From a bacterium (GTDB lineage Bacteria > Patescibacteriota > Microgenomatia > UBA1406 > GWC2-37-13), in NCBI GenBank assembly GCA_021789995.1, contig JAJYIQ010000001.1, positions 496,001 to 560,000 on the forward strand: a DNA stretch of 64,000 nt, given 5' to 3'. Below, piece after piece: positions 1 to 64,000 of this stretch (positions are counted from its first letter, which is position 1; every line of letters starts with the position of its first letter). The notes beneath the pieces are model-generated. The model saw only the letters and a program-made list of their open reading frames with translations. It did not search any database and was not told the DNA's origin. A program made the position numbers and the translations under genes.

Positions 1-20
1 TTTGGTTGTAATTTAGCCAT
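1..20 (-). CDS. 5' end of a gene cut by the window edge
   Basis: Only the first codons (Met-Ala-Lys-Leu-Gln-Pro) of a minus-strand gene lie inside the window, so the product cannot be named. The case for a real gene is its promoter: TTGACA, a 17-bp spacer and TATATT ending 6 nt before the ATG, the same leaderless geometry used by many genes here. Confidence 0.45.
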
Positions 21-55
21 AATCTTAATATACAGCCGAGGTTAAAAATTGTCAA
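21..55 (-). promoter_or_regulatory. Sigma-70 type promoter with leaderless geometry
   Basis: On the minus strand TTGACA occupies 55-50 and TATATT 32-27, separated by exactly 17 bp. Six bases follow before the ATG at 20-18. Transcription should therefore begin at or next to the start codon. Confidence 0.6.
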
Positions 56-144
56 GACCTATAGAAAAATACTCATTTCCTATGGGATATCCTATATAAT
101 ATATCTACGATAGGCTCTTTTGGCATTTCGTGTATAATTGAATT

Positions 145-930
145 ATGGCTGAATTATCTTTATTGACATATAACGTGCTATATAACAATGCCTACAATGA
201 AATCGAAACACTTATTAACAGGCACCATCCCGACCTGGTTTGCCTTCAGGAGATCGATACTAACGAAAATAATCTTAGCCAGCTGGAAAAACATGGTTAT
301 CGATTAGCCGATTATTCTAATTCTTTCATCAAATTCGGGCAGATTTTTGGCGTTGCCACTTTTTATAACCCGGACCATCTGAAATTCACGAAGTCTATCA
401 CTCTCGAACTACCGCGAAGCATTTATGAAATTATTATTTTGGGTATTCGCCTCTTAAGAGGCGGCAATAAACCGCGGACTGTCCTGAAAACCGATTTCCG
501 GTTAAAAAACGGCCAGAAAATCACTATTTACAACACCCACCTGGCTGTCTTTGAAACCAATGGCGCCCGCGTCAAACAGATGAAAAAAATTTTTGAATTC
601 ATTGATGCCAATAAAAAACTGCCGGTAATTATCACCGGCGATTTCAACTATTATCCTTACCGCCGCAGGCAGCTCGAATCAATCATGGAAAAACACCAGT
701 TATCGGAAGCCACCAATAACCTTACCTATACCATGCAACTTAGTGCTGATGGTAAGAAGGAAAAATACAATTTACTTCAGAAAATCTTTTCAAGAATTTT
801 ATTCAAACTGTATACTGACCGCTTTAAACTCGATTATATCTTCTATAAGAATTTAACTGTTAGGGAAACCCGGCGGGTTAATTTCCAGTTTTCCGACCAT
901 TTCCCGATTCTTTCTATTTTTGCGGCGTAA
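145..930 (+). CDS. Endonuclease/exonuclease/phosphatase (EEP) family hydrolase
   Basis: A 261-residue metal-dependent phosphodiesterase/nuclease fold protein. Family landmarks are in order: the metal-binding Glu in LQEI (about residue 36), NTHL (130-133), GDFN (165-168) and the C-terminal catalytic FSDHFPI (249-255). There is no signal peptide or membrane segment. EEP proteins cleave phosphodiester bonds in DNA, RNA, lipids or nucleotides, and the substrate cannot be read from sequence. A TATAAT box ends 6 nt before the ATG, which supports this start. It converges on and slightly overlaps the downstream glycosyltransferase. A decayed relative lies at 33674-33919. Confidence 0.85.
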   Translation: MAELSLLTYNVLYNNAYNEIETLINRHHPDLVCLQEIDTNENNLSQLEKHGYRLADYSNSFIKFGQIFGVATFYNPDHLKFTKSITLELPRSIYEIIILGIRLLRGGNKPRTVLKTDFRLKNGQKITIYNTHLAVFETNGARVKQMKKIFEFIDANKKLPVIITGDFNYYPYRRRQLESIMEKHQLSEATNNLTYTMQLSADGKKEKYNLLQKIFSRILFKLYTDRFKLDYIFYKNLTVRETRRVNFQFSDHFPILSIFAA

Positions 931-1666
931 TTTTTTTGTAAGCCGCGCCGCCCTTGTCGTATTGGAAAATCTCTTTTTTTATTTCTTTTTTGATAAAAAA
1001 ATAGCTTAAACCATATATCAACTTCGCTATCGTTTTCAACTTACCTTCCTGCCGCTCCCGGCGCAGGTTGTAAATGACGGTTGCCGCGTCTAAGAATTTG
1101 GCCCGCACTCCGAAGCGGTTAATCCTTTTGACGATATCGTGATCTTCCGAAATAAACAGGGTAGCATCATAACCGCCAATTGACAAAAACAGACTTCTGT
1201 CAACAATAAATGACCCGACGCTGGAAAAAGGAATGCCGAAGTTCTGGGAATATTTAATGACAAAATTACCTACATTGTACTGAAACCGGGTAATAATATC
1301 ACGACTGTCCGGCACCACATGAGTGAGGAAAACCAGGCCTTTTTTTTGCTCAATTGTTTTATGGGCAGTTTGGATAAATTCCGGGCCGATACGAGAATCG
1401 GCATCAAGGAAAATAAGATAGCGACCGGCAGCGGCAGCGGCGCCGCAATTACGCTGGTACGACAAGTTGGCTTTTTTCACAGCGATAAAATTCAAGGCCA
1501 GCCTACCTTTATAAGCCATCGCTTTCTCTTTGGTTTTATCTTTCGAATTGGCATCGACGACGATTGTTTCGAAATCCGTATCTTTTTGCGCTGACAAATC
1601 GGCCAAAAGAAGAGGCAGGCAGTTTTCTTCATTTAAAGTTGGAATAATAACGGAAAAATAGTTCAT
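914..1666 (-). CDS. Family 2 glycosyltransferase
   Basis: A 250-residue GT-A fold glycosyltransferase. The N-terminus reads VIIPTLNEE, the nucleotide-sugar/metal DxD motif is FLDADS (residues 87-92), and a SEDHD acidic cluster follows in the acceptor half. It lacks clear transmembrane helices, so it is probably cytosolic or peripheral at the membrane. It lies directly downstream of a GT4 gene on the same strand, whose stop is followed at once by this start, so the two are likely one operon for a surface glycan or glycolipid. Donor and acceptor are unknown. Confidence 0.85.
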   Translation of the reverse strand: MNYFSVIIPTLNEENCLPLLLADLSAQKDTDFETIVVDANSKDKTKEKAMAYKGRLALNFIAVKKANLSYQRNCGAAAAAGRYLIFLDADSRIGPEFIQTAHKTIEQKKGLVFLTHVVPDSRDIITRFQYNVGNFVIKYSQNFGIPFSSVGSFIVDRSLFLSIGGYDATLFISEDHDIVKRINRFGVRAKFLDAATVIYNLRRERQEGKLKTIAKLIYGLSYFFIKKEIKKEIFQYDKGGAAYKKITPQK

Positions 1667-2892
1667 TATTCAGTCAAATATGCACCTAACTGTTTAATTT
1701 TCTGGAAAACATAATCCATTTTGTTGAGAAAAGATTGACTGAAATCGGCTGGTTTCGTTCGATAAACTTTTTTAGCGTTGAATCGGCTGATAGTTTTATG
1801 TATGGCCGTCGTCAATTTGTGAAATTGAGCTTCCTGGGAATAATACTTCAATATCCGGTGCCGGGCTTCCCGACCGAGATGGTTAACGAGAATTGGATTA
1901 TCAAGGCAAATTTTCAGAGCCACCGGCAGTTCATGGCGAAGATGCGAAACCGGTAGGATTATGCCGGCTTTATCCAATGCTTCAGTATTGCCGCCGGCAT
2001 CGGAAACAATACACGCCATCTGGCAGGACATTGCTTCCAGTAATGCCAGAGAAGCTCCTTCAAACATTGACGGCAAGACAAATATCTGACAGGCATTCAT
2101 GATATCGATTTTTTCCGTCTCGTCTTTGATAAGACCGGTAAATATAATCCGCTTGTCTTTATACTGCTCCCTCAATTCTTCATCAAGATCGCCGCAGCCG
2201 ACGATAACCAGCTTGATATCCTGGGGGGGATTTAACGACAAAAAAGACCGGATTAATAATTCCGGATTTTTTGGTAACGTCAACCGGCCCAAAAAAAGAA
2301 TACCGGTCTTGATTTTATATTTTACGGCAAAATCGGAAATCTTTTTCTGTTTATAGATATCGGGATTAATACCGTTGGGAAGAATCAACATCTTATTCCT
2401 TTCTACTCCACGATTGGAATAAAAATTAGCCAGTTTATTGGAAAAAACATGCAGCAAATCCAGCTGTTTGCAGAAAGATACATACGCCAGAAATACCGAC
2501 TTGGCCAATACCTGATAGGTACCCGAACTTTTGTTGAAATCAAAATGCCAGACACCGGCCAGCGGAATTTTCAGTTCGCGGCATGTTGACGGTAGAAAAA
2601 AATCCAGCGGCGACAAACCGATCGGCGTATAAACAATATCCGGTCGCAATTCTATCAGGTATTTTTTTAAAAGCGATAAAGACGATTCCGTCGGCAGAAA
2701 AATAAATGACCGCGATTCTGCCAAATAATAGGGTATGCAATAAACATGAGGTTCTTTAACTCTTTTATTGCTGAAGCGGAAAATATACACCTGGTGACCG
2801 GCTGCCGTGAGATATTTATATAAGCGCTGCGTGTAAACGCTGATACCGCCGATTTTCAGCATTTCCTCCCGGTCGAAAAGAACAATTCTCAT
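1666..2892 (-). CDS. Family 4 glycosyltransferase
   Basis: About 408 residues with GT-B architecture. The N-terminal Rossmann half begins MRIVLFDREE and has the acceptor-side GGISVYTQRL segment. The C-terminal half has GRLTLPKNPELLI and the donor-binding EGASLALLEAMSC motif typical of GT4. An upstream in-frame ATG at 2904 exists, but MRIVLF at 2892 fits family N-termini better. It is divergent from the GT2 gene at 2928 with overlapping -10 boxes. Likely part of glycan assembly with the neighbouring transferases. Confidence 0.85.
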   Translation of the reverse strand: MRIVLFDREEMLKIGGISVYTQRLYKYLTAAGHQVYIFRFSNKRVKEPHVYCIPYYLAESRSFIFLPTESSLSLLKKYLIELRPDIVYTPIGLSPLDFFLPSTCRELKIPLAGVWHFDFNKSSGTYQVLAKSVFLAYVSFCKQLDLLHVFSNKLANFYSNRGVERNKMLILPNGINPDIYKQKKISDFAVKYKIKTGILFLGRLTLPKNPELLIRSFLSLNPPQDIKLVIVGCGDLDEELREQYKDKRIIFTGLIKDETEKIDIMNACQIFVLPSMFEGASLALLEAMSCQMACIVSDAGGNTEALDKAGIILPVSHLRHELPVALKICLDNPILVNHLGREARHRILKYYSQEAQFHKLTTAIHKTISRFNAKKVYRTKPADFSQSFLNKMDYVFQKIKQLGAYLTE

Positions 2893-2905
2893 AGATTGCT
2901 GCAAT

Positions 2906-2915
2906 AGTATATAAT
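2906..2915. promoter_or_regulatory. Overlapping divergent -10 boxes
   Basis: The string AGTATATAAT contains TATAAT on the plus strand (2910-2915), 12 nt before the GT2 ATG at 2928, and TATACT on the minus strand (2911-2906), 13 nt before the GT4 ATG at 2892. The whole intergenic gap is 35 bp, so both promoters must share this site. Confidence 0.5.
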
Positions 2916-2927
2916 GATATCATAAAA

Positions 2928-3602
2928 ATGAAAGTTTCTGTTGTTATTCCCGCCTATAATGAAGAAAAATATATTGCCTTTTGCCTGAACAGTCTTGCCC
3001 GACAATCGGTTCCTCCCGATGAAATAATCATTGTTGATAATAACTGCACCGATAAAACCGCCGATATTGCCGGCAAATTCAGCAATGTCCGGATAGTACG
3101 GGAAAATAAGCAAGGAATGATCTTTGCCCGCAATAAAGGCTTTAACGAAGCTAAGGGTGATATCATTGCCCGGTGCGATGCCGATACGATATTGCCGCCA
3201 GACTGGATAAAAAAAATAAAAGCCAATTTTGAGGAAAGACGTATTGATGCACTGACCGGACCGCTTGTTTTTTATGAATCTCCGGTAAAGGGTTTATTTT
3301 TTGTCAAAATGTACTTGAATATAATGAAATATCTTCAGCACGGAAAAGAAATCTTAAACGGTCCGAATATGATTATTACCAAAAAAATCTGGAATAAAGT
3401 AAAAAATAAAGTTTGCCTCGATGATAAAAAAGTCCATGAAGATATCGATTTGGCAATCCATATCCTGCAGGTTAACGGAATAATTTACCGGGATAACACC
3501 CTTGTAATTCAGGAATCGGCCCGCCGGATCACCAGCAATCCACTTAGCTTTTTTGGGGAATACCCATTAAGAATGATCACGACTCTCAAACATCATGGTT
3601 AA
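2928..3602 (+). CDS. Family 2 glycosyltransferase
   Basis: A 224-residue GT-A glycosyltransferase starting VSVVIPAYNEEKY, with the DxD motif in RCDADTILPP (residues 82-91) and a late acidic EDIDLA segment. There are no confident membrane helices. Its 3' end overlaps the start of a small polytopic membrane protein by 8 bp, so the two are translationally coupled. The family transfers an activated sugar to lipid, sugar or protein acceptors; the specific role is not visible. Confidence 0.85.
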   Translation: MKVSVVIPAYNEEKYIAFCLNSLARQSVPPDEIIIVDNNCTDKTADIAGKFSNVRIVRENKQGMIFARNKGFNEAKGDIIARCDADTILPPDWIKKIKANFEERRIDALTGPLVFYESPVKGLFFVKMYLNIMKYLQHGKEILNGPNMIITKKIWNKVKNKVCLDDKKVHEDIDLAIHILQVNGIIYRDNTLVIQESARRITSNPLSFFGEYPLRMITTLKHHG

Positions 3603-4173
3603 ACTGGCAAAATTCCTGTCGCTAATCCTCGGCCCCGTCATCCTCTGGCCGGTAACATTAACAATCATTCTTTTTAACACCCACTTGCATTATCAGCAAC
3701 TGATTATTTTTTTACCCGCCCTATTTTTACTGCAGGCAGTTATCCCTTTTGGTTATATTTTATTAGCTTTTAAAGGCAAAAAAATCAGCGACTTGGATTT
3801 GACCAAAAGGCGCGAGCGTTACCGGCCGATTTTTGTGGTCGCCGCTTGCCTGCTAATGTCTTTAGTCGTCATTTATTTCTTCGGCAACCGGGAGCTTTTT
3901 TCCTTATCGGCTCTATTGTTTTTATTAATCTTCTTAAACGGAATAATTACCGTGTTTTGGAAAATCAGTTTTCACATGGCGATCAATACCGTTTTCGTGA
4001 TCTTAATCAATTATTTTTATCATTGGTCGTTTGTATATTTGTTGGTTTTCCTTCCCCTGATTTTCTGGTCAAGATTGACGTTAAAAAAACATACGGTTAA
4101 CCAACTGCTCGGTGCTTTAGTATTAAACGGGGCAGTAATCATCTTATTTCTTAAGTATGTGATTGGGCTTTAA
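3595..4173 (+). CDS. Polytopic membrane protein, possible degenerate PAP2-like phosphatase
   Basis: A 192-residue protein with about six hydrophobic helices. Between them are KRRERYRP (roughly residues 67-74), SFHM and a late W-R-LTLKKHT-Q-G pattern, which resembles the spacing of PAP2 lipid phosphatases (KxxxxxxRP, SGH, R...H). The central SGH is SFH here, so activity is uncertain. Coupling to a glycosyltransferase suggests a role on lipid-linked sugars, which is inference. Confidence 0.5.
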   Translation: MVKLAKFLSLILGPVILWPVTLTIILFNTHLHYQQLIIFLPALFLLQAVIPFGYILLAFKGKKISDLDLTKRRERYRPIFVVAACLLMSLVVIYFFGNRELFSLSALLFLLIFLNGIITVFWKISFHMAINTVFVILINYFYHWSFVYLLVFLPLIFWSRLTLKKHTVNQLLGALVLNGAVIILFLKYVIGL

Positions 4174-5932
4174 ACATGTCTGCCAATTCTTGAAGCGAAG
4201 TCACGTCTTCCGGCCGTTTGTCATCGCGGAAGCGCTGCAACCGGGGAAAACGCAAAGCAAAACCGGGAACATCGACTTCAAGCGCGTTACCGCTTTTTGA
4301 CGGCTTAAGCGTCCGGCCGGCCGTATGAACCGGCGAACGGGTTATTTCATCAGCCTTAATCTCAACAACGATGCTTGACGCCAACCACACATCACAATCC
4401 ATCGCCTTATCCACTAAATAATTATTGGGCTTTTTTTGAACTTTGAACTTTGAACTTTGAACTTTTAGCTGACGCCACTCCTCATCGGTTAAACCGGTAC
4501 CGATTTTGGCGACAGTGACGAATTGATCAAATCTTTCATCGAGTATACCGACTAGGAAAGCGCCAATACCGAAATCGGTCCTTTTTCCCTTGCCATAATC
4601 GTAGCCCATAACCAAACAATCGATCGTATCCTCGATTTTGGATGAATAGCTCCGTTTGAATTTAATCCAGTTCCAGCCCCGGGCACCGGCTTGGTAGACG
4701 CCATCTAATTTTTTGGCAACAATTCCTTCCAGTCCTTTGGTAATCGCATCATCAAATAACAATTCCAGCCGTTTGGTATCGGCCGTAATTTCCTCCGGCG
4801 CCGGTAATATCGTCGTCTTAGCCTTATCCGCCGCTTGAATGATCGATATCAGTTCTTTTCTCCTTTCCGCAAAAGACACTTCAATATAACTTTTGCCGTT
4901 AAGGTATAAAAGATCAAAGGCAAAAAGTTTCAGGGGAACTTCCTTGACTTTTTCTTCGATGTCATATTTCCGTTTCCGCTGCACTGTTTCCTGAAAAGGA
5001 AGAAAGTTGCCGGAAACCGGATCATAGCCAATGGCTTCCCCTTCCAAAATGACATTGTCCGCTTTAATTTCTTTTTTAACACCGGCAATGATATCGGGAT
5101 ACATAGACGATACCTCTTCCAGGTTACGGGAATACAGTTTCACTTCATGACCGTTATAATGCACTTGCAAACGGAAGCCGTCGAATTTTTCCTCGACCGC
5201 GCAGCGGCCAATTTTATCGATAATTTCCTTGGCTGACGACAATCTTTCTGCCCGCATCATCAAGATAGGGGTGAATATTTTTGGTTTAACGGTTTTCAAT
5301 CCGCCGATTCCCTCTTTTTTTATTATTTCGGCAATTTCTCCCAGATCCGGCCGCACATGATATGCCCGTTCGATTTCCGGCCTCAGGCTTTTATCACCGT
5401 TCACCATCCAGCTTAAGGCATCAAGGACGGTCATATCGGAAAACCCTAAGCGCATTACCCCCATTGGGATCCGTACCAGATAGCAACAGGATAACGGATC
5501 AAGCTGTCTTATTAAATTGGCGAGAATTTTTATTTTGGTGTCCTGCGACCCCGGGCCGGAAGCCGCTGCCAATTTATACAATTCCCGATAAACTTCCAAT
5601 ACCGATAAATCTTTTTCATCAAAGGAATGAATTTCTTTCTTAAAGTACTCAACCGTTACCCCTAAATCGCCGACTTTTTTGTATTTATTCTCAAATAATT
5701 TCTTTTCCAAATTTAAACCATAAGCGACGCTTTTTATGACCATTTTCTCCGCCATCCCCGATTCGATCTTGGTAAAAAGGGGTGCTACCCTTCCCTGGAG
5801 TAGATAAATTACGTCATGAATTTCCGCCGGGCTCAGTTTGTTGAAAATATCGGCCAAAAGTTCGGTAATTGTCAGTCGAGATGATGTCTCTTCGATTTTG
5901 GCGATATAAACAGCTAAATCTTTAAACTTCAT
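4151..5932 (-). CDS. lig: ATP-dependent DNA ligase, archaeal type
   Basis: A 593-residue ligase that seals nicks using ATP. It has an N-terminal helical DNA-binding domain (about 1-200), the adenylation domain with the active-site lysine in KFDG (249-252), later nucleotidyltransferase motifs (LEGEAIGYD, EGIVAKK, WIKFKRSY) and a C-terminal OB fold. This three-domain form is typical of Archaea and unusual in bacteria, which mainly rely on NAD-dependent LigA. A tandem 7-bp repeat at 4435-4462 is read in frame as an insertion at residues about 489-501. The reverse-strand TATAAA ends 7 nt before the ATG, supporting this start. Confidence 0.93.
   Translation of the reverse strand: MKFKDLAVYIAKIEETSSRLTITELLADIFNKLSPAEIHDVIYLLQGRVAPLFTKIESGMAEKMVIKSVAYGLNLEKKLFENKYKKVGDLGVTVEYFKKEIHSFDEKDLSVLEVYRELYKLAAASGPGSQDTKIKILANLIRQLDPLSCCYLVRIPMGVMRLGFSDMTVLDALSWMVNGDKSLRPEIERAYHVRPDLGEIAEIIKKEGIGGLKTVKPKIFTPILMMRAERLSSAKEIIDKIGRCAVEEKFDGFRLQVHYNGHEVKLYSRNLEEVSSMYPDIIAGVKKEIKADNVILEGEAIGYDPVSGNFLPFQETVQRKRKYDIEEKVKEVPLKLFAFDLLYLNGKSYIEVSFAERRKELISIIQAADKAKTTILPAPEEITADTKRLELLFDDAITKGLEGIVAKKLDGVYQAGARGWNWIKFKRSYSSKIEDTIDCLVMGYDYGKGKRTDFGIGAFLVGILDERFDQFVTVAKIGTGLTDEEWRQLKVQSSKFKVQKKPNNYLVDKAMDCDVWLASSIVVEIKADEITRSPVHTAGRTLKPSKSGNALEVDVPGFALRFPRLQRFRDDKRPEDVTSLQELADMFKAQSHT
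4435..4462. repeat. Four exact 7-bp tandem units inside the ligase gene
   Basis: The unit TTTGAAC occurs four times without mismatch. It lies within the ligase reading frame, which stays open across it and gains a Lys/Val/Gln/Ser-rich segment in the C-terminal OB-fold region. Confidence 0.9.
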
Positions 5933-5948
5933 AGTCTATTTTATAAGA

Positions 5949-6046
5949 GGCAGGTGTCACGAGCGAAAAGGTTCCGCAAGAAGCGGATTGCGGCGTAGGC
6001 CGCAGAGCCTCGCAGCGGAAAAACATCGCGAGTGACGGAATCTGCC
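5949..6046. repeat. Structured intergenic palindrome, REP-like
   Basis: The 119-bp gap between the ligase start and a small membrane gene is unusually GC-rich. Nested inverted pairs are visible: GGCAG (5949-5953) with CTGCC (6042-6046), GTCAC (5956-5960) with GTGAC (6032-6036), and a perfect inner hairpin TGCGGC-GTAG-GCCGCA (5989-6004). It has no coding potential. It could be a REP/MITE-like element or a folded RNA. Confidence 0.55.
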
Positions 6047-6051
6047 GTAAA

Positions 6052-6234
6052 CTATTTAAACAAAAATAAATATGCCACCCCTAACCCAACTAAAAATAAT
6101 AATCCCAGTGCAAAGGTGAAAAACCCTTCTTCATGTTTCGATATTTTATACATTCCCTCCGCTACCAGCGTCAGCGAGAACAAACCTGGTAAAAGAAAAC
6201 CGAGATAAATAATCTCCAGCGATTGTTTATCCAC
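6052..6234 (-). CDS. Small two-helix membrane protein
   Basis: A 60-residue protein with a GTG start and two hydrophobic stretches (about residues 8-25 and 38-58) separated by a short polar loop. It lies 7 bp downstream of the Fic gene on the same strand, so it is probably co-transcribed. No family is recognised. Its place beside a possible toxin-like AMPylase makes it worth noting, but nothing in its sequence shows an immunity role. Confidence 0.55.
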   Translation of the reverse strand: MDKQSLEIIYLGFLLPGLFSLTLVAEGMYKISKHEEGFFTFALGLLFLVGLGVAYLFLFK

Positions 6235-6241
6235 AATAATT

Positions 6242-7288
6242 CTAACTTACTAACACATATCTTGCTCCTTTGGTACTCCCTATCTTTTTGAGTAGTCCTT
6301 TTTTGATCAGATCCTGCACGTCCCGCAGTACCGTATCCTCGGAAATATCGGAAAAAACCGTCGCAAAAGACTGGTTCTGCAAATAACCGATATCCTGGAT
6401 GTATTCGATAACTTTAATCTGCCGTTCGGTCAGGTAAATTTGCTGCCCTCCGAATTTTTCCTTCATTTTGACATCGCGGGAAAGTTTGAGGATTTTCTCC
6501 TTGATTTTCTCAAATTCGATTGAGGCGCCGGCGGTAAAAAATTCCAGCCATGAAACCAAGTCGCCGGCAGACGCTTTTTGCAGGTTATGGTAATAAGAAA
6601 CAGCATCACGGTCATAATATTCTTCCAAAGAAAAAAAACGCCGGATATCGTAACCGCCCAGGAACAGGATTAAAGTCGCCATAAGGCGGGCGACCCGGCC
6701 GTTGCCGTCGATAAACGGGTGAATACGGACCAATTCGTGATGGGCGATTGCCGCTTTGATGACCGGATGGATCACATCTTTATCTTCCCGGTTAAGCCAG
6801 TAAATAAATTCGCGCATGAGAAACGGAACTTCTATGGGCGGCGGCGGCCGAAAAGTGATTTCGCCGGTAACCGAATTTTTTACTACCACCTGCTTGGTCC
6901 GATACTCACCCGACTGGTCATCGGGCAATATTTTATAAACGATAATCCGGTGGAGCTTTTTTATCAGTTGTTCGTTGATTTTATCAATTTTCTTTTTCGC
7001 TTCTTCTTCGATAAAATCGATTACCCGCCGGTAATTGATTATTTCCTGGATATCGCGCGGCCGGCCGATGACTTCGTGACCCAATAAAATATCTTTGGCG
7101 TCATCTTTGTGTAATTGATTCCCCTCAATATGCGTGCCGTGATAAGCGGAGCGAATGATCGCATCTTCCTTGAATTGTTTTTCCCATAGTGGCAAAAGCG
7201 GAGCATGTTTAATTACTTCTTCCGCCGCCTCGATTTTGGCGATATTCATCAGGATCTTGTTGGATATCGTATATTGCGGGGAAAACAT
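6242..7288 (-). CDS. Fic-domain AMP-transferase with C-terminal winged helix
   Basis: A 348-residue Fic protein. The Fic active-site motif HPFIDGNGR is complete (190-198), so nucleotidyl transfer from ATP to a hydroxyl of a target protein is plausible. An N-terminal segment GTHIEGN (51-57) sits where class II Fic proteins carry the autoinhibitory [ST]xxxE[GN] motif; the Glu and Gly are kept but the position four before Glu is Gly rather than Ser/Thr. The C-terminal about 70 residues look like a winged helix (TERQIKVIEYIQD, then a DVQDLIKKGLL recognition segment). TATAAT ends 6 nt upstream of the ATG. Confidence 0.88.
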   Translation of the reverse strand: MFSPQYTISNKILMNIAKIEAAEEVIKHAPLLPLWEKQFKEDAIIRSAYHGTHIEGNQLHKDDAKDILLGHEVIGRPRDIQEIINYRRVIDFIEEEAKKKIDKINEQLIKKLHRIIVYKILPDDQSGEYRTKQVVVKNSVTGEITFRPPPPIEVPFLMREFIYWLNREDKDVIHPVIKAAIAHHELVRIHPFIDGNGRVARLMATLILFLGGYDIRRFFSLEEYYDRDAVSYYHNLQKASAGDLVSWLEFFTAGASIEFEKIKEKILKLSRDVKMKEKFGGQQIYLTERQIKVIEYIQDIGYLQNQSFATVFSDISEDTVLRDVQDLIKKGLLKKIGSTKGARYVLVS

Positions 7289-7304
7289 AAGAATATTATA
7301 GCAA

Positions 7305-7991
7305 TTATCTGCCGAAGCGGCGCTGCCTTTTCACATACTGATGAATGCATTCTTCAAAATCCCGGGGGGTAAAATCGGGAAAATATTTATCGATGAAAAT
7401 CCACTCGGCATAGACCGCCTGCCAGATCATAAAGCCGGATGTCCGCCTCTCCCCGCTTGTCCGGATCACCAGATCGGGATTGGGATACGGAAGGTCTTTC
7501 GTATCCAGGAACTGATCGAAATTATCCTCTCTGTTCTCTATTCTCCCTTCTCTATTCTCCATTCTTTTTATTGCCCTTAATATTTCGTCATGCCCACCGT
7601 AATCCAGCGCCAAAACAAAATAATAATCGCGAAATTTTTTCGTTTTCTCTTCAGCATCGTTAATTATTTTTTTTAATTTTTCCGGCAGCCGGTCTTTCCG
7701 ACCAATATGAATGAAGCGGATTTTATTTTTCAGCGCCCGGTTGAGGTAATGATTCATCCCCCATTCGTAAAGTTTCATTAGATTATCCACCTCCGCATGG
7801 ATCCGGCCCCAGTTTTCAGTGGAAAAGGCCCAAAAAGTGAAGATCTTAATATCCAGTTCTTTCGCCTTATCAAGCAGTTTGATGAGCATTTCCGAACCAC
7901 GGCGGTGTCCTTCAATAATCGGCAAGCCTCTGTTTTTTGCCCAACGGCGGTTGCCGTCGGGAATAATCGCCACATGTCTTGGAACGTCCAT
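7305..7991 (-). CDS. uppS: Isoprenyl transferase (undecaprenyl diphosphate synthase)
   Basis: A 228-residue cis-prenyltransferase that extends farnesyl diphosphate with IPP to make the polyprenyl lipid carrier. The catalytic Asp is D12 in IPDGNRRWA; other landmarks are FWAFSTENW, RTSGERRTSGFM near residue 180 and the C-terminal YAEWIFIDKYFPDF. A 14-bp tandem repeat (7534-7560) adds an Arg/Glu/Asn-rich loop in the middle. It follows the mevalonate cluster on the same strand, which would supply its substrate. TATAAT lies 9 nt upstream. Confidence 0.93.
   Translation of the reverse strand: MDVPRHVAIIPDGNRRWAKNRGLPIIEGHRRGSEMLIKLLDKAKELDIKIFTFWAFSTENWGRIHAEVDNLMKLYEWGMNHYLNRALKNKIRFIHIGRKDRLPEKLKKIINDAEEKTKKFRDYYFVLALDYGGHDEILRAIKRMENREGRIENREDNFDQFLDTKDLPYPNPDLVIRTSGERRTSGFMIWQAVYAEWIFIDKYFPDFTPRDFEECIHQYVKRQRRFGR
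7534..7560. repeat. Two 14-bp tandem units inside uppS
   Basis: TTCTCTATTCTCC occurs at 7534-7546 and again at 7548-7560, flanked by further CTCT/ATTC fragments. The uppS frame stays open through it and encodes a repeated Arg-Glu-Asn pattern. Confidence 0.85.
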
Positions 7992-8048
7992 AAATACGTA
8001 ATTATAGTCTTCTTGACACCAAAAATCATTTATATTAGACTCAAAGTA

Positions 8049-8348
8049 ATGGTTTACGCAATAAATATTGGCCCCGACAATTTTGCACCCGCCAGATTCG
8101 ATACATTGGCGGTTTTTTTGAATATTTTCCTGCCTTTGGCGACAGCCTTGGCAGCAGTCATTTTTCTGGTGATGATGCTGCGGGCCGCTTTCGTCATCAT
8201 CACAAACGGCGATAATGCCGACGCCATAAAAAAAGCCCAGGCTGCAATGACTTTTGCCGTTCTCGGATTAATTATTACCATTTTCAGTTTCCTGATTGTC
8301 AGGTTGATCGGTCGAATTTTAAACGTTAATAATATTTTACCCATATGA
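8049..8348 (+). CDS. Small pilin-like membrane protein (VirB2/TrbC type)
   Basis: About 99 residues from the ATG at 8049, with two long hydrophobic helices (roughly residues 20-50 and 65-90) flanking a short polar loop NGDNADAIKKAQ. This is the hairpin layout of TrbC/VirB2 pilins seen next to type IV secretion genes. A longer in-frame reading from 7797 crosses the uppS start and is unlikely. It overlaps the next gene, a similar protein, by 4 bp. No VirB4 or VirB6 gene is present in the window. Confidence 0.6.
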   Translation: MVYAINIGPDNFAPARFDTLAVFLNIFLPLATALAAVIFLVMMLRAAFVIITNGDNADAIKKAQAAMTFAVLGLIITIFSFLIVRLIGRILNVNNILPI

Positions 8349-8710
8349 CTCCTGCCCAATCCGCGACCGATATCTTTGGGAAAATTTCTCCACCCTCCGG
8401 CATGGGTAGTGCCACCGGCGATCCGATTGCCGACTTGGGACGTTTACTTGGACTAGGAATAAATATATTTCTGACTATCGCCGGTTTAGCCACCCTTATC
8501 TATTTATTGTGGGGCGCTTTTGATTGGATTACCTCAAACGGCGAGAAGGAAAAAATCCAGAAAGCACAAAACAAAATTACTGATGCGGTCATCGGCTTAA
8601 TACTTATTTTTGTCGTCTTTGCCGTTTTTGGTCTTTTGGCCGGCAATCTTTTGGGAATCGTCGTCAACACACCGCAGGGCTGGGAGCTTAAAATCCCGAC
8701 AATGCAGTAA
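8345..8710 (+). CDS. Small pilin-like membrane protein (VirB2/TrbC type)
   Basis: A 121-residue protein: a polar N-terminus rich in Gly/Pro/Ser, a helix at about 33-58, the loop NGEKEKIQKAQNKI and a second helix at about 75-98. The loop matches the preceding protein (NGD...IKKAQ), so the pair probably arose by duplication. The 3' end overlaps the convergent decarboxylase gene by 23 bp. A pilin or secretion-channel subunit is the best guess. Confidence 0.6.
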   Translation: MTPAQSATDIFGKISPPSGMGSATGDPIADLGRLLGLGINIFLTIAGLATLIYLLWGAFDWITSNGEKEKIQKAQNKITDAVIGLILIFVVFAVFGLLAGNLLGIVVNTPQGWELKIPTMQ

Positions 8711-9641
8711 TTCGGGCTCCGGCCGATGGAAAATTAACAATTATCTTTTTTATTTCTTTTATCGCTTTTAACCTCTTAACGATACTGGATTCATCTTTTT
8801 TTTGACAAATCAGATGCAAATGCGGACCGGCATCGATGGTAAAATAAACCGGCAATCCTTCACGCCGCCAGTTAATAACCTCCCGCATTAACCGTATTGT
8901 TGTCGGCCGCCAGTAGATTAATGGCGGAACGGAAGTTAACATCACCGCATGCATTTCCAGCGCCTCCGCCTCAACTATTTCTCCGAACTGATTAAAATTT
9001 TTATCCCTCATTGCTTTTTTAAGCTGATTGATTTTGTCATTAATATGAGCCATCCTTGGTGAAAAAAACAAACTGGACTGGGCCGACCTGTGCCCAGCGG
9101 TAGTGGACACATCTTTTTTTCCTTCGTCAACGACGGCGACAACATCAATAATATCCCAGTATTCCGGTGGATAAAGGGAAACGGCATAAGATGTTTCCCA
9201 TTCAACAAAACCATTGGGGATTGACCGACAGGCACTCCCGGAACCCATTCGGGCAAGCATGGATAATTCTTTTTCGGACAAGCGTAAACCGACCGCGGCA
9301 GTCGCCGCCAAAGTTAGCGCGGCAAAACCGGACGCCGACGATGCCAATCCGCCGGCAGTCGGGAAATTATTTTTCGAAATTACTTTCACCTTATCGCTAA
9401 CTTTTGCCCGCCTTCTGATCATATCGATAAAATCGATAACCCGTGGCGCATCACTGCCGCTTTTATCGATTTCCACGCAATCGTTTTCTAAATCTTTCGA
9501 AAACTCCACCGTCGTTGTCGTTTGCAAATTGCTTAAATTCATGGAAATGCTCGTATTCGCCGGTAAACGCAGTTTTTCATCCTTCTTTCCCCAGTATTTT
9601 ATAAATGCAATATTGGATGGCGCAATCGCGGTGGCTTTCAT
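8688..9641 (-). CDS. mvaD: Diphosphomevalonate decarboxylase family enzyme
   Basis: A 317-residue GHMP-fold enzyme that in the classical pathway converts diphosphomevalonate to IPP with ATP and release of CO2. The signature N-terminus APSNIAFIKYWGKKDEKLR, the SASGFAAL loop and the catalytic Asp in TIDAGPHLHLIC are present; many homologues have Asn where this has His after DAGP. Members of this family in some lineages act on phosphomevalonate instead, and sequence alone does not settle this. Its start overlaps the stop of the upstream kinase-Nudix gene by ATGA. It is the last gene of the mevalonate run. Confidence 0.88.
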   Translation of the reverse strand: MKATAIAPSNIAFIKYWGKKDEKLRLPANTSISMNLSNLQTTTTVEFSKDLENDCVEIDKSGSDAPRVIDFIDMIRRRAKVSDKVKVISKNNFPTAGGLASSASGFAALTLAATAAVGLRLSEKELSMLARMGSGSACRSIPNGFVEWETSYAVSLYPPEYWDIIDVVAVVDEGKKDVSTTAGHRSAQSSLFFSPRMAHINDKINQLKKAMRDKNFNQFGEIVEAEALEMHAVMLTSVPPLIYWRPTTIRLMREVINWRREGLPVYFTIDAGPHLHLICQKKDESSIVKRLKAIKEIKKIIVNFPSAGARITALSGF

Positions 9642-11041
9642 ATTAAATTCAACCGTTTAAAACTTTCGACGGCCAAGGGGGCTAATTTCGGCAGATAATT
9701 CCTAATTTCGTTTTTCGGGACAAACCGTACTTCTTCGACTTCTGTTTCATTAATTTTGAAGGGTCCTTCATATTTCCCGGTATAAAGAAAGTCCATTTCC
9801 GTTTCCGTCGACCGTTCCGCAATAAATTGTTTGAGAAATTTCAATTCCGTCCTGACGCCGATTTCTTCGAACAACTCCCGTTTCGCACATTCAAGAGCCG
9901 TCTCGCCTTTACCGACATGGCCTGAGGCGGAAATAGTATATAGATTAGGGTGCTTATCCTTAAACCGGCTTCTTTTCTGCAACAGCACTTCCCCTTTTTG
10001 GTTGAATAAAACCACTCCGGTTGCCCGATGGATGAGATTTTTGTCATGATGGCATTCGTATCTTGTATTGTAATTAATGATGTTATTGTCGTGATCGACA
10101 ACGACAAATATTTCGTTTTGGTCGTCAGTCGTTTCAATCCGCACCCCTTCGGCATGATTGTCGACGACAATCACTTCCCCTCCCGCATTAACGATCGCCT
10201 GCTCAACTGCTTTTCGTTTCTCAGGAGACACGAGGGCAATCATACAGTCGCCACCGCCGGCGCCGGATAGTTTTGCCCCATACGCACCCGCCTTAATGGT
10301 CACATCCACCATTTCATCCAGTTTTGGCGTGCTAACTCCCAACTCCTGCAATAACCGGTGATTTTGCGTCATTAATTTCCCCAATTTGGAATAATTTTTT
10401 TGGCTAATTTCTTTTTTTGCCGATTCGACTAATGTGGCAATTTGGGAAAACAACCGGTGCATGGCGTCTTTTTTTGTCCGGAATGCCTCGGCGACTTTGC
10501 GGACATAAAACGGCGTATCCGCTTTGATACCGGAATAACCGACAACCAACGGCAAATTTTCCGTCGGTAACGATTCGATTTTTTTGCCCCCGGTCAAGAA
10601 ATATAAAGTACCGCCGTACGTCGCGGCGGCAATATCGAAACCGCTCCCGACGCCTTGCACTTCCAGATTGACCTGATAGCTCAAGTCGAAAATTTGTTTA
10701 TTAGTCAAGTCGGTCCGGAATAACTCGTTCAATGCTTTATACGTGGCAACGGTTACCGCCGACGAGGAGCCCAAACCAACACTGTGGGAAAAATCGCCTT
10801 TGGTCGTGATGCGAACGGATTTGTTGATTTTGAATTTTTCCTTGAAATGGGCAATCGACTCCAGTACAAAGCGGCTCTCCTTCACTTGGGGAGAAATGAT
10901 TTCATCCTCTTTTTTATCGGTTATTTCCGCTTCCACATATAACCGCTTATCAACAGCGGTCACGATACACGGATAGTCGTAGACAACAGCATGATCACCC
11001 AACAACAACAATTTTCCCGGTGCCGATATTTTGATGGTCAT
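9638..11041 (-). CDS. GHMP kinase (likely phosphomevalonate kinase) fused to a Nudix/IPP-isomerase-like domain
   Basis: A 467-residue two-domain protein. Residues 1 to about 305 are a GHMP kinase: APGKLLLLGDHAVVY, the ATP loop GLGSSSA (89-95), GVGSGFDIAAATYGG and SGAGGGDC (259-266). The last motif, with Asp-Cys, favours phosphomevalonate kinase over mevalonate kinase, and a separate mevalonate kinase lies upstream. Residues about 335-467 form a Nudix domain with a full Nudix box (374-396: G-x5-E-x7-REL-x-EE-x-G) and HRAT resembling type I IPP isomerases. The isomerase Cys of the xCGH motif is Ser here (SASGH, 371-375). A fused next-step enzyme in the same pathway is plausible, but isomerase activity is not assured. 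Confidence 0.82.
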   Translation of the reverse strand: MTIKISAPGKLLLLGDHAVVYDYPCIVTAVDKRLYVEAEITDKKEDEIISPQVKESRFVLESIAHFKEKFKINKSVRITTKGDFSHSVGLGSSSAVTVATYKALNELFRTDLTNKQIFDLSYQVNLEVQGVGSGFDIAAATYGGTLYFLTGGKKIESLPTENLPLVVGYSGIKADTPFYVRKVAEAFRTKKDAMHRLFSQIATLVESAKKEISQKNYSKLGKLMTQNHRLLQELGVSTPKLDEMVDVTIKAGAYGAKLSGAGGGDCMIALVSPEKRKAVEQAIVNAGGEVIVVDNHAEGVRIETTDDQNEIFVVVDHDNNIINYNTRYECHHDKNLIHRATGVVLFNQKGEVLLQKRSRFKDKHPNLYTISASGHVGKGETALECAKRELFEEIGVRTELKFLKQFIAERSTETEMDFLYTGKYEGPFKINETEVEEVRFVPKNEIRNYLPKLAPLAVESFKRLNLI

Positions 11042-11982
11042 GATTCTTTTTTAACGCCGGTATACGACTGGCAAAATTTGAAATATTTTATTTTATTGTC
11101 TTGCAGGAATTTTTCCAAACCCTTTTTATTTTTGGTAAAAAATAGCAGATACCCGGATCCTGTTTTGACACCGCCACCGCCGGTCACTTTTCCAACACCG
11201 AAAGGCTCTAATTGTTTCAACAAATTTTTAGTACTCTTCGAAACCACTCCCAGCATATCCAATAATATTTGGTTGTCAATAACACATTGAGCAAAGAATT
11301 GAACATCTTTTTTAATTATGGAAACAGCCATCCGTTTTGTTGTTTTTTCAATATCATTCAGGACGTTTTCGATCAGCGCCGGATTTTTATTGTATTTCTT
11401 ACCAACCATTTGTACCATTTCACCGGTTTTCTCTTGCGGATTACCGCTGTCGATAATGTAAAGATTATCATCAATAATTTTCGGAATTTTGAAATTCATT
11501 GAAGAAATCGTTTTCAGAAATTCGAATTCTTTCCGATAATAAACCAGTCCGCCAAAACACGAAGTGCTTGGATCAACACCGGATGCATTAATATGAAATA
11601 CCTTTTCCATCAGATAAGCAACATTATTGATCGTTTCCTTGCTCCATTCCCGGCCGGTATAAAAATCGAGCAAGCTGGCGACACCAACGACGGAAAAGGC
11701 TCCTGACGATCCCAAACGCTGTTTAACCGGTATATCAGACACGATTTCGTAACCAAATTCCCCGTCGGTAAATCGGATATTGTTCTTTTTCAAATAGTCT
11801 TTAACGATTTTTGCCATAGTCACAACATTGGGATCAATATCTTTTTTTGTAGCTCTGCTTTTCCAAATGCTGAATTTTATCCGCAAATCAAGAGCGGCAA
11901 TCAGACCCGGTTTGCCGTAAACCACGGCATGTTCACCCGAAAGAATGATTTTTGCCGGTGCCGAATAGACAATTGTTTTCAT
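11038..11982 (-). CDS. mvk: Mevalonate kinase
   Basis: A 314-residue GHMP kinase that phosphorylates mevalonate. It starts with SAPAKIILSGEHAVVYGKPG and has the ATP loop RLGSSGAFSV (about 89-98), the substrate-side SGVDPSTSCFGGLVYY and a C-terminal TGGGGVKTGSGYLL in place of the usual GAGGGGC loop. The GEHAVVYGKP start and the SGxD motif fit mevalonate kinase better than the neighbouring GHMP protein does. It overlaps both neighbours by 4 bp (ATGA), indicating translational coupling. Confidence 0.85.
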   Translation of the reverse strand: MKTIVYSAPAKIILSGEHAVVYGKPGLIAALDLRIKFSIWKSRATKKDIDPNVVTMAKIVKDYLKKNNIRFTDGEFGYEIVSDIPVKQRLGSSGAFSVVGVASLLDFYTGREWSKETINNVAYLMEKVFHINASGVDPSTSCFGGLVYYRKEFEFLKTISSMNFKIPKIIDDNLYIIDSGNPQEKTGEMVQMVGKKYNKNPALIENVLNDIEKTTKRMAVSIIKKDVQFFAQCVIDNQILLDMLGVVSKSTKNLLKQLEPFGVGKVTGGGGVKTGSGYLLFFTKNKKGLEKFLQDNKIKYFKFCQSYTGVKKES

Positions 11983-12278
11983 AACGGCTTGGCTTTTAGG
12001 CCGTAAGTAATAACGTCTTCGCTTGATTCTTCCCGGACCTTGCGGAGGGTGACGACAACCGGTAAACCGATTTGCAAATCTTTTTGCTCACAATCAACCA
12101 GCTGGCAAGTAATTTTATCGCCGTTAGCCAGATTAATAATCGCTACCGGATACGGAGCATATTTTTTGAAATCATTTCCGGCCACATAGACGGTCGTCCA
12201 GGCAACAACCGTTCCTTTCTGACCTAAACGGTTTCTGATATCCTTCTGCCGCCGCCAGATTTTAACTGGTGAAATCAT
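11979..12278 (-). CDS. DUF35-type OB-fold protein lacking the zinc ribbon
   Basis: A 99-residue protein matching the OB-fold half of DUF35 proteins: GTVVAWTTVYVAG, PYPVAIINLANGDKITCQLV, then VVVTLRKVRE. In archaea a DUF35 protein bridges acetoacetyl-CoA thiolase and HMG-CoA synthase so the unfavourable thiolase product is passed on, and the gene order here (HMGS, thiolase, DUF35) supports that role. Typical members are about 130 residues and carry four zinc-ribbon cysteines at the N-terminus. Here the N-terminal helix (KIWRRQKDIRNRLG) runs straight into the OB fold and the ribbon is missing. Confidence 0.75.
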   Translation of the reverse strand: MISPVKIWRRQKDIRNRLGQKGTVVAWTTVYVAGNDFKKYAPYPVAIINLANGDKITCQLVDCEQKDLQIGLPVVVTLRKVREESSEDVITYGLKAKPL

Positions 12279-12281
12279 TTT

Positions 12282-13436
12282 CTATATACCTAAAATTGTA
12301 ACTACTGCCGTCCCACCGCTTCCACCAACGTTATGTGCCAAACCGTATCGACAATTCTTAACTTGCCTTTTTTCCGCCTGGCCGCACAACTGCAAAAAAA
12401 GTTCACCAATCTGTTTGACTCCGGTGGCACCAACCGGATGGCCGGCAGCTTTCAATCCACCGGACGTATTAACGATTAATGGCGAACCGGAGCCAAACTG
12501 AGTCGACAGTTCTTTTATCCGCGCTCCGCCTTCACCTTTTTTCCAGAATCCCAAATCTTCCATCGCCAGAATCTCGGCGATGGAAAAGCAATCATGCAAT
12601 TCCGCTACGTTGATATCCCTTCTTGCCAGCTTCGCTTCTCTGAATGCCTGCTCAGCGGCAATTTTTACCGCCAGTAATGTATCGAGATTCTTTCTTTTGG
12701 ACAGACTGATAGCATCGCTGGCCGTCTTCGTGGATAAGATGGTCACTTTATTTTTCATTTTTCCAATCATTTTCTTATCGCTCGTCAAAACTAATGCCGC
12801 TGCCCCATCCGATATCGGCGAACTGTCCAATACTTTTAACGGTGCAGCAATACAGGCACTTTTTAAGACTTGATTGACGGTAATAATATTACGGAAATGG
12901 GCTTTATCATTCAGGCTGCCGTGAAAATGATTTTTGACTCCGACATAGGCCAGGTTTTCTTCGGTATAACCATATTTTTGCAAGTAATAATTGGCGATTA
13001 TGGCGTATAAACCGGGAAATGTTAGGCCGGCCGCCTGCTCCTCGCCTGATGCCGCCGTCATCAAAGCGCCGGTTGTTTCTTCCGGTGAATAGTCGGTCAT
13101 TTTTTCCGCGCCGACGACCAACACGGTTTTTGCCGCTCCCGCCTGCAAATAATTATTGGCCAGGTGAAAAGCGATACCACCTGATGCGCAGGCCGCTTCC
13201 GACCGGAAAATCGGGATATTTACCCCCATGATTTCGGCAATTTTGGACGGTGTGTGCAGGTTATTACCAAGTACACCGGCCAGCATGTTGGAAAAGAAAA
13301 TGGCGTCAATCTGTTTTTTATCAATACCGGCATTTTTCAATACACCGGTTATCGCCTCATCGATTAGTTCCGACAGGGATTGTTCCCAGATCTCGCCGAA
13401 ACGGGTAGTGTAATAACCGGTTACGTATATTTTCAT
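12282..13436 (-). CDS. Acetyl-CoA C-acetyltransferase, archaeal/SCP-x thiolase type
   Basis: A 384-residue thiolase that condenses two acetyl-CoA into acetoacetyl-CoA, the first mevalonate step. The nucleophile is C83 in EAACASGG. Later motifs are ELHDCFSIAE, GHPVGATG and a C-terminal NVGGSGGTA. The HDCF block and the lack of a C-terminal Cys place it with archaeal and sterol-carrier-protein-type thiolases rather than bacterial PhaA. It ends 3 bp before DUF35. A palindromic repeat separates it from HMGS upstream. Confidence 0.87.
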   Translation of the reverse strand: MKIYVTGYYTTRFGEIWEQSLSELIDEAITGVLKNAGIDKKQIDAIFFSNMLAGVLGNNLHTPSKIAEIMGVNIPIFRSEAACASGGIAFHLANNYLQAGAAKTVLVVGAEKMTDYSPEETTGALMTAASGEEQAAGLTFPGLYAIIANYYLQKYGYTEENLAYVGVKNHFHGSLNDKAHFRNIITVNQVLKSACIAAPLKVLDSSPISDGAAALVLTSDKKMIGKMKNKVTILSTKTASDAISLSKRKNLDTLLAVKIAAEQAFREAKLARRDINVAELHDCFSIAEILAMEDLGFWKKGEGGARIKELSTQFGSGSPLIVNTSGGLKAAGHPVGATGVKQIGELFLQLCGQAEKRQVKNCRYGLAHNVGGSGGTAVVTILGI

Positions 13437-13450
13437 ATTTTTTAGTTTCT

Positions 13451-13496
13451 GTCATCCAGAGTGAGCACAGCGAATCGGAGGGTCGCTCGGAATGAC
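13451..13496. repeat. REP-like palindrome between HMGS and thiolase
   Basis: GTCATCCAGAGTGAG at the left and CGCTCGGAATGAC at the right form an imperfect inverted repeat around an AGCGAATCGGAGG core. It fills most of the 67-bp gap. This GTCATxCxGAGxGA pattern resembles dispersed palindromes found in many bacterial genomes. Confidence 0.6.
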
Positions 13497-13503
13497 AAAG
13501 AAA

Positions 13504-14526
13504 TTAAATATTATTCATAAACTTCAAATACGTCGGGTAATCAATATATTTTTTGGCCGATAATTTTTCCGTAAAATTCTTTCTTACCTTATCTAAATTT
13601 TTCGTCACTTTAAACACAAAGGCATCGCTTCCCGCGCCGGATCCATAAGACGCAAAAAAAATCAGATCATTAGCTTTTGCTTCTTCCAAAACAGACATCA
13701 GCCCCATCAATCCTGATGCGGTATACGAATTACCCAGCTCTTGAATAACTAATGATTTGGAGAGCTGTTTTGGCGTAAATCCGAGCGAAGCCGCAATCGT
13801 TTGGGGAAATTTGCCATTGGGCATATGGAAAACCACGTGCTGGAATTTTTCCGGCGTAAGTTTTGTTTTAGCAAGCAGTGATTTAGCCGCCTGACCAATA
13901 TGATAAAAATATGAGGGCTTGCCGGTAAAACGGCCGCCGTGGGAAGGGTAGCGGATACCTTCCCGGCGCCAGAAATCCGGCGTGTCCGAGGAAAACGATT
14001 CGTAATCGACGACTTCCAAAGCGACGTTTTCTTTTCCCAGAATGAGACTGACGGCGCCGCTTCCCGCCGTATATTCCAACGCGTCATGCGGCCGACCATT
14101 GGCTTTATCGGCGGCCAAAACCAAAGCATTGGCCGTAAAACCGGATTTGATTAACCCCAGAGCGGAAATCATGGCGCCGGTACCGGCTTTACAGGCAAAC
14201 TGGGTATCATATGCCAAATAATTGCCTTCTATTCCCAAAAATTCCGCTAGAATTGTCGCTGTCGGATTGACAACATAAGGCGGAGTCTCCGACCCAAAAA
14301 AAACTGCCCGGATCTGCCGTTTGTCAATATTGATTCCGCCAAATGCCATTGCCGCCGATTCATACGCCATTGTCAGCGAATCCTCGTCGGTATAAGCAAC
14401 CGCCTTTTCATTGATTGATAACGATTTCTTGACCTGTTCGGGATCCTTGCCCCATGTCCGGGCCAGATCCTCAACCGTTATCCGGTATTTCGGAATATAA
14501 AAACCATAAGAAACGATACCGGTCAT
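13504..14526 (-). CDS. hmgS: Hydroxymethylglutaryl-CoA synthase, archaeal type
   Basis: A 340-residue thiolase-fold enzyme that adds acetyl-CoA to acetoacetyl-CoA to form HMG-CoA. The catalytic Cys is C112 in QFACKAGTGA, with the general-base Glu in the SINEKAVAYTDED region and the His in VFHMPNGKFPQ. Its length and the short C-terminus (YIDYPTYLKF) match archaeal HMGS, shorter than the eukaryotic and Gram-positive enzymes. The gene order HMGR-HMGS-thiolase-DUF35 supports a channelling complex. Confidence 0.88.
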   Translation of the reverse strand: MTGIVSYGFYIPKYRITVEDLARTWGKDPEQVKKSLSINEKAVAYTDEDSLTMAYESAAMAFGGINIDKRQIRAVFFGSETPPYVVNPTATILAEFLGIEGNYLAYDTQFACKAGTGAMISALGLIKSGFTANALVLAADKANGRPHDALEYTAGSGAVSLILGKENVALEVVDYESFSSDTPDFWRREGIRYPSHGGRFTGKPSYFYHIGQAAKSLLAKTKLTPEKFQHVVFHMPNGKFPQTIAASLGFTPKQLSKSLVIQELGNSYTASGLMGLMSVLEEAKANDLIFFASYGSGAGSDAFVFKVTKNLDKVRKNFTEKLSAKKYIDYPTYLKFMNNI

Positions 14527-14550
14527 AAATTTAGAATTCAGAATTTATAA

Positions 14551-15648
14551 TTACCGTCCGAGTTTCGTGTGCGCTTTTGCCAGCGATCCTTCGCTTAATG
14601 ATGCCAATAACGACAATTCTCCCGCCAGCACCGCTCCACCCAATACCTCGGCCAATTCTAATGCGTTTTTGGCTTTGGTGATTTTAATCGCTTCTTGTTT
14701 CACTGTCAGTTTCGTCCCGCCGCCAACCGTTCCCAACATTACCGACGGCATATAAACTGAAAAATATAAGTCATCATTATCCAGCTGTTCGGCGACAGTT
14801 ATCCCCTGACTGCCTTCAACGACATGGGCCAAATCCTGTCCGGTTGCCGCAAAAAAAGCGGCGACGATATTGGCATAATGGCTGTTAAAACCCAATGCAC
14901 CACTCATTGCCGAACCGATCAGACATTTTGTCAACCATACCTGATATATTTTTTTTGCAGTAGTTTTTAAAACCGGCTCAATAACATTTTTCTTTAAAAC
15001 TGCCTCCGCCCAAACACGTCTCCCCCGGCCGGAAATGAAATTTAGCCATGAGGGTTTTTTATCGATGCAAAAATTACCGCTGACTGAGAGACATCTTATT
15101 CCCGTTTCCGATTCTATGAACCGGTCAAGCGTATCGGTAGCAATCGTCACCATATTCATCCCCATTGCATCACCGGTATTATAATAAAAACGGACATAGA
15201 CATACCGACCGGCAATTCTCATTCCCAGTTTTTTTAGTTTTAAGTGCGACGAAGTTTTTTCCGCCTTTTTTTTTAAACCGTCAAAATTATCATCAAGCCA
15301 TCGTTTGAATTTCAAGCTTTCTTTAATTCCCGCCGTTTCAAAAACCGGTCCGCGGGTTGTTCCAACCGTTTCGACCGCTATTTCGGCACCGCCGGACAAC
15401 TCAATTGCTTTGCAACCGCGATTAACCGATGCCACTAATGCCCCTTCCGTTGTCGCCAATGGGATATAGTGACCGTATAACGGGCCGGCCACGCCAAGAG
15501 GTAATATCGTTGCACCGATAAGGTTTTCGCAATGGATGTTTTTTTCATAATCAATATGAATATCAGCGATATTTTCCAATTTAACAGCGAGTTTTTTTTC
15601 CAAAAATTCCCGCCTTTCTTTTACTCCGCTAAAGTTACGTAAGTCCAT
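14551..15648 (-). CDS. hmgA: Hydroxymethylglutaryl-CoA reductase, class I
   Basis: A 365-residue enzyme that reduces HMG-CoA to mevalonate, the committed step. Class I landmarks are ENLIGATILPLGVAGPL, the catalytic Glu in TTEGALVAS, GDAMGMNM for the nucleotide, CIDKKPS with the catalytic Lys, ATGQDLAHVVEGSQG with the Asp, and the C-terminal His in AKAHTKLGR. There is no membrane anchor, as in archaeal and bacterial soluble forms. It is the first gene of the seven-gene mevalonate run; no clear TATAAT box is seen directly upstream, so it may be read from further up. Confidence 0.93.
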   Translation of the reverse strand: MDLRNFSGVKERREFLEKKLAVKLENIADIHIDYEKNIHCENLIGATILPLGVAGPLYGHYIPLATTEGALVASVNRGCKAIELSGGAEIAVETVGTTRGPVFETAGIKESLKFKRWLDDNFDGLKKKAEKTSSHLKLKKLGMRIAGRYVYVRFYYNTGDAMGMNMVTIATDTLDRFIESETGIRCLSVSGNFCIDKKPSWLNFISGRGRRVWAEAVLKKNVIEPVLKTTAKKIYQVWLTKCLIGSAMSGALGFNSHYANIVAAFFAATGQDLAHVVEGSQGITVAEQLDNDDLYFSVYMPSVMLGTVGGGTKLTVKQEAIKITKAKNALELAEVLGGAVLAGELSLLASLSEGSLAKAHTKLGR

Positions 15649-15685
15649 GTATTAATTAGTCGGTAACTGAATAAAAATCATTTCC

Positions 15686-16282
15686 TCAAATAAACGGTAC
15701 CCGGAAGATTTTGAGCTTATAAAGAACAATGATATAAGGAGAAATAATACACAGATAAAGAATTATTGCATAAATTATCCGGTAGAACGGTAATTTCGAG
15801 GAAAAGCGGATGGCTAAATATGAGAGAATAATTTTCCATATGAGAACAGCGACGGAAAAACTAATAAATATAATGCTAAAAATAATACCCAGCAAGGAAG
15901 TTGTCCGCGGCGGCGGTAATAAAACATAGAGAAAAGAGTTGACGACAAACCAGACCAGGGTCGGCAACAAACTATAAACAAAGGTATTGAAATAACTGCG
16001 TAGTGAAGCTGTTTTTGCCGAAAATGACGTCACCAGAAAAAAAAAGAATATACTTAACAGAAATTGGGTAAGAAAAATTAAAAAAATAAATACCGGTGGA
16101 AACGCCGTATTTTTTATTTCATGAGCCAACTGAAAGTAAATATATACAAAAAACAAAATAATCACCATTTGCCAGTAATCATTTTCCTGGCTGATCCGGC
16201 GCATCGTTTTATAGGGAGATATAATTAAACAAATGAAATTTCTAAAAACGAAAATAAAGGAAGCAATTAGGTCAGAAACCAT
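15686..16282 (-). CDS. Polytopic membrane protein, Yip1-like
   Basis: A 198-residue protein with about five hydrophobic helices. The N-terminal SPYKTMRRISQENDYWQ segment before the first helix pair and the overall five-helix pattern resemble YIP1-domain proteins. It overlaps the upstream 81-codon gene by 11 bp and belongs to the sigma-factor module just ahead of the mevalonate genes. The function is unknown. Confidence 0.5.
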   Translation of the reverse strand: MVSDLIASFIFVFRNFICLIISPYKTMRRISQENDYWQMVIILFFVYIYFQLAHEIKNTAFPPVFIFLIFLTQFLLSIFFFFLVTSFSAKTASLRSYFNTFVYSLLPTLVWFVVNSFLYVLLPPPRTTSLLGIIFSIIFISFSVAVLIWKIILSYLAIRFSSKLPFYRIIYAIILYLCIISPYIIVLYKLKIFRVPFI

Positions 16283-16505
16283 ACTGTAATAAAGTCGCCA
16301 ATTTGACTATCAACTGATTTAGCAATAGATATAAAATAATTCCTGCGGCGATCGACAAAGGAACAACCACAATTAACGGCAGAGTCTTTAAAGGAGCAGT
16401 CAGTTCCTTATAGATTCTGGTCAGGAAATCTGCACCGAGATTATTCGGTTCGATAAAGTACACTTCATGCATTTTTCTTTTTAATTTTAATTCAACTGTT
16501 TTCAT
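16272..16505 (-). CDS. Small single-pass membrane protein of a sigma-factor module
   Basis: About 77 residues from MKTVELKLK, with a charged cytosolic half and one long hydrophobic helix (PLIVVVPLSIAAGIILYLLL). It overlaps the end of the sigma-factor gene, the usual place for an anti-sigma factor, but it has no cysteine/histidine zinc-binding anti-sigma motif. A protein with a similar start (MKTLEQK) follows the other sigma factor at 43273-43650. A membrane anti-sigma role is inference. Confidence 0.5.
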   Translation of the reverse strand: MKTVELKLKRKMHEVYFIEPNNLGADFLTRIYKELTAPLKTLPLIVVVPLSIAAGIILYLLLNQLIVKLATLLQYGF

Positions 16506-17043
16506 AAATTTTGACAAATGCCTTTCTTGCCCGGTAAATTAAACTCTCCGTCGCTTTGAAACCCAATGCCAATTTCCGGGCAATAACTACTACTTTCTCC
16601 CCCTCAATGTATTTGAGTCTTAAAACCAACCGGTAATCATTCGGCAATTCATTCAATGCTCTTTTGATTTTATTAGCCAGTTCTTTTTTTTCCAGTTCAT
16701 CATCGATTAAAATTGTTTTTAGTCCTTCAACGACATAACCCGGCAGGGCGGAAAAAAGGATTTTTTTTAATTTCTTTTTCCTGATGACATCCACCACCTT
16801 GTTTCTGGCGATGGAAAAAAGATAGGTTTTGACCGAACTTTGGCCATGAAAGTCGCGAACCTTTTCGATGAAATCGAGGAATACATCCTGCGTCACTTCT
16901 TCCGCCACCCCCTGATCGCTTAATTGTCGGCGGATAAACCGCAATATCTGCGGACTGTAACGGTTGTAAAAATTAAGAAGCACCCTTTCATCCTTATTGA
17001 TAATGCCTGATATTAATTGTTGATCAGCGGAATTCATTTGCAT
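16492..17043 (-). CDS. ECF-type RNA polymerase sigma factor
   Basis: A protein of about 183 residues with sigma region 2 (LLNFYNRYSPQILRFIRRQL, TQDVFLDFIEKV, KTYLFSIARNKVVDVIRK) and region 4 (LNELPNDYRLVLRLKYIEG, ARKLALGFKATESLIYRARK). Region 3 is absent, as in ECF sigmas. The ATG at 17043 is chosen because TATAAT ends exactly 6 nt before it. It heads a three-gene set with two membrane proteins and may control its own module; the mevalonate genes lie directly downstream on the same strand. Confidence 0.85.
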   Translation of the reverse strand: MQMNSADQQLISGIINKDERVLLNFYNRYSPQILRFIRRQLSDQGVAEEVTQDVFLDFIEKVRDFHGQSSVKTYLFSIARNKVVDVIRKKKLKKILFSALPGYVVEGLKTILIDDELEKKELANKIKRALNELPNDYRLVLRLKYIEGEKVVVIARKLALGFKATESLIYRARKAFVKIYENS

Positions 17044-17057
17044 TATAATATTATACT
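17042..17057. promoter_or_regulatory. Overlapping divergent -10 boxes
   Basis: In the 18-bp gap between the sigma-factor ATG (17043, minus) and the DUF4340 ATG (17062, plus) the AT-rich string holds TATAAT on the minus strand (17055-17050, 6 nt from its ATG) and TATAAT on the plus strand (17044-17049, 12 nt from its ATG). Confidence 0.5.
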
Positions 17058-17061
17058 TTAT

Positions 17062-17931
17062 ATGGAAAAAAATACGCAAAGGCTGCGTTTACTAATAATT
17101 ATCGTCTTCTTCCTCGCAGCGGCCGTTTTCCTGAAAAACAAACTGCCTTCCCTGACAAATGTCGGCAGCCAACTGGCTTTTCCGAAATTAAATCAGGATA
17201 CAATTACGGCAATTGACATCAGAGAAACTGCAGGAACAGTGACGATTAATAAAAGAAATAACCAGTGGTTTGTCAACAAAAACGGGGTCGATTATCCCGC
17301 TGACGGTGATCGGATCAATTCTATCCTTGATAATCTAAGAACTCTGAAAAAAGGAGAAGCCGTTTCCACCAATAAAAAGAACCAGGCCGGCTTCGGTATC
17401 GGCCGGCAGGAAATCACCCTTCACGGCAAAAATAATTATACTCTTTATCTTGGCGATACCACTTCATCCGATCAATATTATGTCCGCATCGGAAAAAACA
17501 ATACGGTGTTCATCGCCGGTAATCTGGATAATATTTTGGCCCCGGCTGATTACCGGGATTTATCGATCCATCTGGTCGACGATGAAAATAAAGTAAAAAA
17601 TATAAAAATCGATTATTCCAGCAAAGAAACCGTTTTGGTTAAAAATAATAACCAGTGGAAAGTAAATAACACCAATGCTGTAAAAGAACAAGTCGACTAC
17701 TATATCAATGATTTAAAAACGCTGAAAGCAACCGACATTTTTTTGAAAAATCCCATCAGCTACTCAATGGCTCCGGCATTAACGATTACCGCCGACGGAA
17801 AAACAGCCGTATTTTTCGAAAAAGATAAAGATAACTATTATTCGGAAATTTCCGGCGACAAAAAATATTACCAAATCCCGGCCGTTTATGTTTCTTCTTT
17901 AATGAAAGAACAAAAAGACTTTACGAAATAA
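17062..17931 (+). CDS. DUF4340 membrane-anchored protein
   Basis: About 289 residues: one N-terminal helix (LLIIIVFFLAAAVFL), then an extracellular region with repeated modules around ITAIDIRETAGTVTINKRNNQWFV and VLVKNNNQWKVNN, typical of DUF4340. In other bacteria DUF4340 proteins sit with GldA/GldF/GldG-type ABC genes; here those genes are about 30 kb away (48089-50927). The ATG at 17062 is preferred over a longer reading that enters the divergent sigma gene. Confidence 0.7.
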   Translation: MEKNTQRLRLLIIIVFFLAAAVFLKNKLPSLTNVGSQLAFPKLNQDTITAIDIRETAGTVTINKRNNQWFVNKNGVDYPADGDRINSILDNLRTLKKGEAVSTNKKNQAGFGIGRQEITLHGKNNYTLYLGDTTSSDQYYVRIGKNNTVFIAGNLDNILAPADYRDLSIHLVDDENKVKNIKIDYSSKETVLVKNNNQWKVNNTNAVKEQVDYYINDLKTLKATDIFLKNPISYSMAPALTITADGKTAVFFEKDKDNYYSEISGDKKYYQIPAVYVSSLMKEQKDFTK

Positions 17932-17933
17932 GT

Positions 17934-19679
17934 TCAGTTCATACTCATCTTATATATTTTCGCTCCGGATAAAATATAGGCGGCATTGTCATAAACAATA
18001 AAATCACTTGCCTGTTTGAGGACCGATGAGTTGATTTCCTGCTCATATGTGCCATCTTTACCAAGAATGTAAACCGATCCCCGGCTCTTATCCCAGGCAT
18101 AAACTTTTTCCGTGTTTTTGTCTGTAAATATTTTTTGGATATTGATTGACGGATTGGGAAATTCCGTTTTGAAACTGTCCTGACTACCGGACGTAAATTT
18201 AAAAATATGGTCGGTGAAGCCGACATAAACCGACGAATCAATAGCTAAGGAATTAGCTCCAGCCAGGCCGTTTTCCCCACCCTGAAAATAGGCACTTCTG
18301 GTGGCATAACCGCTGTCGGTCCCAACGTATTTGTCAATGCTGTCTTTTAACGGATCAAGCAGATACAGGTTACCGTTGTAAGTCGTCATCGCGCTGATAT
18401 TTCCCCAGTCGGGGTCGTTATCGACTACTTTTGCTAATTTACCCTGATTGTTTATTTTATAAATACCGTCACCTTCGACATAAAAAAGTGGATTGCCTTG
18501 GTCGGAAGCAATTAATCGGGCATTTTGCAACCCGTTAAAAGTATATTTATTCAGGGATTTTTTTGTTAGTGAAAAGATGTATACCGTTTTTTGCCCGCTG
18601 TCCAAAATGACGACATTATCGTTATCCAGATAAAGTTTCGTCCCTTTCGCCTGGGGATTATCAACCGTCAGGTCGAAAAATTCGTCGGCCGGTTTCTCCT
18701 GTACCTTGAGGATTTTATTTTCTTCATCATTTATCATTTTGTCTATCGCCGCCACTTCCGGCCGGTTACCGATTTCCTTTCGCAAATCATCAACGTTAGC
18801 TTTGGCTTCGTCAATAAGCGATATTGCCCGCGGGATACTAAGATATGACGCGTCATCGGCTTGGCTTAATTTTTGGCTGATTTGCGCTTTAGCAGCCGTC
18901 ACCCGACTTTGGATACTGGCGTTTTGTCTTCTTTTGTAGCCAAAAACGACACTCCACATAAAAATCAGAAAAATTATTCCCACAACAATAAAAGTGAACG
19001 TTCTTTTTTTTTGCGGCGCTCCGGCTTGCCGTCCCTGCAAAAACAAATAGGCTGAATGCAGTTTTTCCGAAAAAACATTGGGAGTATTTATAACGGGCCG
19101 GGTAGTCTCTTCTGGTTTAAATTTTACGAACAAGGTGATGGTATTACCAACATTTCGTTCTTGTAATTTTAGTGTTATTCTCTCCGAAATTTCCCGGGGA
19201 GATTTATTACCTATTTCTTTGTGCAAACCGTTTTCTCCGCCGGCCGCTTCGATAAATTTGTCGGTAGTAAAAATAAACAGATCATTATTTTCGCCGTAAC
19301 CGGAAGCGGTTTTTTCTCCACTGATTATTTTTGCCAGGTGTTTCTTACGGTAAATCAATATATTGCCGGTACCGCCGGTCTTCAAATATAAAATATCATT
19401 TTTCCGGTAACCGACTGCTAGGGAAAAATTAGTCGGCAGATTATTTTCGGTGACGATTTCGGAAAGCTTTAGCTCGAACTGGAATAAATTATCGAAAACT
19501 GACGATAAAAGATTGGTTCTTAATGATTGCAGTATCGTCTGGCCTTCTTCATGAGTAATGCCGTCATCAATCGCCAAAATCAGGAATAAATTATCTTCGC
19601 TTATGTATCCGCTGAAGCCATGTGTATCTTTATTTTGGTAAAAAGCGCTCTCTGTTTGCCGCTGACTATTGTTTTCCAT
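17934..19679 (-). CDS. Degenerate PP2C-like domain, one membrane helix, beta-propeller
   Basis: A 581-residue protein in three parts. Residues about 1-195 follow the PP2C pattern, but the first metal motif (DGxxG) reads IDDGITHEEG and the later SDG reads TTDKF, so catalysis is doubtful. A single helix (TFIVVGIIFLIFMWSVVFGY, about 225-246) is followed by a coiled segment (SIQSRVTAAKAQISQKLSQ). The rest is repeated short strands with YxxxD-type turns, like a beta-propeller. A membrane sensor with a pseudo-phosphatase inside and a propeller outside is a reasonable reading. Confidence 0.55.
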   Translation of the reverse strand: MENNSQRQTESAFYQNKDTHGFSGYISEDNLFLILAIDDGITHEEGQTILQSLRTNLLSSVFDNLFQFELKLSEIVTENNLPTNFSLAVGYRKNDILYLKTGGTGNILIYRKKHLAKIISGEKTASGYGENNDLFIFTTDKFIEAAGGENGLHKEIGNKSPREISERITLKLQERNVGNTITLFVKFKPEETTRPVINTPNVFSEKLHSAYLFLQGRQAGAPQKKRTFTFIVVGIIFLIFMWSVVFGYKRRQNASIQSRVTAAKAQISQKLSQADDASYLSIPRAISLIDEAKANVDDLRKEIGNRPEVAAIDKMINDEENKILKVQEKPADEFFDLTVDNPQAKGTKLYLDNDNVVILDSGQKTVYIFSLTKKSLNKYTFNGLQNARLIASDQGNPLFYVEGDGIYKINNQGKLAKVVDNDPDWGNISAMTTYNGNLYLLDPLKDSIDKYVGTDSGYATRSAYFQGGENGLAGANSLAIDSSVYVGFTDHIFKFTSGSQDSFKTEFPNPSINIQKIFTDKNTEKVYAWDKSRGSVYILGKDGTYEQEINSSVLKQASDFIVYDNAAYILSGAKIYKMSMN

Positions 19680-19687
19680 CCATAAAT

Positions 19688-19697
19688 ATTATATACT
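19688..19697. promoter_or_regulatory. Overlapping divergent -10 boxes for 5S rRNA and the propeller gene
   Basis: ATTATATACT carries TATACT on the plus strand (19692-19697), 6 nt before the mature 5S start, and TATAAT on the minus strand (19693-19688), 8 nt before the ATG at 19679. Confidence 0.5.
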
Positions 19698-19703
19698 ATA
19701 GTT

Positions 19704-19827
19704 TGCCCTGGTTACTCGAGCGACTTGGTCCCACCCTTTCCCATCCCGAACAAGGAAGTGAAACGAGTCAGCGCCGATGATACTCAATCCAAAGCGGATT
19801 TGGGGAAAGTAGGTCGTAGCCGGGGCA
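19704..19827 (+). rRNA. rrf: 5S ribosomal RNA
   Basis: About 124 nt with the conserved CCCATCCCGAACAAGGAAGT core and GCGCCGATGATACT segment, closing with AAAGTAGGTCG. The ends TGCCCTGG (19704-19711) and CCGGGGCA (19820-19827) pair as an 8-bp helix I with one G-U. A run of T follows directly and can serve as terminator. No 16S or 23S gene is nearby, so this 5S is unlinked from the rest of an rRNA operon. Confidence 0.93.
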
Positions 19828-19832
19828 TTTTT

Positions 19833-20393
19833 TTATTTATTTTTAAATAGGATATTTTTCGGCACGGCAAAAACGGAATCATCGGGAATAACTTCCTTTC
19901 GACAGGAATCAAGACCTTTTTTTAAGCTGTCGATATTGAACTGCAGTCCTTGGGGAACAAGGCTTTTTAACATATTTCCATCCAGTAGACTTAAAGGCAG
20001 GACATTAAATAAATTTAAATATTGGCTGATACCGCAGATTTTTTCACCCGAATAAGCACCTTGAAGATAATAATATAGACAATCGCCGTTAACGACAATA
20101 TTGTTTGTTTGTTTATTGTTTTGGATTTTGGCAGCAATTTGTTTGTTTTTAATGAATGCAGATACGGTCGCCCCCGGTGAAGAAGATTGGCACACCCAGG
20201 GGCCGGTCAGGTCAATTTGCACCGGCACCGCGGTCGGCACCGGCGCCGGGGAAACGGCCACCGTCGGGGTCACAGTAATTGCTTGCGGCAAAACAACCGG
20301 ATTTTGCTGGAACTTCATGATTAACCCGATGATAACCGCCGCAACCGGAATTACAATTACGAAACGACTGAAAACATGAAAAAAATCGTCCAT
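19833..20393 (-). CDS. Membrane-anchored extracellular protein, unknown function
   Basis: A 186-residue protein with one N-terminal helix (FVIVIPVAAVIIGLIM), then a Pro/Thr/Val-rich linker (about 35-60) and a compact domain with four cysteines (WVCQSS, NGDCLYYY, GEKICGIS, DSCRKEV). The cysteines may form disulfides outside the cell. No family is recognised. It converges on the 5S rRNA gene. Confidence 0.6.
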   Translation of the reverse strand: MDDFFHVFSRFVIVIPVAAVIIGLIMKFQQNPVVLPQAITVTPTVAVSPAPVPTAVPVQIDLTGPWVCQSSSPGATVSAFIKNKQIAAKIQNNKQTNNIVVNGDCLYYYLQGAYSGEKICGISQYLNLFNVLPLSLLDGNMLKSLVPQGLQFNIDSLKKGLDSCRKEVIPDDSVFAVPKNILFKNK

Positions 20394-20414
20394 ATGATTT
20401 AAGAAATCTTCCCG

Positions 20415-21575
20415 CTAGAATAAGGTTTCCTTAACCTCAACTTTTTCTTCCGGTAGAATATTTACTCCCTTTATCTCCGGTAAAGCCTTGCCAACAATGC
20501 TTTGCAGATCACCGCTCATTCCTAAAATATTATCGATTACCCGACGGATATTTTTTTCCTGCTTCGCCCACTTCAGGCTAAACCACCGCTTTTCTTTTTC
20601 CAAATCATCCTGCAGCTGGCCGTAGGCGTCATAAATGGCATCAATCCGGCTTTTGAATTCCGTCCCCGTCAGATAATTCCAGAGGATTTCCTGCTTGCTT
20701 TCCTTGCCGACAACCGATAGTTTTACCGACGCAATTTTGATAAGACTGTCGCGCAAAATAAGCGTCAATCCTAAAAAGGCTTCGTACGAACAAACCCAGA
20801 CACTTTGCCGTAAGCCAAAATGGCGGATATCATCAGGTAAAACGCTACTGACAATAACCGCTACTTCCGCATTGACCTGCTGTTGGTCTTGCTTCAGTTT
20901 GCTGATCCATTCGTTACTCCAGGCTTTGGTTCTTTTTGATTCCCAAATGATCACTCCGCATTTTTTGCCAAACTGGTTTTTTACCACCTGTATAATATCC
21001 GCTCCCCGCACGCCCTTGGGAACTTCACTGATTTCGTCGTAGGGAAATTCTTTTTTAATCATCTGCTCCAATTCCAACTCCAATACCTCGCCTTGAATTT
21101 GTTGCGATCCTTGTTCTAATTTCCGCCGCAGTTCTTCATTGACTTTTAACGCATCCTGTAGTTTTTTTTCCTTCTCCATATCTTTCAGGTGGTATTCTTC
21201 GTCCATTCTTTTTCGTTCCTCATAACGGATTTTTTCCTCGCTGGCCGCCAGTTTTTTTTCGAGTTCAAGTCGGTTTTGTTCGTTGACAGTTTTTAGTTGG
21301 CGAATCAATTTATTCGTTTCCAACAACTGATCCTGCAATGATTTGTTTTGTTTTTGCAACTCTTCGGCTTCGTTGGCTTTGTCTTTTAACTTAACATCCA
21401 TTTCCGCCTTCACTTTTTTAGCTAGTTCGCTTCTTAACACCTGTTCTACTTTGGCCGTTTCCTCCTGTAACCGCTGCTTGTAGAATTTCTGGTATTTTTC
21501 CTGGATATCGTGAGAAAGTGCCTGGGTTAAAGGAATCATTTTTCCGCAATTGGGGCACTTAATCTGGTCGTTCAT
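20415..21575 (-). CDS. DUF2130 coiled-coil protein
   Basis: A 386-residue protein. An N-terminal zinc-ribbon-like CPNCGKMIPLTQALSH is followed by a long coiled coil (about 30-165, rich in Glu/Lys/Gln) and a C-terminal domain containing GADIIQVVKNQFGKKCGVIIWESKRTK. That last segment resembles the D...xExK core of restriction-like nucleases and is typical of DUF2130. It overlaps the upstream Fic gene by 4 bp, so the two are coupled. Its biological role is not established. Confidence 0.78.
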   Translation of the reverse strand: MNDQIKCPNCGKMIPLTQALSHDIQEKYQKFYKQRLQEETAKVEQVLRSELAKKVKAEMDVKLKDKANEAEELQKQNKSLQDQLLETNKLIRQLKTVNEQNRLELEKKLAASEEKIRYEERKRMDEEYHLKDMEKEKKLQDALKVNEELRRKLEQGSQQIQGEVLELELEQMIKKEFPYDEISEVPKGVRGADIIQVVKNQFGKKCGVIIWESKRTKAWSNEWISKLKQDQQQVNAEVAVIVSSVLPDDIRHFGLRQSVWVCSYEAFLGLTLILRDSLIKIASVKLSVVGKESKQEILWNYLTGTEFKSRIDAIYDAYGQLQDDLEKEKRWFSLKWAKQEKNIRRVIDNILGMSGDLQSIVGKALPEIKGVNILPEEKVEVKETLF

Positions 21576-22555
21576 AATTTTATTCTATAATAACTGCCGC
21601 GGGTTTTGCCAATTTTAATGAGTAAGTTGCTGTCGACCAACCGTTTCAAATCATATCGTAAAGTTCTTTCCGGAATTTTCAGGAAACGGCGCCGGATAAA
21701 ATCGAAAGACACCAGTCGGTGATCACGGACAGTATAATAAATTTCCTCCTGCCGCGGCGGCAGTAGTATCGCATCGGGATTTCCAAGCTCAACCTGCATC
21801 GTGTCTTTAACTTTTTCCAACTGGCGGCAAAATGATTCCAACATAAAAAGCAGATAGCTGCCGGCATCTTTCAGGCCAATGTCAAGATGATAATAATAAT
21901 CGCTTTTATGCTCCTCCAAATATTCTTCGAAAGGGATAAACAACCCCAAGTCGTATCCCTGTGATTTCAAAACGGCATATATAAGGAGCCGGCCGACCCG
22001 GCCGTTGCCGTCAATAAACGGATGGATTTTTTCAAAAATAAGATGGGCAATAAAAGCTTTTATCAACGGAAATTGCTCTTTATCATCGCCGGCATACTGC
22101 AACAATTCATCAAAATAGACATCGATTTTTTCCGGCGGCGGCGAAATATATATAGCCACACCCTCCTGATTGAATATTGCCCCCATTTCGCGGCGTAAAT
22201 GTCCGGCCTGATCGGATAAACCATCCATAACAAACCTGTGAATGGTACAAATTGTCTGCCGGGAAATGGGTTGAGCCGCCATAATTTCTTTTTCGATATA
22301 TTGGGCGGCTTTGAGGATATTAAATATTTCTTTTTTCTGTTTCTGATCGGGAGTCGAATCCATTTCTTCCATCGTCAGCGAATTACCTTCAATCCGGGCC
22401 GAAAAAAGAGAGCTTTTCAGAAGACTGATGCGTTGGATTTTTTCTTTTAATGGTAAAGGAATTTTCAGCGATTCGATAAAAAATTTAAGTGAATCGATTT
22501 TGGCAATAAAATGTATGATTTTCGGGTTGATTTGATAATCCGGAGGAATTTTCAT
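21572..22555 (-). CDS. Fic-domain AMP-transferase with C-terminal winged helix
   Basis: A 327-residue Fic protein. The active site HPFIDGNGR is at 178-186. The N-terminal SARIEGN (52-58) fits the autoinhibitory [ST]xxxE[GN] motif of class II Fic proteins, so activity is probably held back until released. The C-terminal part (EEIYYTVRDHRLVSFDFIRR, RYDLKRLVDSNLL) is a winged helix, as in the other Fic protein at 6242-7288. TAAAAT ends 6 nt before the ATG. It is followed by DUF2130 in the same operon. Confidence 0.88.
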   Translation of the reverse strand: MKIPPDYQINPKIIHFIAKIDSLKFFIESLKIPLPLKEKIQRISLLKSSLFSARIEGNSLTMEEMDSTPDQKQKKEIFNILKAAQYIEKEIMAAQPISRQTICTIHRFVMDGLSDQAGHLRREMGAIFNQEGVAIYISPPPEKIDVYFDELLQYAGDDKEQFPLIKAFIAHLIFEKIHPFIDGNGRVGRLLIYAVLKSQGYDLGLFIPFEEYLEEHKSDYYYHLDIGLKDAGSYLLFMLESFCRQLEKVKDTMQVELGNPDAILLPPRQEEIYYTVRDHRLVSFDFIRRRFLKIPERTLRYDLKRLVDSNLLIKIGKTRGSYYRIKL

Positions 22556-22680
22556 GTAAAAATTTTACCATATTTTGCCGTATGTTGCATAATGTTACCG
22601 ATATTTGCCTAATTGCTCCAGTTACCTGTTTCCTACATTCTTCTTACCTGATCAAAATCCTCAATTAATAAGATAATTGG

Positions 22681-23139
22681 GTGTTATTTTTTTATCCTGA
22701 TTTTTCCAACGGCGCCGCATATGAACCAAGCGGCATGAGGGAAACCCGGATTATCACTGATCTTTTAGCAATCAAAAAAGGTGACCGGGCGGCTGACCTT
22801 GGATCCGGTGACGGGCGGATTGTCATTGCTATGGCTAAAAAAGGCGCTCTTACCTTCGGTTTGGAAAAAGACGAAAAATTGGTAGAGCTGTCAAGAAAAA
22901 AAATTGCTACCGCCGGTCTATGCCAAACCGCTTTTATTTATCAAACCAATTTCTGGCAGGAAAACCTTTCGACCTTCAGTAAAATCGCGATTTTCCAATA
23001 TTACACTATTATGGCCAAACTGGAAAAGAAACTACAGATGGAACTTATGCCGGGAGTGTTTGTCGTTTCCCATCACTGGCAATTTCCCCATTGGCGGCCG
23101 GTAAGACAAATTCTCGATATCTACCTCTATCAAAAATAG
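22681..23139 (+). CDS. Class I SAM-dependent methyltransferase-like protein
   Basis: A 152-residue protein with a GTG start. Motif I is AADLGSGDGRIVIAMAKKGA (about 38-57), followed by GLEKDEKLVELSRKK for the ribose-binding acidic loop. The usual motif IV (NPPY or DPP) is not seen; IAIFQYYTIM stands in its place. It is shorter than most methyltransferases, about the size of the bare Rossmann core. The substrate is unknown. Confidence 0.65.
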   Translation: MLFFYPDFSNGAAYEPSGMRETRIITDLLAIKKGDRAADLGSGDGRIVIAMAKKGALTFGLEKDEKLVELSRKKIATAGLCQTAFIYQTNFWQENLSTFSKIAIFQYYTIMAKLEKKLQMELMPGVFVVSHHWQFPHWRPVRQILDIYLYQK

Positions 23140-23146
23140 AAAACGT

Positions 23147-23485
23147 TTATCGCGATAAAAGATGTAAAAACCAATTGACGATCGTCAGTACCAGACTGAA
23201 GAAAATCGCCCACCAGATATTTTTGACGGAAAAGCCGGGGACAAAATAACTTGTTAATAAAATCAGCAGGCCGTTAATAATAAACGTAAATAATCCCAGC
23301 GTCAAAATGTTTATTGGCAGAGTCAGAATAATCAGAACTGGCTTAAGGATGGTATTGATGATTCCCAGTACGACCGCGATGATAATCGCCGTCAAAAAAT
23401 TGTTAACGTGGATGCCGGCCGACAAAATATAGGCAGTGATAAAAACGGCAAAACCATTAATTAATAAATTAACTATCAGTTGCAT
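23147..23485 (-). CDS. Phage-holin-family (PF04020-like) membrane protein
   Basis: About 112 residues with four hydrophobic helices and the family pattern LLINGFAVFITAYILSAGI, IVLGIINTILKPVLIILTLP and NILTLGLFTFIINGLLI. The start MQLIVN at 23485 is chosen over the longer reading because TATAAT ends exactly 6 nt upstream. This family is widespread in bacterial chromosomes and is not evidence of a prophage. Confidence 0.8.
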   Translation of the reverse strand: MQLIVNLLINGFAVFITAYILSAGIHVNNFLTAIIIAVVLGIINTILKPVLIILTLPINILTLGLFTFIINGLLILLTSYFVPGFSVKNIWWAIFFSLVLTIVNWFLHLLSR

Positions 23486-23492
23486 AGTCAAA

Positions 23493-24053
23493 TTATACCG
23501 TAATCCTTTCAACGACGGCTAATTTTTTTTGGGCAAACTGATAACGGACTATTCCTCCTAATTGGACATATTCTTTATGAACTGTTTCTTTTCCCGGGGG
23601 TCGGCCGTATTTTACATCGTGGTATAAATATGTCGCTGGATCGCCATGGGTCACAATAATACAATTTTCATTATTGTTCAATTTTTCTTGAAACACCTGT
23701 TTTATACGGTTTAATATGTCTGCCGGTTTTTCCTGGTTCGGTCTGGCATAATACTCATTGCTCCCTAAAGTATCGGTAATTGGTTCACCGGCCCAACTAT
23801 ACCATATCTCTGTGAGCCGTTCATCGATTTCCACTTTTGATCCGATAACACAAGCGATTATTTCGGCCGTCTGTAGGGTTCTTGCTACCGGACTGGAATA
23901 AATCGGTAATTTTAGAAACTTATTTTTGGCAAACCACTGCCCGATTCTTTGAGCATGATCTCGACCGGTTGTAGATAAAGCCAACGGCAACCGGCCGGGA
24001 TAGATGTCTTGCGGATTATCGTACTCCGTATGGCGGACGACAAAAATATCCAT
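23493..24053 (-). CDS. Histidine phosphatase family protein
   Basis: About 186 residues of the phosphoglycerate-mutase/histidine phosphatase superfamily. The phosphate-accepting motif reads VVRHTEYDN (RHT instead of RHG) right at the N-terminus, and the second catalytic His is in IIVTHGDP (about 145). SSPVARTLQTAEII gives the second Arg. The start at 24053 is supported by TACAAT ending 7 nt upstream. The substrate is unknown. Confidence 0.82.
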   Translation of the reverse strand: MDIFVVRHTEYDNPQDIYPGRLPLALSTTGRDHAQRIGQWFAKNKFLKLPIYSSPVARTLQTAEIIACVIGSKVEIDERLTEIWYSWAGEPITDTLGSNEYYARPNQEKPADILNRIKQVFQEKLNNNENCIIVTHGDPATYLYHDVKYGRPPGKETVHKEYVQLGGIVRYQFAQKKLAVVERITV

Positions 24054-24118
24054 ATTGATAATTGTACTATAGCTATCTTTCACACGCCCGGCCATCCCAG
24101 CGTCGATGTGGATACCGA

Positions 24119-25054
24119 TTAGGAATAAGTGACAACCAACGGCTTAACCGAGGAGCTTTTCTTCATCAATCCATTAAGCAACAAGTGAAAATAGATAAAT
24201 CCGGCATACGGTTGCCAACGGAAGGTAAGCTTTTTCACTTTTTCATAACTTAATTTAATATCGGTGTGAAAATATTTCTGTAATTTTTTCTGCGCACCGG
24301 CATCGTCGCCCGGAAAAACGTTCAATTTCCCTAATCCCCGCAAAAGGATATATTCGATAGACCAACGGCCGATTCCTTTTATTTGATGTAAGTAAGCATA
24401 AACGTCAACCATGTCTTCATTTTCTAGCTTCTCCAAGAACAATTTTTTTTCTACCATAGCCCTCACTAACCCAATAATCGCATTAGCCTTCTGGTAACTA
24501 AAACCCAATTGTCTTAAATCGTTGGCTTTCCGCCGATAAAGATTTTCCGGTGTCGGAAAAGCCGACAATTGATCGTCGTAATGCGTACCATATCTCCGGC
24601 TTAAACGGTTAAGAAGTTTAATACTGTTATCAAGGGTTATTTGCTGGCAGGCGACGGCATTCACGGCCGCTTCAAAAACAGTTGGGAAACATGGCGGTTT
24701 CATCCCCACCAATCCGTAAGTTAATTCCTGTAAATCTTCATCATTTTCCACCAGTTTGTAAAACTTATCCAATCCTATATTCAAACCAAGGGTTTTTTTT
24801 AATAAACCTGTAATTCCGTTTTTGGAAACGGCGGTGTTTCCGTTATTTTTGGCTTCGACAATCAATTTTGGTTGTTTGATTGTCCCTATTTGATAAACTG
24901 TTGTTTTTACCGGCTCGTTTTTACAAAGGAATATGCGAGTATAACGGTTCTTTTCCCACCGGTCAATCTGGTTGAGCGGTCGTCTCCTCAATGCCAAAAC
25001 AGTCAGATCAAGCCGGAAAGGCGGAATCGGTTTGAGTGTAAATTGAATAGTCAT
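24119..25054 (-). CDS. AlkA-like DNA-3-methyladenine glycosylase
   Basis: A 311-residue helix-hairpin-helix glycosylase that removes alkylated bases. The N-terminal half (about 1-110) resembles the AlkA N-terminal domain. The HhH motif is HQIKGIGRWSIEYILLRGLG and the catalytic Asp is in VFPGDDAGA. It is one of two such glycosylases in the window; the other is at 40968-41582. Confidence 0.85.
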   Translation of the reverse strand: MTIQFTLKPIPPFRLDLTVLALRRRPLNQIDRWEKNRYTRIFLCKNEPVKTTVYQIGTIKQPKLIVEAKNNGNTAVSKNGITGLLKKTLGLNIGLDKFYKLVENDEDLQELTYGLVGMKPPCFPTVFEAAVNAVACQQITLDNSIKLLNRLSRRYGTHYDDQLSAFPTPENLYRRKANDLRQLGFSYQKANAIIGLVRAMVEKKLFLEKLENEDMVDVYAYLHQIKGIGRWSIEYILLRGLGKLNVFPGDDAGAQKKLQKYFHTDIKLSYEKVKKLTFRWQPYAGFIYFHLLLNGLMKKSSSVKPLVVTYS

Positions 25055-25108
25055 AGCTTATAATATTAGGGTCTAAACCATGTTTAATCAGTAAAAGACG
25101 GGGAAGAG

Positions 25109-25840
25109 TTAGGTAAAAAACTGGTGTAAATATCTTTTTGCTTTACTGACGGCAGCTAAAACTGTATCACCTTCGACAATATTGGCGGCGATGGCCGAGG
25201 CAAAACGGCATCCCCCGCCATGAAGATGACGGTGAACAATCCGCTTAGATGCCAACTCATGGAATTTTCGGCCATCAAAAAAAATATCAACGGCTTTAAA
25301 ATTATTTGTCAAATGGCCACCTTTGACGACGACGTTTTTTGCTCCCAGATGATGAATAATTACTGCCGCTTTTTTCATATCGGCAATATTGTTTATTTTT
25401 TTTCCGGCCAGTACTTCCGCCTCCGGAATATTAGGAGTGACTACCAGCGATAACGGAATCAGTGATTCGATTAAACATTTAATCGAATCGGTAGTTAATA
25501 AACGGGTACCGCTCGTTGAAACCATTACCGGATCAATAACTAATGATTTTATAGAATATTGTTCGGCTTTTTTAACTACGGTTTTGATAATGGCTTTATT
25601 GACAAGCATCCCCGTTTTCCAGACATAAGGATTGATATCGGCCATAATGAAATCCACTTGCTCGGCGACAAAATTAGCGGGTGATTTAAAAATCGCCCCT
25701 ACACGTTGGCGGTTTTGCGCCGTCATGGCCGTAATCGCCGTTGCCCCATAAACGCCAAAATCGTGGAAAGTCTGTAAATCGGCCTGAATCCCGGCGCCCC
25801 CGCCTGAATCCGAACCGGCAATTGTTAAAACATTATTCAT
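25109..25840 (-). CDS. thiD: Hydroxymethylpyrimidine/phosphomethylpyrimidine kinase
   Basis: About 243 residues of the ribokinase-like fold. It phosphorylates HMP and HMP-P to HMP-PP for thiamine synthesis. Landmarks are IAGSDSGGGAGIQADLQTF at the N-terminus, VIDPVMVSTSGTRLL, and the VVVKGGHL and HLHGGGCRFASAIA blocks near the C-terminus (the usual anion-hole GxGC region reads GGGC). MNNVLTIAGSD at 25840 matches family starts. It overlaps the 3' end of thiL by 8 bp and is third in the thiE-thiL-thiD operon. Confidence 0.9.
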   Translation of the reverse strand: MNNVLTIAGSDSGGGAGIQADLQTFHDFGVYGATAITAMTAQNRQRVGAIFKSPANFVAEQVDFIMADINPYVWKTGMLVNKAIIKTVVKKAEQYSIKSLVIDPVMVSTSGTRLLTTDSIKCLIESLIPLSLVVTPNIPEAEVLAGKKINNIADMKKAAVIIHHLGAKNVVVKGGHLTNNFKAVDIFFDGRKFHELASKRIVHRHLHGGGCRFASAIAANIVEGDTVLAAVSKAKRYLHQFFT

Positions 25841-26702
25841 AAGCGAAATGATCCCACCCTTTAGCAATTAATTTACTTTTTCTTCCGTTTTTCTCAATCA
25901 GCCAACGTCCGGCCGCTTGCGGAATTATTTCGCCGATAACGGTCGCCTTGACGTCTTTTATTTTCGGAACGCTGGCTGTAAAGCACAGTTCATAATCCTC
26001 CCCGCCGTTAAGCGCCCGGCCGATATCGTCAGTCGGCAGTCTGTCGGCATATAGCCTTACCCCGACTTTACTCTCGTCACAAATATGCAAAAGGTCTGTA
26101 CTTAATCCGTCACTGACATCGATCATCGCCGTCGCTTTTTTCGACCGGGTAATCAACCGGCCTTCCTTCACCCGTGGCTCCGGCACCCGTGTCCAGGCAT
26201 CTTTTTTCCCTACTGTGCCGGTTACCAATACTTTATCTCCGATTTTTGCCCCCGAACGATAAATAATGTTATTTTTATCTGCTTCACCGATTAAAAATAC
26301 ATCAATAATTAATTGGTTAGCATGGGATATATTGCCGCCGATAGTTTTTACTCCATAACGCCGGCATTCTTCGTTTATCCCGCCATACAGTTCGCCGATT
26401 AATTTTTCCGTTATCCATTTCGGCAAAAAAAGCGACACCAACATCTGTTTCGGCCGGCCACCCATGGCGGCGACGTCGGAAATATTGACTGCCGCCGCTT
26501 TCCGACCGATATCGTGAGGAGAAAATGTTTTTCGGGAAAAGTGAACGCCTTCAACGATGGAATCGGTAGTATAGAGAAGATATTTGTTGCCGGCTTTAAC
26601 CACCGCACAATCATCACCGATTCCTTTTATGACGTTACAGCTATATCCGCCGGTCACCATCTTTATTTTATCGATTAATGTTTCTTCTCCGACTTTTTTC
26701 AT
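25833..26702 (-). CDS. thiL: Thiamine-monophosphate kinase
   Basis: A 289-residue AIR-synthase-fold kinase that converts thiamine phosphate to thiamine diphosphate, the active cofactor. Landmarks are GIGDDCAVVKAGN for metal and nucleotide, TTDSIVEGVHFSRKTFSPHDIGRKA, NISDVAAMGGRPKQMLVS, GGNISHANQLIIDVFLIGE and ALNGGEDYELCF. The start lies within the last 35 bp of thiE, so the genes are coupled. Control is by the TPP riboswitch ahead of thiE. Confidence 0.92.
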   Translation of the reverse strand: MKKVGEETLIDKIKMVTGGYSCNVIKGIGDDCAVVKAGNKYLLYTTDSIVEGVHFSRKTFSPHDIGRKAAAVNISDVAAMGGRPKQMLVSLFLPKWITEKLIGELYGGINEECRRYGVKTIGGNISHANQLIIDVFLIGEADKNNIIYRSGAKIGDKVLVTGTVGKKDAWTRVPEPRVKEGRLITRSKKATAMIDVSDGLSTDLLHICDESKVGVRLYADRLPTDDIGRALNGGEDYELCFTASVPKIKDVKATVIGEIIPQAAGRWLIEKNGRKSKLIAKGWDHFAYE

Positions 26703-27315
26703 AGTTGATTATGGAAACTAATGTTTGAGTTGCTTTTAACGGAAACGTTGCCCTTAGCACCGCAGAAATAACGGCGATACCATCAGCAATTTCCATCACC
26801 ACCGCCGCATTATCCGTCTTGATTCCGCCAATGGCAATTATCGGGATACTGACAGCGTTTTTTATCTGTCTTAAACCGGTCAGACCGATCGGCGTTTCGG
26901 CATCCTTCTTAGTTTTTGTCGGGAAAACCGGGCCGGCGCCAATATAGTCGGCACCGTCTTCTTCAGCCTGAACCGCTTCCCTAACGGAATGGGCGGAGAC
27001 GCCGAGAATCTTGCCGGAACCGATTTTTTTCCGGACTGCCCGGGCAGGCATATCCTTTTGCCCCACATGAACCCCATCGGCGCCAATGGCCAGGGCGACC
27101 TCCACCCGGTCATCAACAATTAACGGCACTTTACCTTTTGTCAATTTCATCAACTCTTCCCCCAATTTAATCATAGATAAATCTTCAACGTCTTTATCTC
27201 TTAACTGGATGGCCGCTGCCCCGCCGGCAATCGCTAACTGGATGATTTCAGCAAGTGATCTTGACTTAACCGCTTCGCGGTCGGTTAATACATGAAGTCC
27301 CCGCAGGTTTTCCAT
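26668..27315 (-). CDS. thiE: Thiamine-phosphate synthase
   Basis: A 215-residue TIM-barrel enzyme that joins HMP-PP and thiazole phosphate into thiamine phosphate. Landmarks are GAAAIQLRDKD, VPLIVDDRVEVALAIGADGVHVGQKD, GVSAHSVREA, DYIGAGPVFPTKTK and IPIIAIGGIKTDN. It has a real Shine-Dalgarno, GGAGG at 27326-27322, 6 nt before the ATG, which is unusual in this window and is part of the riboswitch 3' end. thiC, thiG and thiM are not present here. Confidence 0.93.
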   Translation of the reverse strand: MENLRGLHVLTDREAVKSRSLAEIIQLAIAGGAAAIQLRDKDVEDLSMIKLGEELMKLTKGKVPLIVDDRVEVALAIGADGVHVGQKDMPARAVRKKIGSGKILGVSAHSVREAVQAEEDGADYIGAGPVFPTKTKKDAETPIGLTGLRQIKNAVSIPIIAIGGIKTDNAAVVMEIADGIAVISAVLRATFPLKATQTLVSIINYEKSRRRNINR

Positions 27316-27317
27316 AA

Positions 27318-27412
27318 GTTTCCTCCGCCGGTATTATCCGGATCAGGTTATAAGGGTTTCCCGATTCCATCGGTGTTCTCAGCCTGATTACACAAGCTCC
27401 CCCCATTATTAA
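27318..27412 (-). promoter_or_regulatory. TPP riboswitch (THI element) upstream of thiE
   Basis: Read on the minus strand, the leader contains the conserved aptamer pieces in order: GGGGGGAGC (27404-27396), CTGAGA (27382-27377), AAACCC, ACCTGATCCGG (27348-27338), ATAATACCGGCG and the 3' strand GGAGGAAAC. The last overlaps the thiE Shine-Dalgarno, so control is probably at translation initiation; no terminator hairpin with a U run is seen. A TATAAT box is at 27425-27420, placing the transcript start at the aptamer edge. Confidence 0.92.
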
Positions 27413-27419
27413 TGAAAAC

Positions 27420-27425
27420 ATTATA
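27420..27425 (-). promoter_or_regulatory. -10 box of the thi operon
   Basis: TATAAT on the minus strand, about 8 nt before the first paired bases of the TPP aptamer. The -35 region (TTCTTA, 27448-27443) is weak. The remaining bases from 27426 to 27504 hold no gene. Confidence 0.6.
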
Positions 27426-27504
27426 TCACGATAGTTAGCGGTTAAGAATGACTGGGCCAAATACTTTTTTTCCGCCTGGCCGATTTTGATTTTTGAAGTA
27501 TGCC

Positions 27505-27828
27505 TTATCGGATAAGAGAATGAATATCCTGACGTAATTCCTTTTTTAATTCCTCGACCGCTTTAACGATTTTTTTGTCGATATCCTTGGTATTTTTCCG
27601 GAGCAGTTTCCAAACCGCCGCGTCGTCGTTCGCCGCCAGATGGGTCATAAATTTTTCTTTGTCTTTTTCCGGTAATTCCGACAACACCGTATCAATAACA
27701 AGATGGTGAACACTTGATTCGACGATCACCATCAGGTCCTGTTTCTCCTTTTCGTTCATATCAAGAGCATGCAGGGAAAAATACACCGCTTCGATGTCCA
27801 CCAGCTGGCTGTAAAAATTTTTTTTCAT
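27505..27828 (-). CDS. Small soluble protein, conserved-type hypothetical
   Basis: About 107 residues, highly charged, predicted mostly helical, with SELPEKDKEKFMTHLAAN and a C-terminal helix KIVKAVEELKKELRQDI. This layout recalls small CPR-specific helical proteins, but I cannot name the family. The start at 27828 is supported by TACAAT ending 6 nt upstream. It lies inside the 3' neighbourhood of the next gene on the same strand. Confidence 0.55.
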   Translation of the reverse strand: MKKNFYSQLVDIEAVYFSLHALDMNEKEKQDLMVIVESSVHHLVIDTVLSELPEKDKEKFMTHLAANDDAAVWKLLRKNTKDIDKKIVKAVEELKKELRQDIHSLIR

Positions 27829-27832
27829 ATGT

Positions 27833-28675
27833 TTATTGTACTGCAATTGGGCCTAAGGGAATTTTATTGTCCGGATCATCGATAAAAAAATACAAAACGG
27901 GGCCGCGGGCCGCGCCGTCTTCGCGCTCAAGATAACTCATAACCTCGGGCGAACCACCCAGATGCTTTCCTGTCCATTCGGCCGGGCCGGAATCACCGAT
28001 GTCGGCAACAATTGCTTTTCCATTTTGCGGATTGACGACCAGCATTTTCCGGAAGCGGAAAAAATTAACCAGATCCATTTTCTTTTCCGGCCAGCCGGGC
28101 GACAAAAAAACCGGGACGGCAATATAATATTTTTCCTGCTCGGAATTATCAAAATAGCCCCAACCGCCAAGCCCTGGCGCCATTCCCGACGAATAAAACC
28201 GGCGATCCTGCGGATTATCAAAATGAGTGGCCATCGTGTCCCCCGGATAACGGGCCAAGTGCTGTTCGGCGCCAATCAGGCCGTAATTACGGTTTAACCG
28301 CTTGCCGTCCAATTCGGCCGTCACCGGAAAATTAAACATTTTCGTCAAAATCTGCGTCACATTGGTTTCCTGTTCGGAAGAAAGCGGTTCAACTGTTTTG
28401 GGTAAAGCCAGAAGGAGAGATGCTATTAGCTCATCTTTCCGGCTGACCGGCGCCGCTTTGAGGACATGCACCGGTAGCAGACTGAAATTCCGTACCAGGG
28501 ACGCTTCAGACAACGGCCGTGACAAAAGAATGATACTGGCCAGCGAACCGGCAATAATCTGCTTGGAGGAGGAACGCAACTTTTCCAGAACGTTTCCGTG
28601 TTTTTTCCATAAATTTTCTTGCAGGGAGCGGTGGCGACCAGACCATTTCTGCCGCAGGTATTCATAATGACTCAT
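27833..28675 (-). CDS. Secreted or membrane-tethered protein, possible double-psi barrel
   Basis: A 280-residue protein with one N-terminal hydrophobic stretch after about 37 residues (IIAGSLASIILLS), which suggests export or anchoring. The C-terminal part has MLVVNPQNGKAIVADIGDSG, then GPAEWTGKHLGGSPEVMSYL. This resembles the ligand loop of double-psi beta-barrel cell-wall proteins (RlpA/3D-like), where a conserved Asp follows an I-x-D-x-GP pattern. That match is tentative and would suggest a role at the cell wall. Confidence 0.5.
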   Translation of the reverse strand: MSHYEYLRQKWSGRHRSLQENLWKKHGNVLEKLRSSSKQIIAGSLASIILLSRPLSEASLVRNFSLLPVHVLKAAPVSRKDELIASLLLALPKTVEPLSSEQETNVTQILTKMFNFPVTAELDGKRLNRNYGLIGAEQHLARYPGDTMATHFDNPQDRRFYSSGMAPGLGGWGYFDNSEQEKYYIAVPVFLSPGWPEKKMDLVNFFRFRKMLVVNPQNGKAIVADIGDSGPAEWTGKHLGGSPEVMSYLEREDGAARGPVLYFFIDDPDNKIPLGPIAVQ

Positions 28676-28701
28676 TTATACATGTTACACTTTTTCCGCA
28701 T

Positions 28702-29004
28702 CTATTTCTGCCACTGCGACCGCCGGAGATCGACTTTATTGTTTTTGAAGACGACGCCTTCTGAAAGAAGCATTTTCCGTTTAGTAATAATTCCTCCATT
28801 ACCCGAGTAACCGTGCAAACTACCGTCGGCGGCAACAACACGGTGACATGGTGTTTGCGGCGCATCGGGATTGGTTTTCATGTAATAGCCGACCGCCCGG
28901 CTCGCTTTCGGCTGGCCGGCCAACCGGGCCACCTGTCCGTAAGTGGTTACTTTACCTTTAGGAATTCTCTTTGTTATTCTATATACCTCATCGCGAAATG
29001 ACAT
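28702..29004 (-). CDS. MGMT-family O6-alkylguanine-DNA alkyltransferase-like protein
   Basis: A 100-residue protein equal to the C-terminal catalytic domain of Ogt/Ada. The alkyl-accepting Cys is kept in TPCHRVV (C53), and IPKGKVTTYGQVARLAG forms the helix-turn-helix. Alkyltransferase-like proteins replace this Cys with Trp, so this one should be active. The N-terminal domain of full Ogt is missing. TATAAT ends 6 nt upstream of the ATG. Confidence 0.88.
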   Translation of the reverse strand: MSFRDEVYRITKRIPKGKVTTYGQVARLAGQPKASRAVGYYMKTNPDAPQTPCHRVVAADGSLHGYSGNGGIITKRKMLLSEGVVFKNNKVDLRRSQWQK

Positions 29005-29052
29005 AAAAAAATTATAGCTTCTTTTTGTAAAAATTCAGGAAGAAAATATATC

Positions 29053-29076
29053 TACTTGCGGGGTCGTCTAATGGTA
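29053..29076 (+). repeat. Truncated 5' copy of tRNA-Gln
   Basis: These 24 bases match without mismatch the 5' end of the intact tRNA-Gln at 30415-30438 (acceptor strand, D-arm start) plus four bases upstream. The AAAATATA stretch ahead is also similar. After base 29076 the sequence departs, so only about 20 nt of the tRNA is present and it cannot fold. Confidence 0.85.
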
Positions 29077-29148
29077 AGATTTCGCAACAGTAATTCTCCA
29101 TCTTGACAAAAACTTGTTGATTGTGTTTAAATATAATTAGTGCTTCTT

Positions 29149-30003
29149 ATGAAAAGAAAAAAAATTCATAAAAAGAAACAAAGTAAGCAGTCACAGGTTC
29201 CCTTTGCATATATGAAATATCTTATCATTGCTTCTTTTTGCCTCCTCATTTTTGCCGTAGCGGTAATCGTTTACTCATCCCGCAGTTCGACTCAAGTCTT
29301 AGGCACCAGTACCTATCTGGCGGATAAAGAAAATTCACAGGAAAGCGGAGACACGTCCGGGCAGGAGAAAACTGATCAGGTCGAACCGACCGATGCGCCG
29401 GAAGTCCGCCAGCAAACCGAACAAGTTCAAAAAGAAGTTGAGAGGCAAATTGAAACCAAAAACGTCAATGAGGTGGAAGTACAACCGGCACAAGAAAGCT
29501 CCGGATCAGGAAAAGTCATTCTCCAGCAACGGGAAAAAACCAAAGAATTATCGATTCCCGTATCGTCAACAACTCCCATAACGCAAATCAGTAATCCCCA
29601 GGCCGGTACGGTAAGTGTCCATGTCGGAGGCACAAACAATATTGTCATTGATAACGGTCCATATGTAATCACGACTCAATATCCGGTCGTCATTAATCCC
29701 ACCGATCAAACTCTGGCGATTAAAACACCAAGCGGTGTCACATTGATCAAGACATTCCCCACTCAAGTATTTCAATCCCTACCGGAAAAGAATAAACTTA
29801 CCTCCGTTTCCTCTCTTAATTTAACCGATCAACAAGGAACACCAATTTATCAGGCAAACGGCATACAAGTCCGCAAATTTCTAGGCGTAATACCGGTACA
29901 GGCGACTGTCCAAGAACAAATAAATGCCCAAAACGGACAGGTTGTCAGTTCTGATCTCCCCTGGTATTTTTCCCTCTTCGGTTTTGCATTTCAATCCATA
30001 TAA
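29149..30003 (+). CDS. Membrane-anchored extracellular protein, unknown function
   Basis: About 284 residues: a Lys-rich N-terminus, one helix (YLIIASFCLLIFAVAVIVYS), then VLGTSTYLADKENS, a Glu/Gln/Thr-rich low-complexity stretch (about 60-125) and a beta-rich C-terminal domain (GTVSVHVGGTNNIVI, VRKFLGVIPVQATVQ). The ATG at 29149 follows TATAAT (29132-29137) by 11 nt. No family is recognised. The VLGTST segment after the helix recurs in a decayed reading frame at 31656-32140. Confidence 0.6.
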   Translation: MKRKKIHKKKQSKQSQVPFAYMKYLIIASFCLLIFAVAVIVYSSRSSTQVLGTSTYLADKENSQESGDTSGQEKTDQVEPTDAPEVRQQTEQVQKEVERQIETKNVNEVEVQPAQESSGSGKVILQQREKTKELSIPVSSTTPITQISNPQAGTVSVHVGGTNNIVIDNGPYVITTQYPVVINPTDQTLAIKTPSGVTLIKTFPTQVFQSLPEKNKLTSVSSLNLTDQQGTPIYQANGIQVRKFLGVIPVQATVQEQINAQNGQVVSSDLPWYFSLFGFAFQSI

Positions 30004-30082
30004 TGCTTGGCTAAGATCGTTGATGATGATTTATCCAGAATCTCTATTACTGCTGTGGATAACCCGGCTTCATCTTTAAGCT

Positions 30083-30273
30083 TTATGCTCTCTTATTAGA
30101 GAGTTTACCGCTGATGATTTTATGCGCTTTGGTAATCTGTTTCTTGATGTTTTTCAAATCCAATACCGCCCGCTTCTCCCGATACTGATAGATAACGGTG
30201 AACCTGATTGGTCAACCAGAAGCCCAACGATAATTTACGGTTCAAGGTGTCTTTTTGACAAGTCATTAGCCAC
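30083..30273 (-). pseudogene. Relic of an IS4/IS1634-type transposase
   Basis: Read on the minus strand, one frame gives IIVGLLVDQSGSPLSI, like the block before the second catalytic Asp region of IS1634-type transposases. A shifted frame then gives EKRAVLDLKNIKKQITKAHK and ends at a stop at 30083. The two blocks are normally far apart, so there is an internal deletion and at least one frameshift. Family assignment is by eye only. Confidence 0.45.
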
Positions 30274-30282
30274 AAATTACCT

Positions 30283-30304
30283 ATGTATTGATTAACCAAT
30301 ACAT
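30283..30304. promoter_or_regulatory. 22-bp near-palindrome
   Basis: ATGTATTG (30283-30290) and CAATACAT (30297-30304) are exact inverted arms around ATTAAC. It could be a protein-binding site or leftover end of the decayed element beside it. No assigned gene is near enough to choose. Confidence 0.35.
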
Positions 30305-30418
30305 ATGTGTACTTCTCCTTTCATTGGAATAAATCATTTCTTCAATTGCCCTTGACGCTATTTATATAAATAGAAACATTGGTAAATACCGCCCGATTTC
30401 AGTAAAATATACCTTACT

Positions 30419-30490
30419 TGCGGGGTCGTCTAATGGTAGGACAGCAGACTTTGGATCTGCCTATTCTAGGTTCGACTCCTAGCCCCGCAG
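30419..30490 (+). tRNA. tRNA-Gln (TTG anticodon)
   Basis: A 72-nt cloverleaf: acceptor TGCGGGG/CCCCGCA, D-arm with TCTAATGGTAGGA, anticodon stem CAGAC/GTCTG-like with loop carrying TTG, and the T-arm CTAGGTTCGACTCCTAG. The discriminator is G, normal for Gln, and CCA is not encoded. A promoter with TAAAAT lies 10 nt upstream. An insertion sequence begins 10 bp after its 3' end. Confidence 0.95.
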
Positions 30491-30500
30491 CAAGAGAAGC

Positions 30501-31632
30501 GTAACAAAAACGACAGTTATCGATTAAAAAAGGAGCGGTAGATTAACCCGCTCTTTTTTTGTCTGATCCACCCCTCTTTTACCTCTTAAGTATCTGAATC
30601 GGAAACGACAATCGGTGAATTTGGTAAATCTTCTTTTAAGCACATAGCCGTTTAACCACAGCCGGGCATATTCTACCGTTTGGAATGACCGTAGCTTTTG
30701 CAGTCTGGCTTCCAAATGACCATTTAATCCCTCAATTAAGTTAGTGGTGAGAGGCGCTTGTGGTATTCCCCGATAAGCGAGTAATTCAGATTTGTATTTT
30801 TCAATATTGGTGAGCACTTGCAGGCAAATATGATCATGACTGTAATCCCGATAAAGCGTAAATAGCCAATGATTAAATGTTTCATTAGCAAGTTTTTGGG
30901 ACGAGTTAAGGATTGATTCAATTCGGGTCATGAAATCCCGATATTGATCCTTTCCTTCCGACCGAATTCTCAAATCACGCCGGATGTTTTCTTTGAAATG
31001 GTTGTAACAGGTTTGGATTTTAACGGCCGGAAAAGCATCCCGGGCCGCCATCTTCAGATTAGTGTTATCATCACAGACTAAAAGTTGGGGGAAAACGGTT
31101 AAGATACGAAAATACGAAAAGAATTTTCTCCATGACTGATAGTTCTCTGAGGGAGCAATGGTAAAAACCGGAATATCATGGCGAAGATAGTCCACTCCCC
31201 AAAGGAGCACCCAATCATATTCATCCGTGGCGACATTGAAGTATTTCCCGTCAAACAAAAAGATCTGTGAGAAGCGATTGCAGAAGTTAAAAGTGAATTG
31301 GTTGTTGTTAAGCAGCTTTTTCAGTTCCTCTTCACAGATGCGCCAGGCGGTCATATGAGAAATGTGGTATTTGTTGGCCAGTGCTCTAAACGATAACCCA
31401 TCCAGATGGTCGGAAAGAATCGATTTTCTATCGAGCCAACGAGTATTTATCGAGAAATACTGCCGGCATGATTGACAAAGGAAAACGATACTATTACCTC
31501 TTTTCCTTTGTCTGGAAACATTTTTAGTGGAAAAACAAACGGGGCATTTGAACTTTTTCATATACCCCATCTTTTAACAATTATGTTATGATTACAAGTA
31601 GAATTATCATTTGTAACTGACAGTTTTGTTAC
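30501..31632. mobile_element. Insertion sequence with terminal inverted repeats
   Basis: An 1132-bp unit bounded by GTAACAAAAACGACAGTTA (30501-30519) and the inverted match of TAACTGACAGTTTTGTTAC (31614-31632), 16 of 19 positions identical. It carries one full-length transposase gene on the minus strand. No clear target duplication touches the ends; CCGCAGC occurs near both sides but at unequal distance. The intact frame suggests a fairly recent arrival behind tRNA-Gln. Confidence 0.8.
30524..31570 (-). CDS. DDE transposase with N-terminal zinc ribbon
   Basis: A 348-residue transposase. It has a zinc ribbon (C9, C12, C32, C35), a helix-turn-helix (LSFRALANKYHISHMTAWRIC, about 60-80) and an RNase H-like catalytic core: IFLFDGKYFNV with the first Asp, LLVCDDNTNLKMAARDAFP with the second, and TTNLIEGLNGHLEARLQKLR with the Glu, as in MULE/IS256-like enzymes. 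All three acidic residues are present, so it is probably active. The exact IS family cannot be fixed by eye. ATG codons at 31570 and 31561 are both possible starts. Confidence 0.85.
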   Translation of the reverse strand: MGYMKKFKCPVCFSTKNVSRQRKRGNSIVFLCQSCRQYFSINTRWLDRKSILSDHLDGLSFRALANKYHISHMTAWRICEEELKKLLNNNQFTFNFCNRFSQIFLFDGKYFNVATDEYDWVLLWGVDYLRHDIPVFTIAPSENYQSWRKFFSYFRILTVFPQLLVCDDNTNLKMAARDAFPAVKIQTCYNHFKENIRRDLRIRSEGKDQYRDFMTRIESILNSSQKLANETFNHWLFTLYRDYSHDHICLQVLTNIEKYKSELLAYRGIPQAPLTTNLIEGLNGHLEARLQKLRSFQTVEYARLWLNGYVLKRRFTKFTDCRFRFRYLRGKRGVDQTKKERVNLPLLF

Positions 31633-31655
31633 GGTACCGCAGCCAGCGGCAATAA

Positions 31656-32140
31656 CTAACCTTTATCGCCAAAAAGATATGTGTTTTATCCCTGCTTATT
31701 TTAGATAACGATGGTCGAGGTACCAATATCTTAAAAAGTTTTCCTTCTGCCTCTTATTTAATTTTGCCCGAAAAAATTTCAACGGAGGAGGAAAATGCGC
31801 AGAAAAAACTTCTCTCTGACGCTTAAGTTTTAGGGGCGACCACTGACAATAATCAGATAAAATTTTATAGCGAAGGAGATGTTTTAGGAACGAGCACCGA
31901 ACAACAAATACAAGAGGAAAAGAAATTTAGCCTATCCAAATTTTTTCTGGGAACTCCTGAAACAGTTGACAGATTTATTTTAATTCGATGGGGAAAAATA
32001 CTCATTTTATAACGTTATCCAACCTTCTTACGGTATTTATTTCAATCGGTCCAAAATTTTTTTGCCAATAATTTTTCCTCTATTCTTTCTTTGGAGGCTG
32101 GTTGGTGGAAATATTTGATAGACTTGTTAAATGGGCGCGG
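31656..32140 (+). pseudogene. Decayed gene for an extracellular-type protein
   Basis: One plus-strand frame from 31656 reads as coherent protein broken by TAA at 31824-31826 and TAA at 32010-32012. It includes DNDGRGTNILKSFPSASYLI, then KISTEEENAQKKLLSDA, stop, VLGATTDNNQIKFYSEGDVL, GTSTEQQIQEEKKFSLSKFF and, after the second stop, FANNFSSILSLEAGWWKYL. The VLGT motifs recall the anchored protein at 29149-30003. The 5' end was lost, possibly with arrival of the insertion sequence. It fills the gap from 31633 to the next gene. Confidence 0.45.
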
Positions 32141-33642
32141 AACAGCGTAGCACATCTAATAATCAATCACTGGCGACAGATTTATCACTCATGGATACGG
32201 TACAAAACAAGCGCAGTAGCCTAGAACGGGATATTATGACGCTGAGAGCAACACCTCAAACCGTTATCTCATGGTATTTCAATCATGATCCCCTTAAAGA
32301 GCTTGATGCGTACCGGAATGCGGTTGCTCTAACAACAGGCAGCCGTCGCGATATAGCGGAACCAATAATTTCCGATAGCAGGCATAAAACAATATCGGAA
32401 GCGGGCGCGGCTATTCTCATGATGAATATTGCTTTTCCTGAATTAAATGGATTGATCGGGGAAGCATATACGGACCGGTTTGCGGAAATCATCCAACGTA
32501 ATACTACCGAGAATAAACGGGAAGATAAAAATATTATTATAGGCACTCTTGATCTTGTCGCTTTTACTCTTTATACATTACACCAAAGTAGTGGAAAAAG
32601 GGATCTATACACTCGCACTGAATTGGAACATATGAAAATTGCCGCCGATTTATTGATTTATGCCTCTATTGCTAATGTACAAGAACCAACGGACGTAACA
32701 GTAAAGATAGATAATCGTACCAGGAAAATGACGAGGGAAGGCATTAACCGGTTATATGCATTGGATATATACCAATCCGTCGCCGACTATGGCTTATCAC
32801 AAAAAGCCGATGAGATATCTCAACTTATCGGACTGGAAAGTCTCATGTCTTATGCAACGGTGTTTTTAAATGCCGCTAGATTGCCAACAGTAAGAAAGAG
32901 AGCGGGATTGTCTCAGCAAAAGCAATTACTGGGCCGCATGATCGATGCCGTCGAACACATTTTTGTTGAGCATCCGGAACGGTTGAATGACGAAAACCGG
33001 GGCCGATATCAGGGTAAACTGCATGAATTGATGTGGTTTATCGATATGCAGTTTTATATTGAAACGGCACACAAGTACTACATACAACTTTATCCGGCCC
33101 AACGAGCAGAAGACCAACCACATATCGAATATCCAAGCATTAATCGGGGATTTGATTATCGGTTGCGAGATGCTAGGAACGATCAGTTTATTCTGGTACA
33201 GTTAAAGTCAGGAAAAAAAGGGCATCAATATCATCCGTTAATTAAGGTTCTTAAAGATCCGCAAATGATTGATTATAATCCGGAACAACTACGGGAAAAA
33301 GTCGCATCATACCGAAAAGCGATTATGGCGGACTTTGCCGATCCGGCTATCAGTGCGCATCTTTTGCCTTCAATCTGTCAGGCGGCAACCGAGCTGGAAA
33401 CAAACAGTCATAATCTCTTGGAATATGTTAATCAAAACCAGGATCTGGGTGGTGACTTTGATACACGGCCAATGTCAAGACAACAAAGAAGATATTACCA
33501 GAGACAGTTGCGCAAAATGCAGGAAAAAACACATCGACAGCTGGAAAGACAACATATTCCCAGTCAAAAGTCGATGACGATTGATGCGTTAACTAAAGTG
33601 TTGGAAAGCTATTATGTTCCTCCGACTCCGAAAAAGAAATAA
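32131..33642 (+). CDS. Unrecognised 503-residue protein with nuclease-like motif
   Basis: A soluble, mostly helical protein with no signal peptide or membrane helix. The one suggestive block is GFDYRLRD (340-347) followed by FILVQLKSGK (353-362). An Asp, a short spacer, then a hydrophobic strand ending QxK is the pattern of PD-(D/E)xK-fold nucleases that use Gln in the second position. A helical Glu (KLHEL, about 299) could be the first acidic residue. The C-terminus is basic (RQQRRYYQRQLRK). It lies in the accessory island. Function is unknown; nuclease is a hypothesis. Confidence 0.6.
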   Translation: MGAEQRSTSNNQSLATDLSLMDTVQNKRSSLERDIMTLRATPQTVISWYFNHDPLKELDAYRNAVALTTGSRRDIAEPIISDSRHKTISEAGAAILMMNIAFPELNGLIGEAYTDRFAEIIQRNTTENKREDKNIIIGTLDLVAFTLYTLHQSSGKRDLYTRTELEHMKIAADLLIYASIANVQEPTDVTVKIDNRTRKMTREGINRLYALDIYQSVADYGLSQKADEISQLIGLESLMSYATVFLNAARLPTVRKRAGLSQQKQLLGRMIDAVEHIFVEHPERLNDENRGRYQGKLHELMWFIDMQFYIETAHKYYIQLYPAQRAEDQPHIEYPSINRGFDYRLRDARNDQFILVQLKSGKKGHQYHPLIKVLKDPQMIDYNPEQLREKVASYRKAIMADFADPAISAHLLPSICQAATELETNSHNLLEYVNQNQDLGGDFDTRPMSRQQRRYYQRQLRKMQEKTHRQLERQHIPSQKSMTIDALTKVLESYYVPPTPKKK

Positions 33643-33673
33643 GAAGAAAAAAATTAGTTATAATTGAAGTGTT

Positions 33674-33919
33674 ATGCTGAAAATCCTCTCGTGGAATATC
33701 TGGCATAACGGCAATTTGGAGCAGGCCAATGATTTCCTGAAAAACGCTAACGCCAACATCATCGGTTTGCAGGAAGCGATGAGAAAAGACGGGAAAATCC
33801 AACTGACCGATAAACTGTTTAAGGAACTGGGATATCGATACGTTTATGCGCCGGCTTTCCAAGTCGAATAATTCCCCACCTCCGACCATTTGACAATAAC
33901 AGTAACGGTGGAAATATGA
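33674..33919 (+). pseudogene. Relic of an EEP-family hydrolase
   Basis: The frame starts like an EEP protein (ILSWNIWHNGNLEQANDFL, then IIGLQEAMRKDG with the metal Glu), stops at TAA 33869-33871, and continues in the same frame with FPTSDHLTITVTVEI, the family C-terminus including the SDH motif. About 150 middle residues are missing. This is an internally deleted gene with an in-frame stop. TATAAT lies 9 nt before the ATG. Confidence 0.75.
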
Positions 33920-34179
33920 AGCTTTTCTTTCGGCATAATTATTATAATAATTCCATAATCGTTAATATCACCACATTAGCAGTTTCCATACTCTTTTCCT
34001 TTTATTCATCGATATTTATTAACGACAATTTTTTGGACAAATTTTTCGGCTATCCTGCCGACTCTCTGTGCCGAACATCACCGCTCGCTGATTGCCTGCC
34101 GCCGAATAGCTTGGTTATTTCATTTCTTATAACTTTCATGCTGCTAACCGTTACCATTGCCTTTTTATTAAAATATTAA
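33916..34179 (+). CDS. Small two-helix membrane protein
   Basis: An 87-residue protein with helices at about 14-33 and 67-85 and an extracytoplasmic loop holding two cysteines (DSLCRTSPLADCLPP), which may form a disulfide. It begins inside the stop codon of the EEP relic (ATATGA), so it may once have been coupled to it. No family is recognised. The bases from 34180 to 34321 hold no gene. Confidence 0.5.
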   Translation: MKLFFRHNYYNNSIIVNITTLAVSILFSFYSSIFINDNFLDKFFGYPADSLCRTSPLADCLPPNSLVISFLITFMLLTVTIAFLLKY

Positions 34180-34321
34180 TACCTAAAATATAGGAAGAAA
34201 TAAGTTCTTTACACGCTTTATTTTATTATTTCCCTTGTTTCCTGATCAATCCCTTCGTACATCGGCGGGAAGAGAATGTCGATGGCACTATCTATCATCC
34301 GCCTGTATCTTCATTTATGAA

Positions 34322-34990
34322 TTACTGGCAACCGAGCTGCGATTTGCAGGTATCCTGAGCGGCACCGGCCGGCAGGTTATCGCAGGCGGCGCAGGCCGAT
34401 CGCGGCGCACTTCCTCCCTGAATCGTCCCGCTTCCCTGTCCATCTGGCGGAGCGCCGGGAACGGTGAATTCACCGAAGGAAATACCGCTTGGTATAGTAA
34501 GTAACGAATTATCCGCCGACCAGTTGTTGCAGGAAAAATTCATATTTTTATTTATGTCGGGCTGCTGGCTGTTGGTACCGGTTGGCGCCGGAGTCATATT
34601 AGCTAAATCGAACTTAAAGCCTTGTTTGCTATTGTCATTCCACATATAAGCAGTTGTGCCATCAACCAAAACATGGCCTTTCATGGTAATATTTGGTGCG
34701 TTGGACGTAAAATCTTCCCTGACTTTGCCGCCGCTCGCATATACTGTCCCTTCGACCGTCACATCATTAGTCTTATTTGAAAAGCCACATTTGAGCGCCC
34801 GGCCGGCAGTAAGCAAACTTTTGATTGAGCCGGTTATATTTTCCGGTTTGTTTTCCGCTTTCGCAGCCGCCGGAGCGGTAATAATCTTTTCTGCCGGTTT
34901 TTTGGCTGCTGATTTATTCATGAAGTACAATCCTCCGCCGACAACAACAACCGCTACCACTCCCAAAACCATCCAAATTGTGTTTTTCAT
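34322..34990 (-). CDS. Membrane-anchored extracellular protein with Cys-rich tail
   Basis: About 222 residues: an N-terminal helix (MVLGVVAVVVVGGGLYFM), an Ala/Lys/Pro linker, a beta-rich domain with ITGSIKSLLTAGRALKCGFS, VTVEGTVYASGGKVREDF and MKGHVLVDGTTAYMW, then a C-terminal cluster SACAACDNLPAGAAQDTCKS ending QLGCQ. The middle part resembles small lipoprotein-like domains that bind ligands in a beta-barrel. No family name is certain. MKNTIW at 34990 is chosen over a longer start. Confidence 0.6.
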   Translation of the reverse strand: MKNTIWMVLGVVAVVVVGGGLYFMNKSAAKKPAEKIITAPAAAKAENKPENITGSIKSLLTAGRALKCGFSNKTNDVTVEGTVYASGGKVREDFTSNAPNITMKGHVLVDGTTAYMWNDNSKQGFKFDLANMTPAPTGTNSQQPDINKNMNFSCNNWSADNSLLTIPSGISFGEFTVPGAPPDGQGSGTIQGGSAPRSACAACDNLPAGAAQDTCKSQLGCQ

Positions 34991-35049
34991 ATACTTATTT
35001 CTACAATATAGTTCAGGCGCTGTCAAGGTAATGTCCGAATTATGACGAG

Positions 35050-37002
35050 TTATACCGGCTCGGATTCCGCCGTTAACACATGGCTTTTAAACTGGGAGTT
35101 GTACAAATCGGCGTAGAAGCCGTTTTTGACAAGTAAGCTTTTATGTGTTCCCTTTTCGATAATCGTCCCGTGATTCATCACCAGAATCAAATCGGCGTTG
35201 CGGATGGTCGACAACCGGTGAGCAATGACAAAATTAGTCCGGCCTTTCATCAGTTTTTCCATCGCATCCTGAATAAGCAGCTCGGTGCGGGTATCAACGC
35301 TGCTGGTCGCCTCATCCAAAATTAATATTTCCGGATCGGCAAGGAAAGCGCGGGCAATGGTTAGTAACTGTTTTTGCCCCTGGGAAATATTGGTCGCTTC
35401 TTCATTTAACACCGTGTTGTAACCTTCAGGCAATGTCCGGATAAAATGGTCGGCATAGGCGGCTTTTGACGCCTCGATGATTTCCTCTTCTGTCGCCGCT
35501 TCCCGGCCATAAGCGATATTGTCGCGAAGCGTACCGTGAAAAAGCCAGGTGTCCTGTAATACCATTCCAAACATTTTTCTTAAATCACCGCGACGCAATT
35601 TCGTAATATCAACACCATCAACTAAGATTTTGCCGCTATTGACTTCATAAAAACGCATCAATAAATTCACCAGCGTCGTTTTACCAGCACCGGTCGGACC
35701 GACAATCGCCACCATTTGGCCAGGATTGGCATATAGATTCATATCGTGCATGAGTATTTTGTCCGGACTGTAGCCGAAAACCACATGTTCGAAGCAGACA
35801 TCACCTTTCGGCTCTTTGATGACTGCCGGATAGCTGACTTCCGGTATCTGCTCCGGTTCATCGAGAAGTTCAAACACCCGTTCGGCCGAGGCAATCGCCG
35901 ATTGGATAACATTCATGATATTAGCAAGCTGCGTAATCGGAAAAGTAAATTGCGACGAATATTGGATAAACGCCTGGACATCGCCTAAAGAAATCCCGTT
36001 TTGCGTCGCCATGATGCCGCCGACAACCGCAACCAGAACATAACCGAGATTGCCGACGAAACGCATCAGGGGAAAAATGATACCCGACACATACTGTGCT
36101 TTCCAACCAGCGTCATACAATTTATCATTCAAGCGATCGAATTCGTCATTGGCTTTTTTCTCATAACTAAAGGCTTTGACGATTTTATGACCAACATACA
36201 TTTCCTCGACATGGCCGTTTAAGTCCCCCAAAGAAGCCTGTTGTTTCCGGAAATAATCCTGCGACCGTTTGGCAATGCCGGTGACGATAAAAATGCTTAT
36301 CGGCAATGTAAACAAGGTGATCAAACTCAAGATCCAACTGATCGAAAGCATCATAATGAGGACACCGATGATTGTCACGAACGAGGTGATAAATTGAGTG
36401 ATGCTTTGCTGCAGAGTCGAACTAACATTATCCATATCATTGACCGCCCGGCTTAAAATTTCGCCGTGGGTGCGACCATCGAAATACTTCAAAGGCAGCC
36501 GATTCAGCTTTTCATCGACATCGCGTCGCATCTTATAGACCGTCCGTTGAGCCACGCCGGACATAAGATACTGCTGGATAAAAGTGAAAATAGCGCTGAC
36601 GATATACAAAATAATTAAAATCAGGATGATCCGGCCGATATAGCCAAATTCGATACCGGGAACGGGTAACAAATGGAGAGATAGCGACGGATTAGCTTGT
36701 AATTGCTTTTCTATCTGCAGATTGCGAACCTGGATGAGAAAACTGGCAATAAGGTTGTCGAAAAGCTTGGTCGTTGCTAATCCTAAAATCTTCGGACCAA
36801 CAATACTGAAGATCGTACCGAAAATAGCACAGATCAGAACAACAATAAATTTCGTTTTTTCCGGGGCGAAATATTTCAAGAGCCGCACAAGCGTGCCGCG
36901 GAAATCTTTTGCTTTTTCGACCGGCCGGCCCATGGCACCAAAGCCGCCGCGGCCCATCGGGCCCGGGGCGCTGCGCGTAGCATCTTTTTCTTTAGGTGGC
37001 AT
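35050..37002 (-). CDS. ABC exporter half-transporter (catalytically canonical subunit)
   Basis: A 650-residue protein with six membrane helices (about 50-360) and an ATPase domain. Walker A is GPTGAGKTT, the signature is NISQGQKQ (Ser-Gln instead of SGG), Walker B is ILILDEATSSVD with the catalytic Glu, and the H-loop is VIAHRLST. The N-terminus is a Gly/Pro-rich soluble extension. It is co-transcribed with the half-transporter at 37005-38738, 2 bp apart, so the pair forms a heterodimeric exporter. Confidence 0.92.
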   Translation of the reverse strand: MPPKEKDATRSAPGPMGRGGFGAMGRPVEKAKDFRGTLVRLLKYFAPEKTKFIVVLICAIFGTIFSIVGPKILGLATTKLFDNLIASFLIQVRNLQIEKQLQANPSLSLHLLPVPGIEFGYIGRIILILIILYIVSAIFTFIQQYLMSGVAQRTVYKMRRDVDEKLNRLPLKYFDGRTHGEILSRAVNDMDNVSSTLQQSITQFITSFVTIIGVLIMMLSISWILSLITLFTLPISIFIVTGIAKRSQDYFRKQQASLGDLNGHVEEMYVGHKIVKAFSYEKKANDEFDRLNDKLYDAGWKAQYVSGIIFPLMRFVGNLGYVLVAVVGGIMATQNGISLGDVQAFIQYSSQFTFPITQLANIMNVIQSAIASAERVFELLDEPEQIPEVSYPAVIKEPKGDVCFEHVVFGYSPDKILMHDMNLYANPGQMVAIVGPTGAGKTTLVNLLMRFYEVNSGKILVDGVDITKLRRGDLRKMFGMVLQDTWLFHGTLRDNIAYGREAATEEEIIEASKAAYADHFIRTLPEGYNTVLNEEATNISQGQKQLLTIARAFLADPEILILDEATSSVDTRTELLIQDAMEKLMKGRTNFVIAHRLSTIRNADLILVMNHGTIIEKGTHKSLLVKNGFYADLYNSQFKSHVLTAESEPV

Positions 37003-37004
37003 AA

Positions 37005-38738
37005 TTAAGTTTCGTTAATTTCCGTTTGCGATAATTGCGAATGGACAATATCGCTATAAACTTTACAGGTTTTTAAAAGTTGGTGATGTTTGCCGATACC
37101 GACCGCTTTTCCGTCATCCAAAACTATAATCTGGTCAGCATCAATGACGGTACTGACACGTTGAGCAACAATAATAACAGTGGCATTTTTCGTTTCCCCT
37201 TTTAACGCTTCGCGCAATTTGGCATCGGTTTTGAAATCAAGAGCGGAAAAAGTATCGTCGAAAATATAGATTTCCGGTTTTCGTACCAAAGCACGAGCAA
37301 TAGATAGTCGTTGCTGTTGGCCGCCGGAAAAATTAGTACCGCCCTGGGCGACCGGTGAGTAATAACCTTCCGGCATTTTACTGATAAATTCGCTTGCCTG
37401 GGCGATATCCGCCGCATGGACAATTTCCTTTTCCGTCGCTTTTTCCTTGCCAAAGCGCAAGTTGTCATTAATTGTTCCGGCAAAGAGAATTGCTTTTTGC
37501 GGCACAAAACCGATTTTACTGCGTAAGTCGTATTGAGTTATCTCCTGCACGGCCACGCCGTCAACCAAAATTTTCCCGCTATCAATATCGTAAAAACGGG
37601 GGACGAGGTTGACTAGTGTCGATTTGCCGGCGCCGGTGCCGCCAATGATCGCTGTCACTTTTCCCGGTGCTGCCGTGAATGTGATATTGGACAAGGCTGG
37701 TTTTTCCGCGCCGTGATAACTGAAAGTAACATCTTGAAATTCGACATACCCGCGTTTACCATCGGCTTTTTTCGGATGTTTTGGATCATCGATGTCGGGC
37801 TTTAAGGCAAAAATTTCATTGATTCGCTTGGCCGAGGCTTCTGCGCGGGGAACCATAATGAAAAGAAGGGCGACCATCAGAAGTGAGAAAAGAATCTGCA
37901 TCGCATACTGCAAAAAGGCAAACATCGCGCCGATATTCAGAGTACTGGCGGCAACGCGCAGACTACCGAACCAGATAATACCGACGCTCGTCATATTGAT
38001 CGTTAGCATCATCACCGGCATCATGATCGCCATTAGTTCGTTAACTCTTATGGCAAGATTGGTGACGTCGTGATTTGCTTCATCAAACCGTTTTTCCTCA
38101 TGGCGGGTCCGGTCAAAAGCACGAACGACGCGGACACCGGTAAGGTTTTCATCAAGAATAAGGTTTAGTTTATCCAACTTTTCCTGCATGATGGAAAAAA
38201 GCGGAATAGCAACAAATAACAGAAAGAGAATGACAGCAATTAATCCCGGCATAGCAGCCACCAATACCCACGACAAGCCAACGTCCTGGTTTAAGGCAAG
38301 GATTATGCCAACAACCAAGGTAATCGGTGCCGTTATTAACATATTCAATATCATGACCATTACTTGCTGGATTTGGTTGGTATCATTGGTCGTCCGGGTA
38401 ATAAGCGATGCGGAGCTAATAGCATCAAATTCGTGGAGAGAAAAAAGCTGGATATGTTTGAAAATCGCCGCCCGTATCCGTTGAACCATACCGACTGCCA
38501 CTTTAGACGAAAAATAGATACCGATAATCGCCGAAATGCCGCCGCCAATCGCTACAAATACCATAATGATACCGGTACGGTAAATATAGGCGGTATCGAA
38601 CTGGGCAATGCCTTTATTGACAATATCGGACATGAGATTTGGCAGATATAGGTTGGCTGCCGATTGACCGATTGCTAAAAGGATAATGAGAATGAGTAAA
38701 AATTCGTATCCTTTAAGGAATCGTAATAATTTGGTCAT
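37005..38738 (-). CDS. ABC exporter half-transporter (degenerate-site subunit)
   Basis: A 577-residue protein with six helices and an ATPase domain: Walker A GGTGAGKST, signature NFSGGQQQ, Walker B IYIFDDTFSALD. The catalytic Glu after Walker B is Asp here and the H-loop His is Gln (VAQRVST), the mark of the degenerate site in heterodimeric exporters such as TM287/288. It is divergent from a MarR regulator whose operator may lie in the shared 64-bp gap. The substrate is probably a drug or lipid. Confidence 0.92.
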   Translation of the reverse strand: MTKLLRFLKGYEFLLILIILLAIGQSAANLYLPNLMSDIVNKGIAQFDTAYIYRTGIIMVFVAIGGGISAIIGIYFSSKVAVGMVQRIRAAIFKHIQLFSLHEFDAISSASLITRTTNDTNQIQQVMVMILNMLITAPITLVVGIILALNQDVGLSWVLVAAMPGLIAVILFLLFVAIPLFSIMQEKLDKLNLILDENLTGVRVVRAFDRTRHEEKRFDEANHDVTNLAIRVNELMAIMMPVMMLTINMTSVGIIWFGSLRVAASTLNIGAMFAFLQYAMQILFSLLMVALLFIMVPRAEASAKRINEIFALKPDIDDPKHPKKADGKRGYVEFQDVTFSYHGAEKPALSNITFTAAPGKVTAIIGGTGAGKSTLVNLVPRFYDIDSGKILVDGVAVQEITQYDLRSKIGFVPQKAILFAGTINDNLRFGKEKATEKEIVHAADIAQASEFISKMPEGYYSPVAQGGTNFSGGQQQRLSIARALVRKPEIYIFDDTFSALDFKTDAKLREALKGETKNATVIIVAQRVSTVIDADQIIVLDDGKAVGIGKHHQLLKTCKVYSDIVHSQLSQTEINET

Positions 38739-38743
38739 AGTAA

Positions 38744-38757
38744 TTGACTTTCGTTAA
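38744..38757. promoter_or_regulatory. Possible MarR operator
   Basis: TTGACTTTCGTTAA is an imperfect palindrome (TTGAC...GTTAA) just ahead of the ABC exporter start and facing the MarR gene. MarR proteins commonly bind such AT-rich inverted sites to repress both divergent units. No second clear copy was found. Confidence 0.3.
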
Positions 38758-38802
38758 GAAATATATTATACTATATAATTATTTGATAATCTAACTATTT
38801 AT

Positions 38803-39231
38803 ATGTCTAATGATATTACGATCGAACTGATGGAAACGATGTTTGGCGTTGTCCGTCTCATAAAGGAGGAAATGTCTCATTCCCATAATTTATCACATTT
38901 AAGCATCCTGCAGATGCAGGCGTTATTTTTCCTCAATCAGCATGAAAATACAATGATGAGCGATATCGCCAATTATTTTCATATCGAATTGCCTTCGGCG
39001 ACCAGCCTGATGAACAAGCTTTACGACCAAAAATTGGTCAAACGCCATGAAGATCCGAAAGATCGTCGGTTGGTCCGTATTACTCTGACCGACAAAGGTA
39101 AAAATTTACTGCAACAAGCAATGAATGACCGCAGAAAAACAATGGAAAATATACTATCATATTTATCAGAAAAAGAAAAAGAACGCCTTTTAAGTATTTT
39201 AAAAACATTGCGTGGTTGTTTGCAGAAATAA
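38803..39231 (+). CDS. MarR-family transcriptional regulator
   Basis: A 142-residue winged-helix regulator. The HTH and wing read MMSDIANYFHIELPSATSLM, then NKLYDQKLVKRHEDPKDRRL with VRITLTDKGKNLL, a textbook MarR wing. Long terminal helices support dimerisation. It is divergent from the exporter and 3 bp ahead of two membrane-fusion genes, so it probably controls the whole efflux locus in response to a ligand. Confidence 0.92.
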   Translation: MSNDITIELMETMFGVVRLIKEEMSHSHNLSHLSILQMQALFFLNQHENTMMSDIANYFHIELPSATSLMNKLYDQKLVKRHEDPKDRRLVRITLTDKGKNLLQQAMNDRRKTMENILSYLSEKEKERLLSILKTLRGCLQK

Positions 39232-39234
39232 AAA

Positions 39235-40329
39235 ATGAAAAAAACAGCCATTATTATTATTGTTTTTTTTGTCCTCGCTTTTGCCGGTATCATGCTTTAT
39301 GGCCGTATCAATAATCAGTTAGTTATTAATTCCCAGACGACGACCGAATCGGCGGCCCGCTTCGTCAGTTCGACAATAACCGCCGATGGGGCAGTCACTG
39401 CCCAGGATCAGGCCACACTCCATTTCCAGACCGGTGGTAAACTCGTTTATCTACCCTTAAAAGAAGGTGATAAAGTCTATCAGGGACAAACGATTGCCCA
39501 GCTTGATACTTACCAATTACAGCGTGATCTGACGACCGCACTCAACAATTACCGCTCCACCCGTGATACTTTTGACCAAACACAGACCAACAGTCAAAAC
39601 AATTATCTTCAGGCCCAACAATATTATCCTTACAATACCTATGGTGCAGCTGGTATTGGCGGCACAGCGGAAACAAATGCGATTAACGACGTCGTTAAAA
39701 GAATCATCGACCAAAACCAGGCCAATCTTGATAACTCCGTTATTAAAGTCGAAACAGCCAATTACGCGCTGCAGCTGGCGACATTGACATCGCCGTTAAA
39801 CGGCATTATCACTCACGAAGATGTCACTGTCCCCAATCAAAATATTACCGCCACGACTAATTTTACCGTCGCCGACCCGTCCACCATGGTTTTTCGCGCT
39901 AATGTATCAATTGAAGATATTTATTACATTAGTGAAGGGAGCAAAGTAACTTTGGCAATTGACGGCCTTCCGGATAAAATAAAAGGGACAGTTACCAAAA
40001 TTTATCCGTCAAAAGTAACGCTTGCCAACGGCCAGACCGTTTACCAAGTAGACATTCAAAGCGATGAACTAAAAAAATTAGGAAAATTGGACCAGGCCGG
40101 TACCGCAATCATTAGCACCAATGCCGAAAATGTCGCTCTTGTCCCCGCTTGGACAGTTTTGTCCGGCCAATATATTTGGATTGACAGTAACGGCCGGCCG
40201 GTATTAAAAACAGTGACCACCGGCAAAACCCATGGTAACGAGATAGAAATCACCAGCGGTTTGTCACCAGACGATAAAATTATTACCAATCCCCAATCTA
40301 TTCCGTCATTAAAATATCCGATGCTATGA
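39235..40329 (+). CDS. HlyD/RND-type membrane-fusion (adaptor) protein
   Basis: A 364-residue protein with one N-terminal helix (IIIIVFFVLAFAGIML), a lipoyl/biotinyl-like half motif (LPLKEGDKVYQGQTIAQLDT, about 75-95), a coiled hairpin with an Asn/Gln-rich tip, the second lipoyl half (TLTSPLNGIITHEDV) and a beta-barrel domain. Such adaptors link an inner transporter to an exit duct. It overlaps the next gene, a shorter adaptor, by 4 bp. Confidence 0.88.
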   Translation: MKKTAIIIIVFFVLAFAGIMLYGRINNQLVINSQTTTESAARFVSSTITADGAVTAQDQATLHFQTGGKLVYLPLKEGDKVYQGQTIAQLDTYQLQRDLTTALNNYRSTRDTFDQTQTNSQNNYLQAQQYYPYNTYGAAGIGGTAETNAINDVVKRIIDQNQANLDNSVIKVETANYALQLATLTSPLNGIITHEDVTVPNQNITATTNFTVADPSTMVFRANVSIEDIYYISEGSKVTLAIDGLPDKIKGTVTKIYPSKVTLANGQTVYQVDIQSDELKKLGKLDQAGTAIISTNAENVALVPAWTVLSGQYIWIDSNGRPVLKTVTTGKTHGNEIEITSGLSPDDKIITNPQSIPSLKYPML

Positions 40330-40958
40330 AAAAAAAATTTACTTTTAACCGCAATTCGCTGTCGATTATCGGCGTCGTTTTTCTGATGATTGTTGCAATC
40401 GGCGTTTATCTATATATCCAGTTGACCGTCGGCCGGATATTTATCGATAATTCCATAATTCAGACGCCGGTCATTACCGTTTCGCCGTCTGCCGCTGGCA
40501 AAGTGCTGGAAATGGACGTCAAGGAAGGACAGACGGTTACGCCCGGTGATCCGCTAGCCGTCGTCGGTTCGCAAACCCTGCGCGCCGATACCGATGGGCT
40601 GGTAATTTCTGCACCTGACCTGACCGGTTCCACCGTCAACCAGACAACTGCTTTGATCCAAATGATCCGGCCGGTCAATATGCGTGTCGCCGGCACGATT
40701 GACGAAAATAAAGGTTTAAACCAAATCAAGATTGGGCAAGTCGTGTCCTTTACTGTTGATGCACTGCCTGGCCAAACTTTCTGGGGTTATATCGATGAAG
40801 TTTCTCCGGCGGCCAACCAACAGGTATTTTCTTTCTCGACCTCAACCGAGCGGCCAACGCAGCAGTTTACCGTTTACGCCAAATTCGATACTGTCAAATA
40901 TCCGGCGATCAAAAACGGGATGTCGGCCAAAATGACCGTCTTCACGAAAACGCGGTGA
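40326..40958 (+). CDS. Short HlyD-like membrane-fusion protein
   Basis: A 210-residue adaptor with an N-terminal helix (LSIIGVVFLMIVAIGVYLYI), one lipoyl-like motif (MDVKEGQTVTPGDPLAVVGS, ADTDGLVISAPDLTG) and a beta-barrel (GTIDENKGLNQIKIGQVVSF). It lacks the helical hairpin of the upstream adaptor. The pair under MarR suggests a cell-envelope efflux assembly with the divergent ABC exporter, although no outer-membrane duct gene is present. Confidence 0.8.
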   Translation: MKKKFTFNRNSLSIIGVVFLMIVAIGVYLYIQLTVGRIFIDNSIIQTPVITVSPSAAGKVLEMDVKEGQTVTPGDPLAVVGSQTLRADTDGLVISAPDLTGSTVNQTTALIQMIRPVNMRVAGTIDENKGLNQIKIGQVVSFTVDALPGQTFWGYIDEVSPAANQQVFSFSTSTERPTQQFTVYAKFDTVKYPAIKNGMSAKMTVFTKTR

Positions 40959-40967
40959 TAAAATAGA

Positions 40968-41582
40968 ATGATGATGAAGCATATACTCCGCCATTTTCAA
41001 AAAAACGATCCCCGGCTTTATGAATACTTTATCAAGGTCGGTGAATTATATGAAATAAAAAAAGACAAGCCGGCCAATTATTTTCATCGGCTGTGCAAAG
41101 AAATTATTTGTCAGCAACTCTCCGACAAGTCCGGCGATACTATCCATGACCGCTTCCGGAAATTATTTCCGAAACGCTTTGTACATCCCTCGGATGTTCT
41201 TCAACTTTCCCACGAAATGCTTCGAAGCAGTGGTATGTCCAACGCCAAAACCCGCTATGTCAAAAATCTGGCGGAAGCGATTGTTAATAAAACATTACCG
41301 ATAATCAGACTGGATAAAATGAACGATGAAGAAATTATTGTAGAATTGACAAAAGTAAAAGGTATCGGCCGCTGGACGGCGGAAATGTTTCTTATTTTTG
41401 TCCTCGGTCGGGAAAACGTTTTTTCCTACGGCGACTTGGGGTTAAAAAAAAGCCTGATGAAAATATACGGATTTAAAAAAGAGCCATTAAAAAAAACGGT
41501 GGAAAAAATCGTTGCCCGCTGGTCACCATACAAATCCTATGCTTCACGGATACTTTGGGAAAGCTTGAAAATAAACCCTTAG
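40968..41582 (+). CDS. HhH-GPD family DNA-3-methyladenine glycosylase
   Basis: A 204-residue base-excision glycosylase without the AlkA N-terminal domain. The HhH motif is TKVKGIGRWTAEMFLIFVLG and the catalytic Asp is in FSYGDLGLKKS. KEIICQQLSDKSGDTIHDRF is the family helix pair. Three ATG codons stand in a row (40968, 40971, 40974); TAAAAT at 40959-40964 is 6 nt from the second, which would be the leaderless choice. Confidence 0.87.
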   Translation: MMMKHILRHFQKNDPRLYEYFIKVGELYEIKKDKPANYFHRLCKEIICQQLSDKSGDTIHDRFRKLFPKRFVHPSDVLQLSHEMLRSSGMSNAKTRYVKNLAEAIVNKTLPIIRLDKMNDEEIIVELTKVKGIGRWTAEMFLIFVLGRENVFSYGDLGLKKSLMKIYGFKKEPLKKTVEKIVARWSPYKSYASRILWESLKINP

Positions 41583-41631
41583 TTGATTTTTATAAAAAAA
41601 ATGGTATCATTAAGGATAGTTTGGTTGGGAG

Positions 41632-41664
41632 TTGGTTTAGCTACTTATACAGCGTAGTAACAAC
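41632..41664 (+). promoter_or_regulatory. Hairpin in the leader of the RRM gene
   Basis: GTTGGTTTAGCTAC and GTAGTAACAAC form a stem with small bulges in a leader of about 95 nt. An AAAGGGGGTG Shine-Dalgarno follows at 41685-41694, 9 nt before the ATG. Most genes here have no leader at all, so this one probably has a job, such as temperature-dependent control. Confidence 0.5.
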
Positions 41665-41703
41665 TTCTTAAACTGAATGATATGAAAGGGGGTGCAAACA
41701 CAC

Positions 41704-41982
41704 ATGGATAAAAAGAAATTGTACGTTGGTAATCTACCTTGGTCGGTCACCAATGAATCGCTAAAAGAGTTATTCTCTCCTTATGGTGAAATCACCGAAG
41801 CGGTCGTCATTATGGACCGTTATTCGGGCCGGTCAAAAGGTTTCGGTTTCGTCACTTTTGCTAACGATACCGATGCGGAAAAAGCCGCTGCCGAGATGAA
41901 TGATAAAGAAGTGGAAACGCGAAAAATCGTCGTTAATGTCGCCAGACCCAGAGAAGAAAGGCCACGCCGAAACAACTATTAA
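41704..41982 (+). CDS. RRM-domain RNA-binding protein
   Basis: About 92 residues, one RNA-recognition motif with RNP2 LYVGNLPWSV and RNP1 KGFGFVTF, and an Arg-rich tail (RPREERPRRNNY). This small-RRM layout is like cyanobacterial cold-responsive Rbp proteins and glycine-rich proteins, and is common in CPR. The ATG at 41704 is fixed by a strong Shine-Dalgarno 9 nt upstream. It ends at a strong bidirectional terminator. Confidence 0.92.
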   Translation: MDKKKLYVGNLPWSVTNESLKELFSPYGEITEAVVIMDRYSGRSKGFGFVTFANDTDAEKAAAEMNDKEVETRKIVVNVARPREERPRRNNY

Positions 41983-41990
41983 AGTTTATA

Positions 41991-42020
41991 AAAAACCCCG
42001 CCGCAAGGCGGGGTTTTTTT
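41991..42020. terminator. Rho-independent terminator, bidirectional
   Basis: ACCCCGCC-GCAA-GGCGGGGT hairpin with an 8-bp stem flanked by A5 on the left and T7 on the right. It ends the RRM gene and can also serve the convergent gene at 42036. Confidence 0.95.
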
Positions 42021-42035
42021 AACGGTCAATACTTT

Positions 42036-42755
42036 TTACGGCGTTGGTGTCGGTGTCACAGTCGTATTAACTACCGGCAAGGTAAAGTCTTTAATTTGTG
42101 CCACTTCGGTAATCGTGCTCGCTTTTTTGTCCCACATGCCTCTAATTCTTATCCGATGGCCAACCTGCAGATCGGTCAAGGCAATGGTTTGTTCACGACG
42201 GTTGATTAATCGCGTTGAGCCGGAAACGCTCACTGTCTGTACTCCCCGGGCAATCGTCTGCATAACGATCGTATTAGCGTTAATTGAGGTGATTGTCCCG
42301 AAAAAAACGCCGAATCGTTTTTCGATCGACAAATCACGAATCATTCTTGCTTGGATAGTCGTCTGGGCCGAATCGGTATATTTTCCGAAAACGTTAACCA
42401 TATCATTGACGGCTATTTCCGATAAAGACGCACTGCCCCAGAAACGACGGCGAAAACGGGTATTGGAATCGGTATTGACAGTATAGGTTTTTCCGTTTTT
42501 AGTAACAGTCAAAGTCGTCCCTTTTATGAAAGTTACCTGACCGTGAGCAATGACAGCATAACGGCCAAGAATAGTTTTGCGCAAATTATTACCCAAATTC
42601 CTCAAGTCATTACGCAAATCCTGCCGGTTATTACGAACATTATTTCTAATTTCCCTTTGCAGTAAACCGGGCGGCGTCGCATTATCAGCCATAACCGGGG
42701 CAAATACTGGCATCATCAGCATGATAGACGTGGCAATCAGAAAAAATTTTCTCAT
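42036..42755 (-). CDS. Exported protein with repeated DUF5666-like domains
   Basis: A 239-residue protein with a signal peptide (FFLIATSIMLMMPVFAPVMA) and then about two beta-barrel repeats: VIAHGQVTFIKGTTLTVTKN with IAVNDMVNVFGKY, and VFFGTITSINANTIVMQTI with LQVGHRIRIRGMWD. This is the pattern of DUF5666 proteins. The C-terminus is a short Thr-Pro tail. Function is unknown. It is transcribed after the sigma module at 42834-44152, separated by a terminator. Confidence 0.65.
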   Translation of the reverse strand: MRKFFLIATSIMLMMPVFAPVMADNATPPGLLQREIRNNVRNNRQDLRNDLRNLGNNLRKTILGRYAVIAHGQVTFIKGTTLTVTKNGKTYTVNTDSNTRFRRRFWGSASLSEIAVNDMVNVFGKYTDSAQTTIQARMIRDLSIEKRFGVFFGTITSINANTIVMQTIARGVQTVSVSGSTRLINRREQTIALTDLQVGHRIRIRGMWDKKASTITEVAQIKDFTLPVVNTTVTPTPTP

Positions 42756-42803
42756 AAATAAAAAGATAATTTATAACCTCTATCTACTAATATGCAAAAG
42801 CAT

Positions 42804-42834
42804 GAAAAAAGTTTCACCGAGTCTGATTCGGTTT
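42804..42834 (-). terminator. Terminator of the second sigma operon
   Basis: On the minus strand ACCGA-ATCAGAC-TCGGT forms a short hairpin (42832-42816) followed by a T-rich run. It lies directly after the stop of the gene at 42834. Confidence 0.6.
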
Positions 42835-43283
42835 CATTGTTGCGGTAGCTGATAAGTAACGGTTATTTCCTGTTCGGAATTATTGCCGTTAGCATCGTTG
42901 GCGACGACATCAATCATATTGTCTCCCTCATCAAGAGTAAGCCGGGTGGAAAAATTACCTTGAGCGTCAGCTTTTAAGGACACGTCGTTAACATTGACAT
43001 CGGCATTGGGTACAGTTTTTCCCGCTACCGTTACCGCGCTGGTCGTGACCGTCGCCCCATTTTGCGGCGAAGTAATATCGAGCGTAATTTGCTGCGGAAA
43101 TTTGTTGATCGCGTCGGTCCCCGGTAATGTTGTCGGTTCCGGATTAGCATTATTCGATACATTCTTGTTAGTGGTTATCCCGGTATTGGTCGGTAAAGTC
43201 GATTTGCTTTTTTGGCCAAGATACAACACACCGCCGATAATCAATATAATAACAATAGCCGCGACAATTAGATTATTTTTCAT
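42834..43283 (-). CDS. Membrane-anchored Ig-like domain protein
   Basis: A 149-residue protein with one N-terminal helix (LIVAAIVIILIIGGVLYLG), an Asn/Thr/Pro linker and one Ig-like beta-sandwich (ITSPQNGATVTTSAVTVAGK, then FSTRLTLDEGDNMIDVVAND) of the glucodextranase-B type. It would face outward. It overlaps the preceding membrane gene and is third in the sigma operon. Confidence 0.75.
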   Translation of the reverse strand: MKNNLIVAAIVIILIIGGVLYLGQKSKSTLPTNTGITTNKNVSNNANPEPTTLPGTDAINKFPQQITLDITSPQNGATVTTSAVTVAGKTVPNADVNVNDVSLKADAQGNFSTRLTLDEGDNMIDVVANDANGNNSEQEITVTYQLPQQ

Positions 43284-43650
43284 AAGTCGTGGTCCAAAAT
43301 TTTAATAACGAACGGATAACCTTTTTTATTCTCCTAAAATTCCTGATAAAAATCAAGAGTAAGATAATGATAAAAATAACGGAAAAAAGCGATAGGTATA
43401 ACGGAATTTTCGGAGTTTCGTAATAGACATCGGACAGGACTTGGCTAAGATATATCCGGATGACACTTCCGTCTTCCTGAAAGATCTGGAGCATATCTAG
43501 TGTCCGTTGCTCGATCAGCTGGTTATATAAAATAGTCCCGAACAATAAACCGACGGCGGCAACGACGGCAAAAAGCAGGATTTTGCCGATATAATTTTTT
43601 GTTTCCGTCAGATATATGTTTTGGATTATTTTTTGTTCAAGCGTTTTCAT
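43273..43650 (-). CDS. Two-helix membrane protein of a sigma-factor module
   Basis: About 125 residues from MKTLEQK, with helices at about 22-42 and 83-107 and an outward loop between. It overlaps the sigma gene by 14 bp. The position suits an anti-sigma factor, but there is no zinc anti-sigma motif. The N-terminus resembles that of the protein at 16272-16505 (MKTVELK) behind the other sigma factor. Confidence 0.55.
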   Translation of the reverse strand: MKTLEQKIIQNIYLTETKNYIGKILLFAVVAAVGLLFGTILYNQLIEQRTLDMLQIFQEDGSVIRIYLSQVLSDVYYETPKIPLYLSLFSVIFIIILLLIFIRNFRRIKKVIRSLLKFWTTTYEK

Positions 43651-44152
43651 TGGTGGATAATTGAACAATCTTTAACCGGCCCCTTCTTATTATAGTCCTC
43701 ACGGTATTTAACGGTTTTTTCAATAACTTAGAAATTTCTTCATAGCTGTAACCCTCGGCGGTCAATTTCAGCGCTTTTTGCTGATCGGACGGCAACTTGT
43801 CTATCAATTTGTCTATTTCAAAATCCCGATAACGGCTATCATCGGGCGGCACTGCTAACCGGTCATCCAAAGGAACAGTCAACTTCCGGGAGCGGTAATA
43901 CATTTTTAATTCATTGCGGGTAATTTCAAATAAATACGGCAATACCGGCTTGTCGGCGTCGAACCGACCGATTGCTTTGTAAAAATTGACAAAACTGTTT
44001 TGAACTATATCGTCAACATCATGTTTGTTGAACAATTTTTTATTAACATATGAATGAATAACCGGCATGTATTTCTTGACCAAAATGGCAAATTCATCAA
44101 TTTCCCCGCTTTTTATCCGGATAATCAATTCTCGATCGGTCATTCCATTCAT
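43637..44152 (-). CDS. ECF-type RNA polymerase sigma factor
   Basis: About 171 residues with region 2 (EFAILVKKYMPVIHSYVNKK, DVDDIVQNSFVNFYKAIGRF, PYLFEITRNELKMYYR) and region 4 (IDKLPSDQQKALKLTAEG, YEEISKLLKKPLNTVRTIIRRG). The ATG at 44152 is chosen because TATAAT ends 7 nt before it; longer readings would enter the divergent era gene. First gene of a three-gene operon with two membrane proteins. Confidence 0.87.
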   Translation of the reverse strand: MNGMTDRELIIRIKSGEIDEFAILVKKYMPVIHSYVNKKLFNKHDVDDIVQNSFVNFYKAIGRFDADKPVLPYLFEITRNELKMYYRSRKLTVPLDDRLAVPPDDSRYRDFEIDKLIDKLPSDQQKALKLTAEGYSYEEISKLLKKPLNTVRTIIRRGRLKIVQLSTNENA

Positions 44153-44159
44153 GATATGT

Positions 44160-44169
44160 ATTATATAAT
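44160..44169. promoter_or_regulatory. Palindromic bidirectional -10 element (sigma factor / era)
   Basis: ATTATATAAT reads as TATAAT in both directions. The plus-strand box (44164-44169) ends 6 nt before era and the minus-strand box (44165-44160) ends 7 nt before the sigma gene. The whole intergenic gap is 23 bp, so both -35 regions must lie inside the opposite coding sequence. The identical palindrome and gap recur at 47051-47060. Confidence 0.75.
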
Positions 44170-44175
44170 TATGCA

Positions 44176-45045
44176 ATGAAAGCAGGAAAAGTTCTCTTGA
44201 TCGGCCGGCCGAATGTCGGAAAATCGACTTTCGTCAACAATCTGATCGGCCAGAAAGTGGCGATAACATCACCCAAGCCGCAAACCACCCGTTTTCCGAT
44301 CAAGGCGGTCTTTGAGGATAACCGGGGGAAAATTATTTTCGTCGACACACCGGGTATTATGGGCAAAACCGAGGATCATTTGTCGGAGAATATAAACAAA
44401 CAAACACTTCAAGCCATCCGTGAGACAGTCGATCTGGTTATTTATATGATCGACCACACCCGTAAACGAGATTTTGAGGAAGCCCGTGTCTTGGGATTAG
44501 TACGCCAGATCAATAAACCAAAAATCCTTGTCATTAATAAAATCGATGACCAGGGAAAATCCTATTTACCGCAGTATAAATTTTTGGAGGACGAATTCCG
44601 GGATGTTTTCCAAATATCCGCTCTCCATAAACTGCACCTTAAACTGTTGATCGACAAGATTTTCGAATATTTACCGGAGAAAAAAAGCGACGAATTCCCG
44701 CCTGATCTGACTTACCCCGTTTTAAACATTGATAGCAAAATTTTTATATCCGAGCTCATCCGGGAAAAAGTTTTTCTAATGATGGGTGAAGAAATTCCAT
44801 ATACAACAACGGTGATTGTCGATGACATCATCGAACGCAATAAGAATCTGACATATATTAAAGCCAGAATTTTAACCACCTACGATCGCTACAAGAAAAT
44901 GCTTATCGGCGCCGGCGGCCGGAAGATAAAGGAAATCGGCGCCTATGCCCGCAAGGAAATCGCTTTGGCCACCGGCAAAAAAATCTATTTGGATCTGACG
45001 GTAGAAACCGATCCTCACTGGCCGGAAGTCTATGATAATCGGTGA
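44176..45045 (+). CDS. era: GTPase Era
   Basis: A 289-residue GTPase for 16S rRNA maturation and 30S assembly. G1 is GRPNVGKST, G2 QTTRFPIKAV, G3 VDTPGIMG, G4 INKIDD, and the C-terminal KH domain has the core IGAGGRKIKEIGAYARKEI. It is at the usual family length. The start is leaderless, 6 nt after TATAAT. It overlaps the next gene by 14 bp. Confidence 0.95.
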   Translation: MKAGKVLLIGRPNVGKSTFVNNLIGQKVAITSPKPQTTRFPIKAVFEDNRGKIIFVDTPGIMGKTEDHLSENINKQTLQAIRETVDLVIYMIDHTRKRDFEEARVLGLVRQINKPKILVINKIDDQGKSYLPQYKFLEDEFRDVFQISALHKLHLKLLIDKIFEYLPEKKSDEFPPDLTYPVLNIDSKIFISELIREKVFLMMGEEIPYTTTVIVDDIIERNKNLTYIKARILTTYDRYKKMLIGAGGRKIKEIGAYARKEIALATGKKIYLDLTVETDPHWPEVYDNR

Positions 45046-45649
45046 AAAAAATCTTATTGAACAATTGAATTGTCCGGAAGAATTGCTTCCAGTAATCAGG
45101 AAGCTGAAATCACCCCGCCTGATCCAAAATTATATCGGGGAAAATTTCACCTACAACCATTCTGATACTACCTATCGCTCGTTTATTGAGGTGATGAAGA
45201 CCTATAATGCCGATTGTTTTGAAGGTGGTATCGGTTTTGCCTATCCTCTACTCTACCTCTGGGGCTATCATCCGCAAATCGTTCTTATCCACGCCGACCA
45301 CGAAAAAGACGTTGACCATAATTTGGTAACATACCGCTACAAAAATAGATTGGGAGCAATTGCCATGTCGAGCTATAAAGAGTTGTTGGACCGACTGCCT
45401 CTTTTTGACAATATGCAGGAATTAATTATGAGCTATTATCATCACTATACCTGTCCCGATCCCCGCTGGTTCAACGAATATACGGTCATCGGCTATTCCG
45501 ACCCGGTTGATTTGGTAAAAAAATTCGGCACCGGCTGGTTTTTCCTGCCGGGCGAAACGGCTCTTAAATATTTATACGATCATTACATGGATGGAGTGAT
45601 GTGTACACCGGTTTTCACCGGCGAACGCTACCCGTATCCGGGAGAATAG
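45032..45649 (+). CDS. Transglutaminase-like superfamily protein
   Basis: A 205-residue soluble protein. The arrangement ADCFEGGIGFAYPLLYLWGY (Cys at the start of a helix, about 61), then DVDHNLVTYRYKNRLGAIAM (His about 95) matches the Cys-His-Asp core of transglutaminase-like folds, where these act in amide hydrolysis or transfer. It is coupled to Era by a 14-bp overlap. The substrate is not known and the fold match is by motif only. Confidence 0.55.
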   Translation: MIIGEKNLIEQLNCPEELLPVIRKLKSPRLIQNYIGENFTYNHSDTTYRSFIEVMKTYNADCFEGGIGFAYPLLYLWGYHPQIVLIHADHEKDVDHNLVTYRYKNRLGAIAMSSYKELLDRLPLFDNMQELIMSYYHHYTCPDPRWFNEYTVIGYSDPVDLVKKFGTGWFFLPGETALKYLYDHYMDGVMCTPVFTGERYPYPGE

Positions 45650-45652
45650 AGG

Positions 45653-47044
45653 TTAAAGCAACATTCTCAGTCGTCGCAAACTCTCATCCTTGCCTAAAAT
45701 TGCCATCGAATCATTTAAGGGCGGAGTAATTTTTTTTCCGGAAATGGCTACCCGCAGCGTCATGAAAAATTCGCTGTTTTTGACGCCGAGTTTGTTGGCG
45801 AGCGCCTGCATCTTTTCGCCGACAACATTCGCCTGCCAGTCGGTAATACCGGAAACCGTTTCCGCCATCGCTCTCAGCATTTCTTTCTTTCCGGAAAGAT
45901 CAATATCATATTTTTCCGGCCGTTTGAAGAAGAATTCCGTCAGCGGCAAATAATCGGTTAATTTTTTTATTCTTTCTTTAATCAACGGAGTCGTTCTCTC
46001 AACCGTTTCTTTATTCAGTTCCTTACCATAATATTCATAAATCATGGGTCCCAAATCTTTATCCTCCATTTTTCTGATATACTCGCCATTCATCCACTCG
46101 AGTTTGACCGGATCGAATACCGGCGCCGTTTTTTGAACATCTTTCAAATCAAATACTTTTACGTATTCGTCCAGTGAAAAAATGTCTTTGCCTTCGGGAT
46201 GGCTCCAACCCATTAAAGCCAGGTAATTCAAAAACGCATCCGGCAGAATCCCCTGATCTAAATACCATGAGGCCCAGACCGGATTTTTCCGTTTGGATAA
46301 TTTTGATTTGTCGGGATTACGGAGCAGGGAGACGTGGGCAAAAACCGGCAGCGGCCAACCAAGCGCTTCATAAATAATGATGTGTTTCGGTGTCGACGGC
46401 AGCCATTCTTCCGCCCGGATGACATAATCGATTTTCATCAGGTGGTCATCGACAACAACTGCCAGATGGTAAGTCGGAAAACCGTCGGATTTCAATAATA
46501 CCTGATCATCGAGGTCTTTACCGTTAATGGTAATTTCACCCCGGACAATGTCGTGGAAAGTCACCGGTTTATCGGGCATAAGAAGCCGGACAACATGCGA
46601 TTGCCCGTTTTTCACTTTTTCCGCTACTTCTTTTTGGTGGTTGTAACAATAACGGTCGTATTTGGGAATTTGTTTTTTTGACTGTTGTTCTTTTCGCATT
46701 TCCGCCAGCCTTTCCGGAGTACAGATACAGTAATATGCCTTGCCTTTGACGATTAATTCCTTGGCATATTTTTGGTAAAGCGGCAATCTCTCCGACTGCC
46801 GGTAAGGACCGTAGGGGCCGCCCAGTTCCGGCGACTCGTCGGGAATGAGTCCCAGGCGGTTTAAAGTCGACAGCATTTTTTGCTCCCCGCCGACAACCAA
46901 CCGTGTCCGGTCGGTATCCTCGATCCGAACGACGAACTGCCCCTGGTTTTTTTTCGCCCACACCCAGTTCATAAGAGCTGTCGCCACCGTCCCGACATGG
47001 ATATCTTCTCCTGTCGGTGATGGTGCAATCCGTGTTCTTGTCAT
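45653..47044 (-). CDS. gltX: Glutamyl-tRNA synthetase
   Basis: A 463-residue class I synthetase that charges tRNA-Glu (and possibly tRNA-Gln where amidotransferase is used; no glnS is present in the window). The HIGH motif is PSPTGEDIHVGT and the KMSKS motif is KLSKRKN. RIEDTDRTR is family-typical. The helical anticodon-binding domain fills about 330-463. TATAAT ends 6 nt before the ATG. Confidence 0.95.
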   Translation of the reverse strand: MTRTRIAPSPTGEDIHVGTVATALMNWVWAKKNQGQFVVRIEDTDRTRLVVGGEQKMLSTLNRLGLIPDESPELGGPYGPYRQSERLPLYQKYAKELIVKGKAYYCICTPERLAEMRKEQQSKKQIPKYDRYCYNHQKEVAEKVKNGQSHVVRLLMPDKPVTFHDIVRGEITINGKDLDDQVLLKSDGFPTYHLAVVVDDHLMKIDYVIRAEEWLPSTPKHIIIYEALGWPLPVFAHVSLLRNPDKSKLSKRKNPVWASWYLDQGILPDAFLNYLALMGWSHPEGKDIFSLDEYVKVFDLKDVQKTAPVFDPVKLEWMNGEYIRKMEDKDLGPMIYEYYGKELNKETVERTTPLIKERIKKLTDYLPLTEFFFKRPEKYDIDLSGKKEMLRAMAETVSGITDWQANVVGEKMQALANKLGVKNSEFFMTLRVAISGKKITPPLNDSMAILGKDESLRRLRMLL

Positions 47045-47050
47045 GAGGAA

Positions 47051-47060
47051 ATTATATAAT
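47051..47060. promoter_or_regulatory. Palindromic bidirectional -10 element (gltX / HAD)
   Basis: ATTATATAAT supplies TATAAT to gltX on the minus strand (47056-47051, 6 nt to its ATG) and to the HAD gene on the plus strand (47055-47060, 7 nt to its ATG). The gap is 23 bp, identical in length and core to the era/sigma gap. Confidence 0.75.
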
Positions 47061-47067
47061 AAAAAGT

Positions 47068-48051
47068 ATGGAAGCTGGAATCAGATGGAACGATAAAGTC
47101 AAATTAATCGTCTCCGATGTTGATGAAACCGTCGCTGACGTTTACCGGGAAGCGGCACCGGAAATGATAACAGAATTGAGTAACCTGCTCCAGGAAAACA
47201 AAGCGATATTTTTTATTACCGGTGCCAGTCTGGTGCGGGTGCGACAACGAATAATTGATAAAATTCCTCCGTCCCTACGAAAAAAAATATTAATTGCCCA
47301 CTGCAGCGGTGCCGAAGTCTGGGGTTTCGATCAAAATGGATTGCTCAATGAAAAACCGTTTTTCAGCACTTATGAAGAAACATTTTCTCCGGAACAAAAA
47401 ACAAAATGGCGAGTAATCGTAAAACAGCTGATTACTGAATTCCAATTTCATCCTCATGAAGCCGGACCGGTGAAAGAATTTAAGACAACATACTGCCAAC
47501 CGCTGGATATCATGCTGGAAGACCGCGGCCCGCAGATTACCTTGGAATTAGTCAATGCATACAATCTTCCGGAAGATGAAGCGAATAAAATCGCCACTCA
47601 ATTAGAGATCGCCTTTCCTCGAACGGAAACGGATAGTATTTTTGATTTAAGAATACCGGTAATGAACCGGGTAAAACAATTGTGTGATGAGGCCAATCTG
47701 CCGGTTGACCCGCATCTGGGCGGAATTTTTGCCTTGGATATGACTGTCAAAGATGTGTCTAAAACTTCGGCCATAAAATACGTGATGGAAAATGACGCGA
47801 TCCTATCGGCTTTGGGATTTAGCAAGGATCAATTAAATGATCCGGAAACGATTGAAATCTGGGGTGATAAATTTACTGCTAAAAAAGGCGGCCTGGACCT
47901 TCATATGGCATTGGCTTTCCCGAAAGAAGTCAGATCGATTGATTTTCGTGACGAACCGTCGGAGGAATTACCGCGTGACTATAATATTCAACTTTGGCCG
48001 GGAAAACACAAATTGTACGATGGATTGTTGGAGTATTTGCAATCAAGATAA
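47068..48051 (+). CDS. HAD-superfamily hydrolase
   Basis: A 327-residue phosphohydrolase. Motif I is VSDVDETVAD (nucleophile Asp near 17), motif II is FFITGASLVRVRQ, and the C-terminal metal-binding motif IV is EIWGDKFTAKKGGLDLHMA. The large cap (about 90-230) resembles phosphomannomutase- and sugar-phosphatase-type HADs. The substrate is unknown. The start is leaderless. Confidence 0.85.
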   Translation: MEAGIRWNDKVKLIVSDVDETVADVYREAAPEMITELSNLLQENKAIFFITGASLVRVRQRIIDKIPPSLRKKILIAHCSGAEVWGFDQNGLLNEKPFFSTYEETFSPEQKTKWRVIVKQLITEFQFHPHEAGPVKEFKTTYCQPLDIMLEDRGPQITLELVNAYNLPEDEANKIATQLEIAFPRTETDSIFDLRIPVMNRVKQLCDEANLPVDPHLGGIFALDMTVKDVSKTSAIKYVMENDAILSALGFSKDQLNDPETIEIWGDKFTAKKGGLDLHMALAFPKEVRSIDFRDEPSEELPRDYNIQLWPGKHKLYDGLLEYLQSR

Positions 48052-48064
48052 CTTATAGTAAAAC

Positions 48065-48082
48065 CAGTGTATTGTTACACTG
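48065..48082. terminator. Hairpin between convergent genes
   Basis: CAGTGTA-TTGT-TACACTG is a perfect 7-bp stem in the 37-bp gap between the HAD gene and the GldG-like gene. It can serve both strands, though the T-rich tail is modest. Confidence 0.6.
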
Positions 48083-48088
48083 TAGAAG

Positions 48089-49528
48089 TTATTTTCTCTT
48101 GATCAATCTCCACGCGCCGTAGAGGGCGAAAAGAACCGGGAGGGCCAAAATGTTGCCGTAGCGGAAAATGTCCTGATTGCCCGCCGACATATTCGGTAAG
48201 GGATAAAAAGACACTGCCCGCTGGCGGATGCCGGAGAGGGCACCGCCGGAGGCAAAATTATTTGTCACATTAAGCGCAAAACTGACATTATCGGACAATT
48301 GGCTCAGATACTGGTCGAAGGGAAATCGTGAAGATGAGACTACCACGATTTCTCCCTGGCCGGATTTTTTTGCCTCGGCGGCAACGATAAATTGCTTCAA
48401 ATCCTTTGAGTGCGGTTGGGGTATTGATTGCGGATCAAGGACAAAATTACTGGTCTGATCCCATGATTTAGTATCGGTTTTAACCAATGCGGTCGTCTCC
48501 ACTCCGGATTTTTTTTCCAAAGTAATAGCCGATGTCCATGGAAACATCAACTGATTGATATTGGAAAAATAAGGCATCTGCGCATTAAAAACACTGGTTT
48601 TTATCCAGAAAGGATATGGCACCAGAAACGACATCTGGCTGTTACCAAAATTGACGACTTCGGCATTGTCAGACAATAATAAATCCTGGTTAATTTTTAT
48701 GCCGTAACGGTCAAACAGACCGGTTAAATTATCAGTCACTATGCTGGCCGTCAGGTTGGCGTCCACTTGGACGCCGTCATGAAAAAATATTACTTTTCCT
48801 TTATTATCGAGGTATGATTGCAACGCCTGGATCGCTGTCGCATCCAGTCCGGATTTATTGTCAATAACAATAACTGTTTTATAGGAAGGATCGATAGTTT
48901 TTGTCGCTGATTGGCTGGATATATCCAGATAATCAACCGTAAACTGCTGCCGCAGCACTTTATCCAATTCGGTTATCTGGGTGCTTGACCCGATTACCCC
49001 GATTTTAACCGGCACTTTATTGGTCAATTTATAAATCGCCGCCGTTAAATTATATTCCAAACTACCGACATCAGTCACCTGCGGCAGGATTTCGTTTTTG
49101 CTGCCATAGGAAATAGCGATCCCCATATATGAGGAAGTAACGGCATATTTGTCCTGTTCCAGTTGGGAAAATTGCAGGGCGGGAATCCCCAAATTTTTCG
49201 CCTCGTTTAAGGCAGCCGTATCTTTTTGGGGATCAAGAATCTTGACCGTCATTTTCCCCTGATTTTCTTTGTGATATTCATTTAAAAGATCAATAACTTC
49301 ATTTTTTAACGGCAACAGCCGTGTCGGCAGATCCGAGGAAACGAAAAACTTAATCATAACGATATCGTCCAAATTCTTGACTATTTTTTTGGTCGAGGAC
49401 GACAAAGTATAAGCACCGCCATATGAAAAGTCCCAACGAAGGGAATAGGACGATACCAGAAAATTCATCAGCAAAAAAACGGCGATTGCCAAAAGGTAAA
49501 TCGTATACAGTTTGGTTTTTTTAAACAT
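48089..49528 (-). CDS. GldG-like ABC auxiliary protein
   Basis: A 479-residue protein with an N-terminal helix (TIYLLAIAVFLLMNFLVSSY), the family segment RWDFSYGGAYTLSSSTKKI, a long extracellular region of the ABC_transp_aux type (VKILDPQKD, KVPVKIGVIGSSTQI, KVIFFHDGVQVD) and a C-terminal helix (ILALPVLFALYGAWRLI). With the permease and ATPase upstream it forms a GldA-GldF-GldG-like transporter. The start overlaps the permease stop. Gliding motility is not implied. Confidence 0.85.
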   Translation of the reverse strand: MFKKTKLYTIYLLAIAVFLLMNFLVSSYSLRWDFSYGGAYTLSSSTKKIVKNLDDIVMIKFFVSSDLPTRLLPLKNEVIDLLNEYHKENQGKMTVKILDPQKDTAALNEAKNLGIPALQFSQLEQDKYAVTSSYMGIAISYGSKNEILPQVTDVGSLEYNLTAAIYKLTNKVPVKIGVIGSSTQITELDKVLRQQFTVDYLDISSQSATKTIDPSYKTVIVIDNKSGLDATAIQALQSYLDNKGKVIFFHDGVQVDANLTASIVTDNLTGLFDRYGIKINQDLLLSDNAEVVNFGNSQMSFLVPYPFWIKTSVFNAQMPYFSNINQLMFPWTSAITLEKKSGVETTALVKTDTKSWDQTSNFVLDPQSIPQPHSKDLKQFIVAAEAKKSGQGEIVVVSSSRFPFDQYLSQLSDNVSFALNVTNNFASGGALSGIRQRAVSFYPLPNMSAGNQDIFRYGNILALPVLFALYGAWRLIKRK

Positions 49529-50229
49529 TATTCTCTTTTTTCCAAATTAACAATCGTCAAAAATAAAACAACAACCGAAAAGCTAATAAAGTAGATAAGC
49601 GACCGGGCATCGACAACTCCTTTAACAAAATTCTGAAGATGATAAATCGGTGTGTAATAACTTAAAAAATCGGCGAGGGTTTTCGGTAAAACATTGGCGG
49701 TAAAATCGGTCCCGACCGCCAGCAGAAAAAACAGGAAAATGACTGACGCTAAAAATGCCACCACCTGATTTTTTGTCTGCGAGGAAAAAAACATTGTTAC
49801 TCCAATAAACGCCGCTCCCAAAAATAATGCCCCAATGTAGCCGATAATTACTTCCGGTAAATACATTTTGGTCAGGAAAGATAAAGAAACAGGGATACTT
49901 AATGTCAAAACCAAAGCAACAGTCAACATGGTTATTAGTGCCAGAAATTTGGCCAGGACAATTTGAGTTTCCGATACTGGCAGTGTCAGTAAAACTTCGA
50001 TCGTATTGGTCCGTTTTTCTTCGGCGATAATCCTCATTGTCAGGGCCGGGATAAATACCAGGTAGAGCCAGGGCAGTAGTCCGAAAAAAGGCTGCATCGA
50101 CGCTGAGCCGACAATAAAAATATCCTTGACGAACAGAAAATTAGCAAAGGCGGCGAAAAGGGCGACGACAATATAGCCGATGGGATTGTTTAGATAATAC
50201 TTAAGTTCTTTTTTGTATAAAGAAAACAT
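49528..50229 (-). CDS. ABC-2 type permease, GldF-like
   Basis: About 233 residues with six membrane helices and the family marker FSLYKKELKYYLNNPIGYIV at the N-terminus and MRIIAEEKRTNTIEVLLTLP after the second helix. It is the membrane component for the ATPase at 50247-50927. MFSLYKK at 50229 is preferred over a slightly longer start. Confidence 0.88.
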   Translation of the reverse strand: MFSLYKKELKYYLNNPIGYIVVALFAAFANFLFVKDIFIVGSASMQPFFGLLPWLYLVFIPALTMRIIAEEKRTNTIEVLLTLPVSETQIVLAKFLALITMLTVALVLTLSIPVSLSFLTKMYLPEVIIGYIGALFLGAAFIGVTMFFSSQTKNQVVAFLASVIFLFFLLAVGTDFTANVLPKTLADFLSYYTPIYHLQNFVKGVVDARSLIYFISFSVVVLFLTIVNLEKRE

Positions 50230-50246
50230 ACTGCAACTTTGCACTT

Positions 50247-50927
50247 TTAACTTTTAACTAGTTTTTTGAACAGCTTCTCAACACTTCCCCGGCCTTTTGG
50301 TTTTATCCCGTTATAAACGATTTTCCCCTTATTGATAATAATCAATCTGGTAGCAATATCCTCCACTTCCGATAAAATATGGGTGGAAAAAATGATCGTT
50401 TTTCTCCGCGCCAGTTTTTTGATGAGGTCGCGGATTTTTTCCTGCTCCAACGGATCCAGGCCGCTTGTTGGCTCGTCAAGAATTAATATTGCCGGATCGC
50501 CGATCAGAGCGGCCGCCAGACCGACCCGTTGTCTAAAACCGCGGGACAGTTCTTCGATTTTTGTCGGCAAAACATCCTCCAGTCCGACTTCCGTAATCAA
50601 ATCAGAAAAATCGCCAACCGATTTAACGCTGGCAATAAATTGCAGATACTCAATCACCCGCAGATCGTCATAAAGGGGGTTGTTCTCCGGCAGGTAACCG
50701 ATATTTTTGAGGATTTTTATCCGGTCGCCTTCCGGATGAAGATTGTTAACGACGATTTTGCCGGTGGTCGGCAGGATGTAACCTAAAACAAGCCTCATTG
50801 TCGTCGTCTTACCGGCGCCATTTGGCCCCAAAAAACCGACAATATCCCCTTCTTTTGCCGTAAAAGAAATGTTGTTAATCGCCGTTTTTTGGCGGAATTT
50901 TTTGGTGACGGAATTGACCAAAATCAT
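50247..50927 (-). CDS. ABC transporter ATPase, GldA-like
   Basis: A 226-residue ATPase with Walker A GPNGAGKTT, signature LSRGFRQRVG, Walker B ILILDEPTSGLD and the H-loop His in FSTHILSEVED. These match the ABC-2 exporters of the DrrA/GldA/NatA type. Downstream are GldF- and GldG-like genes in the same operon. Short near-repeats of ACTTTTAA lie at the junction with the permease gene. Confidence 0.92.
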   Translation of the reverse strand: MILVNSVTKKFRQKTAINNISFTAKEGDIVGFLGPNGAGKTTTMRLVLGYILPTTGKIVVNNLHPEGDRIKILKNIGYLPENNPLYDDLRVIEYLQFIASVKSVGDFSDLITEVGLEDVLPTKIEELSRGFRQRVGLAAALIGDPAILILDEPTSGLDPLEQEKIRDLIKKLARRKTIIFSTHILSEVEDIATRLIIINKGKIVYNGIKPKGRGSVEKLFKKLVKS

Positions 50928-50960
50928 AAGCTAATGGTATAACAAAATTAATTTCGTTTA

Positions 50961-52520
50961 TCAATAGAAAAAAGACAGCGGCTGGCCATTGATTGCCGAT
51001 ACCGGAGTTTTATCGGTACCGGTTGTCAGGTTGCGGATTTTGATCGCGCCATTTTGGGAAAAGGCGTAATTTTCGCCATCAAAATCGATAACATAATCGG
51101 CCGCTCCCCATTGATTGGTGATGACGGTACCGTTTCGCAACCAGACGATTTTACTGACCGGATTTGTACTGTCAAACGCTTTGTAAAAACTGTTGCTGCC
51201 TTTATCCACGTCGTACTGGTAAACCGCCTGATCTTTGGTGTATAAAATCTTCATGCCGTCGGGAGAAACCGCATACACCGAACCGGCCGGAATACTTAAG
51301 ACATTATTTTCCGTTCCCAAATAATTTTCATTGAAATAATCCTGCACCAGTGCCGTGGAGCGATCGGCCGTCTGGACAACCGCCGCATAAATGAATTTAC
51401 TGTCGCCGCTCCAGACAAGCGGCCCGCTCACTTCGGTAGAATTGGTATAACTGCGGCTGATATGCGCCGACAGCTGGTAATCGCTTCTGGTATTTAATAC
51501 ATATACATTGATACCGCCGTCGGCATGGGCGAGATATGAGCCGTCAGGCGAGAAAGAAAAATTTTCCTGGTATTTGGTTGTCTGATTAAGGCCGGTTTGC
51601 TGACAGGAATCTTTAACCAAATCGTATAACATTATCTGCCCGTGATCACCTTCCGGCGCCGGAGAAATAAAAGCTAAAAGTTTCCCGTCCGGCGTCCGAG
51701 CAAATAAACGGCTCGATACTACCGATGGTATCACTGCCTGGCCGCCGCAAACCAATCGATGAACAAGAGGATTACCGCCGTCGAGATCGGCGGTTTTAAA
51801 AACGCCGTTGTCAACATAAAAGATCCGCTTGGCCCAGTCCAATTTTTCCCGGTTAATACCATCAATAACCGGTGATAATTGTCGGTTTAGATTGTCAAAT
51901 GTTATTGAATAAAGTATCTTGTCTTGATCATCGAATAAAACTATCCCATCGTTATTTTCCCCGATTCTGGCATACTTTTTTTCCAAATCGGGTAAGGGAA
52001 TCGTCACCTTATTTTTAGCCAAATCCGTAAATGTTCCGGTCGCGGAATCGAAATTGTTCGGATAATTCTGAAACAGCTGGGGAATAAAATAATAAACCAA
52101 ATTGTTACCGGCAAGGTACGACAAACCGTCGTTTTTATCGATATAATAATCGGTAAAAACAGGCGCGTCCAGAATGGCATCGGCATTGTTGACCAAAGAA
52201 TAAATATATTTATCCATATAAACGGTGTATTTGCCGTCGGCAGACACTTTATAGCTGACGGGAGTATCGCATTTTTCCATTTTTCGCGGATAAAGTTTTC
52301 TCGTTGAAGTGGTAACAACAATTTGACAATCAAGGCTGTAGCCGACTTTTTGGATAATTTCTGTCGTAACCGTCGGCGTCGGTAATATCCGCACCGCATT
52401 GAAACTGACCGGGGTTTGGTTATTATTCGTTGACGGTTGGTGGGTTTTAACAACAAGAAATCCTAAAATTCCAATAAGAATTGATACAATCGCAGTAACG
52501 GAAATCAGAAGCTTATTCAT
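50961..52520 (-). CDS. Membrane-anchored beta-propeller protein
   Basis: About 519 residues with one N-terminal helix (LLISVTAIVSILIGILGFLVV) and a large extracellular part of WD40/TolB-like repeats (LLAFISPAPEGDHGQIMLYD, FSFSPDGSYLAHADGGINVY, YAVSPDGMKILYTKDQAVY). These Ser-Pro-Asp-Gly turns are typical of TolB-type propellers. MNKLLIS at 52520 is chosen because TATATT ends 7 nt before it. Partner and function are unknown. Confidence 0.7.
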   Translation of the reverse strand: MNKLLISVTAIVSILIGILGFLVVKTHQPSTNNNQTPVSFNAVRILPTPTVTTEIIQKVGYSLDCQIVVTTSTRKLYPRKMEKCDTPVSYKVSADGKYTVYMDKYIYSLVNNADAILDAPVFTDYYIDKNDGLSYLAGNNLVYYFIPQLFQNYPNNFDSATGTFTDLAKNKVTIPLPDLEKKYARIGENNDGIVLFDDQDKILYSITFDNLNRQLSPVIDGINREKLDWAKRIFYVDNGVFKTADLDGGNPLVHRLVCGGQAVIPSVVSSRLFARTPDGKLLAFISPAPEGDHGQIMLYDLVKDSCQQTGLNQTTKYQENFSFSPDGSYLAHADGGINVYVLNTRSDYQLSAHISRSYTNSTEVSGPLVWSGDSKFIYAAVVQTADRSTALVQDYFNENYLGTENNVLSIPAGSVYAVSPDGMKILYTKDQAVYQYDVDKGSNSFYKAFDSTNPVSKIVWLRNGTVITNQWGAADYVIDFDGENYAFSQNGAIKIRNLTTGTDKTPVSAINGQPLSFFY

Positions 52521-52525
52521 TAATT

Positions 52526-53293
52526 TCAATATACCATAAGCAGATCCGGTCTTTTTTGGCGAGTTTCTTCGTAAGCTTTTTTGATCTGCCACGCGCCGAT
52601 TTTTTTCGGGTCGCCGCTTAGAAGCACTGTCGGCACTTTTTCTCCTTTAAATTCCTCCGGCCGGGTATATTGGGGATATTCGAGCAGCATCACTTCCATA
52701 ATACCTTTCGCCTGTAGTTTTCTTAGAGTCTTATCCTCACCAACCGTTTTGATCAGTCGGTCAATCGACACCCGGAAAAAACTTTCCTGTTGGGTGGCGG
52801 ATTCCTTTTTTAAAACATCGGGAATGAGCCGGACGACGGCATCGGTTATGGCCGCGGCAGCAATTTCTCCGCCGGTCGTCACAAAATCACCCATTGATAC
52901 TTCTTCGTCAACCATGCGGACAGCTCTTTCATCCACACCCTCATAATGTCCGGCGAGAATAACTAAATGGCTGAGTTTCGAATATTCGATCGCTTTCTGT
53001 TGATTGAAAACCTTACCTTTTGGCGACGTTAATATGATTTTTTTGTGTTCTTTATCATACTGGAGCGAGGCGATAGCATCTAATGCTTTACTAACAACAT
53101 CAACTCTCATTATCATTCCCGCCCCCCCGCCATACGGCCGGTCATCAACCGACCCGTACTTATCAATCGCAAAATCGCGCAGATTGACAATTTCCAGTTC
53201 CACCAACTTCTTATCAAGCGCCCGCTTAATAATGCTTTCATTGACAAACCCTTCGATCATTTTGGGAAATAACGTGATTACGGTGATTTTCAT
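52526..53293 (-). CDS. trmD: tRNA (guanine-N1)-methyltransferase
   Basis: About 255 residues of the SPOUT-class enzyme that makes m1G37 in tRNA. Landmarks are ITLFPKMIEGFVNESI, DRPYGGGAGMIMR, ILAGHYEGVDERAV, EEVSMGDFVTTGGE and EYPQYTRPEEFKG. The second Met (53293) gives the conserved MKITVITLFP start and has TACAAT 6 nt upstream, whereas the first Met abuts the box. It is divergent from yidD. Confidence 0.95.
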   Translation of the reverse strand: MKITVITLFPKMIEGFVNESIIKRALDKKLVELEIVNLRDFAIDKYGSVDDRPYGGGAGMIMRVDVVSKALDAIASLQYDKEHKKIILTSPKGKVFNQQKAIEYSKLSHLVILAGHYEGVDERAVRMVDEEVSMGDFVTTGGEIAAAAITDAVVRLIPDVLKKESATQQESFFRVSIDRLIKTVGEDKTLRKLQAKGIMEVMLLEYPQYTRPEEFKGEKVPTVLLSGDPKKIGAWQIKKAYEETRQKRPDLLMVY

Positions 53294-53318
53294 ATTCATA
53301 TTGTATAAAATTTAGCTT

Positions 53319-53555
53319 ATGAAAAAAGTGATTTTGACATTTATCCGGTTTTACCAGAAAACATCTTTTTTCCATAATTATTTTTTTCGGCAATTTTTCC
53401 TGTCCGACCGCGTCTGCCGGTTTACCCCGACTTGCTCGCAATATACTTATCAGGCAGTCGACAAATACGGAACGGCCAAGGGCTTATGGCTGGGACTGAA
53501 ACGGATCCTCCGTTGCCATCCGTGGAACAAAGGCGGTTATGATCCTTTGCACTAA
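53319..53555 (+). CDS. yidD: Membrane protein insertion efficiency factor YidD
   Basis: A 78-residue protein with the YidD core [40 protein letters not shown] and [20 protein letters not shown]. The three Cys and the PTCSxY and HPWxxGGxDP motifs are present. The family aids YidC-dependent insertion. TAAAAT (53306-53311) ends 7 nt before the ATG. The 53-bp gap to clpB holds a heat-shock-type operator. Confidence 0.93.
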
Positions 53556-53562
53556 AATTGAT

Positions 53563-53589
53563 TTAGCACTCTCTTGACAGATCTGCTAA
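53563..53589. promoter_or_regulatory. CIRCE-like operator over the clpB promoter
   Basis: TTAGCACTC (53563-53571), a 9-bp spacer and ATCTGCTAA (53581-53589). The left arm equals the CIRCE consensus, the spacer length is exact and the right arm keeps 6 of 9 bases of GAGTGCTAA. The -35 TTGACA (53574-53579) lies in the spacer and TAAAAT (53596-53601) follows 16 bp later, so a bound HrcA would block RNA polymerase. An hrcA gene is not in the window. Confidence 0.7.
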
Positions 53590-53608
53590 ATATGTTAAAA
53601 TGATATTT

Positions 53609-55750
53609 ATGGAAATCAGTTACCAACCGCCGACTGACCAGGGCAATCCGTTGGATAAATATACCATTAATCTGACCAAACAGGCAAAGTTAGACAAACT
53701 CGATCCGGTTATCGGCCGCGATGAGGAAATACGCCGCGTCATCCAGATTTTGTCGCGCCGGACGAAAAACAACCCCGTTCTTTTAGGCGATCCGGGAGTC
53801 GGTAAAACAGCGATTGTCGAAGGCCTCGCCCAGAGAATCAATAATAGCGATGTACCTGATACATTGAAAAATAAGGAACTGTTATCTCTTGATATTGCTT
53901 CCCTTCTAGCCGGAGCTGCCTTCCGCGGCGAATTCGAACAGCGGGTAAAAAAGCTTTTGGAAACGATCGAAAAAAGCGCCGGTAAATATATCATTTTTAT
54001 CGACGAACTGCATACGATTGTCGGCGCCGGCTCGGCCGAAGGGGCTGTCGATGCCAGCAATATGCTTAAACCGGCTCTCGCCCGCGGTATTCTTCACGCC
54101 ATCGGGGCAACAACGGTCAAGGAATACCGCCAGTATATCGAACGGGATGCCGCCCTCGAGCGTCGTTTCCAACCGGTCTATGTTGATGAGCCGAGTGCCG
54201 AAGATTCGATTGCCATACTGCGCGGAATCAAAGAGAAGTATGAACTCCATCACGGCATAAAAATTTCCGACGATGCCCTGATTGCCGCCGTTAACTTGTC
54301 CATCCGCTATATCACCGAGCGGTATCTGCCGGATAAAGCGATTGATCTGATCGATGAAGCGGCCGCCGCGGCCAAAATCGAAATCGATTCCATGCCTCTT
54401 TCCCTTGATCAAATCAAAAGGCGAGGCATTCAGCTTGATATCGAACTGGCCGCTTTAAAAAGGGAAAAAGGATTGGATGCCCGTAAAAAAACGCTTGAAG
54501 AAGAACGGAAAAAACTGAAAACTGATTTCGACAAACTGCAGGAAGAATGGCGGGAACAGAAGAAAATCATTTCCCAGTTGCAAAACTTACGTCGGGATCT
54601 GGACAAACTGCGGGCCGAACTGGACAAGGCTGAACGGGAAGTATTGCTCGATAAAGCGGCCGAACTGAAATACGGCCAGATTCCCGAAGCGGAAAAGAAA
54701 CTGAAAGAAATGGAAAAAAAATGGCAGAGTGTCCCCCGGGAACGCCGCCTATTAAAAGAAATAGTCACCGAGGAAGACATTGCCAAAATCGTCGCCCGCT
54801 GGACCGGCATTCCCGTCACCCGGCTTCTTACTTCCGAATCGGACCGGTTGACCAAATTGGAGCAGGAATTGAAATCCCGGGTCGTCGGCCAGGACCAGGC
54901 GTTAACGAAAATCGCCAATGCCGTCCGCCGCTCACGGGCCGGCCTGGCCGAAGAAAACCGACCGATTGGTTCGTTCTTTTTCCTGGGGCCAACCGGCGTC
55001 GGCAAAACCGAAACGGCCAAAGCTCTGGCCGACAACCTGTTTAACGATGAAAAACTGATGGTCCGCATCGATATGAGCGAATATCAGGAACCGCACACGG
55101 TCGCCCGGCTGATCGGCGCGCCGCCCGGCTATGTCGGTTATGAGGAAGGCGGCCAGCTGACGGAAGCCGTCCGGCGCAAGCCATATTCGGTCGTCCTTTT
55201 TGATGAGGTGGAAAAAGCCCATCCGCAGGTCTTTAATGTTTTCCTGCAAATTCTGGACGAGGGCCGGCTGACTGACGGCCGCGGCCGGACTGTTAATTTC
55301 CGCAATACGATTATTATCCTCACATCCAATTTGGGCAGTGATTTATTCCGCAGCGCGACTGATGGGGAAAAACGGGATGAAGAAATCATGGCGCTAATCA
55401 GGCAGCATTTCAAGCCGGAATTTATCAATCGCCTCGATTCGATCATTATCTACAATTCCCTGAATGAGAATATGATCGAAAAAATCATCGATCTGCAGAT
55501 GACGGAAGTGCAAAAACGGCTGGCGAAACAAAATCTCCAGTTTGAAATAACACCGCTTGTCAAACGGTTTCTGAAAGTCGTCGGGTTCGATGATATTTAT
55601 GGCGCCCGGCCGCTTAAGCGCGTCATCAACGAACTGATCATCGACGAAATCGCCCTTCAGCTGGTCGAACGCCGGATACAGCCGGGTGATAAAGTGGTAG
55701 CTGACTATAAAAAGAATAAAATTCAGATCATCGCCCAGAAACCGAACTAA
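53609..55750 (+). CDS. clpB: ClpB-type AAA+ disaggregase without the N-terminal domain
   Basis: About 713 residues with two AAA+ modules. The first Walker A is GDPGVGKT (60-67) with Walker B IIFIDELHT; the second is GPTGVGKTE with VVLFDEVEKAH. Between them is a long ClpB-type middle coiled coil (about 280-390) with AERE...LKYGQIPEAEKKL. No ClpP-binding loop is evident, so it should unfold aggregates rather than feed a protease. The usual 145-residue Clp_N domain is absent. The ATG at 53609 is chosen because TAAAAT ends 7 nt before it. Confidence 0.88.
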   Translation: MEISYQPPTDQGNPLDKYTINLTKQAKLDKLDPVIGRDEEIRRVIQILSRRTKNNPVLLGDPGVGKTAIVEGLAQRINNSDVPDTLKNKELLSLDIASLLAGAAFRGEFEQRVKKLLETIEKSAGKYIIFIDELHTIVGAGSAEGAVDASNMLKPALARGILHAIGATTVKEYRQYIERDAALERRFQPVYVDEPSAEDSIAILRGIKEKYELHHGIKISDDALIAAVNLSIRYITERYLPDKAIDLIDEAAAAAKIEIDSMPLSLDQIKRRGIQLDIELAALKREKGLDARKKTLEEERKKLKTDFDKLQEEWREQKKIISQLQNLRRDLDKLRAELDKAEREVLLDKAAELKYGQIPEAEKKLKEMEKKWQSVPRERRLLKEIVTEEDIAKIVARWTGIPVTRLLTSESDRLTKLEQELKSRVVGQDQALTKIANAVRRSRAGLAEENRPIGSFFFLGPTGVGKTETAKALADNLFNDEKLMVRIDMSEYQEPHTVARLIGAPPGYVGYEEGGQLTEAVRRKPYSVVLFDEVEKAHPQVFNVFLQILDEGRLTDGRGRTVNFRNTIIILTSNLGSDLFRSATDGEKRDEEIMALIRQHFKPEFINRLDSIIIYNSLNENMIEKIIDLQMTEVQKRLAKQNLQFEITPLVKRFLKVVGFDDIYGARPLKRVINELIIDEIALQLVERRIQPGDKVVADYKKNKIQIIAQKPN

Positions 55751-55835
55751 ATATTAAAGCGCAGTCACGCGGATTTTTGTCGCTGATCAAAAGACGCATG
55801 ACAAGCTTTGATAATTCTTCATATATAATTAATTT

Positions 55836-57203
55836 GTGAATAAATTACTCATTATTTTATTTCTGCTTTCCGTTTTTCTCATCAACTTCCTTCCGGTCAA
55901 AGACACCGATTTCGGCTGGCATTACCGCTGCGGTAAAGAGAATTGCACCCAAAACCATTTTTCCTATTTTCTCCCCAATTACCAGGCGGCCAACCCCAGT
56001 TTTCTATACGATAAAGCACTTGCTTTCACTTACGACCATTTCGGATTTATCGGCGTCAGTTTCACGGGCGCAGCTATAATGACGGCTGCCGCCTTGATTT
56101 TTTCCCAAATGGCCAATTTTCTTCTGTTTTACCCGGTGTTGTTTTTTTCCTGGTCGATTTTGAATCTCGGCCTGCGGTCGCAAATATTGACTTACTTATT
56201 CTTCCTGTTGTCAATTTATATTATCGAAAAATCACGGAAAAACCGGCGCTGGCTATGGCTTTTTCCGCCACTCCTTATTATTTGGGTAAATACCCATATC
56301 GGTTTTTTTGTCGGATTAATTCTTTTGTTGTTTTTTTTAATCGACGAGTCGATAAAATTTATCCGCGATCGCAAACAGAAATTAAGCAGTTTATATACTC
56401 CGTTAGCAGTCATCATCGTCTCACTTGCGGTAACGGCTTTTAATCCGTTCGGTATCAATGTCTACCGGACGATTATCGACCACGCCACATCGCCAATGAG
56501 CTCGATGATTGCTGAATGGACAAAACCATCCCTGTTGCAACAAATAATCATAATCGGCTTGACAATCGCTTTTTTAATTGTCATTGCCCGGAAAAAAATT
56601 TTGCCGGTGTTTGAAATTCTTATGCTTTTGTTTTTCGCTTTACTGGCTTTAATCGGTGTCAGAAACCTACCCTTCTTTTACTCCGCGTTCTTTATCGTTA
56701 TCGTCAATTATCTTCACTACGATCGTATAAGAGCTAATTCTGTTTTACTACCGCTTCTTATTGCCCTGTCTTTCTTTTTAATAATTATCAATGTTCCCGG
56801 AACGGTGGCATTTGACCAATCGTGGACTGCTTATTGTAATGATGGACTGTCCCATTATCCCTGCAACGCAGTCAAAAATTATCCATCCCTGTCCGGCAAT
56901 GTCTATGCCGCTTACGAATGGGGCGGTTTCCTTATCTGGCAAAAACCGCAGATTAAAGTCTTTGCCGACGGCCGGATGCCGGCGTGGAAAGATGAACAGG
57001 GCCGAAGCCCATACCAGGATTATCTGGATATCATCCAAACCCAGCCCGGATGGAATGGGAAATTACGAAAACTGAAAACCGATTATCTTTTGATCATGCC
57101 GGGAACATTCCTTGATTTGCTTTTGCAAAAAGAGAGTCGGAAATACAGCTGGCAGGAAAAGTATCGGGACGATGTTGCCGTGATTTACAAGAATATACTA
57201 TAA
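55836..57203 (+). CDS. Large polytopic membrane protein, glycosyltransferase-like
   Basis: A 455-residue protein with a GTG start and about ten hydrophobic helices. An acidic DTDFGWHYRCG follows the first helix, the position where GT-C glycosyltransferases carry a catalytic Asp motif, and a soluble C-terminal part (about 340-455) has GNVYAAYEWGGFLIWQKPQI. This combination resembles CPR-type GT39/GT83-like proteins. TATAAT ends 6 nt before the GTG. Confidence 0.6.
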   Translation: MNKLLIILFLLSVFLINFLPVKDTDFGWHYRCGKENCTQNHFSYFLPNYQAANPSFLYDKALAFTYDHFGFIGVSFTGAAIMTAAALIFSQMANFLLFYPVLFFSWSILNLGLRSQILTYLFFLLSIYIIEKSRKNRRWLWLFPPLLIIWVNTHIGFFVGLILLLFFLIDESIKFIRDRKQKLSSLYTPLAVIIVSLAVTAFNPFGINVYRTIIDHATSPMSSMIAEWTKPSLLQQIIIIGLTIAFLIVIARKKILPVFEILMLLFFALLALIGVRNLPFFYSAFFIVIVNYLHYDRIRANSVLLPLLIALSFFLIIINVPGTVAFDQSWTAYCNDGLSHYPCNAVKNYPSLSGNVYAAYEWGGFLIWQKPQIKVFADGRMPAWKDEQGRSPYQDYLDIIQTQPGWNGKLRKLKTDYLLIMPGTFLDLLLQKESRKYSWQEKYRDDVAVIYKNIL

Positions 57204-57211
57204 TTCGTATC

Positions 57212-57694
57212 ATGAAATTAACCAGTATTGCTATTATAAAACCGGCGGAAATAAATTTTATTTTGGCCCAGTCACATTTTATCAAGACGGTTGAAGACGT
57301 CCACGAAACTTTAGTCGAAGCTGTCCCGGACATCCAGTTTGGTCTCGCTTTTTGTGAAGCCTCCGGACCGCGAAAAATCCGGACTTCGGGCACGAATAAG
57401 GAAATGATCAGGCTGGCGGCCAACAATGCCAAAGCGGTCGGTTGCGGCCATTCTTTGTTTATTTTTCTCAAAAATGCTTTTCCGATCAACGTCCTAAACC
57501 GGATCAAAAATATTTCCGAAATCGTGACGCTTTTTTGCGCCACTGCCAACCCGACGGAAGTGATCGTCGCCGAGACAAAACAGGGACGGGGCATCCTGGG
57601 CATCATCGACGGCGGCCCGCCGACAACCGTCGAAAAGGAAAGCGAAAAAAGTGACAGAAAAAATCTTCTAAGAAAATTTGGCTATAAACTCTGA
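57212..57694 (+). CDS. Adenosine-specific kinase family protein (PF04008-like)
   Basis: A 160-residue protein matching the small adenosine-specific kinase family found mainly in archaea and thermophiles: KPAEINFILAQSHFIKTVED, FGLAFCEASGPRKIRTSGTN, LAANNAKAVGCGHSLFIFLK, CATANPTEVIVAETKQGRGI and LGIIDGGPP. The family name rests on limited biochemistry. TATAAT spans the stop codon of the previous gene and ends 7 nt before the ATG. Confidence 0.85.
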   Translation: MKLTSIAIIKPAEINFILAQSHFIKTVEDVHETLVEAVPDIQFGLAFCEASGPRKIRTSGTNKEMIRLAANNAKAVGCGHSLFIFLKNAFPINVLNRIKNISEIVTLFCATANPTEVIVAETKQGRGILGIIDGGPPTTVEKESEKSDRKNLLRKFGYKL

Positions 57695-58035
57695 CCGATT
57701 TTTTGAGCAATTTCTGATAAATCTCCCTTTATAATCCCTCCCTGCGGCAGAATATGAATATGGGCATGAGGCACATGAACTCCGTAAGTAACATAACGGA
57801 TAAACTCCGGATGGCATGCTTTTTGAATTGCTTTTGTTACCTTCAATGCCGCCTCCCAGTATCGGCCGAAATCCGGCACTTCATACACCCAGTGGTAGTG
57901 TTTTTTGGGAATGACTAATGTGTGACCGGGTACCTGCGGATTAGTGTCCAAAAACCCCAAAAAATCTTTATCCTCATACACCCGGAAATCCGGCGCTTTC
58001 CCCCGGACGATTTGGCAGAAAATGCAGTTTTCCAT
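57682..58035 (-). CDS. HIT-family nucleotide hydrolase
   Basis: A 117-residue histidine-triad protein. It begins CIFCQIVRGKAPDFRVYED and has the HIT motif HAHIHILPQGG (H-x-H-x-H). The family hydrolyses adenosine 5'-monophosphoramidates and dinucleoside polyphosphates. It converges with the adenosine-specific kinase gene and overlaps it by 13 bp. Confidence 0.92.
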   Translation of the reverse strand: MENCIFCQIVRGKAPDFRVYEDKDFLGFLDTNPQVPGHTLVIPKKHYHWVYEVPDFGRYWEAALKVTKAIQKACHPEFIRYVTYGVHVPHAHIHILPQGGIIKGDLSEIAQKIGQSL

Positions 58036-58108
58036 ATATATCTTATTATTGTATTATTATATTACACTTGACCTGACGTTAATTATTGGTTAAAGTGTAT
58101 GATAGTGT

Positions 58109-59359
58109 ATGAAAGATCGTTCTGACGAAATTGATTCTCTTATTTATGCCGCCGTTTTCTCCGCCGATGAAAAAGAAAAAAAAGCTCACCGGGAAAAAAT
58201 CTGGGAATTAGCAGAAAAAAACGGTGTTTATCCCTATTCAATTCACAATCTATACATGGCTTTCGGCAGAATAGAAGTCAGCGGTTTTACCGTCCCGGCC
58301 ATCAATATCCGCACGCTCACCTACGATACAGCCCGGATCATCTTCCGGCTGGCATTGGAGAAAAAAGCCGCCGCTATGATTTTTGAAATTGCCCGCTCGG
58401 AAATCGGGTACACCAAACAACGACCGGAGGAGTATGCGACTGTTGTCGCCGCCGCGGCCATCAGAGAAGGATATCGGGGGCCGGTTTTCATCCAGGGAGA
58501 CCATTACCAATTTAAGGCGTCATTATATAAGACCGATCCGTCGGCGGAAATAGAAAATATTAAAAACCTGGTTAAAGAATCAATTAGCGGTCGGTTTTAC
58601 AATATCGATATCGATGCCTCGACCCTGGTCGATTTAAATAAATCGGCGCTCGCCGACCAGCAAAAAGATAACTATGAAATGACGGCTGTTATCACCAAAC
58701 ATATCCGCGAACTGGAGCCGAAAGGAATCACCATTTCCGTTGGTGGGGAAATCGGCCACATCGGCGGTAAAAACAGCACGCCGGAGGATTTTATCGCTTT
58801 TATGGACGGTTACCGGAAAAATATGGACAATCAAGCGGGTATCAGTAAAGTCAGTGTTCAGACCGGCACCAGCCACGGCGGTATTCCCCTGTCCGACGGC
58901 ACGATCGCCAAAATCAAACTGGATTTTACTGTGCTGGAAAAAATCGGCCAGGTCGCCCGTGATAAATACCAAATAGGCGGAGCGGTACAACACGGTGCTT
59001 CCACCTTACCCAATGAACTTTTCGACCAGTTTCCCCGGGTTGGTACGCTGGAAATCCATCTCGCCACCGGTTTCCAAAACATTGTATATGAAAACATGCC
59101 GGCGGCGTTGAGGAATGAAATATATGAATGGATCAAATCCAATTGCCGGGACGAATGGAAGGAAGGCCTGTCCGAAGAACAGTTTATTTACAAGACGCGA
59201 AAAAAAGCGCTCGGACCTTTTAAGGAAAAATTGTGGAAAATGAGTGATGCCGAAAAACAGCCGATCCGGGAAAAGCTCCGCGAGCAATTGTCGTTTTTGA
59301 TGGATAAATTGAAAGTAAATAATACGGCGGATATTGTGAATAAATATTGCGGCCAATGA
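58109..59359 (+). CDS. fba: Class II fructose-bisphosphate aldolase
   Basis: A 416-residue zinc aldolase that interconverts fructose 1,6-bisphosphate with two triose phosphates. Landmarks are FIQGDHYQ with the first zinc His and catalytic Asp, GEIGHIGGKNSTPE with Glu and His, TGTSHGGIPLSDG, and the phosphate loop. It is longer than most class II enzymes (about 300-350), with an N-terminal helical addition. TATGAT ends 5 nt before the ATG. It overlaps fbp by ATGA. Confidence 0.88.
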   Translation: MKDRSDEIDSLIYAAVFSADEKEKKAHREKIWELAEKNGVYPYSIHNLYMAFGRIEVSGFTVPAINIRTLTYDTARIIFRLALEKKAAAMIFEIARSEIGYTKQRPEEYATVVAAAAIREGYRGPVFIQGDHYQFKASLYKTDPSAEIENIKNLVKESISGRFYNIDIDASTLVDLNKSALADQQKDNYEMTAVITKHIRELEPKGITISVGGEIGHIGGKNSTPEDFIAFMDGYRKNMDNQAGISKVSVQTGTSHGGIPLSDGTIAKIKLDFTVLEKIGQVARDKYQIGGAVQHGASTLPNELFDQFPRVGTLEIHLATGFQNIVYENMPAALRNEIYEWIKSNCRDEWKEGLSEEQFIYKTRKKALGPFKEKLWKMSDAEKQPIREKLREQLSFLMDKLKVNNTADIVNKYCGQ

Positions 59360-60297
59360 ATACCATCACTACCCTTACCGAATTTATCCTCAAGGAAGAA
59401 CGCCGGTATAAAAATGCGACCGGTAGTTTTACTTTGCTTCTGACCCATATTGAAAACGCTGCCAAAATCATCGCCAGCCACATCAAACGAACCGGTCTGG
59501 TTGATATTCTGGGAAAAACCGGCGCTAAAAATGTTTATTATGAAGATGTCCAAAAATTGGACGAGTTTAGCAACAAACTGCTGGTCGATCTTCTGTCGGA
59601 ATCGGGTCAGGTCGGCTACCTGGCGTCGGAAGAATTACCGGAAGCAATCGAAGTGGATAAAAAAGGTCAATATAATATTTTTTTCGACCCGCTCGACGGC
59701 TCATCCAATATTGATACCAACATCAGTATCGGCACCATTTTTTCCATCTACCATAATGACGGCAATTTGCTGAAACCGGGCAAAAAACAGGTCGCTTCCG
59801 GCTATATCATTTACGGGTCGAGCGTAATGTTTGTATACACTTTCGGCAACGGCGTTAACGGCTTTACTCTTGATCCGGGGATCGGCAGTTTTCTTCTTTC
59901 CCGACCGAATATTAAAATTCCTGACGGAAAAACCATTTATTCGATCAATGAAGGGTATTACAATATGTACGAATCTTCGACGCGAAAATATCTTGATACA
60001 ATCAAAAAGGAAGAGAACATCACTGCCCGCTATGTCGGCTCAATGGTCGCCGATATCCACCGTACTCTTATTAAAGGAGGCATTTTCCTTTATCCGCGCT
60101 ACACCAAAAAACCCAATGGCCACATCCGACTGATGTTTGAAATTAATCCTTTAGCCTTTATTATCGGACAGGCCGGCGGCATGGCGGTAAGCGATAAAAA
60201 AAATCCGCTCGATATCACCCCGCAAAAACTGGAGCAACGGGCCCCGATTGTCATGGGTAGTAAAAATGAGGTAGAAAAGTATTTGGAATATTGTTAA
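59356..60297 (+). CDS. fbp: Class 1 fructose-1,6-bisphosphatase
   Basis: About 313 residues. It removes the 1-phosphate of fructose 1,6-bisphosphate, the irreversible gluconeogenic step. The metal motif FDPLDGSSNIDTNISIG is complete, with EELPE and the C-terminal FEINPLAFIIGQAGGMA. The ATG at 59356 overlaps the aldolase stop (ATGA), which couples the two steps. A hairpin in the following gap may end this part of the operon. Confidence 0.93.
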   Translation: MNTITTLTEFILKEERRYKNATGSFTLLLTHIENAAKIIASHIKRTGLVDILGKTGAKNVYYEDVQKLDEFSNKLLVDLLSESGQVGYLASEELPEAIEVDKKGQYNIFFDPLDGSSNIDTNISIGTIFSIYHNDGNLLKPGKKQVASGYIIYGSSVMFVYTFGNGVNGFTLDPGIGSFLLSRPNIKIPDGKTIYSINEGYYNMYESSTRKYLDTIKKEENITARYVGSMVADIHRTLIKGGIFLYPRYTKKPNGHIRLMFEINPLAFIIGQAGGMAVSDKKNPLDITPQKLEQRAPIVMGSKNEVEKYLEYC

Positions 60298-60307
60298 ATT
60301 GTTATAT

Positions 60308-60344
60308 TGTTGTATTGTTAATTTAGCAATTTAACAATACAACA
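60308..60344. repeat. Perfect 14-bp inverted repeat before gapA
   Basis: TGTTGTATTGTTAA (60308-60321) and TTAACAATACAACA (60331-60344) pair exactly around a 9-nt loop, 9 bp before the GAPDH ATG. The left arm is part of a run of ATTGT-type units that begins before it. It could be an attenuator, mRNA-stability hairpin or operator. Confidence 0.8.
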
Positions 60345-60353
60345 GTTATTAAT

Positions 60354-61367
60354 ATGAAACGTTTAAAAGTCGGTCTCAACGGTTTCGGCCGGATCGGCCG
60401 GGCTTTTACCCGGATTGCCTTAGAACGCGATACTTTCGATATCGTCCTCATCAATACCCGGAAAACGACTAATGATTTGCTCGCTTATTTATTGCAAAAC
60501 GATTCGGTTTATCACCGGTTCAGGATGGAGGTTAAGGCGGAAACGGACGGCATTGCGGTTAACGGCAAAAAAATCAGCGCCGCATTAACCGCTATGCCCG
60601 AAGAGATTCCCTGGGACAAATACGGTGTCGATGTCGTCATTGACGCGACCGGCGCTTTCACCAAAAAAGCCGATTTACAAAAGCATTTGAAAGGATCGGT
60701 GAGAAAAGTCGTTCTCACCGCTCCGTCCAAAGACGAAGATACTATCCATGTCGTCCTCGGCGTCAACGATAACCAAATAAACTGGCAGACAGAAACGGTG
60801 ATTTCCAATGCCTCCTGCACGACAAACTGTGCTTCACCATTATTCAAAGTTTTAAATGACCACTTTAAGATCATTTCCGGATTTTTGACGACGACGCATG
60901 CGATGACCATTAGCCAAAGCATGCTTGACGACGCTCAAAAAACGTTTGACCGCTCACGTGCGGCGGTCCTGAATATTGTTCCGTCGACATCCGGCGCCGC
61001 CAAAGCCGTCGTCAAAACCATTCCCGAGCTGAAAGGAAAAATCGAAGTCGGATCGATCCGGGTACCGGTCGCAACCGGCAGCTTGTCCGATATTTCCGTT
61101 CTCGTCGAAAAACCGACGGCGGTCGAGGAAGTCAATAATGCGTTTAAAACCGCAGCTGAAAATGAATTGAAAGGAATTATGCAATATCAGACGGAAACTC
61201 TTGTTTCTTCCGACTACATTGGTTCACCTTATTCCTGTATCTTCGATGCCAATTATACGAAAGTGATAAACGGGAATATGGTCAAGGTCTACGGCTGGTA
61301 TGACAACGAGTGGGGTTACTCCACCCGGTTAGTCGATTTGGTCGAAAAACTATCCGCTTATGTCTAA
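60354..61367 (+). CDS. gapA: Glyceraldehyde-3-phosphate dehydrogenase
   Basis: A 337-residue enzyme with the NAD-binding N-terminus VGLNGFGRIGRAF and the active site ISNASCTTNCASPL (catalytic Cys near 160). The second residue of the NAD loop and DIVLINTR suggest NAD preference, with some doubt. The C-terminal WYDNEWGYSTRLVDL is intact. It overlaps pgk by 8 bp, a common glycolytic pairing. Confidence 0.95.
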   Translation: MKRLKVGLNGFGRIGRAFTRIALERDTFDIVLINTRKTTNDLLAYLLQNDSVYHRFRMEVKAETDGIAVNGKKISAALTAMPEEIPWDKYGVDVVIDATGAFTKKADLQKHLKGSVRKVVLTAPSKDEDTIHVVLGVNDNQINWQTETVISNASCTTNCASPLFKVLNDHFKIISGFLTTTHAMTISQSMLDDAQKTFDRSRAAVLNIVPSTSGAAKAVVKTIPELKGKIEVGSIRVPVATGSLSDISVLVEKPTAVEEVNNAFKTAAENELKGIMQYQTETLVSSDYIGSPYSCIFDANYTKVINGNMVKVYGWYDNEWGYSTRLVDLVEKLSAYV

Positions 61368-62547
61368 AGTCACTTACATTGACGAAATCGATATTACCAA
61401 TAAACACGTTCTTCTTCGCGTCGATTTCAATGTTTCCCTGTCGTCGGATAAATTAACGATTTCCGACGATATCCGTATCCAACAGGCACTGCCAACAATA
61501 AATTACCTGTTGAAAAACGGTAACCGTCTGATTTTAGTTTCCCATCTTGACCGGCCAAAAGGTCGCGATCCGAAACTATCCCTCAAAATTGTCGCCGATC
61601 ATTTACAATCGCTGCTTCCAAACTATAAAATCATCCTCATTAACGACTTCCTTGCTGCCGATGATCAAAAACGGATAGAAACACAGACCAATAATGAAAT
61701 TGTTATGTTGGAAAACATCCGTTTTTATCCGGAAGAAAAAACTAATGACGAAGCGTTTGCTAAAAAATTGTCATCATTAGCCGAAATTTACGTTAATGAT
61801 GCTTTCGGTGTCAGCCACCGGGCCGACGCTTCAATCGTCGGCGTACCAAAATATCTCCCCTCTTATCTTGGCCTTTTATTCAAAAAAGAAATCCTGATGA
61901 TTTCCAAAGCGATCGATAACCCGGAAAAACCGGTTGTTGCCATTATTGGTGGCGCAAAAATCTCCACTAAAATTAATCTGCTGGGACGGTTAATGGATCT
62001 GGCCGATTACTTGCTGATTGGCGGCGGACTGGCCAATACTTTTTTCTGCTCGGAAGGATTCGGCATCGGCCAAAGCTTTTGCGAACTGGCGGAAATGGAA
62101 AACGCCAAAAAAATATTGGCGATGGCAAAAGAAAAGAAAACGGAAATAGTTTTACCGACCGATGTGGTTATCGGCGATCCAAATAACAATCAAAACGGCG
62201 GCGAAGTAATGAAAGTGGAGAAAATCAAAGACGGGTCAATCCTCGATATCGGCCCGGAAACCCAAGCCAAGTTTGGCGCAATTATCAACCAGGCAAAAAC
62301 AATTATCTGGAACGGGCCGGTCGGATATATCGAAAATCCGGCTTTTCGTCGCGGTACCGATTTTATTTATTACACGATCGCCCAAAACAATCAGGCGATA
62401 TCAATTGTCGGCGGCGGCGATACTTTGGCCGCCATTTCCAAGAAAGAATATCTCGATAGAATTACTCACGTTTCGACCGGCGGCGGCGCAATGCTTGAGT
62501 TTATCGAAAAAGGCACCCTTCCCGGAATTAAAGCCATTGAAAAATGA
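61360..62547 (+). CDS. pgk: Phosphoglycerate kinase
   Basis: A 395-residue enzyme with RVDFNVSL, the SHLDRPKGRDPKLSL substrate segment, ENIRFYPEE, FGVSHRADAS, VAIIGGAKISTKINLL and the nucleotide-binding GGGDTLAAISK and TGGGAMLEFIEKG ends. It overlaps gapA at its start and the next membrane gene by ATGA at its end. Confidence 0.95.
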   Translation: MSKVTYIDEIDITNKHVLLRVDFNVSLSSDKLTISDDIRIQQALPTINYLLKNGNRLILVSHLDRPKGRDPKLSLKIVADHLQSLLPNYKIILINDFLAADDQKRIETQTNNEIVMLENIRFYPEEKTNDEAFAKKLSSLAEIYVNDAFGVSHRADASIVGVPKYLPSYLGLLFKKEILMISKAIDNPEKPVVAIIGGAKISTKINLLGRLMDLADYLLIGGGLANTFFCSEGFGIGQSFCELAEMENAKKILAMAKEKKTEIVLPTDVVIGDPNNNQNGGEVMKVEKIKDGSILDIGPETQAKFGAIINQAKTIIWNGPVGYIENPAFRRGTDFIYYTIAQNNQAISIVGGGDTLAAISKKEYLDRITHVSTGGGAMLEFIEKGTLPGIKAIEK

Positions 62548-64000
62548 AGCTTAATAAAACAGCGGTTATTGTCGTCATCGCCTTCATCGTCGGTCTGATC
62601 TCTATTCTGACCATAATCATCGGTATTGGCCAAACTGCACCGGGCTGGCAATATCTGGCAACCGGACATTATTATCTGGATTATTTTACCTATCTCCAGG
62701 CAATTGCCCAGGGATACCGCGGCCACTTCCTATATTCTAATCCCTATGCTACCGATGATCCCGGGACAACATTTTTGCTCTGGTGGCCATATCTTCTTCT
62801 TGGACACATTGCCCGATTTATTCACCTCTCTCCGATAACCGTATACTGGCTGGCGGTCTTTATCCTGAACTTCATCACTGTTATCTTGATTTATCAACTT
62901 ATATCGCGTTTGATAGACAAGGAATCTTTTACGATCAAAGTTTCCGCTTTATTATTATCTTTATTTTCCACCGGTTTTCTTAACATCTTTCACGATTTAA
63001 GCGGTAATCACTTGTCTATCGCCGATTTTTGGTATGCACCAAGCAATTTATTTAAACGTTTAAGTGGTGTTCCTCATCATTTACTGGGAGAAGTCCTGGT
63101 ATTGACAGTAATTCTTATCGCCGGAAACGGCTTGAGAACTTGGAAACGAAGTACTGCGACCGTTATTTTACTGATTGCCACTCTTACTTTTTACCCATAC
63201 CAAGTAATCAATTTGGTAATTGCCTTACTATATGTAACGGTTGTTCTGGTAATAGTTTCCAACAATCGATCTTGGCGTAATTTAATTATGGGGATAATTT
63301 CGTTGATCTTTGTGGGTTTGGCCGGAATTGTTATCCGTTCCCTTAGTACCAATTTCGGACTGATTTCCCGTTTAAATCAATCGGATATTAAACTGACCTA
63401 TTATCCGTCACTTTTTAGTGTGCTATTCACGATCGGCCCCCTTCTCATTTTCGCTCCGATCGGGCTAAAGGATTTCCTGCAAAAAATGTCCCCGACCAAA
63501 TTACTTTTATTTAGTTATATCATTGTTAGTTGGACATTGACTTTTTCACCGTTAGCCTCATATTTCAATAATTTCAATCTCCGATTTCTTTCTCCTTTAA
63601 GCGTGGTGTTTTTCGCGACGGCCGGAATTTTGGGGATAAAAAAAATACCATGGAAATATGTCCGAAATACGGTTACGGCAATATTACTATTATATTTTTT
63701 AGCGGTAACGACATTAGCGTTCAACGAAACTCTTCATGATCCGAATATTTTTTCTCCAATTACCTATCTGCCCCAAGGAGTAATAGCCGGTTATCGATAT
63801 CTTGATACGTTTGGCGATGATAAAGCTGTTTTAACCACTCCTTCCCAATTGTTGGGGACCGTTTTGCCCATTTTCGCCGACCGGAAAGTATATATTGGCC
63901 GGCACGTTTTCACCCCCGATTACATCAACCGGGCCAATTTTGTCAATCAGTTTTATTTGCATGGAATAAACAATCCGGCAGCAGAAAATTTTCTGATGCG
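62544..64000 (+). CDS. Polytopic membrane protein, cut by the window edge
   Basis: At least 485 codons open to the end of the window. The protein starts MKLNKTAVIVVIAFIVGLIS and has about ten hydrophobic helices. The first extracytoplasmic loop contains HYYLDYFTYLQAI and PYATDDPGTTF, with acidic residues in the place of GT-C catalytic loops. This is the layout of CPR membrane glycosyltransferase-like proteins. It starts inside the pgk stop (ATGA), so it is read with the glycolytic genes. Confidence 0.65.
   Translation, partial: MKLNKTAVIVVIAFIVGLISILTIIIGIGQTAPGWQYLATGHYYLDYFTYLQAIAQGYRGHFLYSNPYATDDPGTTFLLWWPYLLLGHIARFIHLSPITVYWLAVFILNFITVILIYQLISRLIDKESFTIKVSALLLSLFSTGFLNIFHDLSGNHLSIADFWYAPSNLFKRLSGVPHHLLGEVLVLTVILIAGNGLRTWKRSTATVILLIATLTFYPYQVINLVIALLYVTVVLVIVSNNRSWRNLIMGIISLIFVGLAGIVIRSLSTNFGLISRLNQSDIKLTYYPSLFSVLFTIGPLLIFAPIGLKDFLQKMSPTKLLLFSYIIVSWTLTFSPLASYFNNFNLRFLSPLSVVFFATAGILGIKKIPWKYVRNTVTAILLLYFLAVTTLAFNETLHDPNIFSPITYLPQGVIAGYRYLDTFGDDKAVLTTPSQLLGTVLPIFADRKVYIGRHVFTPDYINRANFVNQFYLHGINNPAAENFLM

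What the first reader, a model, noticed from the sequence alone, without database searches (positions are those of the whole stretch)
29053..30490. Exact 24-bp duplication of the tRNA-Gln 5' end flanks a 1.36-kb segment
The piece 29053-29076 repeats 30415-30438, with some upstream similarity. Between the copies are a hypothetical surface gene and a transposase relic. The layout looks like an integration or recombination scar using the 5' half of a tRNA, whereas most elements use the 3' half.
Basis: partly seen in the sequence, partly recalled or inferred. Interest (0 to 1): 0.6.

Follow-up and report, generated by a model that had tools for sequence, protein, structure and literature searches.

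The report
Truncated tRNA-Gln copy beside intact gene
A broken copy of the first 20 bases of a glutamine tRNA gene lies 1.4 kb before the intact gene in a Candidate-Phyla-Radiation bacterium; it most likely is a remodelled scar of a widespread, apparently undescribed process in these bacteria in which tRNA genes are interrupted in the D arm, usually by a small GIY-YIG endonuclease gene that rebuilds the tRNA behind it.

Summary
The repeat is real: 29053-29076 equals 30415-30438, and with one gap 29043-29079 matches 30404-30441 at 35/38 positions. The upstream copy is nt 1-20 of tRNA-Gln(UUG) plus a promoter-like leader; it stops in the D loop. The segment between holds a one-TM protein gene and a doubtful IS1634 remnant, with no integrase. 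No relative with a syntenic empty site exists in the data held.

Relatives show that the shape recurs. I found 41 distinct same-strand 5' tRNA fragments lying upstream of their intact tRNA; 39 end at nt 12-25. In 33 a 78-90 aa GIY-YIG endonuclease ORF lies between, nearly always after a GC-rich hairpin. It affects many isotypes in many CPR lineages, sometimes in long tandem arrays, and this genome has such elements at tRNA-Pro and tRNA-Asn. The nearest known system is phage SegB; I found no description in CPR.

The window's copy shares the endpoint, side and orientation, but lacks the GIY-YIG gene and the hairpin, and its spacing is longer. I rate it probably a remodelled scar of the same D-arm interruption process (0.5), not a proven member. 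A promoter-plus-tRNA duplication unrelated to GIY-YIG is the main rival.

The parts
29043..29079 (+). Truncated upstream copy: promoter-like leader plus tRNA-Gln nt 1-20 (29057-29076), similarity ending in the D loop at 29079
   Evidence: nothing tRNA-like continues after it (shuffle p 0.83); no hairpin in the next 60 nt, MFE -3.6 kcal/mol against -6.4 to -39.4 in the other 40 fragments
29149..30003 (+). 284-aa protein with one N-terminal TM segment and an extracytoplasmic domain; relatives in 9 of 57 related genomes, the best (61% identity) not near any tRNA
30036..30298 (-). Possible decayed transposase remnant (IS1634-like), not significant
   Evidence: best E 0.029, below cut-off
30404..30418 (+). 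Leader of the intact tRNA gene (AAAATATACCTTACT), similar to the leader of the truncated copy and to that of tRNA-Gln(UUG) in genome G030 of another genus
30419..30491 (+). Intact tRNA-Gln(UUG)
   Evidence: Rfam tRNA 61.9 bits
30500..31633 (-). Neighbour, not part of the repeat-bounded segment: IS256-like insertion sequence, transposase 30524-31570, inverted repeats 30500-30519 and 31614-31633 (17/20)
28702..29004 (-). Neighbour: MGMT-like DNA-binding-domain protein (PF01035), divergent from the truncated copy

Best explanation
The upstream copy is the scar of an event that broke tRNA-Gln in its D loop and left its first 20 nt behind while an intact gene was re-established downstream. In this lineage such events are made mainly by small free-standing GIY-YIG endonuclease genes that sit between a D-arm-terminated 5' tRNA fragment (with a GC hairpin) and the restored tRNA. 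In the window the endonuclease and hairpin are absent: either they were lost when the stretch was remodelled by later rearrangement, or a GIY-YIG enzyme encoded elsewhere in the genome made the break in trans. Shown: the repeat, its endpoint, and the recurrence and anatomy of the GIY-YIG class in relatives and in this genome. Inferred: that the D loop is the cleavage site, that repair copies the 5' half, and that the window's scar arose in this way.
For: The window fragment ends at tRNA nt 20; the exact runs in 31 of 33 GIY-YIG cases end at nt 12-25, eight of them at 21. In an unbiased look at all tRNAs of three genomes, 8 fragments that start at nt 1 were flagged by the scan and a ninth (own tRNA-Asn, hidden from ARAGORN by an intron) by eye; 7 of the 9 enclose a GIY-YIG ORF. 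This genome has such elements at tRNA-Pro(UGG) and tRNA-Asn (Pfam PF01541 at E 8e-16 and 2e-13), so the agent is present. tRNA-Gln is the commonest associated isotype (19 of 80 tRNA-linked GIY-YIG proteins), and relatives G031, G032 and G064 of the same family carry it at tRNA-Gln. Scars without GIY-YIG exist elsewhere (G020 and G032 tRNA-Leu, G252 tRNA-Gln).
Against: No GIY-YIG relic in the segment (HMM and tblastn) and no hairpin. Spacing 1362 bp against 65-684 bp in all others. In GIY-YIG cases that I read, the ORF runs up to or into the tRNA with no promoter between, whereas here the intact gene has its own promoter-like leader, similar to the fragment's. No syntenic empty site. Most of the 41 loci were collected through GIY-YIG hits, so 33/41 overstates the share.
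Confidence: 0.5

Rival explanations
1. Ordinary duplication of the tRNA-Gln gene with its promoter, or template switching during repair, followed by loss of most of the first copy and arrival of the 284-aa gene by IS-aided rearrangement. No dedicated tRNA-targeting machinery.
For: The similarity includes about 10-15 nt of leader, i.e. promoter as well as tRNA. There is an IS256-like element 9 bp behind the tRNA and perhaps an IS1634 remnant inside the segment. The 284-aa gene is not tRNA-linked in its best relative G011.
Against: Similarity breaks sharply at nt 20-23 and nothing tRNA-like follows (p 0.83), not the even decay of a dead copy. The endpoint falls in the D-arm hot spot. The leader similarity may only reflect a conserved tRNA promoter: G030, another genus, matches the fragment and its leader as well (34/37).
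Confidence: 0.35
2. Scar of a tyrosine-integrase island that used the 5' side of tRNA-Gln as its attachment site.
For: A 5' fragment upstream and an intact tRNA downstream is the right arrangement; 159 of 3919 Islander islands have 5' fragments (PMC4383910).
Against: No integrase between the copies; the segment is shorter than any accepted island; known crossovers lie in the anticodon loop, T loop or T/acceptor junction, with archaeal att sites only reaching over the D loop (PMC8371274).
Confidence: 0.07
3. The fragment is kept because it acts as a promoter/leader for the 284-aa gene (tRNA promoter capture), whatever its origin.
For: The fragment's -10-like AAAATATA leader is intact and the ORF starts about 70 nt after the fragment on the same strand.
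Against: No expression data; a further AT-rich promoter-like stretch lies between; the homologue in G011 has no such fragment.
Confidence: 0.08

Closest known systems
Phage T4/T6 SegB, free-standing GIY-YIG homing endonuclease of the tRNA region (PMC13096335)
   Same: GIY-YIG nuclease next to tRNAs of many isotypes; cuts inside tRNA genes; drives tandem amplification of a tRNA-segB unit, with microhomology between the tRNA 5' end and the segB 3' end. The CPR elements also have the ORF end at or in the tRNA 5' end and form tandem arrays (G005).
   Different: SegB is a phage gene; the CPR ORFs are only 78-90 aa, chromosomal, and carry a D-arm hairpin and a 5' tRNA half. The window's segment has no such gene.
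tDNA islands of the Islander type (tyrosine integrase)
   Same: tRNA fragment on one side, restored tRNA on the other
   Different: No integrase, 1.36 kb only, crossover in the D loop, 5' fragment (about 4% of known islands)
CPR rRNA introns with LAGLIDADG/GIY-YIG homing endonucleases (PMC11270868)
   Same: Same bacteria, homing-endonuclease insertions in stable-RNA genes
   Different: Those are introns in rRNA genes; the paper does not mention tRNA. The tRNA-linked GIY-YIG ORFs are not in introns.
Palindromic elements inserted in genes (Rickettsia RPE; known to me mainly from general knowledge)
   Same: Short GC-rich palindromes placed in structural genes
   Different: Here tied to tRNA D arms and to a GIY-YIG ORF; absent from the window's copy

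Membership tests
CPR tRNA-linked GIY-YIG / hairpin element (as delimited here from relatives) | Same-strand 5' tRNA fragment upstream of the intact tRNA, ending in the D arm | tested here: met
   Window fragment nt 1-20; 39 of 41 collected fragments end at nt 12-25
CPR tRNA-linked GIY-YIG / hairpin element (as delimited here from relatives) | GIY-YIG ORF between fragment and tRNA | tested here: not met
   No hit by HMM or tblastn in the window segment
CPR tRNA-linked GIY-YIG / hairpin element (as delimited here from relatives) | GC-rich hairpin directly after the fragment | tested here: not met
   MFE -3.6 kcal/mol, the weakest of the 41
CPR tRNA-linked GIY-YIG / hairpin element (as delimited here from relatives) | Copy-to-copy spacing of about 300-390 bp per unit | tested here: not met
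   1362 bp
Tyrosine-integrase tDNA island | Integrase gene inside | tested here: not met
   Only the 284-aa ORF and a doubtful transposase remnant lie between the copies
Tyrosine-integrase tDNA island | Crossover at anticodon loop, T loop or T/acceptor junction | tested here: not met
   Ends at nt 20-23, D loop; subsites from PMC4383910
Tyrosine-integrase tDNA island | Empty site in relatives | tested here: inconclusive
   No synteny in the other species of the genus
SegB-type free-standing homing endonuclease locus | Demonstrated cleavage of the tRNA gene and DSB-driven spread | not testable with these tools
   Needs biochemistry

The most novel reading that the evidence does not exclude
CPR bacteria carry an undescribed family of minimal homing elements (GC hairpin + 78-90 aa GIY-YIG endonuclease) that enter the D arm of tRNA genes of most isotypes and rebuild the tRNA from a copied 5' half, and the window's scar is a cargo-bearing, endonuclease-less descendant of one, possibly moved in trans by the GIY-YIG enzymes encoded at tRNA-Pro and tRNA-Asn of the same genome.
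Probability: 0.25. Interest if true: 0.8.

Novelty: new variant of a known kind. Interest (0 to 1): 0.55.

Why it matters
If the GIY-YIG reading holds, tRNA genes of CPR bacteria are homing sites for some of the smallest mobile elements known, which spread by breaking an essential gene and handing back a repaired copy. It would explain the tRNA 5' fragments and the tandem arrays in these genomes, make D-arm cleavage directly testable with short purified enzymes, and extend to cellular chromosomes what has just been shown for phage SegB. The window's own scar would then show that such events can leave unrelated host genes lodged between a tRNA's start and its intact copy.

Tried and rejected
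Empty site in relatives: the genus has two species; G001 has no match to the left flank and no MGMT hit, and the 503-aa right-hand gene has no relative in 96 genomes. MGMT neighbourhoods in six other genomes hold no tRNA. A complete but decayed tRNA after the fragment: alignment no better than shuffles (p 0.83). Leader similarity beyond the conserved promoter: borderline (p 0.06). GIY-YIG remnant in the segment: none. First genome-contig scan with the 284-aa protein found nothing. The viral collection gave one GIY-YIG relative, grouped with tRNA-Lys, so no evidence that phages spread the family. Rfam matches besides tRNA near the window feature (RNase_P of Plasmodium, mir-553, SNORD50) are chance. 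Tree of tRNA-linked GIY-YIG proteins: isotype is clustered (42 changes, shuffled mean 56.4, 0 of 200 as low), but only 86 columns, few resolved forks.

Full report
WHAT IS IN THE WINDOW. The reported repeat is exact over 24 nt (29053-29076 and 30415-30438) and extends with one gap to 29043-29079 against 30404-30441, 35 of 38 columns identical. The downstream copy is the 5' end of an intact tRNA-Gln(UUG), 30419-30491. The upstream copy holds tRNA nt 1-20 and a leader; after nt 20-23, in the D loop, the similarity stops, and the next 90 nt resemble the rest of the tRNA no better than shuffled sequence. In the whole 898-kb genome no further fragment of this tRNA exists. The 1.3 kb between the copies holds a 284-aa protein gene (29149-30003) without Pfam or NCBIfam match and a stretch whose best match is IS1634 transposase at E=0.029, not significant. 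Behind the tRNA lies an IS256-like element with inverted repeats 30500-30519 and 31614-31633.

THE ORGANISM. So the window comes from a CPR (Patescibacteria, Microgenomates side) bacterium.

NO EMPTY SITE TO COMPARE. Only one other species of the genus is held. It shows no match to the left flank and no MGMT; the right-hand 503-aa gene was found in none of 95 relatives.

THE SHAPE RECURS. A search of 72 family genomes for the tRNA-Gln 5' motif gave same-strand pairs in G031, G032 and G064 besides the window's genome. In each, 320-334 bp separate fragment and tRNA, and the gap encodes a small GIY-YIG protein (in G031 its frame is broken into two pieces). Searching the family with one such protein gave about 100 hits; 26 or so of the 30 loci fetched lie beside a tRNA of one of many isotypes. 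A scan of 84,980 species genomes with an alignment of twelve gave 80 best loci: 44 of 56 from CPR records lie next to a same-strand tRNA, 4 of 24 others do, and those four are records titled only 'bacterium'; none from a named non-CPR phylum does.

ANATOMY OF THE CLASS. Reading examples at tRNA-Asn, Ser, Met, Lys, Val, Gly, Pro and Gln: tRNA nt 1 to about 20, a GC-rich hairpin in the D loop, often a further stretch of tRNA up to the anticodon, a short spacer, the GIY-YIG ORF of 78-90 codons, then directly the intact tRNA, whose first bases often supply the ORF's last codons and stop. In G005 thirteen such units of 357 bp stand in tandem before tRNA-Ser. Some loci have the mirror arrangement, tRNA then GIY-YIG then a 3' fragment (for example tRNA-Phe and tRNA-Lys). 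Catalytic-domain identity is clear (PF01541). Their isotypes are clustered on a protein tree, and the nearest relatives of the Gln-linked ones in Vogel-, Kaiser-, Giovannoni- and Moranbacteria also sit at tRNA-Gln, which fits target-specific spread; the tree is short and weakly resolved.

THE SAME CLASS IN THIS GENOME. tRNA-Pro(UGG) on contig C2 has a 5' copy (nt 1-19), hairpins, a GIY-YIG ORF and the intact tRNA. tRNA-Asn on the same contig has a 5' copy with its D loop replaced by TCCGCCAGCTGGCGGA, a GIY-YIG ORF running into the tRNA, and a group I intron with an ORF at the anticodon. A GIY-YIG ORF also lies between tRNA-Arg and tRNA-Lys, without a 5' fragment. Of the 39 tRNAs that ARAGORN finds here, only Pro(UGG) and Gln(UUG) have a 5' partial copy within reach; Asn is the third once its intron is allowed for.

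HOW THE WINDOW'S COPY COMPARES. I compiled 41 distinct 5' fragments. 33 enclose a GIY-YIG ORF. Exact matching ends at nt 12-25 in 31 of these 33 and at nt 12-20 in all 8 others, the window included. The window is the outlier in three ways: longest spacing (1362 bp against 65-684), no hairpin (MFE -3.6, the weakest of all), no GIY-YIG. It also has a promoter-like leader before the intact tRNA, which the GIY-YIG loci that I read do not. In three genomes examined at all their tRNAs, 7 of 9 fragments that start at nt 1 enclose GIY-YIG, so GIY-less scars are a minority but real (tRNA-Leu in G020, tRNA-Gln in G252). Most of the 41 were found through GIY-YIG hits, so that ratio is biased upwards.

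MECHANISM. The likeliest course is a break in the D arm of tRNA-Gln, repair that left the first 20 nt behind and restored an intact gene downstream, and later remodelling that brought in or kept the 284-aa gene and removed any endonuclease. Phage SegB, a GIY-YIG enzyme, is shown to cut inside tRNA genes and to cause tandem amplification through microhomology between a tRNA 5' end and the segB 3' end, and it is widely tRNA-linked (PMC13096335). That cleavage by the CPR proteins occurs in the D arm is inferred from endpoints only. The main rival is a plain duplication of promoter and tRNA start; the leader similarity favours it, but the same leader is conserved in another genus, so it may only be a working tRNA promoter.

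KNOWN OR NEW. tDNA islands need an integrase and cross over at the anticodon loop or the T side; 159 of 3919 have a 5' fragment (PMC4383910). The window meets neither requirement. CPR rRNA introns with homing endonucleases are described (PMC11270868, no mention of tRNA). Eight searches of the paper library found nothing on GIY-YIG genes at CPR tRNA genes; preprints and most subscription papers are not held, so this is weak evidence of novelty. I file the window's feature as a GIY-less scar resembling that class, not as a member.

Noticed in passing
L231 (G000:C2:6000-10500), about 1964-2400, minus strand: In the window's own genome tRNA-Pro(UGG) has an upstream 5' copy (nt 1-19) with three hairpins and an acceptor-stem-like end (CGTCCCGACC), then a GIY-YIG ORF, then the intact tRNA. 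The upstream piece could still fold like a tRNA.
   Followed up: partly
L276 (G000:C2:22500-28500), about 2550-3450, minus strand: tRNA-Asn(GUU) is split at the anticodon by a 517-nt group I intron (Rfam 77 bits) with an HNH-like ORF and stands directly behind a GIY-YIG ORF and a 5' copy with a palindrome in its D loop: two kinds of endonuclease insertion in one tRNA gene.
   Followed up: partly
L140 (G005:C2:1-4400) and L141 end: Tandem array of 13 or more near-identical 357-bp units (tRNA-Ser 5' part + hairpin + GIY-YIG ORF) ending at one intact tRNA-Ser; it runs off a contig end, so the true copy number is unknown.
   Followed up: partly
L091 (G252:C1), 1150-1300: Two GIY-less tandem units before tRNA-Gln whose hairpin is an inverted copy of the tRNA D arm itself (TAATGGTAAGC...GCTTGCCATTA), as if synthesis had snapped back at the D loop.
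   Followed up: no
L054 (G053:C1:25000-37000), 5700-5900 minus; L090 (G253:C61), 2310-2510: A complete tRNA-Gln with a different acceptor stem sits between the 5' and 3' parts of another tRNA-Gln, i.e. a tRNA gene nested in a tRNA gene.
   Followed up: no
window 31634-31650: The sequence just beyond the right end of the IS256-like element (CCGCAGCCAG) equals the tRNA-Gln 3' end plus downstream bases in G030 (CCCCGCAGCCAG); it may be chance or a tRNA 3' remnant. No target-site duplication is evident.
   Followed up: no
window 32131-33642: 503-aa ORF with no Pfam match above cut-off and no relative in 95 related genomes.
   Followed up: no
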